From NCBI GenBank assembly GCA_947457885.1, contig CANGXU010000014.1, forward strand, positions 1-39,590: 39,590 nt of DNA, written 5' to 3'. Within the stretch, counting starts at the first letter, position 1, and every line of letters starts with the position of its first letter. Source of the DNA: Betaproteobacteria bacterium. GTDB lineage: Bacteria; Pseudomonadota; Gammaproteobacteria; Burkholderiales; CAIKXV01. The notes below the pieces were generated by a model. The model saw only the letters and a program-made list of their open reading frames with translations. It was not told the origin of the DNA and did not search any database. The position numbers and the translations under genes are program-made. This document shows, one piece after another, positions 1 to 39,590 of the stretch.

Positions 1-620
1 ATCGAGAGCGTGCCGCCGGTCGAGTAGCCCCCGATGTAGAACGGCCGGCCCGCAGGCGTGCGCGCCGCCACATCGCGCGCCGCCATGCGCACCGCGGCCG
101 TCCAGTCGCGCGTGGACATCCGTACCATCATCGACGGCAGCGTGCCGTGTCCGGGCAGGCGCAGGACGGTGACCTCGAAGCCACGGGCATGGAGCGTATC
201 CGCGAGCGCCTTCATCGAATAGGGAGAGTCGGTCAGCCCGTGGATAAGCAGCGCCGAGCCGACCGGGCGCGCCGGCGTGAGCCGGAACGACCGGTTGTGT
301 CGAGCGCCGCCAGCCAGCCGGTTCAACGGGCTGCCCTTGTCGAAGCGACTGAACTTCAACGGCTCCATGGCGGGATCCCACCCGGCAATCGTCCGCTCGA
401 GCTCTGCGAACAGTCGTTCCTCCAGTCGCTGATAGCCGTCGAAATCGAGATCGGCCTGTCCGAACGCGGTGAACTCCTCGTGCAGGCGATCGGTGTGCCA
501 GCGCTCGAGCGGCGGCAGTGCGCCAACCGCATACAGCGTGAAGCCGAAGACGACGGCAAGTCCCAGCGCCGTCGCGGCTGCGGCAAGACGCCACGCAAGC
601 CGCGCGGCCCGCCGGGACAT
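1..620 (-). CDS. Alpha/beta hydrolase, membrane-anchored (3' part outside window)
   Basis: This partial gene shows the first 206 residues; the rest lies left of base 1. A hydrophobic segment at about residues 10-35 suggests an N-terminal membrane anchor or uncleaved signal. The fold is that of serine alpha/beta hydrolases (lysophospholipase-like): an oxyanion-type LLIHGLTDS at about 124-132, PGHG at about 156-159, and the nucleophile elbow GYSTGG at about 198-203, with Ser200 the likely nucleophile. The Asp and His of the triad would lie outside the window. The ATG at 618-620 is preceded by GGAAG about six bases upstream. It lies 34 bases after the lipoprotein gene on the same strand, so the two probably share a transcript. 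The substrate is unknown; the family is clear. Confidence 0.85.
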   Translation of the reverse strand, partial: MSRRAARLAWRLAAAATALGLAVVFGFTLYAVGALPPLERWHTDRLHEEFTAFGQADLDFDGYQRLEERLFAELERTIAGWDPAMEPLKFSRFDKGSPLNRLAGGARHNRSFRLTPARPVGSALLIHGLTDSPYSMKALADTLHARGFEVTVLRLPGHGTLPSMMVRMSTRDWTAAVRMAARDVAARTPAGRPFYIGGYSTGGTLS

Positions 621-654
621 CGCCCACTTCCGACGCGTGGCCGGACGCGGCGAC

Positions 655-1071
655 CTACCGGATAGGATGGATCACCCCGCTGTCGACCCGCACCCGTTGC
701 CCGGGGCGGTAGGCAGGAAGCTCCTTGACGCGCACCGTACGGTCGATCCCGTCGTCGAAGCGGATCTGCACGATCCAGACCGACGTTGCACTGGCGCGCG
801 CGGCCATCGAGCTGCCGGCCATCGAACCGCCGACGCTGCCCGCGGTCGCGGCCACGGTCTGCCCGAAGCCGCCCCCGATCTGCCCGCCGAGTACTGCACC
901 GACAACCGCGCCGCCGATGGCCCCGGCCACCGACGCACCGGTCGACGCTTCGGTGGTCTCCTGGATCGCCAGCACGACACCGGTGCCACTGATGTTCGCC
1001 CCCGGTGAGGTCGTCGCGCACCCGGCCAGCGCGAGTACGGAAGCGACCAATACCGCCATCAATCGACGCAT
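655..1071 (-). CDS. Glycine-zipper outer-membrane lipoprotein (SlyB/Pcp-like)
   Basis: A 138-residue exported lipoprotein. The N-terminus is a short signal with lipobox LAGC at residues 15-18, so Cys18 should be lipidated. Residues about 45-95 are rich in Gly and Ala in a zipper pattern (AGAIGGAVVGAVLGGQIGGG), the hallmark of the glycine-zipper 2TM lipoproteins such as SlyB and Pcp. The C-terminal part ends in a small basic domain with a RPGQRVRVDSG motif, typical of that family. These proteins are linked to outer-membrane integrity; the exact role is not known here. The gene starts 3 bases after the stop of the upstream solute-binding protein gene, with GGAG about nine bases before the ATG, so it is very likely co-transcribed with it. 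Confidence 0.85.
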   Translation of the reverse strand: MRRLMAVLVASVLALAGCATTSPGANISGTGVVLAIQETTEASTGASVAGAIGGAVVGAVLGGQIGGGFGQTVAATAGSVGGSMAGSSMAARASATSVWIVQIRFDDGIDRTVRVKELPAYRPGQRVRVDSGVIHPIR

Positions 1072-1074
1072 GGC

Positions 1075-1923
1075 CTATTCTCCGAGCGCGTTCAGGTAGT
1101 ACATCGAAGCGAGCAGCGGTCCGGGACGGCCCAGGTCGGCAAACCAGCGGTTGTATACCTCGACGATCTGCTGCCCGCTGTAGACCTGCGCGAGCGCCCG
1201 GTTCACCGCCAGCCGGAACGGCGCATCGCGGCGCATCATCAGCGCGTATGGCTCGAGCGAGAAGTCCTCATCGGCGAGGGTGAACTCGCCGCCCTTGCTG
1301 CCGAGCAGGACCCGGCCGATCAGCGCCAGCCGATCGTTGGCGAACGCATCGATCTTCTTGCCGGTGAGCGCACTCACCACCTCTCGATCATCGCGCAGAA
1401 CGACCACCTGCGCGTCGATCTTGCGTTCCTTCAGGACGCTGCGCAATCGGGGCTCGGTCGTACTTCCGGCGAGCACGCCCACCCGCTTGCCGGCAAGGTC
1501 GGCGAGCGTGCGCGGCCCGATGCCGGTGCTCACGAAGCTGGCGCCGTCGACGAAGATCAGGCTGGAGAAATCGACCTGCTCGAGCCGGCCGAGGGTGACC
1601 GTGGTCGTGCCGCACTCGAGGTCCACACTACCGCCGGCAACCTGGGCAATGCGGTTGTCTGCTGTCACCGGGACCCACTTGATCGCCAGGCCGGGCACCT
1701 TCAACTGCTGCTCGAGGCTCGCCACCACCCGCTTGCACAGATCGACCGAATAGCCGGCCGGCTGCCCGTCGGGTGCTGCAAACGAGAACGGCGCGGCTTC
1801 GGTGCGATAGCCGAGCACGATGCTCTTGCTGTCCGCGATCCGTTTGAGCGTGCCGCCCGGTTGCGCTTGCACGCTGCAAGCGACCAGCATGCCGACGATG
1901 CAGTACAGGACACGGATGTTCAT
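1075..1923 (-). CDS. Family-3 periplasmic solute-binding protein (amino-acid ABC type)
   Basis: A 282-residue exported binding protein of the SBP_bac_3 family. The signal peptide spans about residues 1-20, with cleavage after VQA. Family features include LGYRTEAAPFSF near 37-48, GYSVDLC, the acidic GGSVDLECG loop and TLGRLEQVDFS before the second lobe. The C-terminal PxxLLASMYYLNALGE tail and the overall pattern resemble the glutamate/aspartate (GltI) subgroup, so an acidic amino acid is a reasonable guess, but no permease or ATPase genes lie beside it. The ATG at 1921-1923 was chosen because it begins the signal peptide and has GGAG about seven bases upstream; an in-frame upstream extension is less likely. 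The next gene downstream is a lipoprotein three bases away. Confidence 0.82.
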   Translation of the reverse strand: MNIRVLYCIVGMLVACSVQAQPGGTLKRIADSKSIVLGYRTEAAPFSFAAPDGQPAGYSVDLCKRVVASLEQQLKVPGLAIKWVPVTADNRIAQVAGGSVDLECGTTTVTLGRLEQVDFSSLIFVDGASFVSTGIGPRTLADLAGKRVGVLAGSTTEPRLRSVLKERKIDAQVVVLRDDREVVSALTGKKIDAFANDRLALIGRVLLGSKGGEFTLADEDFSLEPYALMMRRDAPFRLAVNRALAQVYSGQQIVEVYNRWFADLGRPGPLLASMYYLNALGE

Positions 1924-2074
1924 TCGGTTTCTCCAGATATGGTTTGAGGTGACGACATGACGAACTGCAGTAACGTGCTGAAAGGCCAGCAGTGCGTCGA
2001 CGAAGAATTGCGATGCAGCAGTGACTGCCGACACCATGCGCACGGAGCAGCCTTCCGACATATTGGACGATATC

Positions 2075-2421
2075 GAATGCTACAGGCGAGCGCGGATCTG
2101 GACCAGTACACCCCGCGCCACGGGGCGGTACCGAACAGCCGCCGGAAAGCGCCCACTGCGCAGTCAACCTTGGCGTCGCGTGTACCGATGCCGCGTTCGT
2201 TGCCGGCCAGCCCGCACGCGAGCGCCTTTTGGCAGGGCGCGGGATCGGCCCGGTCCAGCGAACGATCTCCGGCGCCCGACGCCGATACCCTCGTCGAGCG
2301 TCGGCCGGACTGCCAGATCGAGAACCATCAGGGCCAGCGTGCCGCGCACCGCGCGGGGCTCGCTGGCGCAAGGGGCCGAGAACGGGCGTGTGGCGCCGTC
2401 AAGGGGATGCTGGCGTATCAT
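2075..2421 (-). pseudogene. Degraded LuxR/NarL-type response-regulator remnant
   Basis: No intact gene fills the 545 bases between 1923 and 2469, but minus-strand frames hold pieces that look like a response regulator. One frame (about 2370-2290) gives LALMVLDLAV followed by DEGIGVGRR, resembling the receiver-domain strand that carries the phospho-acceptor Asp. A second frame (about 2240-2110) gives KALACGLAGNE, then TRDAKVDCAVGAFRRLFG, which resembles the recognition helix of a LuxR-type HTH. The pieces lie in different frames and are too close together for a full protein, implying frameshifts and deletions. This is a reading by eye of weak similarity. It may instead be non-coding sequence. 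Confidence 0.33.
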
Positions 2422-2468
2422 CTGCGGCGAGGCTGGGTGTAGTCCGACAACTACCGACTGGAGTCGAC

Positions 2469-4055
2469 GTGAGCATGCTCAGGCGCGCGTTGGTCATGTG
2501 CGTTCTAGCTTTCCCGAGTGCCGCCAGCGCCGACGTGCCCGAGGGCGTGGACGCTTTCGGCAAGTCGCGCTTCGCGGAGGCGCGCAAGGCGCTCGCTGCC
2601 CCGGCCGAGGCTGGCGACGCGCAGGCGATGGCATACATGGGCGAGATGCTGATGCGCGGGCTGGGCGGGACCCGCGACGAGCTCAAGGCGCGCGATTACA
2701 TCACGCGTGCGCATGCCGCCGGGAACTCGCGCGCCGGGTTCCTGCTGGGCAACATGTATCTGACCGGCAATCTCGTAGAGCGCGACGGGCCCAAGGGCAC
2801 GGACATCATGCGCATCGCCGCAGAAAAGGGCGAACCGGCGGCGCAGAACGCGATCGGGGCGTGGCTCGCCAATGGCACCAACGGCTTCGCCAGGGACGAC
2901 GACATCGCGCTTGGCTGGTTCAAGCTGGCCGCCGACCAGAAGCACCCGGCTGCACTGGGTTGGCTCGGCGCGTTTGCCGAGAGCGGGCGCGCGGGGGTTG
3001 CGCAGGACAACCTGGTCGCGCTGGACTGGTACAAGAAGGGTGGCGATCTCGGCGACTCCGCTTCGATGGTCGCCGCCGGACGCATGTATGCGCTTGGGCG
3101 TGGCGTAAGCCCGAATGGCCCCGAAGCGCTGGCCTGGCTGCACCGTGCAGCCGCGCTGGCCAACAGCAGCGCGTTTGCGTGGATCGCCAATGTCTACGAA
3201 TTCGGCCGCGGCGGCATCTGGAAAAACCCGGTGCTCGCCTATATGTGGTATTCCGCCGTGCCTGCCAACGGCACGCCGGCCACCATCAAGGCCGCAGCCG
3301 AGGGCAAGGAACGCCTGTCGAAAACGATGTCGACCGCGGAAATCGCCGATGCTGATAAGCGATGGAAAACGGTGGTCGTGAATACCATCATCAGTACCAT
3401 GAACCCGCAGATCGCCACAGGCACGGCACCGGCGGGGGCGGGGCGTACCGGCGTCTATGGCAGCGGCGTCGTGGTCAGCGAGGCCGGGGATGTGCTGACC
3501 AACGAACACGTGATCAATAATTGCGCACGCGTGCGCATCCAGCCGTCCGGGGCCGTGATGAAGGTCGTGGCGAAGGACGCGCGCAACGACCTGGCCCTGC
3601 TTCGCGGCGAGGGGCTGGCGTTGCCGCCGGTCAGGCTGCGCGCAGGGCGCACCGTGCGCCTGGGTGACGAGGTGGTTACCCTGGGCTATCCGCTGAGGGG
3701 CATGCTTTCCTCTGGGACCGTGGTGACTACCGGGATCGTCAACGCCATGACCGGGCTGAACGACGACACTTCCATGTTCCAGATGTCGGCCACCGTCCAG
3801 CCCGGCTCGAGCGGCGGACCGATCCTCGATCGGGGCGGAAGCCTGGTGGGCATCGTGCGCGCACGCCTGCTGCCCACCGGGCCGGCGAGCCCTCAGAATG
3901 TGAACTTCGGCATCAACCTCGCGACGGTCGGCAGTTTCCTGGATACGCACTCGGTTGCGTACCTGACGGCCCAGCCGGGGGCGAAGCCCCCCGCTGACAC
4001 CGCCGACCTCGTGGAGCGCGCACGCAGATCGACCGTGCAGGTGGAGTGCTACTAG
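2469..4055 (+). CDS. Secreted Sel1-repeat / trypsin-like serine protease fusion
   Basis: A 528-residue exported protein. Signal peptide is about residues 1-21 (cleavage after SASA). Residues about 30-290 form tandem Sel1-like helical repeats, seen as recurring ALGWFKLAAD and ALDWYKKGGD type units and G-rich turns. Residues about 325-500 form a trypsin-like (HtrA/DegP-type) protease domain with a complete triad: His347 in TNEHV, Asp374 in RNDLALL, and Ser448 in PGSSGGP. There is no PDZ domain. Such a protein would act in the periplasm or outside the cell, with the repeats binding a partner. GTG at 2469 is preferred, with GGAG five bases upstream; ATG at 2475 is the alternative. It converges on the P-type ATPase gene with only nine bases between stops. 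Confidence 0.88.
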   Translation: MSMLRRALVMCVLAFPSAASADVPEGVDAFGKSRFAEARKALAAPAEAGDAQAMAYMGEMLMRGLGGTRDELKARDYITRAHAAGNSRAGFLLGNMYLTGNLVERDGPKGTDIMRIAAEKGEPAAQNAIGAWLANGTNGFARDDDIALGWFKLAADQKHPAALGWLGAFAESGRAGVAQDNLVALDWYKKGGDLGDSASMVAAGRMYALGRGVSPNGPEALAWLHRAAALANSSAFAWIANVYEFGRGGIWKNPVLAYMWYSAVPANGTPATIKAAAEGKERLSKTMSTAEIADADKRWKTVVVNTIISTMNPQIATGTAPAGAGRTGVYGSGVVVSEAGDVLTNEHVINNCARVRIQPSGAVMKVVAKDARNDLALLRGEGLALPPVRLRAGRTVRLGDEVVTLGYPLRGMLSSGTVVTTGIVNAMTGLNDDTSMFQMSATVQPGSSGGPILDRGGSLVGIVRARLLPTGPASPQNVNFGINLATVGSFLDTHSVAYLTAQPGAKPPADTADLVERARRSTVQVECY

Positions 4056-4064
4056 GACTGCTGC

Positions 4065-6647
4065 TCATCGGCCTGGCACAGTCGAAGCAGCCGGGAGACG
4101 TCCCAGGAGCCACCTCGTTAGCTCGAACCAGGCGAGGGCGCCGAGACAGAGCACCGCGCCGATCAGCAACAGGGATGCCGACGGTGCAGTGAACTGGAAC
4201 ACACCGCTGATCACGGGCACCGTCAGCACGAGAGTCAGGAGCACGCACGTCGCCGCTGCGATCCAGCCAAAGGCGGCGTTCCACGAAATCGAAGTATCGC
4301 TGCGTCGTATCCAGGCCCTGTTCACATGGATGAGGGCCAGGCTACTGACCACGAGCACGGTGAAGGCGAGCGCGCGTGCGGTCTCGTCGGAGCCCGATGC
4401 CGACCGAGCAATCAGGTAGGCGACGAACGCAATGCCGAACAGCCCGCTCCCCTGCGCCAGCCCGCGCAGCAGCACCGGCACATCGAACAGGCGTGCGTCG
4501 GGTCGGCGCGGAGGCATGCGCATCGCATCGGCCTCCAGCGGCTCTGCCTCGAACACGATGGAGCAGGCCGGGTCGATGATCAGTTGCAGGAACAGGATAT
4601 GCACTGGCATCAGCACCATCGGCCAGCCGAGTACCAGCGGGACGATGGACAGGCCGACGATCGGCAGGTGCACCGCGATGGCGAAGGCGATGGCCTTGCG
4701 CAGATTCGCGAATACCCGGCGGCCGTAGCGCACGCCGGTTACCAGCGACGCGAAGTCGTCGTTGAGCAGGACCAGGGCTGCGGCCTCGCGGGCCACGTCG
4801 GTGCCGCGCGCACCCATCGCCACGCCGATGTGCGCGGCCTTCAGCGCCGGTGCATCGTTCACGCCGTCGCCGGTCATGGCGACCACGTCGCCGCGCGCCC
4901 GGAAGGCCTGCACCAGCCGGAGCTTCTGCTCGGGCTGCACGCGGCAGAAGACGTTGGTATCGGCCAGGCGCGCAGCGAGGCTGACGTCATCCAGTCGGTC
5001 GAGTTCTGCACCGGTCATGGCATGACCATTGGTCACGAGACCGGCCTGCCTGGCGATGGACAGTGCCGTCTGCGGATGGTCGCCGGTGATCATCACGACC
5101 CGGATGCCCGCGGCCCGGCACTCGGCGATGGCTGCTGGCACATCCGGCCGTACCGGGTCCTCCAGGGCCACGAGTCCGATGAACTCGAAGGCGAAGTCGT
5201 GCTGTGCATCGGGCAGGTCGCCGGAGGGGAAGATCGCACGCGCGACGGCCAGCACACGCAGACCCTCCATGGCCATCGCTTCGACCTGTCGGGTAATGGG
5301 GCCGTGCTGCGCAGCGTCGAGGTGACAGAGATCGATGACGGCTTCTGGCGCACCCTTCGCAGCCACCAGGCGGTCCTGGCGATCTGGCGACTGCCACACA
5401 CGCGACATCGCCAGCAGTTGCGGTGACAGGGGGTAGTCGTCGATCACCTTCCAGTTGCCATGCAGGTGCTCGGTCCCGGCGAGATGGTGCTGACCAGCCT
5501 CGCCGATGGCCGATTCCATCGGATCAAAGGCCCGGCGGTGGCTTGCGAGCACTGCGTACTCCAGCACCCGGTGCAGCGCTTCCGGAAGGTCTGGCGAGGC
5601 GCCGCCGCCCAGGACCTGCTCCGCATCTGCAGCCCATAGCCTGCGGACTGCCATCCGGTTCATCGTCAAGGTGCCTGTCTTGTCGACGCACAGGACGGTG
5701 GTGGCGCCGAGCAGCTCGACGGCCGGCATGCTGCGCGTGAGTACCTTCTCGCGCGCGAGCCGCCACGCACCCAGACCCAGGAAGATGGTCAACACCACGG
5801 GGAGTTCCTCGGGCAGGATGGCCATCGCGAGCGTGAGGCCGGCCAGCGCGCCGTGCAGCCAGTCACCGCGCGTCAGACCCCACGTCAGGGCCAGCCCGGC
5901 CGCCACACTCAGACCGATCGCCGCAACCCAGGCGACGATGCGTTGTGTCTCGCGCTGCACGGGGGTGGCCTCGGTCGAGATGGCCCGCAGCGAGGCTCCG
6001 ATGCGGCCCAGGGCACTGCGTCCGGCAGTCGCAGTCACGATGCCGCGCCCCGTGCCCTGTGTGACCAGGGTTCCCGAGAACGCCTGCCTGCGCGATGCCG
6101 GAAGTCCGCTGAACCCGGCGTCTTCCGCCCCCTTCATCGCCGGTGCCGACTCGCCGGTCAGCAGCGACTCGTCGATCGACAGGTTCGACGCCTCGACCAG
6201 GCCAAGATCGGCTGGCACCCGATCGCCCTCGGCCAGCAGGACGAGGTCCCCGACGACCAGTTCGCGGCTGGTCACGCGAATCGACTGCCCGTCTCGAACT
6301 ACCTGCGCACGCGGGCTGGACAGGTCGCGCAAGGCTTCAAGGGACTGCTCGCTGCGTCGCTTCTGGACGTAAGTGATGGCGATGACGACCAGCACGAACC
6401 CCAGCAGCATCAGCGCTTCATGGCGATCGCCGAGCGCGAGATAGATGGCGCCACAGGCCACGAGCAGCAGCAACATCGGCTCGAGCAGCACGTCGCGCAG
6501 CAGGCCCCAGGCACCACGGTGCGCCGTAGCGGGCAACTCGTTCGGACCGTCGCGTGCCAGGCGCGCTCCGGCCTCGGCTGCGCTCAATCCCGGCCGGGTT
6601 GCGGCGTGCACTTCGATAGGCGTATCGACCCCGGACATGTCGTCCAT
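4065..6647 (-). CDS. P-type cation-transporting ATPase (P2-like, specificity unknown)
   Basis: An 860-residue inner-membrane pump, full length for the P2 group. Domain order: N-terminal cation-ATPase domain (about 5-70), actuator with TGES at 164-167, phosphorylation site D322 in DKTGTLT, nucleotide-binding part with KGAPE near 431, hinge TGDGVNDAP at about 592-600, and about ten membrane segments. Ion-site helices are unusual: M4 reads LPEELPVV (278-285) where Ca2+ pumps have PEGLP, and M6 reads LIIDPACSIVFE (689-700) where Ca2+ pumps have NLVTDGLPA. The transported ion is therefore uncertain. The ATG at 6645-6647 is chosen by family alignment; a second ATG lies three codons later and neither has a strong ribosome site. 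The DUF6671 gene is divergent from it. Confidence 0.92.
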   Translation of the reverse strand: MDDMSGVDTPIEVHAATRPGLSAAEAGARLARDGPNELPATAHRGAWGLLRDVLLEPMLLLLVACGAIYLALGDRHEALMLLGFVLVVIAITYVQKRRSEQSLEALRDLSSPRAQVVRDGQSIRVTSRELVVGDLVLLAEGDRVPADLGLVEASNLSIDESLLTGESAPAMKGAEDAGFSGLPASRRQAFSGTLVTQGTGRGIVTATAGRSALGRIGASLRAISTEATPVQRETQRIVAWVAAIGLSVAAGLALTWGLTRGDWLHGALAGLTLAMAILPEELPVVLTIFLGLGAWRLAREKVLTRSMPAVELLGATTVLCVDKTGTLTMNRMAVRRLWAADAEQVLGGGASPDLPEALHRVLEYAVLASHRRAFDPMESAIGEAGQHHLAGTEHLHGNWKVIDDYPLSPQLLAMSRVWQSPDRQDRLVAAKGAPEAVIDLCHLDAAQHGPITRQVEAMAMEGLRVLAVARAIFPSGDLPDAQHDFAFEFIGLVALEDPVRPDVPAAIAECRAAGIRVVMITGDHPQTALSIARQAGLVTNGHAMTGAELDRLDDVSLAARLADTNVFCRVQPEQKLRLVQAFRARGDVVAMTGDGVNDAPALKAAHIGVAMGARGTDVAREAAALVLLNDDFASLVTGVRYGRRVFANLRKAIAFAIAVHLPIVGLSIVPLVLGWPMVLMPVHILFLQLIIDPACSIVFEAEPLEADAMRMPPRRPDARLFDVPVLLRGLAQGSGLFGIAFVAYLIARSASGSDETARALAFTVLVVSSLALIHVNRAWIRRSDTSISWNAAFGWIAAATCVLLTLVLTVPVISGVFQFTAPSASLLLIGAVLCLGALAWFELTRWLLGRLPAASTVPGR

Positions 6648-6833
6648 CTTACGCGTGCAGATGGCGTGAATACATTCAATGCCCGATGTTCCTTCGAGAG
6701 TACGAGGAAGGGCAGCGACATCGGCCTGCAGGTCCGGCTGCTTCCTTTGCCTCAAGAAAGGTGTTTCATGGTGTCCATGTTTGCAACAGGAATACTGGCG
6801 TTTGTCGGGATGTGTCCAGGAAGACACTGTTCG

Positions 6834-7697
6834 ATGAAAACGACGTTCTGGCCCTATCGCGGTCGGCAGGCCAGCCTCGCGACCCGACACGGGAAGGAGC
6901 GGGCCGTAGCGCTGCCCATGCGTCTGGAACTCGGTCTCGCTCTCGCCGTGCCACCAGGCCTGGACACAGACGCGCTGGGCACCTTCTGCGGTGAGGTCGC
7001 GCGCGAGGGGTCTCCCGAAGCAGTCTGCCTGCGCAAGGCCCGCCTGGGTATGGACGCGACCGGTCTTGCGCTCGGGGTCGCAAACGAGGGCAGCTTCGGA
7101 CCTCACCCGACCGTGCCCTTCATCGCGGCAGACATCGAGACCATGGCTTTCATCGACGACGAACGCGGTCTCGTCGTCACCGAGACACTGGTATCCGAGC
7201 GCACCAACCATGGCCATCGCGAAGCCCGCAGTGTCGACGATCTCATCACGTGGCTGCCTTCCACCGGTTTCCCCTCGCATGCGCTGATCGTCCGGCCGAA
7301 GTCCAGCGCACCCGGTGGGCCCGCTGAAAAGGGCATCGTCTCGATCGAGCAACTGGCGGCAGCCATCGAGCAGATGGCCGGCCTATCGCCTGACGCCGTA
7401 GCCTGGGTCCAGACCGATATGCGGGCGCATCTCAACCCCACCCGCATGGCTGTCATTCAGCAACTGGCGTTTCGGCTGGCGCGCCGTGTGGCCTCGTCAT
7501 GCCCCGCCTGCGCAGCGCCCGGATGGGGGCGCATCGCGACCACCAAAGGGCTGCCGTGCGAGCTGTGCGATGAGCCGACCAGCATGATCCGCTTCGAAGT
7601 GTTCGGTTGCGGCGTCTGCGCCCACCGTGAAGACAGACCGCGCAGCGATCTCCGTCAGAAGGCACTGCCCCAATACTGCCCGGCGTGCAATCCATGA
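6834..7697 (+). CDS. DUF6671 family protein with C-terminal Cys-pair zinc motifs
   Basis: A soluble protein of 287 residues. The N-terminus has the ATRHGKERAV signature (about residues 16-25) and a central GPHP followed by ERTNHGHREAR, which I recognise as the DUF6671 family. The last 80 residues carry paired cysteines: CPAC, CELC, CGVC and CPAC, consistent with two zinc-ribbon-like sites. Function is unknown. A start at ATG 6834 is preferred: it matches where the family begins, and codons before it (TTT, ATA, AGA, TGT) are unlike the rest. However, an in-frame ATG at 6768 has a better ribosome site (AAAGG six bases upstream) and would add 22 residues. It diverges from the P-type ATPase gene and may share its promoter region. 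Confidence 0.78.
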   Translation: MKTTFWPYRGRQASLATRHGKERAVALPMRLELGLALAVPPGLDTDALGTFCGEVAREGSPEAVCLRKARLGMDATGLALGVANEGSFGPHPTVPFIAADIETMAFIDDERGLVVTETLVSERTNHGHREARSVDDLITWLPSTGFPSHALIVRPKSSAPGGPAEKGIVSIEQLAAAIEQMAGLSPDAVAWVQTDMRAHLNPTRMAVIQQLAFRLARRVASSCPACAAPGWGRIATTKGLPCELCDEPTSMIRFEVFGCGVCAHREDRPRSDLRQKALPQYCPACNP

Positions 7698-7894
7698 CCT
7701 CGATGCAACCGCAAGACCGCGCCGGCGCAGCGTCCCCGTATGCCTGCCACGAGGATCGGGCAGGGGCTCAGCGGGATGTTGCTGGAGGATCGAACTGAAG
7801 CAGCCCACGGTCCGTGATTCGGAAAGCTGCGCTCGATTTGCAGCCAGACCAGACGCCGCGTAATCTGCGAGGGTTGCCTTGGAGGAGGTGCCCG

Positions 7895-8941
7895 ATGGTC
7901 CCGCAGAAGACCGCATGGGCAGTCGCGCGCGTTGCGCGTGCGCGCATTCGCCGCAAGTTCACGGATTCGCTGGTCGCCTGCGCAGCCGTCGTGAGCGCAG
8001 TCGTGCCGACGTTCGCCGTCGCGGCAGCCTCGACGGCCGGCGCCTGGCCAAACCGACCGATCCGCGTGCTGCTGCCGAATTCGCCGGGGAGCGCAACCGA
8101 CATCCTCGGCCGCATCGCCTTCCAGCGCATGGCTGACGTACTGGGCCAGCCGCTGCTGGTCGACAACCGGCCCGGTGCAGGTGGTACCACCGGCGTCGAG
8201 ATCGGCATGCGTGCGCAGCCCGACGGCTATACGATCACCACCGTCACCCTGGCGGTGCTGGCGGTGGCGCCGCATACCTTCAAGTCCGTCGGCTACGACG
8301 TGTTCCGCGACATCCAGCCGGTCTCGGTGTTCGCGATTGCGCAGACGGGTGTCTGCGTCAACGCGCAGTTGCCGGTGCAGTCGGTACGCGACCTGGTTGA
8401 ACTCGCACGGGCGCGCCAGGGCCGCCTGCTGATGGCTTCGGCCGGCATCGGCTCCACCAGCCACATGGGCGGGCTGCTGTTCACCTCGCTGGCGAAGATC
8501 GAGGCGACCCATGTGCCGTACAAGGGCGGTGGCCCGTCGATGGCGGCGGTGGCACAGGGCGAGGCAGATTTCACCGTCGGGCCGATCGTCGCGGCCATGA
8601 TGCATGTGAAGGCCGGGCGCACACGTTGCCTGGCCACCGGTGGCGAACGGCGCTCGGCGCTCTATCCCGACCTGCCGACCCTGGCCGAGGCCGGCGTGCC
8701 TGGCTACCGCTACAGTGGGTGGAACGGCATCGTTCTGCCGGCGAACACGCCACGCGCGGTCATCGACCGCCTGCATGGTGCGCTGGTGGCGGTTCTCAAG
8801 CGCGACGACGTGCGCCAGCTGTACGCGGCCCAGGGCGAGGAGCCGGCCTGGAATGCACCGGAGGCATTCGCACGGATGATCCGCGAGGACTTCGACGCGA
8901 TGGGCAAGCTGGTGAAGGCGGCGGGCGTCCGGGCGGAGTAG
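7895..8941 (+). CDS. Bug-family TTT periplasmic binding protein
   Basis: A 348-residue exported receptor of the tripartite tricarboxylate transporter (Bug/TctC) family. It has a long basic N-terminus then a signal segment (about 24-45). Family motifs are PIRVLLPNSPGSATDILGR, the DNRPGAGGTTG loop, PDGYTI, VPYKGGGP, and the PDLPTLAEAGVPGY segment. TctC-type proteins usually bind carboxylates, but the ligand cannot be read from the sequence. No TctA/TctB genes are nearby, as is usual for Bug proteins in Burkholderiales. The ATG at 7895 has a near-perfect ribosome site (GGAGGAGG, six bases away). It converges on the two-cupin gene, with 19 bases between stops. Confidence 0.92.
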   Translation: MVPQKTAWAVARVARARIRRKFTDSLVACAAVVSAVVPTFAVAAASTAGAWPNRPIRVLLPNSPGSATDILGRIAFQRMADVLGQPLLVDNRPGAGGTTGVEIGMRAQPDGYTITTVTLAVLAVAPHTFKSVGYDVFRDIQPVSVFAIAQTGVCVNAQLPVQSVRDLVELARARQGRLLMASAGIGSTSHMGGLLFTSLAKIEATHVPYKGGGPSMAAVAQGEADFTVGPIVAAMMHVKAGRTRCLATGGERRSALYPDLPTLAEAGVPGYRYSGWNGIVLPANTPRAVIDRLHGALVAVLKRDDVRQLYAAQGEEPAWNAPEAFARMIREDFDAMGKLVKAAGVRAE

Positions 8942-8960
8942 ACGCGCGCCGCCCTGGTGC

Positions 8961-9788
8961 TCAGCCGCGCCAGTTATCGGCGGCGCCGTTGCGGTCGATG
9001 TGCGCCTCGAGCCGCTCGGTCGAGCGCACCCCGGCATAGCGTGTGTTGCCGCCCTCGGCCGCAGTCAGCGCATAGGCCTTGCCGCGCGGCACCTGGATGA
9101 TGTCGCCGACGCTGGCTCGGCGGCGCTCGCCATCGACCTCGGCGTCCAGCGCGCCCGAGATCACGTAGAAGAAGATCTCGTGCAAAGCCTCCGGACAGCG
9201 CATGGCATGGCCAGACGGCGACTCGACGAAGCCGAACGCCAGGTGTGTGCCCTCGACCCAGTGCTCGTCATGGCCGGATGAAGGCGGCGCATCGAGCGAG
9301 GAGATCATCGGATAGAAGCAGTTGCCCAGCCCGTCGAGGATGGCCTGCGACTTCTCCGCGTCCTTCTCCTGGCCTGGATAGCGGCCCTCAGCGATATCCC
9401 GCTTCACTTCGATGGCGGACAGCGCGCGTTCTGGCAGTGCCTCGTCGGCTGCGGCACCGATCAGCGTCCAGGTGCGGTCCTTGATGTACAGGTAGCGCAT
9501 GTCACCGTCCTCGGTCGCCATGAACTGATGGCGCGCAAAGGGCGGTATGTGCACGAAGGTGCCCGGCGGGACGATGCGCCGCTCGCGCCCCACGCACAGG
9601 TTGATCTTGCCTTCGAGCGGAAAGGTCATCAGCTCGTTCGGATGGTAGTGCAGGGTCGATCCGGTGCCCGCCCGCTTGGTGACGATGCGGAAGTACAGAT
9701 ACTGGCCCTCGATCACCGGGCCTTCCGCAGTGGAAAGGTGCGGATTGAACCGGTGGGACTGGTAGTCCTCTATGCGGTGGAACGGCAT
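8961..9788 (-). CDS. Two-cupin (bicupin) metal-binding protein
   Basis: A cytoplasmic protein of 275 residues with two cupin barrels. The first (about 30-100) has LHYHPNE with His47, His49 and Glu52 and a later His87 in FARHQF, a full set of cupin metal ligands. The second (about 185-255) begins with HEIFFYVISG and ends with GDIIQVPRGKAYAL, but retains fewer histidines, so one site may be non-catalytic. Such proteins include dioxygenases and isomerases; no substrate can be assigned. The start has an excellent ribosome site (AGGAGGAG just before ATG 9788). It is divergent from the thiol-dioxygenase-like cupin gene, 164 bases away, and converges on a Bug binding-protein gene. Confidence 0.82.
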   Translation of the reverse strand: MPFHRIEDYQSHRFNPHLSTAEGPVIEGQYLYFRIVTKRAGTGSTLHYHPNELMTFPLEGKINLCVGRERRIVPPGTFVHIPPFARHQFMATEDGDMRYLYIKDRTWTLIGAAADEALPERALSAIEVKRDIAEGRYPGQEKDAEKSQAILDGLGNCFYPMISSLDAPPSSGHDEHWVEGTHLAFGFVESPSGHAMRCPEALHEIFFYVISGALDAEVDGERRRASVGDIIQVPRGKAYALTAAEGGNTRYAGVRSTERLEAHIDRNGAADNWRG

Positions 9789-9914
9789 GCTCTCCTCCTG
9801 GGATGCGGCCCGTGTGCCATTGGCAGTTTAACAGCGCGCAGGTCGTGCGCTGCGCAGGGGCCTTGTCCGCGGATCTGGCGGGGTGCGCGGTGGGCTCGCG
9901 CGAGCGAGCACCGG

Positions 9915-9920
9915 TATGAT
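9915..9920 (+). promoter_or_regulatory. Candidate -10 element (TATGAT) for the cupin gene at 9953
   Basis: TATGAT differs from the sigma-70 -10 consensus at one base and lies 32 bases before the ATG at 9953. No good -35 hexamer is seen at the usual spacing, so the call is tentative. Confidence 0.33.
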
Positions 9921-9952
9921 GCGTGCAATACTGTTGAAGACGAGGGTTGACG

Positions 9953-10537
9953 ATGCCAGGCAGCAGCAGTGAACTGACCATTCGTGAGTGCGCGTTCGAG
10001 ATCATTCGCCTGTGTGAGGCGCTCGCGCTGGACAACGCCGCGCTTGCCCGAGCCTTGCAGGCTCCTCTGCAGCGCATCGTCTCGCTGCCCGACCTGCTGT
10101 CTCTCGGGGTGAAGCGCCAGGGTAACCACATCGACAACTCGAAGTACCTGTACTACGACGGCCAGCTGGTCATCTCGCTCGACGAGTTTCCCAAAGGCAA
10201 GCGCATTCCCCCGCATGACCACGGTGTCTGGGAGGCGATTGCGATGTACCGCGGCAGCGTCGAGCACACCGTCTACGAGCGGATAGACGATGGCAGTCGC
10301 GAGGGGTATGCCGAGCTCGCGGTGGTGGACGATCGGCGCCTGGGTCCCGGCGACGTGTGCGTGCTGATCCAGCCCGCAGAGATCCACAGCTTCGCGGCGC
10401 TGGAAGAGGGCACGCATTCGCTGACCGTCGTCGGCGGACATTACGCCGAACTGCGTCACTACTTCAATCCGGCGGACAAGACCTGCGTGGTGCGTCGGCC
10501 TCGTCCGGTGAGCCAGGCGCGCGTTGCCGCGAACTAG
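9953..10537 (+). CDS. Cysteine-dioxygenase-like cupin (thiol dioxygenase family)
   Basis: A soluble 194-residue cupin. The metal motif PPHDHGVWE gives His88 and His90, and IHSFAAL gives His145, the three-histidine iron site seen in thiol dioxygenases such as cysteine and 3-mercaptopropionate dioxygenase. The YRGSVEHTVYER strand and total length (about 190-200) also fit. If active it would oxidise a small thiol to its sulfinate with O2. ATG 9953 is preferred, with GAGGG six bases upstream; TTG at 9947 is an alternative. The 3' end overlaps, in antisense, the small Cys-rich gene at 10464-10664. Family is likely; the thiol substrate is unknown. Confidence 0.78.
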   Translation: MPGSSSELTIRECAFEIIRLCEALALDNAALARALQAPLQRIVSLPDLLSLGVKRQGNHIDNSKYLYYDGQLVISLDEFPKGKRIPPHDHGVWEAIAMYRGSVEHTVYERIDDGSREGYAELAVVDDRRLGPGDVCVLIQPAEIHSFAALEEGTHSLTVVGGHYAELRHYFNPADKTCVVRRPRPVSQARVAAN

Positions 10538-10664
10538 GCGCGGTCGCAGTCGACAGGGGCGCTCGGCACATCCTGTGGCCATCCCACTGCTGGCCGCACC
10601 AGCACCGGCCTGCGCTGTCGATGATGCAGGCGCCACTGCCGCAGCAGCGCGTGTCTTCAGTCAT
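10464..10664 (-). CDS. Small Cys-rich protein with CCGSG...CWCGQQWDG core
   Basis: A 66-residue protein. Residues 7-35 have five cysteines in the order CCGSGAC, CWC and MC, around a CWCGQQWDG motif. I recall this pattern from short, uncharacterised proteins of Burkholderiales that are about 40 residues long. The ATG (10662-10664) has GAGG about eight bases upstream. After residue 37 the sequence becomes Ser/Arg/Pro-rich because it runs antisense through the last 74 bases of the cupin gene, so the tail may be a recent extension. The cysteines suggest metal or Fe-S binding, or a redox role. Function is unknown. Confidence 0.66.
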   Translation of the reverse strand: MTEDTRCCGSGACIIDSAGRCWCGQQWDGHRMCRAPLSTATAPSSRQRAPGSPDEADAPRRSCPPD

Positions 10665-11293
10665 GGTGCGTTCCTCGAGGGGAGGGTCGGCTGCTGCGTG
10701 CCGATGCGACAAGCTGAGCCCATCAGGCTGCCGGCATCGAGCACGACGGCGAAGCTCCTGATGAGCGTACAGTCGAAGCGAGCGGGGTTGCTTGCGTCGA
10801 CTCGGGAATGTACAGCTTGAATGCATACGCAGGCAATTGCCGGATACGCACGCTGCGCCCGGCATGATGTCCCGTGAATCCATCGAACAGGGCCTCTTTC
10901 ATGAGCGACTCGCGAGATCCCTCGTCAGCGCTCGAGCGGCACGTACTGATTCTCGGGGCGGGTGATCGCCGAGGCAGGCTGGCGGGTGCTGGCGCAGGGT
11001 TGCCGAGCACCGCCCGCGCTGCCGCCGGGCGCAATCCACGTCGGCGTCGATGTTTCGGACGTCAGGAAGCGGGCACTCGCAAGCCCTGGCGCAATGGTGG
11101 TGATCTATGCTGTCAACTCTGTCGTCCGCAACCGAGTCGTCCCCGGCCGCAGAGAGGCGCCAGCAGCTGTAACGTCAGCTTGGCGACGGGGCGAAAAAGT
11201 CGGCTGTACCGGCACAGGAAACCATTCGCGAAACCGGGGTCAAGTTCGATGGCGAACGGCCGTAATGACGGACTGGACCACGGACCCCGCGCG
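10665..11293. other. 629-base gap with no intact gene
   Basis: No intact gene is visible between the small Cys-rich gene and the Cache-CheW gene. The first part (10665-10900) should hold the promoter of the small gene; no clear hexamers are seen. The second part contains the Rossmann-like remnant listed separately. The last part, about 11150-11293, shows nothing recognisable apart from a possible upstream start (ATG 11249) for the Cache-CheW gene. Confidence 0.5.
10901..11150 (+). pseudogene. Possible decayed NAD(P)-binding (Rossmann) protein start
   Basis: From ATG 10901 the frame reads MSDSRD, then ERHVLILGAG, a typical start of a Rossmann nucleotide-binding domain (glycine-rich VLILGAG). 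The frame then loses sense at about 10963. A neighbouring frame continues sensibly with VIAEAGWRVLAQG, HVGVDVSD and a strand reading MVVIYAVN, as in short YeeZ/NmrA-like epimerase-type proteins. It then ends without the rest of the domain. This fits a frameshifted, truncated remnant, but it is a judgement by eye and the match is short. Confidence 0.32.
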
Positions 11294-13843
11294 ATGATTC
11301 CACCGAACGACCTCGTTACCCATATGCCCCGCGTTCAAGCGGGGGAGACCGACCTGCGCGACCTGTTCGTCGTGTGGCAGATGATCGAATCGAGCGCGGC
11401 CATCAGCTGTCCGGAAGCGGTCGCTCCAATCCTGCCGGCCTTGCTGCGCACCAGGGAGCGGTTCAACAGCCTGCGCGTTCGGGTGATCGAAATGATGGTG
11501 CGCGAGAACCTGGGTGCGCTGGAGGACGAACTGGCGGCCAAGGCCCAGTGCGCGATCGACATCCTCGTGAGAAACCTGTTCGAGCGTACCGCCGATGTCG
11601 GCTTTCTCGCGACAGACGACGTGGTACGCGCATTCTGCGCAGCGCCTGAACGCACCGAGGCGGACCGGCAGGCCATGGTTCAGCGACTCGCTGAGTATCA
11701 GTCAAAGTACACAGTCTACGATGATGTCATCCTGTTAGGCGCGGACGGCAGGGTGCTCGCGCGGCTCGACGAAAGCGCCAGCCTCGAGACGAGCCGCGAT
11801 CCGCTGGTTGCCGGTGCACTGGCGAAGGACGGTTATGTCGAGCGGTTCGGCCGCAGCGACCTCGGTACCGCTGGCGAAGCGTCGCTGCTCTACGCGCAAC
11901 GGATCACTCGCGGTAACGGTCGAGACGCCGCGGTCGGCGTGCTGGTGCTGCGCTTCCGCTTTGCCGACGAGATGGAGCGTATCTTCGAGGGCATCAATGC
12001 GGACAATCCGCGACTGGCACTGGTGCTGATCGACGAGCAACAGCGCGTGGTGGCGACCAACGACCAGGCGCACGTCCCGACCGGCGCGAAACTGGCGTCG
12101 CAGGAGGGAAACGGCATAGCGCTGTGTTCCTATGCGGGCCGCGAATATCTGTCGGTCTGCCGGTCGAGCAACGGCTATCAGGGGTACCCCGGCCCGGCAT
12201 GGCGCGCACAAGCCATGGTGTCGCTGCTCAACGGCTTCAAGTCGCCGATGGGGAACCAGAATGACGATACCGACCTGAAGGCCCCGCTGGACAACACCGA
12301 CCTCGCGACCATGATCGGCGATGCCGAAGTGATCAGCAGGGAACTGCGCCGGGTGATGTGGAACGGTCGCCTTATGGCCGGCGAGCATGGAGGCGACCAG
12401 TTGCGGCTGAAGGCGGTCCTAAAGCAGGTGAACGAGGCCGGACAGCGCACACGCGAGCGTGCGGGCCTGGGCCTGGACGACATCCACCGCACGGCCGTTG
12501 CGCGCGTACGCCGGCAGACGCGGGAACTGGCGCGACTGGCCGGCGACATCATGGACCGCAATCTGTACGAGCGCGCTAACGATGTGCGCTGGTGGGCACG
12601 CTCGCCTGTACTGCGCGAGGTGCTGGCCGGGCCCGCCAGTCCGGAAACGAGCGGCCGCCTGGCACAGGTCCTGGACTATATCAACGGTCTGTACACGGTG
12701 TACAACCGGCTTGTAGCGTTCGACGCCCGTGGCGTCGTGCGTGCCGTGTCTCATGCAGGGGAAGGGGCGGTATTGACCGGATTGTCCGTGCCCGAGGCCT
12801 GGCTGACCTCGGTCTCGCACCTGCGCGACACGCATCAGTACGCGGTCACGCCGTTCGAGGACACATCGATGCATGCCGCCGGCCCGACCTATGTCTACCT
12901 GGCGGCCGTCAGGTCATCGGAAGGAACGCTATCCGGCGGTATCGCCATCGTCTTCAATGCAGCCACGGAGTTCCCGGCGATGCTGCGTGACATCATGGGT
13001 GGTCTTTCGGGTGCAGCTGCGTTCATCGACGACCAGGGCCGTGTGATCGCTGCCACCGATGCCGATCTGACGCGCAGGCTGGCCGAAGGCTTCCACGGCG
13101 GATCGGGGATTGTCGAGCAGAATGGAGTGCACTATGTCTGTGCGCGCGTGAAGGCCCCCGGATATCGCGAGTTCAAGGGCAGCGACCGGTATGACAACGG
13201 AGTCGAGGTGATCGTCGGCATCCGGCTCGGCACCAACGCGGACTACCTCGCGCGGGCCGATTCGCTCGAACTGCAGCCGATGGCGGTCACGCTGGGCACG
13301 CCGACGCGCGAAGTCGCTGTCTTCGATGTCGGCGGTGCCCTGTATGCGCTTCCGGCCTACGAGGTGATCGACGCGATCCTGCCCCGTGGGCTGGCACGTA
13401 CCCCCGGTTCTGGCGGTGCAGCTCTCGGCCTCATCGAGGTCGGTTCCGGCAGTGCGGCGCGCGTGATTCCAGTGATCTGCGCGCGCCGGTTGTTCGGCAT
13501 GCCCGACCGCGCTGCCGAGGCGGAAAGCCTTTTGATCGTGTTGCGCTCGACGGCACAGAAGGAGGTTCCCGCCTTTGCCCTGCGAGTGGACGATGTCGCG
13601 ACGGTGCTCGACGTCGCCCATGAGCATGTACATCCGGCTCCCGAGGGCATGGCGTCCTTCACGCCCTGGATCACGTCGGTGATCGACGCGGAGGTGGTCA
13701 CCCGACTCGGGCAACGGTCATCGCTGGTGCAGTTGCTCGACTGTGCCAAGTTGCTCGAGGTCATCAGCAACAGGGGCACAGGCGCTGCGTCGGAGGCGAG
13801 GGTCGATGCGGCTGCGCAATCGGAGACGGTGGGAGAAAGCTGA
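11294..13843 (+). CDS. Soluble double-Cache sensor with C-terminal CheW domain
   Basis: An 849-residue protein with no transmembrane segment or signal peptide. Residues about 80-290 and 395-645 are two related sensory units. Each starts with a helix carrying a shared motif (NLFERTADVGFLA at 94-106; NLYERANDVRWWA at 423-435), then a YTVYDDVILLGADGRV or YTVYNRLVAFDARGVV strand pair typical of Cache/PDC sensors. Residues about 672-825 are a CheW-like domain (EVAVFDVGGALYALPAYEV; FALRVDDVATVLDV). It could couple a cytoplasmic signal to a CheA kinase array, but no chemotaxis genes are adjacent. No receptor signalling domain or kinase domain is present. The start is uncertain: ATG 11249 would add 15 residues, and neither start has a strong ribosome site. 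Confidence 0.8.
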   Translation: MIPPNDLVTHMPRVQAGETDLRDLFVVWQMIESSAAISCPEAVAPILPALLRTRERFNSLRVRVIEMMVRENLGALEDELAAKAQCAIDILVRNLFERTADVGFLATDDVVRAFCAAPERTEADRQAMVQRLAEYQSKYTVYDDVILLGADGRVLARLDESASLETSRDPLVAGALAKDGYVERFGRSDLGTAGEASLLYAQRITRGNGRDAAVGVLVLRFRFADEMERIFEGINADNPRLALVLIDEQQRVVATNDQAHVPTGAKLASQEGNGIALCSYAGREYLSVCRSSNGYQGYPGPAWRAQAMVSLLNGFKSPMGNQNDDTDLKAPLDNTDLATMIGDAEVISRELRRVMWNGRLMAGEHGGDQLRLKAVLKQVNEAGQRTRERAGLGLDDIHRTAVARVRRQTRELARLAGDIMDRNLYERANDVRWWARSPVLREVLAGPASPETSGRLAQVLDYINGLYTVYNRLVAFDARGVVRAVSHAGEGAVLTGLSVPEAWLTSVSHLRDTHQYAVTPFEDTSMHAAGPTYVYLAAVRSSEGTLSGGIAIVFNAATEFPAMLRDIMGGLSGAAAFIDDQGRVIAATDADLTRRLAEGFHGGSGIVEQNGVHYVCARVKAPGYREFKGSDRYDNGVEVIVGIRLGTNADYLARADSLELQPMAVTLGTPTREVAVFDVGGALYALPAYEVIDAILPRGLARTPGSGGAALGLIEVGSGSAARVIPVICARRLFGMPDRAAEAESLLIVLRSTAQKEVPAFALRVDDVATVLDVAHEHVHPAPEGMASFTPWITSVIDAEVVTRLGQRSSLVQLLDCAKLLEVISNRGTGAASEARVDAAAQSETVGES

Positions 13844-13894
13844 CAACAGGAGCGTACGCCAGCCGGTTCAGCACGGGTGCCGGAACACCCTTCG

Positions 13895-13920
13895 CGGCGC
13901 AGCCTCAGGCCGCTGCGCCG
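13895..13920. terminator. Hairpin at convergent gene ends, stop codon in the loop
   Basis: A perfect 9-base stem (CGGCGCAGC / GCTGCGCCG) encloses an 8-base loop, and the loop contains the TGA of the minus-strand hydrolase gene. It lies between that gene and the plus-strand Cache-CheW gene, so it may terminate or protect both mRNAs. No T-run follows on either strand. Confidence 0.45.
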
Positions 13921-15008
13921 TACAGCTTGCCGCCGGTATCGACCGCGAATTCGCCTGACTCACGCCCCATGAACGCCCCTTCGTGGAACCATTCGGCGGC
14001 GGCGCGATATAACAGGTGCCGCGCCCGCTCGAACTGCATGAAGTGCGAGCAGCCCGCGACGCGCACGAACATGCGCTGTGGCGCCGCCAGCGCGTGCCAG
14101 GACTCGAGCCGTCGCGCGTAGCTGTCGTGTTCACCCAGCAGATAGAGCGTCGGCGCGGCGATGCGCGCCAGACTCGCCCGCCAGCCGAAGTTCATTCGGT
14201 TCGGCGCACGCATGATCCCGAGGCCCTCGCGCCCCCAGCCCGCGCCGATCTCATCGATCGCCATGAGTTCGTGCCAGAACGCCTCGCACACCGCCGGGTC
14301 CTCGATCTGGCCGTCATCGTGCACGTGGTCGCGCCAGCGTCGGTCGAGCAGAAATTCTCTGGTCTGAAGTAGCGTCGGCGAGCCCGCCTCGGGCATCGTG
14401 GCGGGCGGATCCTCTTGATCGAAGAACTGCGACGGTCCGTACAACAGCACGCGCCCGACCTTGTCGGGGTGCAGCGCTGCATATCCACCGGCTCGTGGCG
14501 CCCCCGTCGACCATCCGACCAGATGCACGCGCGCCACGTCGCGCAGGTCGCGGATGAAGTCGACGATGGTCTCGATCTCGTCCCACTCGGTCCGGCTCGA
14601 CACCAGCTTGAACGGGTAGCGGGGCGCCTGCGGTCCTGGCAGTACATGCGGTATCAGGTGCTGCTGGAACGAGGCGTCCACGTTGACCGGATCGTCCATA
14701 CGTGGCCGTGGCGACGGTGCATAGCCGGTATGCGAGAACGTGAACACATCGAAGCCCGCGCGCGCCATCTGTTCCATGAAGCTGTAGTCGCGGTAGCGCA
14801 GGTCGTAGGCGACGATCGAAGGAGCGAAGCCGCCATGCAGCATCAGGATGACCGGGCGGGACGCAGCGCCGTCACTGCCGGGCGCCAGCAGCCGCTCGCG
14901 CAGGAACAGCCCCACCGTCTGTCCGCGGTTCGCTTCGACCGTGGACACATGGGGAACGAAGCGGTCGATGGAAAGAACTTCGCCGGTGGCGGCAGTGGAG
15001 ATGGACAT
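13905..15008 (-). CDS. Alpha/beta hydrolase fold enzyme
   Basis: A cytoplasmic protein of 367 residues. The hydrolase core shows the oxyanion-type MLHGGFAPS near residue 55, the nucleophile elbow VGWSTGAP, a conserved LLGEHDSYARR with the likely acidic residue, and a late GCSHFMQFE with the likely catalytic His. The long region between elbow and acid is a cap domain. The substrate is unknown; esters, lactones or C-C bonds are possible. The start at ATG 15008 lacks a clear ribosome site. It lies 29 bases downstream of the quinone-oxidoreductase gene on the same strand, so the two probably form an operon. Confidence 0.84.
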   Translation of the reverse strand: MSISTAATGEVLSIDRFVPHVSTVEANRGQTVGLFLRERLLAPGSDGAASRPVILMLHGGFAPSIVAYDLRYRDYSFMEQMARAGFDVFTFSHTGYAPSPRPRMDDPVNVDASFQQHLIPHVLPGPQAPRYPFKLVSSRTEWDEIETIVDFIRDLRDVARVHLVGWSTGAPRAGGYAALHPDKVGRVLLYGPSQFFDQEDPPATMPEAGSPTLLQTREFLLDRRWRDHVHDDGQIEDPAVCEAFWHELMAIDEIGAGWGREGLGIMRAPNRMNFGWRASLARIAAPTLYLLGEHDSYARRLESWHALAAPQRMFVRVAGCSHFMQFERARHLLYRAAAEWFHEGAFMGRESGEFAVDTGGKLYGAAA

Positions 15009-15037
15009 GGATCTGGAAACGCCGGAGTGCGTGAGGT

Positions 15038-15961
15038 TCAGCGAACCTGGAGGACGAGCTTGCCGCGGAAATGCCGGCCCCGGCTGACGGTGTTGGCTCG
15101 CGCGGCCTCGGCCAGCGGAAACACGGTGATCTCCGGCACTCGCACCGAGCCCGCCGAGACCAGCGCGGAGATACGTTCGAGGTGGGGACGGTCGCGCCCG
15201 ACGGCCGGACGCAGCCCGGTGACATCCGTGCGCGAGGTCGGTGGCGGCTTCGGGCCCGACGCGATGAAGGCGGCCCGCCCGCCGGGCCGGAGCACGAGGT
15301 AGGAGCGGATGGCCACCTCGCCGCCGACCGTGTCGAACACGGCGTCCACGCTGGACAACACCTGTGTGAAATCGTCCCGGTTGTAATCGATCACCGTTTC
15401 GGTACCCAGGCTGCGCACGTAGTCGACGTTCGCCGCACTCGTCGTGCTGATCACCCGGCAACCTGCGTGCCGGGCCAACTGGATCGCGAAACTGGCGACG
15501 CCGCCCGCGCCGCCCTGTACCAGAACCGTCTCGCCCGCCCGGACCTGCAGAGTGTCTTCCACGGCGCACAGCGCCGTCAGCCCGATCAGCGCCACCGAGG
15601 CTGCTTCGATATGGGACAGGCCGCCCGGCTTTCGGGCGAGGAGCGACGCCCTGATCGCCACCTTCTCTGCATAGGCGGCCTCGATGCCCACGTCGCAGAC
15701 ACCGAACACCTCGTCGCCGACCTGGAAATCGGTCACGCCGTCGCCGAGCGCGCTGACCACGCCGGAGAAATCACGGCCCGGCGCGTACGGAAAGAAGGCG
15801 ACCGGTCCGTAGGAGCCCGCGACCACCCGCCAGTCGGCGCCGTTCACGCTCGCCGCGTGCACGTCGACCAGGACCTCGCCCGGCTTCACGACCGGATCGG
15901 GATAGTCACCGAACTCGAGCACTTCAGGCCCGCCGTGCTGGCGGAAAAACGCTGCTTTCAT
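15038..15961 (-). CDS. Quinone-oxidoreductase-like MDR-family NADPH reductase
   Basis: A 307-residue protein of the medium-chain dehydrogenase/reductase superfamily, quinone oxidoreductase type. It starts MKAAFFRQHGGPEVLEF, has the GroES-like domain (about 1-130, with APGRDFSGVV), then a Rossmann domain with VLVQGGAGGVASFAIQLAR, where GGAGGVAS is the NADPH-binding loop. No zinc-ligand cysteines are seen, so it is of the zinc-free class. It would reduce quinones or enoyl/alkenal substrates in the cytoplasm. ATG 15961 is chosen because it starts the family signature. It is followed by the hydrolase gene and is divergent from the ModA-like gene, 110 bases away. Confidence 0.9.
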   Translation of the reverse strand: MKAAFFRQHGGPEVLEFGDYPDPVVKPGEVLVDVHAASVNGADWRVVAGSYGPVAFFPYAPGRDFSGVVSALGDGVTDFQVGDEVFGVCDVGIEAAYAEKVAIRASLLARKPGGLSHIEAASVALIGLTALCAVEDTLQVRAGETVLVQGGAGGVASFAIQLARHAGCRVISTTSAANVDYVRSLGTETVIDYNRDDFTQVLSSVDAVFDTVGGEVAIRSYLVLRPGGRAAFIASGPKPPPTSRTDVTGLRPAVGRDRPHLERISALVSAGSVRVPEITVFPLAEAARANTVSRGRHFRGKLVLQVR

Positions 15962-16059
15962 GGATGGTCCCCGCTCTGCAGATATAGAGGTCGCTCTGAG
16001 GAAGATAACCGGAAAGCGTGCCGACCGCAGCACGCCGCACTGCAATGCAGGCGAACTGC

Positions 16060-16065
16060 GATAAT
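16060..16065 (+). promoter_or_regulatory. Candidate -10 element (GATAAT) very close to a start codon
   Basis: GATAAT lies in the 11-base palindrome GCGATAATCGC and ends six bases before the ATG at 16072. If it is a real -10 box, transcription would start at or next to the ATG, giving a leaderless mRNA. No good -35 hexamer is seen. Confidence 0.28.
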
Positions 16066-16071
16066 CGCGTG

Positions 16072-16761
16072 ATGGCAACCCTTACAGTCCTGCAGTCGAT
16101 CGCGTTCCGCGAGGCCTTCCTGGAACTCGCCGGGCAGTTCGACCGCGCCAGCGGCCATATGACACGAGCGGTGTTCGACGGCGGACTGAACGTCTCCGCG
16201 CGCATCGCAGCCGGCGAACGGGTCGATGCGGTCGTCATGTCCGCCGATGCGATCGACGAGATGGCCCGCGGCGGACATATCGCGCCGGGCGGACGCACCG
16301 ACCTGGCTATCTCGCCGATTGCGTGTGCGGTACGTGCGGGCGCTGACCGCCCTGTGCTCGAGACGGAGGCTGATTTCATCAGCCTGCTACGTGCGTCGCG
16401 GTCGATTGCCTATTCGACCGGGCCGAGCGGCGTACATCTCGTGAGGGTACTGGACCGGCTCGGGCTGTCTGGCGAGCTCGCGGCACGCCTGCGGCAGGTG
16501 CGCGGCGAGCCTGCCGGCGCCACGGTCGCGCGCGGCGAGTGCGACCTGGCCTTCCAGCAGATGAGCGAATTGCTGCCCGTGCCCGGCATCGACATCGCAG
16601 GGCTGCTGCCCGATGCGGTGCAGAAGACGACCCTGTTCTCGATCGGTCTGCATGCCTCCGCGCCGGAACCGGAAGCCACGCGCGCGCTGATACGTTTCCT
16701 CGCTTCGCCGGAAGCGGCGCCGGTGATCCGCGCGAAGGGCATGCAGCCGCTCGCGCGCTGA
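16072..16761 (+). CDS. ModA-like substrate-binding-domain protein lacking a signal peptide
   Basis: A 229-residue protein with the fold pattern of molybdate/tungstate-type binding proteins: VLQSIAFREAFLELAGQF near the start, ARIAAGERVDAVVMS, YSTGPSGVHLVRVLDRLGL, and the late EPEATRALIRFLASPEAAP found in ModA relatives. The start lacks a signal peptide or lipobox, so the protein is predicted to stay in the cytoplasm, which is odd for this family. It may act as a cytosolic sensor or as an enzyme-like relative. The start at ATG 16072 has no ribosome site; an upstream ATG at 16018 adds 18 residues without creating a signal. It converges on the ABC permease gene at 16804. Confidence 0.72.
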   Translation: MATLTVLQSIAFREAFLELAGQFDRASGHMTRAVFDGGLNVSARIAAGERVDAVVMSADAIDEMARGGHIAPGGRTDLAISPIACAVRAGADRPVLETEADFISLLRASRSIAYSTGPSGVHLVRVLDRLGLSGELAARLRQVRGEPAGATVARGECDLAFQQMSELLPVPGIDIAGLLPDAVQKTTLFSIGLHASAPEPEATRALIRFLASPEAAPVIRAKGMQPLAR

Positions 16762-16803
16762 CCTGTTTCGAAGCGGGTTACCAGCGCACTGATCGCCCGA
16801 CAC

Positions 16804-17601
16804 TCAGCGCATCATCACCCGTCGGGCGACGTAGGAAAGCAGGTCGACCAGGGCGACCAGAAACAGCATCGCCAACAGCACCGAACCGGTCTCGCTCATC
16901 TGGAACAAACCCATGTGGAACGCGAGCATCTGCCCGAGGCCGCCGGCACCCACGACGCCCAGCACCGCCGCCGCACGGATGTTGTTCTCCCAGCGATAGA
17001 GCGTGTAGGACATCACCTGGGGCAGTACCGCGGGCAGGACCGCGTACAGGAATACTCGGCCACCGGGGACACCCTGCACGCGCAGTGCGTCGGCCGGCGC
17101 GCGTGGGGTGTTCTCGATGGCCTCTGCAAACAGCCGGCCGAGCACGCCCGTGGTGTGGAAGGCGAGGGCCAGCGTGCCGGAGAGCGGACCGAGGCCGGCT
17201 GCGATCAGCAACAGCGCGGCCCAGGCCAGTTCGGGGACCGAGCGCAGCGCGTTGAGCAGCAGCCGGGTCGGCCCGCGCGCGATGCTTCGACGGCCATCCG
17301 GCGGCCGGCTCGCGGGCAACGCGAGCGCGAGCCCCCCGGCCACGGCCAGCAGGGTGCCGAGTGCCGACATGGCGAGCGTCTCGGCGCTGGCGATCGCGAC
17401 GCGCCGAAGGAATTCGGGATCGGTCGCTGGCGACGCGAGCTCACCCAGAAAGCGGCCCATGCGCGCCGCTGCATCCGCCGAAAGGAACGCGCCCCACTTG
17501 AGGTCGAGCGTGGCGAAGCTGGCGAGCACGAGTACGGCGATGCCGGCGACGATCCAGCAGGCCGTGCAGCGCGCATGCACAAGTGGCGGTGCCGGGATCA
17601 T
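16804..17601 (-). CDS. PhnE-type ABC transporter permease (second)
   Basis: A 265-residue inner-membrane permease with about five to six hydrophobic segments. The binding-protein-dependent transport loop is visible as RSVPELAWAALLLIAAGLGP followed by EAIENTPRAPADALRVQG, and the C-terminal VLGVVGAGGLGQML is typical of PhnE-type permeases. It would form half of the channel with the permease encoded just upstream. Its ATG (17599-17601) overlaps the upstream permease stop as ATGA, so translation is probably coupled. It is the last gene of the four-gene importer operon. Confidence 0.88.
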   Translation of the reverse strand: MIPAPPLVHARCTACWIVAGIAVLVLASFATLDLKWGAFLSADAAARMGRFLGELASPATDPEFLRRVAIASAETLAMSALGTLLAVAGGLALALPASRPPDGRRSIARGPTRLLLNALRSVPELAWAALLLIAAGLGPLSGTLALAFHTTGVLGRLFAEAIENTPRAPADALRVQGVPGGRVFLYAVLPAVLPQVMSYTLYRWENNIRAAAVLGVVGAGGLGQMLAFHMGLFQMSETGSVLLAMLFLVALVDLLSYVARRVMMR

Positions 17602-18431
17602 CCGAGCACCCGGCGCAGTCGGCCGCTGGCCCAGTCGGCGACCCACACCAGCGCGACGAAAACCAGCAGGATCGTGCTCACCTCAGCGCCATTGAACATC
17701 TTCAGCGAGGTGATCAACTGCTGCCCCAGGCCACCGGCCCCGACGAAGCCGAGCACCGCCGACGACCGGATCGCACACTCCCATCGGTACACGGTGTAGC
17801 TGGTGAGCTCGGCTGCATTGGTCGGCAGCAGCGCATACAGGAATGCGCCGGTGCGGCTCGACCCGTTGCGCAGCAGCGCCGTCGTGGCATGCGCATCGCC
17901 ACTTTCGAGGATCTCCGCGTAGACCTTGCCGAGCATGCCGGCATAGGTGAGCGCGATCGCCAGTACCCCGGCAGTCGGCCCCAGGCCGACCACGCGGACG
18001 AAGACCAGCGCCCACACCAGTTCCGGTACGCTGCGCAGTACGATCAGCAACCAGCGGATCGCCTGGCGCACCAGGAAGGGCAGCGCATGCATCCGGCCGG
18101 GCAGGGCGGACACCGACAGCACGGCGGTCGAGGCCAGCGTCATCGGAATCGCCAGCGCCAGCGCCAGCACCATGCCGCAGGTGGCGATCGCGACGGTACG
18201 CCACGCCTCGTGGGCGACCATCTTCAGGAAGGCCGCGTCCGAATGCGGCGGAAAGAAGTCGGACAGGAACCGCAGGGTCGAGCGCAGGCTCTCGGGCTCG
18301 AACAGGATCCACGGGCGGAACTCGGTCGCCCACAGCATCGGTACCAGCAGCGCCGCGCCGGCGAGCGTCCAGAACACCCGCCCGCGCCACGCGGGGTCGC
18401 GCAGCGAGGGGACCACCCCTGCGTCTGCCAT
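17598..18431 (-). CDS. PhnE-type ABC transporter permease (first)
   Basis: A 277-residue inner-membrane permease with about six hydrophobic segments, the first near residues 20-40. It has the EAA-like loop (RSVPELVWALVFVRVVGLGP, then AEILESGDAHATTALLRNG) and the AVLGFVGAGGLGQQL tail of PhnE-type permeases. It pairs with the next permease and is served by the ATPase encoded upstream. The ATG at 18431 overlaps the ATPase stop codon (TGATG), so translation is probably coupled. Although related to the second permease, it differs clearly in sequence. Confidence 0.88.
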   Translation of the reverse strand: MADAGVVPSLRDPAWRGRVFWTLAGAALLVPMLWATEFRPWILFEPESLRSTLRFLSDFFPPHSDAAFLKMVAHEAWRTVAIATCGMVLALALAIPMTLASTAVLSVSALPGRMHALPFLVRQAIRWLLIVLRSVPELVWALVFVRVVGLGPTAGVLAIALTYAGMLGKVYAEILESGDAHATTALLRNGSSRTGAFLYALLPTNAAELTSYTVYRWECAIRSSAVLGFVGAGGLGQQLITSLKMFNGAEVSTILLVFVALVWVADWASGRLRRVLG

Positions 18432-19276
18432 CAACGGCAGACCATGACCGTCGCCGGGCGCACCGTCGGCTCGGTCGGGTCGGTCGGCACCGGCGGCGCA
18501 CCCGCGAGCTCGTGTTCGAACTGCGCATACAGCCGCAGCAGGTGCTCCCGCGTCACCTCGGCCGATGGCAGGTCGAACGCAAGCTCGCCGTTGCGCAGCC
18601 CGATGATGCGCGGAAAGGATGCGACCGCCACGTCCACCTGGTGCAGGGTGGCGAGCAGGGTCACGCCCCGAAGACGCGCCTCGCCGGTGAGGGTCTCGAT
18701 CACCATCCTCGATCGCGTGGGGTCGAGCGCGGACAATGGCTCATCGACCAGCCACAGGCCCGCCGGCGCCAGCAGCGCGCGCGCCAGCCCGACACGCTGG
18801 CGCTCGCCACCGGACAGGCGATCGACGCGCGTCCACAGCTTGTCCGACAGGTCGAAGCGTGCGAGCGCGGCATGCGCCTGCGCCGCCCCCATCGGATACA
18901 CGAGAGATCGCAGGCTCGACCACAGGGACAGGACCGGAAGCCGAGCAGCCAGCAGCGCAGTCACCGTCCGCTGGCGTGGCGGCAGCGGTGGCACCTGCGG
19001 TGCGAGGAAGAGCCGCCCGCGCAGGCGCTGCAACTGGCGCACCGGCAGCGACCAGGGGTCCACCCCATCCAGGCGAAGCCGGCCCGACGAAGGACGCAGT
19101 GCACAGGCGATCGCATGCAGCAGCGTCGTCTTGCCTGCACCCGACGGGCCGATCACCGCGACCTGCTCGCCGGCCTCGATCTTCAGCGACAGCGGGCGCA
19201 GCGCCGCAGGCACCTGCACCGGTGCGGCGGTATGCCGGACTTCGAGCCCGTCGAGCGTCACTGCCAGCCCAGCCAT
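18431..19276 (-). CDS. PhnC-type ABC transporter ATPase
   Basis: A 281-residue ATP-binding protein. All motifs are intact: Walker A GPSGAGKT (43-50), Q-loop Gln94 in LAPQVP, signature LSGGERQ (154-160), Walker B WLVDEP (175-180), and switch His212. Residues 1-40 contain the A-loop region. It would power import through the two permeases encoded downstream. The last 30 residues are Pro/Thr-rich and unlike the core. The stop overlaps the next permease start. The binding-protein gene ends 16 bases upstream of the ATG. Confidence 0.9.
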   Translation of the reverse strand: MAGLAVTLDGLEVRHTAAPVQVPAALRPLSLKIEAGEQVAVIGPSGAGKTTLLHAIACALRPSSGRLRLDGVDPWSLPVRQLQRLRGRLFLAPQVPPLPPRQRTVTALLAARLPVLSLWSSLRSLVYPMGAAQAHAALARFDLSDKLWTRVDRLSGGERQRVGLARALLAPAGLWLVDEPLSALDPTRSRMVIETLTGEARLRGVTLLATLHQVDVAVASFPRIIGLRNGELAFDLPSAEVTREHLLRLYAQFEHELAGAPPVPTDPTEPTVRPATVMVCR

Positions 19277-19292
19277 CGCCAGCCCCCGCGCG

Positions 19293-20153
19293 CTACTTGA
19301 TTAGCCCGGCACTGCGGCCCGCCTGCTCCAGTCCCTTGTAGTTCGACGCCTGGGTAGGGATGAAGCGCGCCGCGCGCGCTAGCCCCAGGATTTCCTTGCC
19401 CTCCGCATCAGCGGGGTTCAGGGCGAGCAGCGCCTTGGTCACCCGCTCGCGCAGGGGTGCCGGCATGTCGGCATGGACCGTCCAGTTGTAGTTGAAGTAG
19501 GGGGGCGTCGTGTAGAAGACCTCTACCTTCGAAAGGTCGACCTTCTTCTCTTCGACGAACTTGCGCCACACCGTGATGTCGAGCGCCGCAGCGTCGACGC
19601 GGCCGGTGACAACCGACGCGATGGTCGCGTCATGGGCACCCGAGTAGGCGATGCGCTTGAAGTCGCGCTCGGGGTTGAGGCCGGCCTCGAGCAGGAAGTT
19701 GCGCGGCATCAGGTGGCCTGACGTGCTCGACTGCGATCCGAAGCTCACGTTGCGTCCCTTGAGGTCGGCGAGCGACTTGATGCCCGACCCGGCAAGCGTG
19801 ATGAACACCGACCGGAACTGCGAATCCTCCTCGCGCTGGGCAATCGGGATCACCTTGTCGCCGGAGCGGATCCGCGCCTGCACGAAGGTGAAGCCGCCGA
19901 ACCAGACCATCTCCACCTGCTTGTTGACCAGCGCTTCGACGGCCGCGGGGTAGTCGGTGACGGGCGTGAACTCGACCTTCATGCCTAGCTGACGTTCGAG
20001 GTACTTCACCAGAGGCGCGAACTTGCGCAACTGCTCGCTCGCCGCTTCCTCCGGGATCGTGGTCACACGGAACACGTTCTGAGCGAACGCGGCCGTGGCA
20101 GTCAGCACAAGCGCCAGCAGGGCGGCGCTCGCGCCGGCAACCGCGCGTCGCAT
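19293..20153 (-). CDS. PhnD/putative selenate-type periplasmic binding protein
   Basis: A 286-residue exported binding protein, first gene of the importer operon. Signal peptide is residues 1-24 (cleavage after AAFA). Motifs include FRVTTIPEEAASEQLRKFAPL, VTDYPAAVEALV, VWFGGFTFVQAR, the SFGSQSSTSGHLMPRNF segment and AYSGAHDATIASV. I recall this combination from the family annotated as putative selenate ABC transporter binding proteins (PhnD superfamily), so selenate or a similar oxyanion is a candidate ligand. Phosphonate or phosphite cannot be excluded. ATG 20153 begins the signal peptide but lacks a clear ribosome site. No selenium-metabolism gene is visible nearby. Confidence 0.83.
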   Translation of the reverse strand: MRRAVAGASAALLALVLTATAAFAQNVFRVTTIPEEAASEQLRKFAPLVKYLERQLGMKVEFTPVTDYPAAVEALVNKQVEMVWFGGFTFVQARIRSGDKVIPIAQREEDSQFRSVFITLAGSGIKSLADLKGRNVSFGSQSSTSGHLMPRNFLLEAGLNPERDFKRIAYSGAHDATIASVVTGRVDAAALDITVWRKFVEEKKVDLSKVEVFYTTPPYFNYNWTVHADMPAPLRERVTKALLALNPADAEGKEILGLARAARFIPTQASNYKGLEQAGRSAGLIK

Positions 20154-20739
20154 CAGGGAAATGGATCGGCAGGGACCGCGGTCAGCAGGAAGGGAATCGA
20201 GGCGGAACGCGCGGGCGGAAACAGTGGAGATCATCGGAAGCATGCAGGCACCTGTGCGTCAGAGATGACGGTTGGAAGGGGATCGAGGGGATCGAAGGCC
20301 TCTGAGGGCGACAAGCTGTACGGCGCATGGAACGACGCAGACCGGAAGGACGGTCGCATGGACCGCGCCAGGCGCGACGGCCTTCGTGGAGCATCGCCCG
20401 GCTCTGCAGTGCACACGGCACCGCGACTCAGCCTGAGAAGTAATCGCCGCGGGAGAGGATCAGGAAGGCCACCGCTGACGGACCCGCCGCTCTCGGTGCT
20501 TCGGGGCGAACGCCGGGTCTCGCATGGCGCATTCGATCCGAAGGCCCGAGATCGCAGACACTGCAGGCACCATGGAGAAGCTTCATGATCATTGTTCGAG
20601 AATAGCACAGCGCCCGGCGGGCTCCGGCCGGCACAATGCGATGAAGCCGCACCCCTTTCCGGTTCAACGCAGGCCCGCTATTCTGTCGCCCGATCCGAAT
20701 CGGACATTCGATCGGGCCGGCGAGACCGGGGAGGCGGCA
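20154..20739. other. 586-base divergent intergenic region
   Basis: This separates the ABC importer operon (minus) from the Asp/Glu-racemase-like operon (plus). No gene is seen; frames lack known motifs. It should contain both promoters. The only symmetric element found is the inverted repeat at 20689-20716, listed separately. Confidence 0.5.
20689..20716. repeat. Inverted repeat upstream of the racemase-like operon
   Basis: CCCGATC at 20689-20695 and its reverse complement GATCGGG at 20710-20716 flank 14 bases. A nested ATCGG (20699-20703) is also complementary to the left arm. It ends 23 bases before the ATG at 20740, so it could be an operator or an mRNA hairpin near the ribosome site. It may be chance. 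Confidence 0.3.
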
Positions 20740-21441
20740 ATGGGTTGGGAACTCAAGCTGGGCATCATCGTGCCATCGTGGAACACGGTGATGGAATACG
20801 AGTGGCAGCGCCTGGTCGGGGAAGGCGTCTCGGTGCACTCGCAGCGTATACGGCACCTTGCAGACACGGAAGCTGACCTCGCCTGGCTCGGCACGCAGGC
20901 GCCAGCCGCCGCCGAACTGCTCTCGCATGCGAAAGTGAATGCGATCTGCTACGGATGCACCGCCAGCGGATTCCTGGAATCCCCGGCCGAAGACCTGATG
21001 CATGAAGCCGCGCTGACTCGGGCGACCGGCATCCCGACGGTTGCGTCCTCCGCCTCCATCGTGCGTGCGCTTCGGGCCGTGGGCGCGACACGCATCAGCG
21101 TCGCGTCGCCGTACGAGGCGTGGCTTAACGACCGGGTCAGAAGGCATCTCGAAGCAGCCGGGTTCACGGTGGTCGCGATGAAGGGGCTGGGGACGCAGGC
21201 TCACGGCAGCATCTCGACCGAGACCGTGCGCGCGCTGGCGCTGGAAGTGGTCAGGCCCGAAACGCAGGCGATCTTCATCAGTTGCTCGAACTTCCGCACG
21301 CTCGACATCCTCGCGCAGGTCGAGCAGGCCACCGGCCTGCCGGTGATCACCAGCAACCAGGCCGCTCTCTGGGGTACGCTGAGGGCGATCGGTGATCGGC
21401 GCGTGATGTCTGATGCGGGCAGGCTGTTCGCCGAGGCCTGA
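20740..21441 (+). CDS. Asp/Glu racemase-superfamily enzyme (maleate isomerase / arylmalonate decarboxylase-like)
   Basis: A 233-residue cytoplasmic enzyme. It starts WELKLGIIVPSWNTVME, the conserved opening of maleate isomerase-type proteins, and retains two cysteines at the active-site positions: Cys73 in CYGCTASGF and Cys182 in ISCSNFRT. The family includes maleate cis-trans isomerase and arylmalonate decarboxylase. A two-cysteine arrangement argues for isomerase or racemase rather than decarboxylase activity. ATG 20740 has GGGGAGG about six bases upstream. It heads an operon with a Bug binding protein, an HpcH-type aldolase and a quinone oxidoreductase, which suggests a role in using a small dicarboxylate. 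Confidence 0.85.
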   Translation: MGWELKLGIIVPSWNTVMEYEWQRLVGEGVSVHSQRIRHLADTEADLAWLGTQAPAAAELLSHAKVNAICYGCTASGFLESPAEDLMHEAALTRATGIPTVASSASIVRALRAVGATRISVASPYEAWLNDRVRRHLEAAGFTVVAMKGLGTQAHGSISTETVRALALEVVRPETQAIFISCSNFRTLDILAQVEQATGLPVITSNQAALWGTLRAIGDRRVMSDAGRLFAEA

Positions 21442-21493
21442 TCGGGCAGCACTGTAGAAGAGAGCGGTCCAGGCCGCATCAGGAGGGAAAGTG

Positions 21494-22483
21494 ATGAACG
21501 TCGACACGGGTTTGCGCGGGTCATGCAGCATCCTTGCAGCCGCACTGCTGTGCTGTGCCACCGCTCCGGGCGCGGTGATGGCGCAGGACTATCCGACCCG
21601 GCCGGTACGTATCGTCGTGCCGTTCCCGGCTGGCGGTACTACCGACATCATCGGGCGCATCGTCGGGCAGCGACTGACCAGGGACTGGAAGCAGCAGGTG
21701 CTTATCGACAACCGACCGGGTGGCGGCGCGAATATCGGTGCCGAACTGGCCATGCGGGCTGCGCCCGACGGCTATACGCTGTTCATGGCATCGACCGCGC
21801 ACAGCATCAACGCGACGCTGTATCCGAAGCTCGCCTACGATCCGATCAAGGACTTCACCGCGATCTCGATGATGGCCGACACCGCGCAGGTGCTGGTCGT
21901 GCACCCGTCGTTGCCGGTGAAGGACGTGCGCGGTCTCATCGCGCTGCTGAAGCAGCGCCCTGGCGACCTCAGCTACAGCTCGGCGGGCAACGGCAGCCAG
22001 CCGCACCTGTCGGCCGAGATGTTCCGGATGCTGACCGGAACCCGCATGACCCACATCCCCTACAAGGGCGGTCCGCAGGCGATGACCGACCTGATCGCCG
22101 GTTTCGTCGCGCTGTCCTTCGCGACCGCGCCTTCGGCCGTACCCCACGTCAAGTCCGGCAAGGTGCGGGCGCTCGGCGTCAGTTCGCTCGCGCGCATCCC
22201 GGCGCTGCCGCAGGTGCCGACGATCGACGAATCCGGCCTCGCCGGTTTCGAGGCCAACAACGTGTTCGGCATGGTCGGCCCGCCCGGCCTGCCAGCCGCG
22301 CTGGTCGAACGCATCAATGCCGATCTGGTGGCGGCGCTGAAAGACCCGGGCATCCGGGGCGCGTTGAGCGAGCAGGGGGCCGAAGCGCGGCCGAGCACAC
22401 CCGCGGAGTATGCTGCGCTGATCCGCAACGAGGTCGCGAACTGGGGCAAGGTGGTGCGCCAGTCCGGTGCGCGGGTCGACTGA
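21494..22483 (+). CDS. Bug-family TTT periplasmic binding protein
   Basis: A 329-residue exported receptor of the Bug/TctC family. Signal peptide is about residues 1-31 (ending PGAVMAQ). Family motifs are RPVRIVVPFPAGGTTDIIGR, DNRPGGGANIG, APDGYTLFM, HIPYKGGPQA and the late VPTIDESGLAGF. ATG 21494 is chosen: AGGAGG lies seven bases upstream, and the GTG three bases earlier would be too close. It sits 52 bases after the racemase-like gene and 31 before the aldolase gene, so its ligand is probably the substrate or product of those enzymes. No membrane partners are encoded nearby. Confidence 0.92.
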   Translation: MNVDTGLRGSCSILAAALLCCATAPGAVMAQDYPTRPVRIVVPFPAGGTTDIIGRIVGQRLTRDWKQQVLIDNRPGGGANIGAELAMRAAPDGYTLFMASTAHSINATLYPKLAYDPIKDFTAISMMADTAQVLVVHPSLPVKDVRGLIALLKQRPGDLSYSSAGNGSQPHLSAEMFRMLTGTRMTHIPYKGGPQAMTDLIAGFVALSFATAPSAVPHVKSGKVRALGVSSLARIPALPQVPTIDESGLAGFEANNVFGMVGPPGLPAALVERINADLVAALKDPGIRGALSEQGAEARPSTPAEYAALIRNEVANWGKVVRQSGARVD

Positions 22484-22514
22484 AGGCGATGGCCGCACGC
22501 GGCTCGGAGGCACG

Positions 22515-23201
22515 ATGACATCGGCAGTGAAGCAGAAGATGGCGCGCGGCGAAGTGGCGGTCGCGGTGAACCTGGCCGGCCACAACCCGGACCTGCTGGA
22601 ACCTCTGGCCAGGTGGGGTGCCGACGTCGCCTTCATCGACTGCGAGCGTACCGGCATCGGCATCGATGCGGCGACCGACCTGATCCGCGCCGCGCGGGCG
22701 GCGCGGCTTCCCGCGGTCGTGCGCAGCTGGTCGCGCGCGCCCGAGGTGCTCGTGCAGTATTTCGACCGCAAGGCCGACGGTATCGTCGTGCCGCACATCG
22801 ACTCGGCGGAAGAAGCGGCCTCGGTGGTCGAGATCGTGCGCTATGCATGCGGCGAGTCGGCGGCGCGCGACAAGCTGGTGGTGGTGCAGATCGAGACGCC
22901 GGCGGCGGTGGCTGCGGTCGATGCGATCGCGGCGGTGCCGGGCATAGACGTCGTCCTGCTCGGGCCGAACGACCTGTCCTACGAGATGACCGGCATCCGG
23001 GGCAACATGACCGCGGAGGTCGAGCGGACGATCGAACACCTGGCGGGACGGCTGCGGGTGGCAGGCCGCGCGTTCGGCATGCCGGCGCGCCTCGAACAGG
23101 TGGCGCGGTTCCGTGCACTCGGCGCAACCTTCCTCTACTACCCGGTGGAGTGGCTGATCGAACGCGCGCTGCAGGAACTGCAGCGCGAGAACAGCCGCTG
23201 A
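22515..23201 (+). CDS. HpcH/HpaI-family aldolase (class II, metal-dependent)
   Basis: A 228-residue cytoplasmic enzyme of the HpcH/HpaI aldolase/citrate lyase family. The beta-barrel shows FIDCERTGIGIDAATDL near the start, VVPHIDSAEEAA in the middle, the metal ligand Glu in VQIETPAAV, and the metal ligand Asp in LLGPNDLSYEM. Members cleave 4-hydroxy-2-oxo acids to pyruvate and an aldehyde. It is shorter than HpaI (about 260) but keeps the core. ATG 22515 has GGAGG four bases upstream. It lies between the Bug binding protein and the quinone-oxidoreductase gene. Confidence 0.87.
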   Translation: MTSAVKQKMARGEVAVAVNLAGHNPDLLEPLARWGADVAFIDCERTGIGIDAATDLIRAARAARLPAVVRSWSRAPEVLVQYFDRKADGIVVPHIDSAEEAASVVEIVRYACGESAARDKLVVVQIETPAAVAAVDAIAAVPGIDVVLLGPNDLSYEMTGIRGNMTAEVERTIEHLAGRLRVAGRAFGMPARLEQVARFRALGATFLYYPVEWLIERALQELQRENSR

Positions 23202-23242
23202 GCAGCCGCTGCGCGCGCGAGACTGCAACCACCTTGTCCAGC

Positions 23243-24241
23243 ATGAAGGCGATCACGATCGACCGCTACGGCGGCCCGGAAGTCATGCAGTTGCGCGACA
23301 TCGGCATCCCTGAACCCGGCCCTGGCGAAGTGCTGGTTAAGGTCGCGTTCGCCGGGATCAACTTCATGGACATCCATACCCGGCAGGGCAAGTACCGCGA
23401 TTCGCGCAGCTATCCGGTACGCCCGCCGTGCACCCTAGGCATGGAAGGTGCCGGCGAGGTGGTGGCGACGGGCCAGTCGACGCAACGCATCCGCACCGGC
23501 GACCGGGTGGCCTGGTGCATCGCCTGGGGCAGCTACGCCGAGTACGCCTGCGTTCCGGAGTCGCGGCTCGCGCGCCTTCGGCCCGACACCGCCTTCGACA
23601 TTGCCGCAGCCAGCGTGTTCCAGGGCAGCACTGCACACTACCTGGTGAACGACGTCGCCCGGCTCGAACCCGGCATGATCTGCCTGGTGCATGCCGCGTC
23701 GGGCAGCATCGGCCAATGGCTGGTGCAGATGGCAGCACGCGCAGGTGCAAGTGTCCTTGCAACCGCGAGCACGGCGGAGAAGCGCGCGATCGCCACGGCA
23801 CTGGGCGCGCGCCAGGCGTTTGCCTATGGCGAGGGCAGGTTCGCCGCGGACGTGCGCGCGGCCACTGGCGGCAGGGGCGTAGACGTTGTGTTCGACCCGG
23901 TGGGCCGCACGACGCTGCGCGACAGCTTCCGCGCCACCCGCACGCGCGGGCTGGTCGTGAACTACGGCAATGTATCGGGCTCGGTCACCGACCTCGATCC
24001 GATCGAACTCGGAGAGGCGGGCTCGCTGTTCCTCACTCGCCCGCGCCTCACCGACCACCTCGCCGATGCCGACACCGTGCAGCGGCGCGCCGATGCGCTA
24101 TTTGAAGCCATCGCGACCGGCGGCATGCGGGTGGCGATCGACAGCCGCCGCCATACGCTCGATGACGTACACCTCGCGCACGAACGGCTCGAGCGACGCG
24201 AACAGATCGGCAAGGCATTGCTGGTTCCGGGCGCAGGATGA
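23243..24241 (+). CDS. NADPH:quinone oxidoreductase-like MDR protein
   Basis: A 332-residue protein of the zinc-free MDR superfamily, quinone oxidoreductase type. It opens MKAITIDRYGGPEVMQL, has GroES-like residues (about 1-140, LGMEGAGEVVA), then the Rossmann domain with VHAASGSIGQWLVQMA as NADPH-binding loop and FDPVGRTTLRDS. It would reduce quinones or enones in the cytoplasm. It is closer to Qor/zeta-crystallin than to the other MDR protein at 15038. It follows the aldolase by 41 bases and precedes the Spx/ArsC gene by 10 bases, so it belongs to the same transcript. Confidence 0.9.
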   Translation: MKAITIDRYGGPEVMQLRDIGIPEPGPGEVLVKVAFAGINFMDIHTRQGKYRDSRSYPVRPPCTLGMEGAGEVVATGQSTQRIRTGDRVAWCIAWGSYAEYACVPESRLARLRPDTAFDIAAASVFQGSTAHYLVNDVARLEPGMICLVHAASGSIGQWLVQMAARAGASVLATASTAEKRAIATALGARQAFAYGEGRFAADVRAATGGRGVDVVFDPVGRTTLRDSFRATRTRGLVVNYGNVSGSVTDLDPIELGEAGSLFLTRPRLTDHLADADTVQRRADALFEAIATGGMRVAIDSRRHTLDDVHLAHERLERREQIGKALLVPGAG

Positions 24242-24251
24242 GGACTCGACG

Positions 24252-24647
24252 ATGACACCCGGCAAGACCCCGGATGGCCTGGCTTCTCCGCGCGTGACGC
24301 TGCATGGCATCCGCAACTGCGACACCATGAAGAAGGCTCGCGCATGGCTCGACCGCGCGGGCATCGCCTACCGCTTCCACGACTACAAGGCAGACGGCAT
24401 CGACGCGGCCACGCTCGACCGCTTCAGCGCGCAGGTCGGGTGGGAGCGGTTGCTCAATCGCGCTGGCACCACCTTCCGCAAGTGCGTCCCTGAGGCCGAA
24501 CGGGCCACGATCGACGCCACGCGCGCCCGTGCGCTGATGCTCGCGCATCCGTCCATGATCCGGCGGCCGGTGCTCGACATCGACGGCGACCTGCTGGTGG
24601 GCTTCGATCCGAAGGCGTACGAGCAGGCATTCGCGGCGGCCGGCTGA
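24252..24647 (+). CDS. Spx/ArsC-family thioredoxin-fold protein (YffB-like)
   Basis: A 131-residue thioredoxin-fold protein of the arsenate-reductase-like group. The active Cys23 is in HGIRNCDTMKKA, followed by the helix and HDYKADGID. A MIRRPVLD segment near 98-105 is the family's conserved Arg-Pro stretch. It has no second CXXC cysteine, like YffB and Spx-type proteins. It may act as a glutathione-dependent reductase, but a true arsenate role is not supported. The start at ATG 24252 has GAGGA about eight bases before it. It lies ten bases after the quinone-oxidoreductase stop and is probably co-transcribed. Confidence 0.86.
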   Translation: MTPGKTPDGLASPRVTLHGIRNCDTMKKARAWLDRAGIAYRFHDYKADGIDAATLDRFSAQVGWERLLNRAGTTFRKCVPEAERATIDATRARALMLAHPSMIRRPVLDIDGDLLVGFDPKAYEQAFAAAG

Positions 24648-26259
<1,612 letters not shown>

Positions 26260-26273
26260 ATTGCTGCAGCGTA

Positions 26274-26285
26274 TGCTGCGCAGCA
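26274..26285. repeat. Perfect 12-base palindrome (TGCTGCGCAGCA)
   Basis: A 12-base palindrome lies 15 bases after the ldcA stop codon. It could be a protein-binding site or part of a weak hairpin with the neighbouring TGCTGCAGC. No T-run follows. No other signal is seen in the 259-base gap to the FabG-like gene. Confidence 0.25.
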
Positions 26286-26518
26286 TTACAGGAGTCGGAC
26301 ACTACCCGCCTTGTCTAGGGCAAAGCCCCGTCAATGCTGGGAAGTAGTCGGTTGTGCGGCGCGGCAGATTCGGCTAGAGTCGTTGCAGCTGGGCTCCCGT
26401 TCAGACGCCCGAAGCCTCTCGCGAGGCTCGCTATCCGGACCTGTTCCGGGGCTTTCAGCGCTCCGACGTTGCTGCGCAACACCAACGGCGACGGCGATCA
26501 TGAAAAAGGGAGATTCGG

Positions 26519-27259
26519 GTGCGCCTGAAAAACAAGGTATCAATCATCACCGGTTCGGCACGCGGCATCGGTCAGGCAACGGCCTTCAAGTTCGCGCGCG
26601 AGGGGGGGAAGGTCGTCGTCTGCGACCTGACGCCGGAACTGATCGAAGAGACCGTCGCCGCAATCCGGAGCGCCGGTGGCGAGGCGATCGGCTGTCTCGT
26701 CGATGTTCGCGACATGCAATCGATCCGCAAGATGGTCGACGAGGTCCTGTCCACGTTCGGGCGCATCGACGTACTGGTGAACAACGCCGGTATCGTAAAG
26801 GACGCCCAGCTCAAGAACATGACCGACGAGCAGTTCGACCTGGTGATCGACATCAACCTGAAGGGCGTCTACAACTGCACCCGTGCGGTCGTGGACACGA
26901 TGCTCCAGCAGCAGTCGGGCGTGATCCTCAGTTCTTCGTCGATCGTCGGGCTGTACGGCAACTTCGGCCAGACCAACTACGCGGCCACCAAAGGCGCAGT
27001 GATCAGCATGACGAAGACCTGGGCGAAGGAACTCGGGCGCAAGGGCATCCGTGCAAACGCGGTCTGTCCGGGGTTCGTCGGCACCACGATCCTCAATTCC
27101 ATGCCGGAGCGAGTGCTGCGCGCGATGGAAGAGAAGGTGCCGTTGGGCCGCCTGGGCAAGCCGGAGGAGATCGCCGATGCCTTTGCCTTCCTCGCCTCGG
27201 ACGAAGCAAGCTACATCAACGGCATCGTCCTCGAAGTCGGCGGCGGCGTCACGCTCTGA
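26519..27259 (+). CDS. Short-chain dehydrogenase/reductase (FabG-like)
   Basis: A 246-residue NAD(P)-dependent SDR of the classical type. It has the cofactor motif TGSARGIG (11-18), NNAG (88-91), and the active site Asn113, Ser141, Tyr154 and Lys158 in the YAATK pattern, plus the SYINGIVLEVGGG tail. Such proteins reduce 3-oxoacyl thioesters or oxidise secondary alcohols; the substrate is unknown. The start is GTG 26519, with GGGAG six bases upstream. It stands alone: preceded by a 259-base gap and convergent with the old-yellow-enzyme gene. Confidence 0.92.
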   Translation: MRLKNKVSIITGSARGIGQATAFKFAREGGKVVVCDLTPELIEETVAAIRSAGGEAIGCLVDVRDMQSIRKMVDEVLSTFGRIDVLVNNAGIVKDAQLKNMTDEQFDLVIDINLKGVYNCTRAVVDTMLQQQSGVILSSSSIVGLYGNFGQTNYAATKGAVISMTKTWAKELGRKGIRANAVCPGFVGTTILNSMPERVLRAMEEKVPLGRLGKPEEIADAFAFLASDEASYINGIVLEVGGGVTL

Positions 27260-27268
27260 CCGCTGAAC

Positions 27269-27289
27269 GGGGCGGCCTCATGCCGCCCC
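27269..27289. terminator. Bidirectional hairpin with the stop codon in its loop
   Basis: A perfect 8-base GC stem (GGGGCGGC / GCCGCCCC) encloses the 5-base loop CTCAT, which contains the TGA of the minus-strand reductase gene. It lies 10 bases after the SDR stop, between convergent genes, so it is a good candidate for terminating both. No T-run is present. Confidence 0.55.
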
Positions 27290-28381
27290 GGTGGGGATCG
27301 TGCCGCGCCAGGTCGCCGCACCAGCCCGTGCGTACTGCGGCGGCAACGCCGTGTTCGAGTCGAGGGCGGCCGCAGCGGCCCAGGGCCAGTGCGGGTTGAA
27401 CAGCATCGCGCGCGCCAGTGCGACCTGGTCGGCACGGCCCTCGGCGAGGATGGCTTCGGCCTGGGCGGCACCGGTGATCATGCCGACCGCGCAGGTGACC
27501 ATGCCGGTCGCTCGGCGGACTGCCTCGGCAAGGCCAACCTGGTAGCCTGGCCCGACCGGGATCTGTGCGGCACTGGCCACGCCGCCACTGGAGACGGTCA
27601 CGTAGTCGCAGCCCAGCGCCTGCAGGGCGGCCGCATAGGCCACGGCGTCGTCCACGCCCCAGCCGCTGTCGGTCCAGTCGCTGCCGTGGATGCGCACGCC
27701 CATCGGACGCTCCGCCGGCCACGCGGCACGCATGGCCGCAAAGGTTTCCAGCGGAAAGCGCATCCGGTTCTCCCGGCTGCCGCCGTACTCGTCGGTGCGG
27801 CGGTTGGACAGCGGCGAGAGGAAGGTCGACAACAGGTAGCCGTGTGCCGAGTGCAACTCGATCAGGTCGATGCCCAGCGCGGCAGCCCGCTCGGTCGCGC
27901 GTACGAAGGCCTCGCGTATCGAGCGCAGTGCGTCGCGGTCCAGCACCGCCGGCACCGGCCAGCCCTCCGCGAACGGCAGGTCGGAGGCGGCCACCACCGG
28001 CCAGGGATCTGCACCGTCTTTCAGGCTGCCGCGGCCTTCCCACGGCCGCTCGCTCGATGCCTTCCTGCCGGCATGCCCGAGCTGGATGCCGATCGGCATG
28101 GCGGAATGGACCCGGCAGAAGCCAAGCACACGAGCCAGCGCAGCCGCGTTGTCGTCGCTGTAGAGCCCGCTGCAGCCATGGGTGATTCGCCCTTGTGCGC
28201 TCACGTGGGTCGCTTCGATCACCAGCAGGCCCGCACCGGACAGGGCAAGGCTGCCGTAGTGCATCAGGTGCCAGTCGTTCATCGATCCGTCGACCGCGCT
28301 GTACTGGCACATGGGCGACACCTGGATGCGGTTCGGCAGTTCGAGTGCGCGCAGGCGCAACGGGGAGAACAGCAGGCTCAT
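27278..28381 (-). CDS. Old yellow enzyme family NADH:flavin oxidoreductase (YqjM-like)
   Basis: A 367-residue FMN-dependent ene-reductase of the YqjM subgroup. It opens with LPNRIQVSPMCQYSA, where Cys25 matches the redox-tuning cysteine of YqjM, and has the substrate histidines in LIELHSAHGYL and the PLSNRRTDEYGGS loop. It would reduce activated C=C bonds using NAD(P)H. The ATG at 28379-28381 has a strong GAGGAGG five bases before it. It follows the SLC13-type transporter gene by ten bases on the same strand, so the pair is probably an operon. Confidence 0.92.
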   Translation of the reverse strand: MSLLFSPLRLRALELPNRIQVSPMCQYSAVDGSMNDWHLMHYGSLALSGAGLLVIEATHVSAQGRITHGCSGLYSDDNAAALARVLGFCRVHSAMPIGIQLGHAGRKASSERPWEGRGSLKDGADPWPVVAASDLPFAEGWPVPAVLDRDALRSIREAFVRATERAAALGIDLIELHSAHGYLLSTFLSPLSNRRTDEYGGSRENRMRFPLETFAAMRAAWPAERPMGVRIHGSDWTDSGWGVDDAVAYAAALQALGCDYVTVSSGGVASAAQIPVGPGYQVGLAEAVRRATGMVTCAVGMITGAAQAEAILAEGRADQVALARAMLFNPHWPWAAAAALDSNTALPPQYARAGAATWRGTIPTGAA

Positions 28382-28391
28382 CGGGACCTCC

Positions 28392-29768
28392 TCAGGCAAA
28401 GTAGCCTAGCAGCCACCACCAGGCGAAGTTCAGCGGCCACAGCAGCAGCAAGGTGAGCAGCGCCTGAACCGGAAACACGCGCGCGGCTTCGCGCACCGGG
28501 ATGCCGGCGGCATAGAGCCCAACGATGACCGGCGGCACCTGGTAGGGCAGCAGGATGGTGGAGAAACCGATGCCATAGAGCATCAGCACGGTCTTGACGT
28601 TCCAGCCGGTGATCGCCGCCAGGTCGCCGGCGAGCGGGCCCAGCAGCGCCGGCTGCCCCGGACTCGTCGCCACCATCGAAGTCAGCGTGGCCACCAGCGA
28701 CAGCATCTGGAAATTCCAGTAGTCCGCGCCGGCGGCAAGGCCGAGCAGCGACGGCAGCCAGGCGCCCACCGCGGTCGAGAGCTTTGCCGCGTCGATCATC
28801 GCGGCCACGCCAAGCACCGCACCGATGTAGAAGAAGCCCGACAGTTTCACCCGGTCATTCATCGCATGCACGTCGATGATGCCCAGCCGAGGCAGCAGGC
28901 AGGCGAGTCCCGCGCCCATGCCGATCCAGCCGGGGCGTATGTGGTGCACGAAGTCGGTGGCCCAGAGCGCCAGCGCACTGCCGAGGATCACCGCCATCCG
29001 CCATTCGGCCGCGGACATCGGCGGCAGCGGCGCAGTCGCCGCAGGCGGCGAGACGCGGTCACGAAACAGCCACTCGATCAGCAGGACCGTCATCACCGCC
29101 TTGGCGAACCCCTGTACCGGAAAGTGCAGCTTCAGGTACTCGAGGTAGAGGATCTGGACGCCGTACATCGATTCAGCGGATCCGGCGAGCACAAGGTTCG
29201 GGATATTCGCCGGAAGGATCGCCGCGCCCACCTGGAAACTGCCGATCAGCATCACCAGCATGATGCCGTTGAAACCCTTGCTGCCTGGCCTCAGGCCCAG
29301 CCTTTCGCAGAATGCCAGCAGGATGGGCACCATCAGCAGGATGCGACCCACCGTCGCGGGCATTACGAAGCAGAGCACGGTGGTGACCAGCATGGTGCCG
29401 ATCAGCGCACGCCGGTAGCTGCCACTGAAGGCGCCCAGCAGTTGCGAGGCCAGGCGCAGTCCCAGGCCAGACGCGCGCACCGCCTCGGCCATGATCAGCC
29501 CGCCGAACACCAGCCAGAGCGTACTGGTGGTGAAACCCGAGAAGACGACCTCGTTCGGCACGACCGCGGTGACCGCCGCGAGGAACAGGAAGGCGAGCGC
29601 GACCAGGTACTCCGGCACCGCCGCTGTCGCCCAGAGCCCGATCGCGAATACGGCGAGCGCGACCACCTTGAGCGTGGTCGCCTGCGCGGGATCGGCGACA
29701 GGCCACAGGAACAGCGTCGCTGCGCAAGCCAGGACCATCATGGCCAGCGCCTGGGAAACTCGATGCAT
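28392..29768 (-). CDS. SLC13/DASS-family anion transporter
   Basis: A 458-residue inner-membrane protein with about 11-12 hydrophobic segments. Its layout resembles the DASS (SLC13) family of dicarboxylate/sulfate transporters: the STLWLVFGGLIMAEAV helix, the ILLMVPILLAF segment, and two re-entrant-loop-like stretches (ILPANIPNLVLAGS; TSPGQPALLGPLAG). The canonical SNT motifs are not obvious, so the substrate is uncertain; an organic acid is likely. ATG 29768 is chosen for the first membrane segment, and its ribosome site is weak. Ten bases separate it from the old-yellow-enzyme gene downstream. It diverges from the DapA-family gene. Confidence 0.82.
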   Translation of the reverse strand: MHRVSQALAMMVLACAATLFLWPVADPAQATTLKVVALAVFAIGLWATAAVPEYLVALAFLFLAAVTAVVPNEVVFSGFTTSTLWLVFGGLIMAEAVRASGLGLRLASQLLGAFSGSYRRALIGTMLVTTVLCFVMPATVGRILLMVPILLAFCERLGLRPGSKGFNGIMLVMLIGSFQVGAAILPANIPNLVLAGSAESMYGVQILYLEYLKLHFPVQGFAKAVMTVLLIEWLFRDRVSPPAATAPLPPMSAAEWRMAVILGSALALWATDFVHHIRPGWIGMGAGLACLLPRLGIIDVHAMNDRVKLSGFFYIGAVLGVAAMIDAAKLSTAVGAWLPSLLGLAAGADYWNFQMLSLVATLTSMVATSPGQPALLGPLAGDLAAITGWNVKTVLMLYGIGFSTILLPYQVPPVIVGLYAAGIPVREAARVFPVQALLTLLLLWPLNFAWWWLLGYFA

Positions 29769-29899
29769 CCTGAACCGATCCGGGAGTCCGTCGAACACGC
29801 GCGCGGCCGGTGCGGCCGTCTGCAGCCCGGAACCCCGGGCGTCGCCGCAGGCTACCGCAGCCTGCCGGGCGCCCGCAACCGTGGCGAAGGTCGCACGGC

Positions 29900-29905
29900 T
29901 ATAAT
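29900..29905 (+). promoter_or_regulatory. Perfect -10 box (TATAAT) for the DapA-family gene
   Basis: A perfect TATAAT lies 41 bases before the ATG at 29947, giving a leader of about 35 bases. The -35 region is poor (AACCGT at 17 bases spacing), so an activator may help. It is inside the 178-base divergent region shared with the transporter gene. Confidence 0.5.
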
Positions 29906-29946
29906 CCGGGTCCCTTTCCGTGGCACGCGATTGCGCCGAGGACCCG

Positions 29947-30867
29947 ATGAGCCAAGCCCCCCTCCTGACCGGCGTCCTTGCGCCGGTCATCACGCCCTTC
30001 AAGCCGGACCTCTCGCCGGATGTCGAGCGCTATGTCCGGCATTGCAAATGGCTGCTCGCCAACGGCTGCAGTGGCCTCGCGATCTTCGGCACCAACAGCG
30101 AGGCGAACTCGCTCTCGCTCGACGAGCGGAAGATGCTGCTCGAAGCGCTGCTCGAAGCCGGCGTGCCGGCCTCGAAGCTGATGCCGGGCACCGGCTGCTG
30201 CGCGCTGACCGACTCGGTCGCACTCACCCGCTTCGCCGTCGAGCGCGGGGTGGCGGGAGCGCTGATGCTGCCGCCGTTCTTCTACAAGGGCGTGAGCGAC
30301 GAAGGTCTGTACCGCAACTTTGCCGAGATCGCGCAGCGGGTGGGCGACTCACGCCTTAAGATCTATCTGTACCACATCCCGCCGATGACGGCGGTGCCGT
30401 TCTCGCTGGGCCTGGTCGAGCGCCTGCTCAAGGACTATGCGGGCACCGTCGTCGGCATGAAAGACAGCGGCGGCGACTGGAAGAACATGGAAGCGATGCT
30501 GAAGGCGTTCCCCGGCTTCCAGTTCTTCCCGGGCAGCGAGGAGTTCCTGCTGGCGGGTATGCGCCTGGGAGCAGTCGGTACCATCACCGCCACCGCGAAC
30601 ATCGGGCCTGCTGCGATCGACGCGCTGTTCCGAAACTGGCAGGATCCGAAGGCAGATGCGATGCAGGAGGCGATCACCGACTTCCGGCGCGCGATCACCC
30701 GCTTCCCGCAGATTCCAGCCCTGAAACACACTACCGCCCTGTACACCGGCCATGCGCAGTGGGCAGTGACCCGTCCGCCGCTGGTGCAGCTCGGCTCAGA
30801 GCAGGGCAGCGCGCTCGCGGCCGAACTCCAGCGGCGGGGCTTCGACATGCCCGGCATCGGCGACTGA
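29947..30867 (+). CDS. DapA-family Schiff-base lyase/aldolase
   Basis: A 306-residue class I aldolase-like protein of the dihydrodipicolinate synthase family. The Schiff-base Lys172 is in VVGMKDSGGD, the catalytic Tyr142 is in YLYHIPPMT, and the substrate-carboxylate loop is FGTNSEANS (48-56) where true DapA has GTTGE. These changes and the absence of lysine-pathway genes suggest a catabolic role, such as cleaving or making a 4-hydroxy-2-oxo acid, instead of DHDPS. ATG 29947 has GAGG six bases upstream. The GlcG-like gene lies 87 bases downstream. Confidence 0.88.
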   Translation: MSQAPLLTGVLAPVITPFKPDLSPDVERYVRHCKWLLANGCSGLAIFGTNSEANSLSLDERKMLLEALLEAGVPASKLMPGTGCCALTDSVALTRFAVERGVAGALMLPPFFYKGVSDEGLYRNFAEIAQRVGDSRLKIYLYHIPPMTAVPFSLGLVERLLKDYAGTVVGMKDSGGDWKNMEAMLKAFPGFQFFPGSEEFLLAGMRLGAVGTITATANIGPAAIDALFRNWQDPKADAMQEAITDFRRAITRFPQIPALKHTTALYTGHAQWAVTRPPLVQLGSEQGSALAAELQRRGFDMPGIGD

Positions 30868-30954
30868 ACCGGCGACATAGCCGTCCTTGTGCCCCAGGCC
30901 CGCCACGGCCATCAGGCATCTCTAACAGCATACAGACGATACGAGGGGACAACC

Positions 30955-31389
30955 ATGGCTGCACTAACGTTGAAGCAGGCAGGCATCATCGTCGACAAGG
31001 CGATCGAGAAGGCGCGCGAAATGAAGATCCCCGCACTGGGCGTGATCGTGCTCGATGCATCGGGCCACACCGTGGCCTACAAGCGCGAAGACGGTGCAAC
31101 CATGTTCCGCGAGGACATCGCCCGCGGCAAGGCCTGGGGTGCAGTCGCCATGGGCTGCTCCAGCCGCTCGCTCGCCAAGCGGGCGCAAAGCAACCCGAAC
31201 TTCATGATCACCCTCGCTGCGACCGCCGACGGCAGGTTCCTGCCGCAGATGGGCGGCGTGCTGATCAAGGACGCCGCCGGCAACATCCTGGGCGCGGCCG
31301 GCGCCAGTGGGGCGAGCGGGGACCAGGACGAAGCCTGCTGTGTGTTCGGCATCGAGCAGGCAGGACTGATCGCGGACGCGTCCGAGTAG
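30955..31389 (+). CDS. GlcG/HbpS-like heme-binding-fold protein
   Basis: A 144-residue protein of the GlcG/HbpS (DUF336) family. It has the alpha/beta pattern LTLKQAGIIVDKAIEKARE, then ALGVIVLDASGHTVAYKRED and a late Gly/Ala-rich GAAGASGASGDQDEAC loop. Unlike HbpS it has no signal peptide, so it is likely cytoplasmic. The family is often found beside catabolic genes, but its role is unknown; it may bind a small ligand or heme. ATG 30955 has GAGGGG about seven bases before it. It follows the DapA-family gene and probably shares its promoter. Confidence 0.85.
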   Translation: MAALTLKQAGIIVDKAIEKAREMKIPALGVIVLDASGHTVAYKREDGATMFREDIARGKAWGAVAMGCSSRSLAKRAQSNPNFMITLAATADGRFLPQMGGVLIKDAAGNILGAAGASGASGDQDEACCVFGIEQAGLIADASE

Positions 31390-31397
31390 CATGCTTC

Positions 31398-31431
31398 ATG
31401 GTTCCGGAGCCCGCGCGGGCTGCGGAACCAT
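31398..31431. terminator. Strong bidirectional hairpin between convergent genes
   Basis: A 34-base near-perfect inverted repeat: arms ATGGTTCCG and CGGAACCAT flank an inner palindrome (AGCCCGCGCGGGCT), broken by one G-G mismatch. It lies between the GlcG-like gene (plus) and a Bug binding-protein gene (minus), and should end both transcripts. There is no long T-run. Confidence 0.7.
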
Positions 31432-31437
31432 CTGCCC

Positions 31438-32442
31438 TCACTCGGCGCGGATCTTCGCCTCGCGCGCGATCTTTGCGAAGCGCTCCAGGTCGACTGCGAT
31501 CCGCTTGCGAAACTCGTCGGGGGTGTTGCCGACGGGAACCGTGCCGTCGCCCTGCAGCCGCTCCAGCACGTCGGGCATGCGCAGCGTTCCGGTGTACTCC
31601 GCGTGCATCCGCGCAATCAGTTCCTTCGAGGCCTTCGGCGGCAGCAGCAGGCCGAACCAGGTGCCGATGTCGAAGCCCGGATAGCCGCTTTCGGCGATCG
31701 TGGGCAGGTCGGGCAGGACGCCCGAGCGCTTGGCGGTAGTCATCGCGATCGGCCGCAGCTTGCCGCCCTTGATGTGGCCGATGGCCGCGTTGATCGGCGA
31801 GGAAAACAATTGCGCTTCGCCGGCGATCACCGCGGCCAGCGCGGGGCCGGCTCCCTTGTATGGCAGGTGCACGGTGCGGATCCCCGCGGCACGGTCAAGC
31901 ATCTCGCCGGAGAAGTGGCTGCCGGCACCGATGCCCGAGGATGCGTAGTTGAGCGAGCGCGTGCGTGCCAGCGCCACCAGTTCCTTCAGGTTGGTGACCG
32001 GCACCGTCGGGTTCACCACCAGCACGTGCGGTACCTCGGCGATCAGCGATACCGGGCTGAAGTCGACCAGCGTACGGTAGGGCAGTTTCTCCTGGATCGC
32101 CGGCGCGATCACCGCGCTGGTCGACTGCGTGAGGATGGACGTGTAGCCGTCGGGCGCCGAACGGGAGGTTATTTCCATCGCGATAGTACCAGCGGCGCCG
32201 GGGCGGTTATCTATCACCACGGGCTGGCCGAACCGCTCGCTCAGCCGGGGCGTGAGGACTCGTGCGAGTGTGTCCGCGCCGCCGCCGGGCGAAGCCGGGA
32301 TCAGCAGGCGGATCGGTCGGGCCGGCCATCCGTCGCCTGGCTTCTGCGCAAGGGCTGCAGGTGCCCCGGCAAAGACGGCGGCAGACAGTAGAACGAGTGT
32401 GCAGGCGCGGGGCGCGCAGCCGGCAGTGGCGAAGCGGGTCAT
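31438..32442 (-). CDS. Bug-family TTT periplasmic binding protein
   Basis: A 334-residue exported receptor of the Bug/TctC family, third in this window. Signal peptide is about residues 1-32 (ends PAALAQ). It shows PIRLLIPASPGGGADTLAR, DNRPGAAGTIAME, APDGYTSILTQ, VHLPYKGAGPAL and PDLPTIAESGYPGF. The ATG at 32440-32442 has AAGGAG seven bases upstream. It lies 131 bases downstream of the aconitase-X small-subunit gene and carries its own ribosome site; a hairpin lies in the gap. It probably captures the substrate of the aconitase-X pathway. No TctA/TctB genes are near. Confidence 0.92.
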   Translation of the reverse strand: MTRFATAGCAPRACTLVLLSAAVFAGAPAALAQKPGDGWPARPIRLLIPASPGGGADTLARVLTPRLSERFGQPVVIDNRPGAAGTIAMEITSRSAPDGYTSILTQSTSAVIAPAIQEKLPYRTLVDFSPVSLIAEVPHVLVVNPTVPVTNLKELVALARTRSLNYASSGIGAGSHFSGEMLDRAAGIRTVHLPYKGAGPALAAVIAGEAQLFSSPINAAIGHIKGGKLRPIAMTTAKRSGVLPDLPTIAESGYPGFDIGTWFGLLLPPKASKELIARMHAEYTGTLRMPDVLERLQGDGTVPVGNTPDEFRKRIAVDLERFAKIAREAKIRAE

Positions 32443-32468
32443 CCTGGACTCCTTGAGTATTCCCGGCG

Positions 32469-32485
32469 GCGGCGCTTGGCGCCGC
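32469..32485 (-). other. Intercistronic hairpin before the Bug gene
   Basis: A perfect 7-base stem (GCGGCGC / GCGCCGC) with loop TTG lies in the 131-base gap between the aconitase-X small subunit and the Bug gene. No T-run follows, so it is more likely to stabilise the downstream mRNA or cause partial termination than to be a full stop. Confidence 0.35.
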
Positions 32486-32573
32486 ACCGCGATCAACCGA
32501 CGATTCTACCTGCGCCACCCGTTTCCTGACGGTTGCTGTCTCGCCCACGGACCATCCTGCGCCGACAGGACGG

Positions 32574-33011
32574 CTAGGGTGCCCGCTCCAGCAGCTCGAT
32601 CACCCGCCGCCCGGGATCCACGCGCACCCGGTCTCCGGTGCGGATCACCGCCAGCGGATCCGGCGACCAGCCCTCGGTGATCGCGATGTCGGCAAAGATC
32701 GCGCCCTGTACCATGACAGGGTTCGTCACACCGAAGACGAACGCCTTCGGCGCGATGCCCTTGCCCTTGATGTCATGGAACGCCCATCCTGCGGCAATGC
32801 CGCCCTTGGCGGTCGGGAAGAACAGGATCTTGTCGCGGATGCTGACGCCTTCGAGCTTGTGGCCTGGCTTCGAGATCACCCCGGTCCAGCGGTCCAGGTC
32901 GTAGCGCGGACTGAAGCCCTCGGTCGAGATGACCGCCTCGCCCTCGACGACCGGCCCGGCGGCACGGTCGACGGCGATGGTCAGCAGCACCGGCTTCACG
33001 CTTGCACTCAT
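32574..33011 (-). CDS. Aconitase-X small (swivel) subunit
   Basis: A 145-residue protein of the DUF126 family, the small swivel subunit of aconitase X. Recognisable parts are GEAVISTEGFSPRYDLDRWTG (shortened: ISTEGFSPRYDLDRWTG) near residues 29-45, GHKLEGVSIRDKILFFPTAKG at the middle (key residues FPTAKG), and FGVTNPVMVQGAIFADIA. The swivel is thought to close over the substrate in the large subunit. Its ATG overlaps the stop of the large-subunit gene (ATGA), which is typical for a coupled heterodimer. In bacteria the two-chain form has been linked to cis-3-hydroxy-L-proline dehydration. Confidence 0.9.
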   Translation of the reverse strand: MSASVKPVLLTIAVDRAAGPVVEGEAVISTEGFSPRYDLDRWTGVISKPGHKLEGVSIRDKILFFPTAKGGIAAGWAFHDIKGKGIAPKAFVFGVTNPVMVQGAIFADIAITEGWSPDPLAVIRTGDRVRVDPGRRVIELLERAP

Positions 33012-34264
33012 TTCACGGCTCCGGTCAGGGCGGTCTCGATGCAGTCCTCGGTACGGCGCAGGATCGTGTTGAAGCGGTGCGCTGTGATCGTGTTCACGAG
33101 TTTCGCTGAGTTGGTCACCAGGCTGGTCCAGCCCATGCGCTGCTTCATCGGGGTCAGGTCCTGCAGGATGTAGAAGCAGACGCCCTCCAGTACGATGCCG
33201 CCCGCGGCCTCGATCCGGTCGATGTAGCCCAGTTCGGAGGCACTGCGCTTCATCGCGTTGCTGGTCGTCACGAAGAGCTTCGAGTCCGGAGCGACCTGCC
33301 TTCCGTCCAACAGTTCCGAGATGTGCTTGAGTTCGAACAGCGAAAGCTGCGGCGCGGAGAACACGACAAGGTTGCAGCGGCCGTCCTTCACGTCGTATCC
33401 GGCGTAGACCCGGTCGATGTCGGCACGGGTGATACGCATGCGGTCTGTCGGCGTGTTTCCTCTGAGCGCGGCCTCGACCGAGGGGGCCTCCGGCGTCACG
33501 CCGACCATGTGGAACATCGCATGCGAGCCGTAGCTGGCAAGCGACGCACCCAGATGCTTGAGTTCGTCCGAAGTCGGCGCTCGACGCAGCGGCGAACCGC
33601 CTGGCCCGGAGAACACCGGCACCGCGTAGTAGCTCTGGTGCGGCTCGCCGACGAGCCGCCCGATCGCGCCCCAGTCGGCGTAGTCTGACGGATCGACATC
33701 GAGCTCGACCGTGAAGTTGCCGCGCCGTACCGTATCGAGGTGGAAACCGTACTCGGGGGTGCGCCCGGTGATCGCGCTGGCGAGCGCCGACGGACCGCCT
33801 TCGAAATTCGTGCGCGCGCCGAACACCGAATTGGCATAGATCACCGTGCCCGTGTCGCCCCATGCGACGTGCTCACCCAGGTGCGGCTGGTACAGCGTCT
33901 GGTAGTTGATGCAGGTGTCGGCAGTGATCACGTTCATCTGACGCAGGTGGGCGATGATCTGCCGCTCCTTCTCGACTTCGTCCTCGACCTGCCCGAGCTG
34001 CTTTACATGGGCGAAGTCCACGCAACGCGCATTGGTGGTGATGCCCACTGCGCAATGAGTACCGGCCTCGGCCATCTGCTTCAGGCGCGACAGGCCAGCG
34101 TCTCCCATCACCTCGATGTCGCCCATCATGTGCGCATTGCTGATCGGTACGAAGCGCTTCGCGCCGAAGAAGGTGCCAACGGCGACCTGGAAGTCGATCG
34201 CTTCCTTGACTGCCGGCCCGCGCTCGCCGCGCTGCATCGCCTGCTCTTCGTCGTTCAGTTGCAT
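33008..34264 (-). CDS. Aconitase-X large (catalytic) subunit
   Basis: A 418-residue DUF521-type catalytic subunit of aconitase X, an iron-sulfur dehydratase. It starts MQLNDEEQAMQRGERGPAV, has VPISNAHMMGDIEVMGDAG, the Cys-containing TTNARCVDFAHV (a likely Fe-S ligand), TCINYQTLYQPHLGEHVAWG, and the late EGVCFYI with another cysteine. Bacterial relatives dehydrate cis-3-hydroxy-L-proline, archaeal ones mevalonate-5-phosphate. No hydroxyproline-pathway partner is seen here, so the substrate is open. The stop overlaps the small-subunit start by four bases; the deacylase gene ends 41 bases upstream. Confidence 0.92.
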   Translation of the reverse strand: MQLNDEEQAMQRGERGPAVKEAIDFQVAVGTFFGAKRFVPISNAHMMGDIEVMGDAGLSRLKQMAEAGTHCAVGITTNARCVDFAHVKQLGQVEDEVEKERQIIAHLRQMNVITADTCINYQTLYQPHLGEHVAWGDTGTVIYANSVFGARTNFEGGPSALASAITGRTPEYGFHLDTVRRGNFTVELDVDPSDYADWGAIGRLVGEPHQSYYAVPVFSGPGGSPLRRAPTSDELKHLGASLASYGSHAMFHMVGVTPEAPSVEAALRGNTPTDRMRITRADIDRVYAGYDVKDGRCNLVVFSAPQLSLFELKHISELLDGRQVAPDSKLFVTTSNAMKRSASELGYIDRIEAAGGIVLEGVCFYILQDLTPMKQRMGWTSLVTNSAKLVNTITAHRFNTILRRTEDCIETALTGAVK

Positions 34265-34305
34265 GGATTACCTCTGTTTTGGTGCCGCGCGCAATGTGCA
34301 GGCGG

Positions 34306-35319
34306 TCAGGACCAGTGCTGGCTCTTCGCCGCCTCGGCCAGCGCGAACGCCTGGGTGCCGGCGCTGACCGTGCCGCTGTAGCGAGAGAAGAACAGAAAGC
34401 CGTCGAACGGTGCCTTGATCTCTTCCAGCACCGCATAGCTGTAGAGGTCGATCACCCGACCGAGCAGCGTCCCGGCAGCGATCGGCTGCCCGATCTCCTC
34501 CGGCCGCTCGAACAGCGACTCCAGGTAGCCGCTGTTGTGCGGACGCAGTTCGCGCCGTGCCACCAGGTCGAAGTGGATCTGCTTCACCGGCGGCAGAGGT
34601 GCCTCGAGCAGTCCCAGGTGCGCCGCGAGGCGGTTGAGCCCATCCATCGACTGCCTCGTGTAGGTGGCGGTGCTGTCAGGGCCCAGGAAGGTACCGCCAA
34701 CCTCCGGGTTGCAACTGGGGATGCCGCGCTTCGTGGTCACATAGTGCGCGGAGGTGCCGGTCAGGTCGTTCTCGTGCACGAACGGCTGGCCGAACGCGCG
34801 CGCCATCTCGAGGCAGCGCTGCTTCACTTCGGCCGGCGCCTTGCCGTTGTAGTCGACCCGCCCCTGCAGCCGACCGCCAGTGCCGCCGGCGTGGAAGTCG
34901 CAGTGGAAGTCGATGTGGTCGAGTACCTGCTCCGTGATGACCGCAGCGATCATCTGCGTGGTGTTGCCGCGAGCGTTGCCGGGGAATGCCTCGTGCAGGT
35001 CCGTGCGGCCATGCGGCTCGGGCGTGAGCCGCTGGCAGGCGGCGGTGGCCAGCGGGTTGGCCACCGACACCACAACGATGCGGCCGCAGAGTTTCGAGGT
35101 ATCGAGGTCCGCCAGCCACTGCCGGATCACCATCGTCGGCAGGAACTCGTCGCCGTGCTGATTGGTGATGATGCCCAGCGTCGGGCCGGCCATCGCCCCG
35201 GTCACCACGTGCAACGGCACGGTGAGTTCGGCGCCGTTGAGCATGGTGGTCACGGGCAGGCGCCGGAAACTGCGGCCTTCGGCTTCGTTTGCCCAGACGG
35301 GCGAGGGCGCGGTGCTCAT
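34306..35319 (-). CDS. M14-family deacylase (succinylglutamate desuccinylase / aspartoacylase-like)
   Basis: A 337-residue metal-dependent hydrolase. The zinc motif HxxE is in ITNQHGDEFLP (His55, Glu58) and a third ligand is one of the histidines in DFHCDFHAGG (139 or 143). Following these, a C-terminal beta-sandwich has GQPIAAGTLLGRVIDLYSY, as in AstE/AspA and DoeB-like enzymes that remove N-acyl groups from amino acids. Its place between a Gfo/Idh oxidoreductase and aconitase X suggests it trims an N-acylated intermediate. The ATG at 35319 overlaps the stop of the upstream oxidoreductase gene (ATGA). Confidence 0.88.
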   Translation of the reverse strand: MSTAPSPVWANEAEGRSFRRLPVTTMLNGAELTVPLHVVTGAMAGPTLGIITNQHGDEFLPTMVIRQWLADLDTSKLCGRIVVVSVANPLATAACQRLTPEPHGRTDLHEAFPGNARGNTTQMIAAVITEQVLDHIDFHCDFHAGGTGGRLQGRVDYNGKAPAEVKQRCLEMARAFGQPFVHENDLTGTSAHYVTTKRGIPSCNPEVGGTFLGPDSTATYTRQSMDGLNRLAAHLGLLEAPLPPVKQIHFDLVARRELRPHNSGYLESLFERPEEIGQPIAAGTLLGRVIDLYSYAVLEEIKAPFDGFLFFSRYSGTVSAGTQAFALAEAAKSQHWS

Positions 35320-36305
35320 TGTTCCACCTTCACCGGCAGGTCGGACTCGATCGACTTCAGGATGGCCTCGAGGCCGCACACGCCGGCCACGATGTCCTCG
35401 ACCGGCATGACGTAGGGATGGCCAGCCTCGATCGCACGCGCGAACGCCTCGAGTTCGAGTTTCTCGGTGCGCTCGGCGGTGAACTTCCGGACCTCGCGCG
35501 GCTGGTCGATCATCTGCAGCGTCATGTCCCAGGTCGGCAGGTGCTCGATCGCGCCGACCTCGACCATGCCCTTGGTGCCGAAGAACTGCATGCGCCAGCA
35601 TTCGGCACTGGCCAGGACCATGCCCAGGTAGGCGGTGGCGCCACTGCGGAAGCGATAGAGCACCGAGGTGGTGTCGTCGACACCACGGTCGAGCACCTGG
35701 CGGAAGCTCTGGGCGTAGACCTGCTCGATCGGGCCGGCCAGGAAAATCATCGCGTCCATGTTGTGGACACCGCGGCCGGTCAGGCCGCCGCCGGGGCTCT
35801 CGGTGCGGTCGGGACGCCAATGGTCGGGCGCATAGCGGAACACGCTGGGCCCGTTGAAGTTGCCTTCGATGTGCAGCAACTGGCCGAGCGTGCCGTCCTG
35901 GAACATGCGCCGGATCTCGAGCATCGCCGGCTGGAAGCGCCAGTTGAAGCCAAGCGACAGCGTGACCCCTCCCGCCTTGCAGGCCTCGATCGCGACCATC
36001 GCGTCCTTCCTGTTCAGCGTGAACGGCTTCTCGACGAACACATGCTTGCCGGCCTTCGCGGCACGGGTGATCACGTCGACATGGCTCTTGTGCGGGGTGG
36101 TGATCACCACCGCATCGACGTTCGGATCGTTCAGCACGGCATCGAGGTCGCCATGCAACGGGAAGCCGTGCTCGTCGGCGAAGGCCTGTGCCTTGGCCGG
36201 GGTACGCGTCGCGCCGGCGACGAACCGGATCTGGGTGCTGCCGCTGGCGCAGGTGACCATGTTCTGGCCCCAGCGGCCGAGGCCGATGATGGCGGCTCGT
36301 ATCAT
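35316..36305 (-). CDS. Gfo/Idh/MocA-family oxidoreductase
   Basis: A 329-residue NAD(P)-dependent oxidoreductase. The N-terminal Rossmann domain has AAIIGLGRWGQN (residues 4-15) and the ITTPHKSHVDVI and VEKPFT motifs; the EKP lysine is the usual catalytic residue. The C-terminal half has the family's beta-sheet domain, with GGGLTGRGVHNMDAM. It would oxidise a sugar-, cyclitol- or hydroxy-acid-type substrate. ATG 36305 has AAGGA about eight bases before it. It is the first gene of the tightly packed block leading into the deacylase and aconitase X; the amidase gene ends 75 bases upstream. Confidence 0.92.
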   Translation of the reverse strand: MIRAAIIGLGRWGQNMVTCASGSTQIRFVAGATRTPAKAQAFADEHGFPLHGDLDAVLNDPNVDAVVITTPHKSHVDVITRAAKAGKHVFVEKPFTLNRKDAMVAIEACKAGGVTLSLGFNWRFQPAMLEIRRMFQDGTLGQLLHIEGNFNGPSVFRYAPDHWRPDRTESPGGGLTGRGVHNMDAMIFLAGPIEQVYAQSFRQVLDRGVDDTTSVLYRFRSGATAYLGMVLASAECWRMQFFGTKGMVEVGAIEHLPTWDMTLQMIDQPREVRKFTAERTEKLELEAFARAIEAGHPYVMPVEDIVAGVCGLEAILKSIESDLPVKVEQ

Positions 36306-36328
36306 TTGCGTGTTTCCTTCAGTCAGGG

Positions 36329-36346
36329 CGGGCGCAGGTGCGCCCG
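36329..36346 (-). other. Intercistronic hairpin between amidase and oxidoreductase genes
   Basis: A 7-base stem (CGGGCGC / GCGCCCG) with loop AGGT sits in the 75-base gap between the amidase stop and the oxidoreductase start on the minus strand. No T-run follows. It could be a partial terminator or an mRNA-processing element. Confidence 0.38.
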
Positions 36347-36380
36347 GGATGGCGGGGACGTATCGCGCGGCCTTGGCTTG

Positions 36381-38066
36381 TCAACGGCGGGCGCGCGACA
36401 GGATGGGGTCTGGGAACTGGAAGACGTTGGCCGGGGACTCCTCGAAGCCGTGGTCGCTTTTAAGGCGACCGACCATCTCGAGCGCGAACGGGGCCGCACG
36501 GTAGAGCAGGATGCGCTGCGAATCGTTCAACCGCAGCCCGGCCCGCTCCGCCATCGTGTCGCACAGAGCGCGCGTCTTCGCATCGGTGTCCGGCGCATCG
36601 GTCGGCACCGGGATCGCCGCCAGCGTCGGCTGTGCCGCGCCCGGAACGAGCATCGGCTCGCGCCGATGGAAGTCGGTCGCCAGCTGGAACGCATGACCCA
36701 CGCGCAGCACGGTGGATTCATCGAACGGACGGCCGATCACCTGCATGCCCAGCGGCAGGCCGCTGGCCGAAAAGCCGCTGCACACCACGAGCGCAGGACC
36801 GGCGGCGACGTTCGATGGCGTGAACAGGTTCGGCTTCTTCCAGAAGTTGAGCGGATCGTGATGGTCCAGGCGCGGCGCCGCACCCTGGCCAACCGTGAGC
36901 AGCACATCGTAGCGGTCGAACACCCCGGCCATCTGCGACACCGTGCGCCGGTGCTCGCGCGTGGCACGGAAGTAGTCGCTGGCGGAGAACAGGCAGGCCG
37001 GCAGTGCTCGCTGCAGGAAGTCCCAGCCGAAGTCGCCGGGCCGCTCCTGCAGCGCCTTCAGGTGGATGGTGAAGATCTCGGTCTCGGCGATGATCACCTT
37101 GATGTCGAACGATTCCTTCAGCGGACGCACCCGCGCGTCCTCGACGATGGCGCCAAGCCCGCGCAGCACGCCAATGGCATCGTCCAGCGCCGCCACCACG
37201 TCCGCCGGTGCCGGCTGGTCTTCCTCCCAGTAGTGGCGCAGCACGCCGATGCGCACGCCCTTGAGGTCGGACGTCAGCGCAGCCCGGTAGTCCGGGATGC
37301 TGCAGCGGACGGAACCGCTGTCGGCCGGATCGAAGCCGGCGATCGCCTGCAGCAGGATGGCGCAGTCCTCGACCGAGCGTGCCATCGGACCGCAATGGTC
37401 GAACGAGAACGAGTTCGGGATCACCCCGGCGCGCGACACCAGCCCGAAGGTGGGCATCAGGCCGGACACGCCGCACCACGAGGCCGGGCCGCGGATCGAG
37501 CCGCCGGTGTCCGAGCCGAGCGCTGCCGGCACGAAGCCGGCAGCCAGCGCCGCGCCGGACCCGCTGCTCGACCCGCCAGTGAAGCACGCGGTATTCCAGG
37601 GATTGCGGGCCGGCGGCCAGGGCAGGTCGAAGGACGGCCCGCCGTGCGCGAACTCGTGGGTGGCCAGCTTGCCGAGCAGCGTCGCGCCCGCCTCGTAGAG
37701 CTTGCGCGTGGTGGTCGAGTCCTGCGCGGGGATGCGATCGATGCACACGCGCGAATGGCCGGAGGTGAGGATGCCGGCGGTGTCGTAGATGTCCTTCAGC
37801 GCGAACGGCACGCCGTGCAGCGGGCCTTTCCAGCCGCCGGCTGCGATGTCTGCATCGGCCGTGCGTGCCTGTTCCAGTGCCTGCGTGGTCGTCGGCGTGA
37901 TGAACGCATTGATCTGCGGCTCGAGCGTGTCGATACGCTTCACCAGGGCCTGGGTGTACTCCACCGCGGAAAGCCGCTTCGCCTGGATCAGGGAGGAGAC
38001 TTCGGCGATCGAAAGCCGATGCAGGGAGGGGAGGGCCTGGCTGGGCCCGGGAGGAACTGAAGACAT
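36381..38066 (-). CDS. Amidase-signature (GatA-like) hydrolase
   Basis: A 561-residue amidase-signature enzyme with the complete Ser-cisSer-Lys set: Lys91 in ALKDIYD, cis-Ser166 in GGSSSGSGAAL, and nucleophile Ser190 in GSDTGGSIRGPA. It hydrolyses an amide of unknown structure. It is longer than typical GatA (about 485), mostly at the C-terminus, which ends in a PANVFQFPDP tail. It is unlikely to be the tRNA amidotransferase subunit, as no gatB/gatC is adjacent. ATG 38066 has GAGG five bases before it. The Gfo/Idh gene follows after 75 bases with a hairpin between them. Confidence 0.9.
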   Translation of the reverse strand: MSSVPPGPSQALPSLHRLSIAEVSSLIQAKRLSAVEYTQALVKRIDTLEPQINAFITPTTTQALEQARTADADIAAGGWKGPLHGVPFALKDIYDTAGILTSGHSRVCIDRIPAQDSTTTRKLYEAGATLLGKLATHEFAHGGPSFDLPWPPARNPWNTACFTGGSSSGSGAALAAGFVPAALGSDTGGSIRGPASWCGVSGLMPTFGLVSRAGVIPNSFSFDHCGPMARSVEDCAILLQAIAGFDPADSGSVRCSIPDYRAALTSDLKGVRIGVLRHYWEEDQPAPADVVAALDDAIGVLRGLGAIVEDARVRPLKESFDIKVIIAETEIFTIHLKALQERPGDFGWDFLQRALPACLFSASDYFRATREHRRTVSQMAGVFDRYDVLLTVGQGAAPRLDHHDPLNFWKKPNLFTPSNVAAGPALVVCSGFSASGLPLGMQVIGRPFDESTVLRVGHAFQLATDFHRREPMLVPGAAQPTLAAIPVPTDAPDTDAKTRALCDTMAERAGLRLNDSQRILLYRAAPFALEMVGRLKSDHGFEESPANVFQFPDPILSRARR

Positions 38067-38134
38067 GTGCACCTCGCGCGGATCGGAAAGGCGGATTATC
38101 CCGCGTCCGCGCGTTGGCTGCTGGCGCGCTCGCC

Positions 38135-38797
38135 TCAGCAGTTTCCAGGCGGGGTCTCGTCGACCCGGTCGACCACGAAACGCTCGCCAGCCCAGCGGTA
38201 GACGAGCGAACGGCGCCCGGTACTGCGCGGCTTTCCGGACGGGCAGGGTGCCCCGGCCACGGCAAACCAGCGCACCAGGCGCCCATCGATCAGTTCCAGC
38301 CTGAGCGGCCCCGTCATGCCGGCGAATACCGGATCCGACGAGCGTACCGCGTGCTCGGTGGGCAGTTCGCGCACGCTGTCGGGCAGCTCGTACTTGTAGA
38401 CGCCGACGAGGTCGGCGCTGCCGTCCTTGGACTGGCAGGTAACCGCCTCCACCACGGCCTCTTCCGCGTTGTCGCCGTCGAGGTCGGCATAGCGGATGTT
38501 CATCGACAGGACCCGCTTCATCAGCGGGCAGATCGGTGCAAGCCCCCGGATGCGCATCACGTGGTGCGACAGGCTGATCCTGCGGATCGAACGATCGAGG
38601 CGCTGCCCCTGGGGCGCCCGTTCGATGCCGGTGGCTGCCGCTCGCGCCGATGGCACGGCTGCAGGCAGGCCCGGCGCAAGCATCAATGCGAGCGCCAGGC
38701 ATCCAGGCAGCGCCATGCCGAATGGGGCTTGCAGGCGTGCAGGCTCGATGCGCCGCGATGCGCTCCCGGCCGACGGGACACGCATCGCCTTCACCAT
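38135..38797 (-). CDS. Exported hypothetical protein with a DLDGD repeat
   Basis: A protein of about 220 residues with no family that I recognise. A hydrophobic signal lies at about residues 28-53 (LPGCLALALMLAPGLPAA), after a long basic stretch, so the true start may be the in-frame ATG at 38716. The mature part has YADLDGDNAEEAVVEAVTC, a calcium-loop-like pattern found in FG-GAP-type repeats, and six cysteines or so in all. The listed ATG (38797) lies five bases after the thiolase stop, so the two are likely co-transcribed. Function is unknown. Confidence 0.62.
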   Translation of the reverse strand: MVKAMRVPSAGSASRRIEPARLQAPFGMALPGCLALALMLAPGLPAAVPSARAAATGIERAPQGQRLDRSIRRISLSHHVMRIRGLAPICPLMKRVLSMNIRYADLDGDNAEEAVVEAVTCQSKDGSADLVGVYKYELPDSVRELPTEHAVRSSDPVFAGMTGPLRLELIDGRLVRWFAVAGAPCPSGKPRSTGRRSLVYRWAGERFVVDRVDETPPGNC

Positions 38798-38801
38798 GGC
38801 C

Positions 38802-39590
38802 TCAGACCGTCGATGGGCCACCCAGGATGCAGGTGATCTGGCTCGACAGCACGCCGCCATTGCCGTGGACGATCGCCGTCTCGGCGCCCTTCACCTGGCG
38901 CGGGCCGCACTCGCCGCGCAACTGTCGCACCGCCTCGATAAGGATGAACAGGCCGTACATGCCGGGATGGCAGTAGGACAGCCCGCCGCCGTTGGTGTCG
39001 ACCGGCAGCTCGCCGCCCGGTGCGATGCGCCCGCCCGACACGAACCGGCCACCTTCGCCCTTCGGGCAGAACCCGAGGTCCTCGAGGAACAGGATCGGCG
39101 TTATCGTGAACGCGTCGTACAGCTCGACCACGTCGATGTCCTTCGGCCCCAGGCCGGCCATCGCGTAGGCGCGCGGCCCTGACACGGCGGCACCGGTGAC
39201 GGTGAGGTCTGCCATGTTCGCGATGCTGTTGTGCGAGATGCCTTCGCCATAGCCGATGGGGTAGACCGGCTGCTTCTTCAGCGTCTTCGCCCGTTCGCCC
39301 GAGGTCATCACGACCGCGCCGCCGCCATCGGTCACCAGGCAGCAGTCGCGCACCGACAGCGGATGGCTGACCATGCGCGAGGCGAGCACCTGCTCGATGG
39401 TCAGCGGCTCCTTCTCCCAGGCGGCCGGGTTCATCAGGGCCCACTGGCGCGCTGCCACGGCCACTTCAGCCAGCTGCTCGCGCGTGGTGCCGTACTGGTG
39501 CATGTGGCGTGCCGCTGCCATCGCATAGGCGGTCGGCGGCATGAACGGCTTGAACGGCGCCTCGTAGTAGTTGTACTCGCGCGGGCTCGC
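38802..39590 (-). CDS. Thiolase (SCP-x/acetyl-CoA acetyltransferase type), C-terminal part
   Basis: This gene runs off the right end; the last 262 residues are visible, so the N-terminal half, including the usual nucleophile Cys, is outside. Thiolase features in view are VELYDAFTITPILFLEDLGF, PVDTNGGGLSYCHPGMYG with the catalytic-type His, and the late AIVHGNGGVLSSQ. The pattern is that of SCP-x-like thiolases, which often need a small DUF35 OB-fold partner. They act in acyl-CoA breakdown or Claisen-type chemistry. A hypothetical gene follows five bases downstream. Confidence 0.88.
   Translation of the reverse strand, partial: ASPREYNYYEAPFKPFMPPTAYAMAAARHMHQYGTTREQLAEVAVAARQWALMNPAAWEKEPLTIEQVLASRMVSHPLSVRDCCLVTDGGGAVVMTSGERAKTLKKQPVYPIGYGEGISHNSIANMADLTVTGAAVSGPRAYAMAGLGPKDIDVVELYDAFTITPILFLEDLGFCPKGEGGRFVSGGRIAPGGELPVDTNGGGLSYCHPGMYGLFILIEAVRQLRGECGPRQVKGAETAIVHGNGGVLSSQITCILGGPSTV

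Follow-up and report, generated by a model that had tools for sequence, protein, structure and literature searches.

The gene and its surroundings

Within the window, by which is meant the whole stretch of 39,590 nucleotides analysed here, lies a gene whose product joins two dCache sensor units to a divergent CheW domain (Table 1). The ATG at 11294 is the start from which the homologues of the same genus align. The reading frame stays open for a further 420 bp 5' of this codon, from 10874, and since the congeneric homologues begin at the ATG, the longer frame is not the one used by the gene; it was rejected as not conserved in congeners, in which a conserved promoter occupies the upstream region. 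Pfam analysis of 25 window genes returned transporters, metabolic enzymes or no match and no chemotaxis gene, in agreement with the earlier note, which had seen none nearby.

The stretch before the gene (10535-11293, about 760 bp) contains no convincing gene, and the promoter accounts only for its last part; on its 5' side it is bordered by a small gene that weakly matches PCO_ADO (dioxygenase). Elsewhere in the roughly 40-kb window, three TctC-type solute-binding proteins are encoded (7895-8938, 21494-22480 and 31441-32442), members of a family that is often expanded in Burkholderiales.

Table 1. Features of the tandem dCache-CheW locus, with positions in the window
Feature	Positions	Strand	Description and basis
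FliA/sigma-28-type promoter, TCAAGTTC-N11-GCCGTAAT	11240..11266	+	27 bp before the ATG; conservation in congeners
Tandem dCache-CheW gene	11294..13843	+	Codes for 849 aa plus stop
N-terminal helical segment, residues 1-46, without membrane segment	11294..11431	+	AlphaFold2 secondary structure, hydropathy
dCache unit 1, residues 47-320	11432..12253	+	Long helix with RNLFERTADVGFLA at its end; two PAS-like subdomains follow
dCache unit 2, residues 369-655	12398..13258	+	Long helix with DRNLYERANDVRWWA at its end; two PAS-like subdomains follow; Pfam, duplication, fold
Divergent CheW domain, residues 665-822	13286..13759	+	Pfam CheW, PDB CheW matches, residue analysis

Domain architecture and predicted fold

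The Pfam CheW model matches residues 674-822 (E=1.5e-13, 51 bits against a cut-off of 23.5), while dCache_1 matches in two stretches, with residues 400-596 lying in unit 2, at 38.2 bits, which is under its 45-bit cut-off; three relatives (L113, L114 and L048) pass that cut-off. Apart from these domains, Pfam gave one chance-level DUF match and no MCPsignal, kinase, CheR-like SAM-binding or other output domain, so that the claim of a protein devoid of receptor signalling and kinase domains holds. The protein is not among the seven MCPsignal matches of its genome, and an NCBIfam search returned no match.

Structure prediction and self-alignment, both proposed by the earlier note, recovered the dCache folds and the duplication alike. 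The full-length AlphaFold2 model, built on a 67-member alignment, reached a pLDDT of 88.5 and a pTM of 0.82 and places the helical segment, the two units and the CheW barrel at the approximate boundaries of Table 1, followed by a helix. It matches both dCache and CheW structures. For unit 1 modelled alone (pLDDT 90.2), each of the 50 PDB matches listed is a dCache-type sensor domain or a receptor that contains such a domain, including DctB, PctA, Tlp3 and Mlp24, with DctB and amino-acid chemoreceptors at the top. The characteristic arrangement of dCache_1, in which two PAS-like subdomains follow a long N-terminal helix, is present in the full-length model and in that of unit 1, which substantiates the earlier proposal of two Cache-like units.

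Profile-profile comparison of residues 40-328 with 362-660 aligned 268 columns with a probability of 99.6% and E=6.3e-25; the best of five column-shuffled control profiles reached E=0.095. The units are offset by about 329 residues, close to the internal duplication of about 320 residues first suggested, and share matching motifs (RNLFERTAD at 93-101 and RNLYERAND at 422-430; YTVY at 139-142 and 467-470). Within the family, both long helices end in almost invariant stretches, RNLFERTAD.GFLA and DRNLYERAND.RWWA.

Kyte-Doolittle means over 19 residues peak at 1.44 in the window protein and at 1.89 in the family, compared with 2.92 in a chemoreceptor of the same genome. By hydropathy, the window protein has no membrane-type segment or signal peptide, the N-terminus included, and none of 67 members has a hydrophobic segment, as the soluble protein originally proposed would have it. 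No member, by the same measure, shows the usual dCache_1 setting, extracytoplasmic and between membrane segments. Cache domains in general are confidently predicted to be extracytoplasmic in 78% of cases, with only two small families mainly intracellular (PMC4822843), which makes a tandem dCache in a soluble protein an unusual arrangement.

A divergent CheW domain

Foldseek and HMMER both match the C-terminal domain to CheW structures, which, together with the Pfam match, bears out its identification as CheW. Residues of the fold core are largely retained relative to E. coli CheW: among 67 members, G57 is kept in 67, V36 in 54, E38 in 57, V102 in 65 and V108 in 61. R62 of E. coli CheW, the arginine of the NLRG motif, survives in just 11 of 67 members, and the window protein has GLIEVGSG in this region; the genome's own CheW and both of its CheV proteins have the arginine. 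R117 and F122 of E. coli CheW are interface-2 residues (PMC5181776). At these positions the window protein has H and G, the family is variable, and the genome's own CheW keeps both residues, within an alignment that is approximate for such divergent CheW domains and clear in the NLRG region. Because the NLRG arginine and the interface-2 residues are missing, the standard position in the ring is not to be assumed. CheW is also the least conserved and fastest-evolving region of the protein, with 3 of 158 positions conserved at 95% or more.

A FliA-type promoter before the gene

Both boxes of TCAAGTT-N12/13-GCCGT are invariant across all five congeneric genomes that carry the gene, within upstream DNA that is otherwise poorly conserved (63% mean column identity). 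The pattern TMAAGTT-N12-GCCGNNAW, which was set after the window site had been seen, so that the window match is by construction and the congener conservation and the other genes found are the independent facts, has three exact sites in the host genome (control one): before the MCP heading the C2 che cluster, before the tandem dCache-CheW gene, and on contig C32, where flagellar genes are found as well. Tolerating one mismatch raised the number to 20 sites (control 10), among them those preceding flagellin (fliC), FliD, FlgM (the anti-sigma-28 factor), an HDOD gene and the MCP genes that head the two che clusters. FliA itself is encoded in the host genome (G000:C199), and when the window site was left out of the weight matrix, it still scored far above shuffled upstream DNA. 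The promoter is of FliA form and, judged by its sequence, would place the gene in the FliA (late flagellar) regulon in the genus. This predicted promoter is the best link of the gene to chemotaxis, and it was overlooked by the earlier note.

In the wider family, scores of 10 or above occur in 7 of 80 upstream regions against about 1.1 expected, which limits the FliA link to the genus and a few other lineages. A FliA promoter as a family-wide trait was considered and is unsupported outside these few lineages; most relatives beyond the genus show none.

The HDOD gene of the host (locus L122) has its FliA-type site at G000:C5:41176-41202 (+), 38 bp before the start, and may belong, so far unnoticed, to the flagellar regulon.

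Family and distribution

A scan of 84,980 species genomes found at least 420 loci with relatives, mostly in Betaproteobacteria. The best 80 of these relatives come mainly from Betaproteobacteria and additionally from Methylococcaceae, with single loci from Geobacter, Verrucomicrobiota and Acetobacterium. All 54 members scanned contain both dCache_1, at E<0.01 in each, and CheW. The distribution is nevertheless patchy, as 5 of 369 genomes in a class-wide draw, the host included, carry the gene.

Three of the five carriers from this draw encode homologues that stop directly behind unit 2 and lack CheW (L113:5381-7414 (-), L114:5243-7372 (-) and L115:2-2002 (+)), and no CheW gene was seen next door. 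Their products are, as predicted from sequence, stand-alone soluble tandem-dCache proteins. The three group as a single clade with a support of 98, next to members that have CheW, which is consistent with a single loss of CheW, in a tree whose midpoint root and long branches leave the direction of change open to either reading.

Across 80 loci no conserved gene neighbourhood was found, and recurring neighbours are lineage-specific; an MCP gene adjoins the relatives at L047 and L085. Family members as a rule have no chemotaxis genes beside them, and the absence of such neighbours in the window is no sign of a separate role for this gene.

CheA partners

A search of the host genome (G000; 4.03 Mb, 90% complete) for CheA partners, likewise proposed earlier, found two CheA outside the window, along with seven chemoreceptor matches and five other CheW-domain matches. 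The CheA genes belong to two clusters, C2 (mcp-cheY-cheA-mcp-cheW-cheR-cheB) and C38 (mcp-cheV-cheV-cheY-cheZ-cheA). CheA occurs in 47 of 47 carrier genomes tested versus 236 of 369 genomes of the class, a co-occurrence weaker than it looks, because the counted genomes are related and are not independent events. Within the genus, the gene is present in five of seven genomes with a C2-type (cheY-cheA-mcp-cheW-type) CheA and in none of four without it (one-sided Fisher p about 0.045, hand calculation).

The carriers G043 and G437 (locus L055) have as their sole CheA a 2,000-aa ChpA-like kinase of pilus type. G437 has no flagellin match; G043 has flagellin, yet a flagellar-type CheA was not found. 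One CheA class as the universal partner was accordingly rejected, as carriers range from a single ChpA-like kinase to 11 CheA matches.

Comparison with known systems

The ligand-binding fold is common to the window protein and to dCache_1 chemoreceptors and DctB-type histidine kinases such as PctA, Tlp3 and DctB, which differ in being membrane proteins with a single extracytoplasmic dCache and an MCP or kinase output, whereas the window protein is soluble and tandem. CheV, encoded by two genes in the host's C38 cluster, likewise fuses CheW to a regulatory domain; its phosphorylatable receiver stands behind CheW, while the window protein has two dCache sensors before it. CZB is a small zinc-binding domain, and CheW-CZB proteins are without the dCache units of which the window protein has two. 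CheW-CZB and the other CheW fusions named in PMC10653840 combine, as here, CheW with an input-type domain.

A precedent from the same source is CheWS of Treponema denticola, a soluble CheW-CheR-like SAM sensor that sits in arrays and modulates chemotaxis; like the window protein, it is a soluble CheW fused to a sensor with no membrane segment, kinase or receptor signalling domain (PMC10653840). Since CheWS sits in arrays, the principle of a CheW-fused soluble sensor is known (PMC10653840). The sensors differ, being a CheR-like SAM-binding domain in CheWS and a tandem dCache in the window protein; CheWS was described in spirochaetes and modelled in rings with CheA P5, whereas the window protein is known from its sequence and predicted fold. 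A search of the open literature for Cache plus CheW proteins gave no account of the tandem dCache-CheW architecture, which may be among the 30 undescribed CheW architectures, 12 of them with input domains, in a supplement figure (Fig. S10) of PMC10653840.

Proposed mechanism and alternative readings

The protein is probably a cytosolic dimer that senses a metabolite through its dCache units and acts on CheA arrays through CheW. A dimer is suggested by the long helices, which are typical of dCache proteins. A small intracellular metabolite would bind either dCache unit or both, and the change would be relayed along the conserved long helices to the C-terminal CheW domain, which would dock on a CheA/receptor array and shift kinase output. 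Within the genus, FliA would turn the gene on together with the late flagellar genes; because the gene appears FliA-driven there and both CheA systems of the host are also preceded by FliA-type sites, the target is most likely one of these two systems. In other lineages, the protein seems to serve whichever CheA is present, including the ChpA-like kinase of type IV pili. This reading is favoured by the joint occurrence of both domains, the co-occurrence with CheA, the FliA-type promoter, the MCP genes beside some relatives and the description of CheW domains as confined to chemosensory systems (PMC10542144); the divergence of the CheW domain, the CheW-less clade and the scarcity of FliA-type promoters outside the genus speak against it. 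The earlier note suggested that the protein might bypass a receptor; it could just as well act as a modulator within arrays of receptors.

Modulation might also be purely structural, with a bulky, decoy or spacer CheW altering how large arrays are or what they contain, and with dCache units that serve for dimerisation only. Conservation in the protein is indeed highest in the two long helices and not in the PAS pockets, and the loss of the usual ring-interface residues is expected of a part that caps or dilutes rings. A pure spacer, however, would have no need of four conserved PAS-like subdomains, and both dCache units retain all strands across several bacterial phyla, with the predicted fold intact; the CheW-less members, too, still keep them. 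This reading is judged rather unlikely.

Alternatively, the CheW domain may have been re-used to bind another partner off the CheA arrays, such as a c-di-GMP enzyme, making the protein a cytosolic sensor of another pathway. Its rapid evolution, the missing NLRG arginine and the CheW-less clade would fit, and some loci hint at a c-di-GMP link: in some Oxalobacteraceae and Comamonadaceae the gene lies 15 bp after, or overlaps, a large gene (L061:7773-9971, L089:7509-9968, L068:7665-9971 and L074:7708-9978), which is confirmed as GAF-GGDEF-EAL at L061, L089 and L068 and assigned by clustering only at L074, and PAS-GGDEF-EAL genes adjoin the relatives at L096 and L109. Most loci, however, have no adjoining c-di-GMP gene, CheA is present in every carrier tested, and the promoter within the genus is of FliA type. 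A re-used CheW is an unlikely explanation.

An exported or membrane-anchored receptor whose N-terminal segment was missed, as the mostly extracytoplasmic location of dCache domains (PMC4822843) and the frame open 420 bp upstream might suggest, is ruled out for practical purposes and highly improbable, given that none of 67 members has a hydrophobic segment, that the upstream frame is unconserved in congeners and holds the conserved promoter, and that CheW must be cytosolic to meet CheA.

Implications

A cytosolic metabolite sensor acting on CheA through its own CheW domain can be taken one step further, to a proposal offered tentatively and with some doubt: that the family represents an undescribed, widespread class of cytosolic tandem-dCache metabolite receptors that regulate CheA directly, feeding internal signals to arrays without a chemoreceptor, as a module that may be plugged into flagellar or pilus arrays. 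Arrays are thought to receive nearly all of their input from chemoreceptors. The family offers a clear test of the role of dCache away from the membrane, and such a test is feasible in cultured carriers, for example in Sphaerotilus hippei, Methyloversatilis and Herbaspirillum. If the proposal is true, it would add a second input route to the arrays, in a family conserved across hundreds of genomes, and would reveal a way for cytosolic metabolism to adjust motility.
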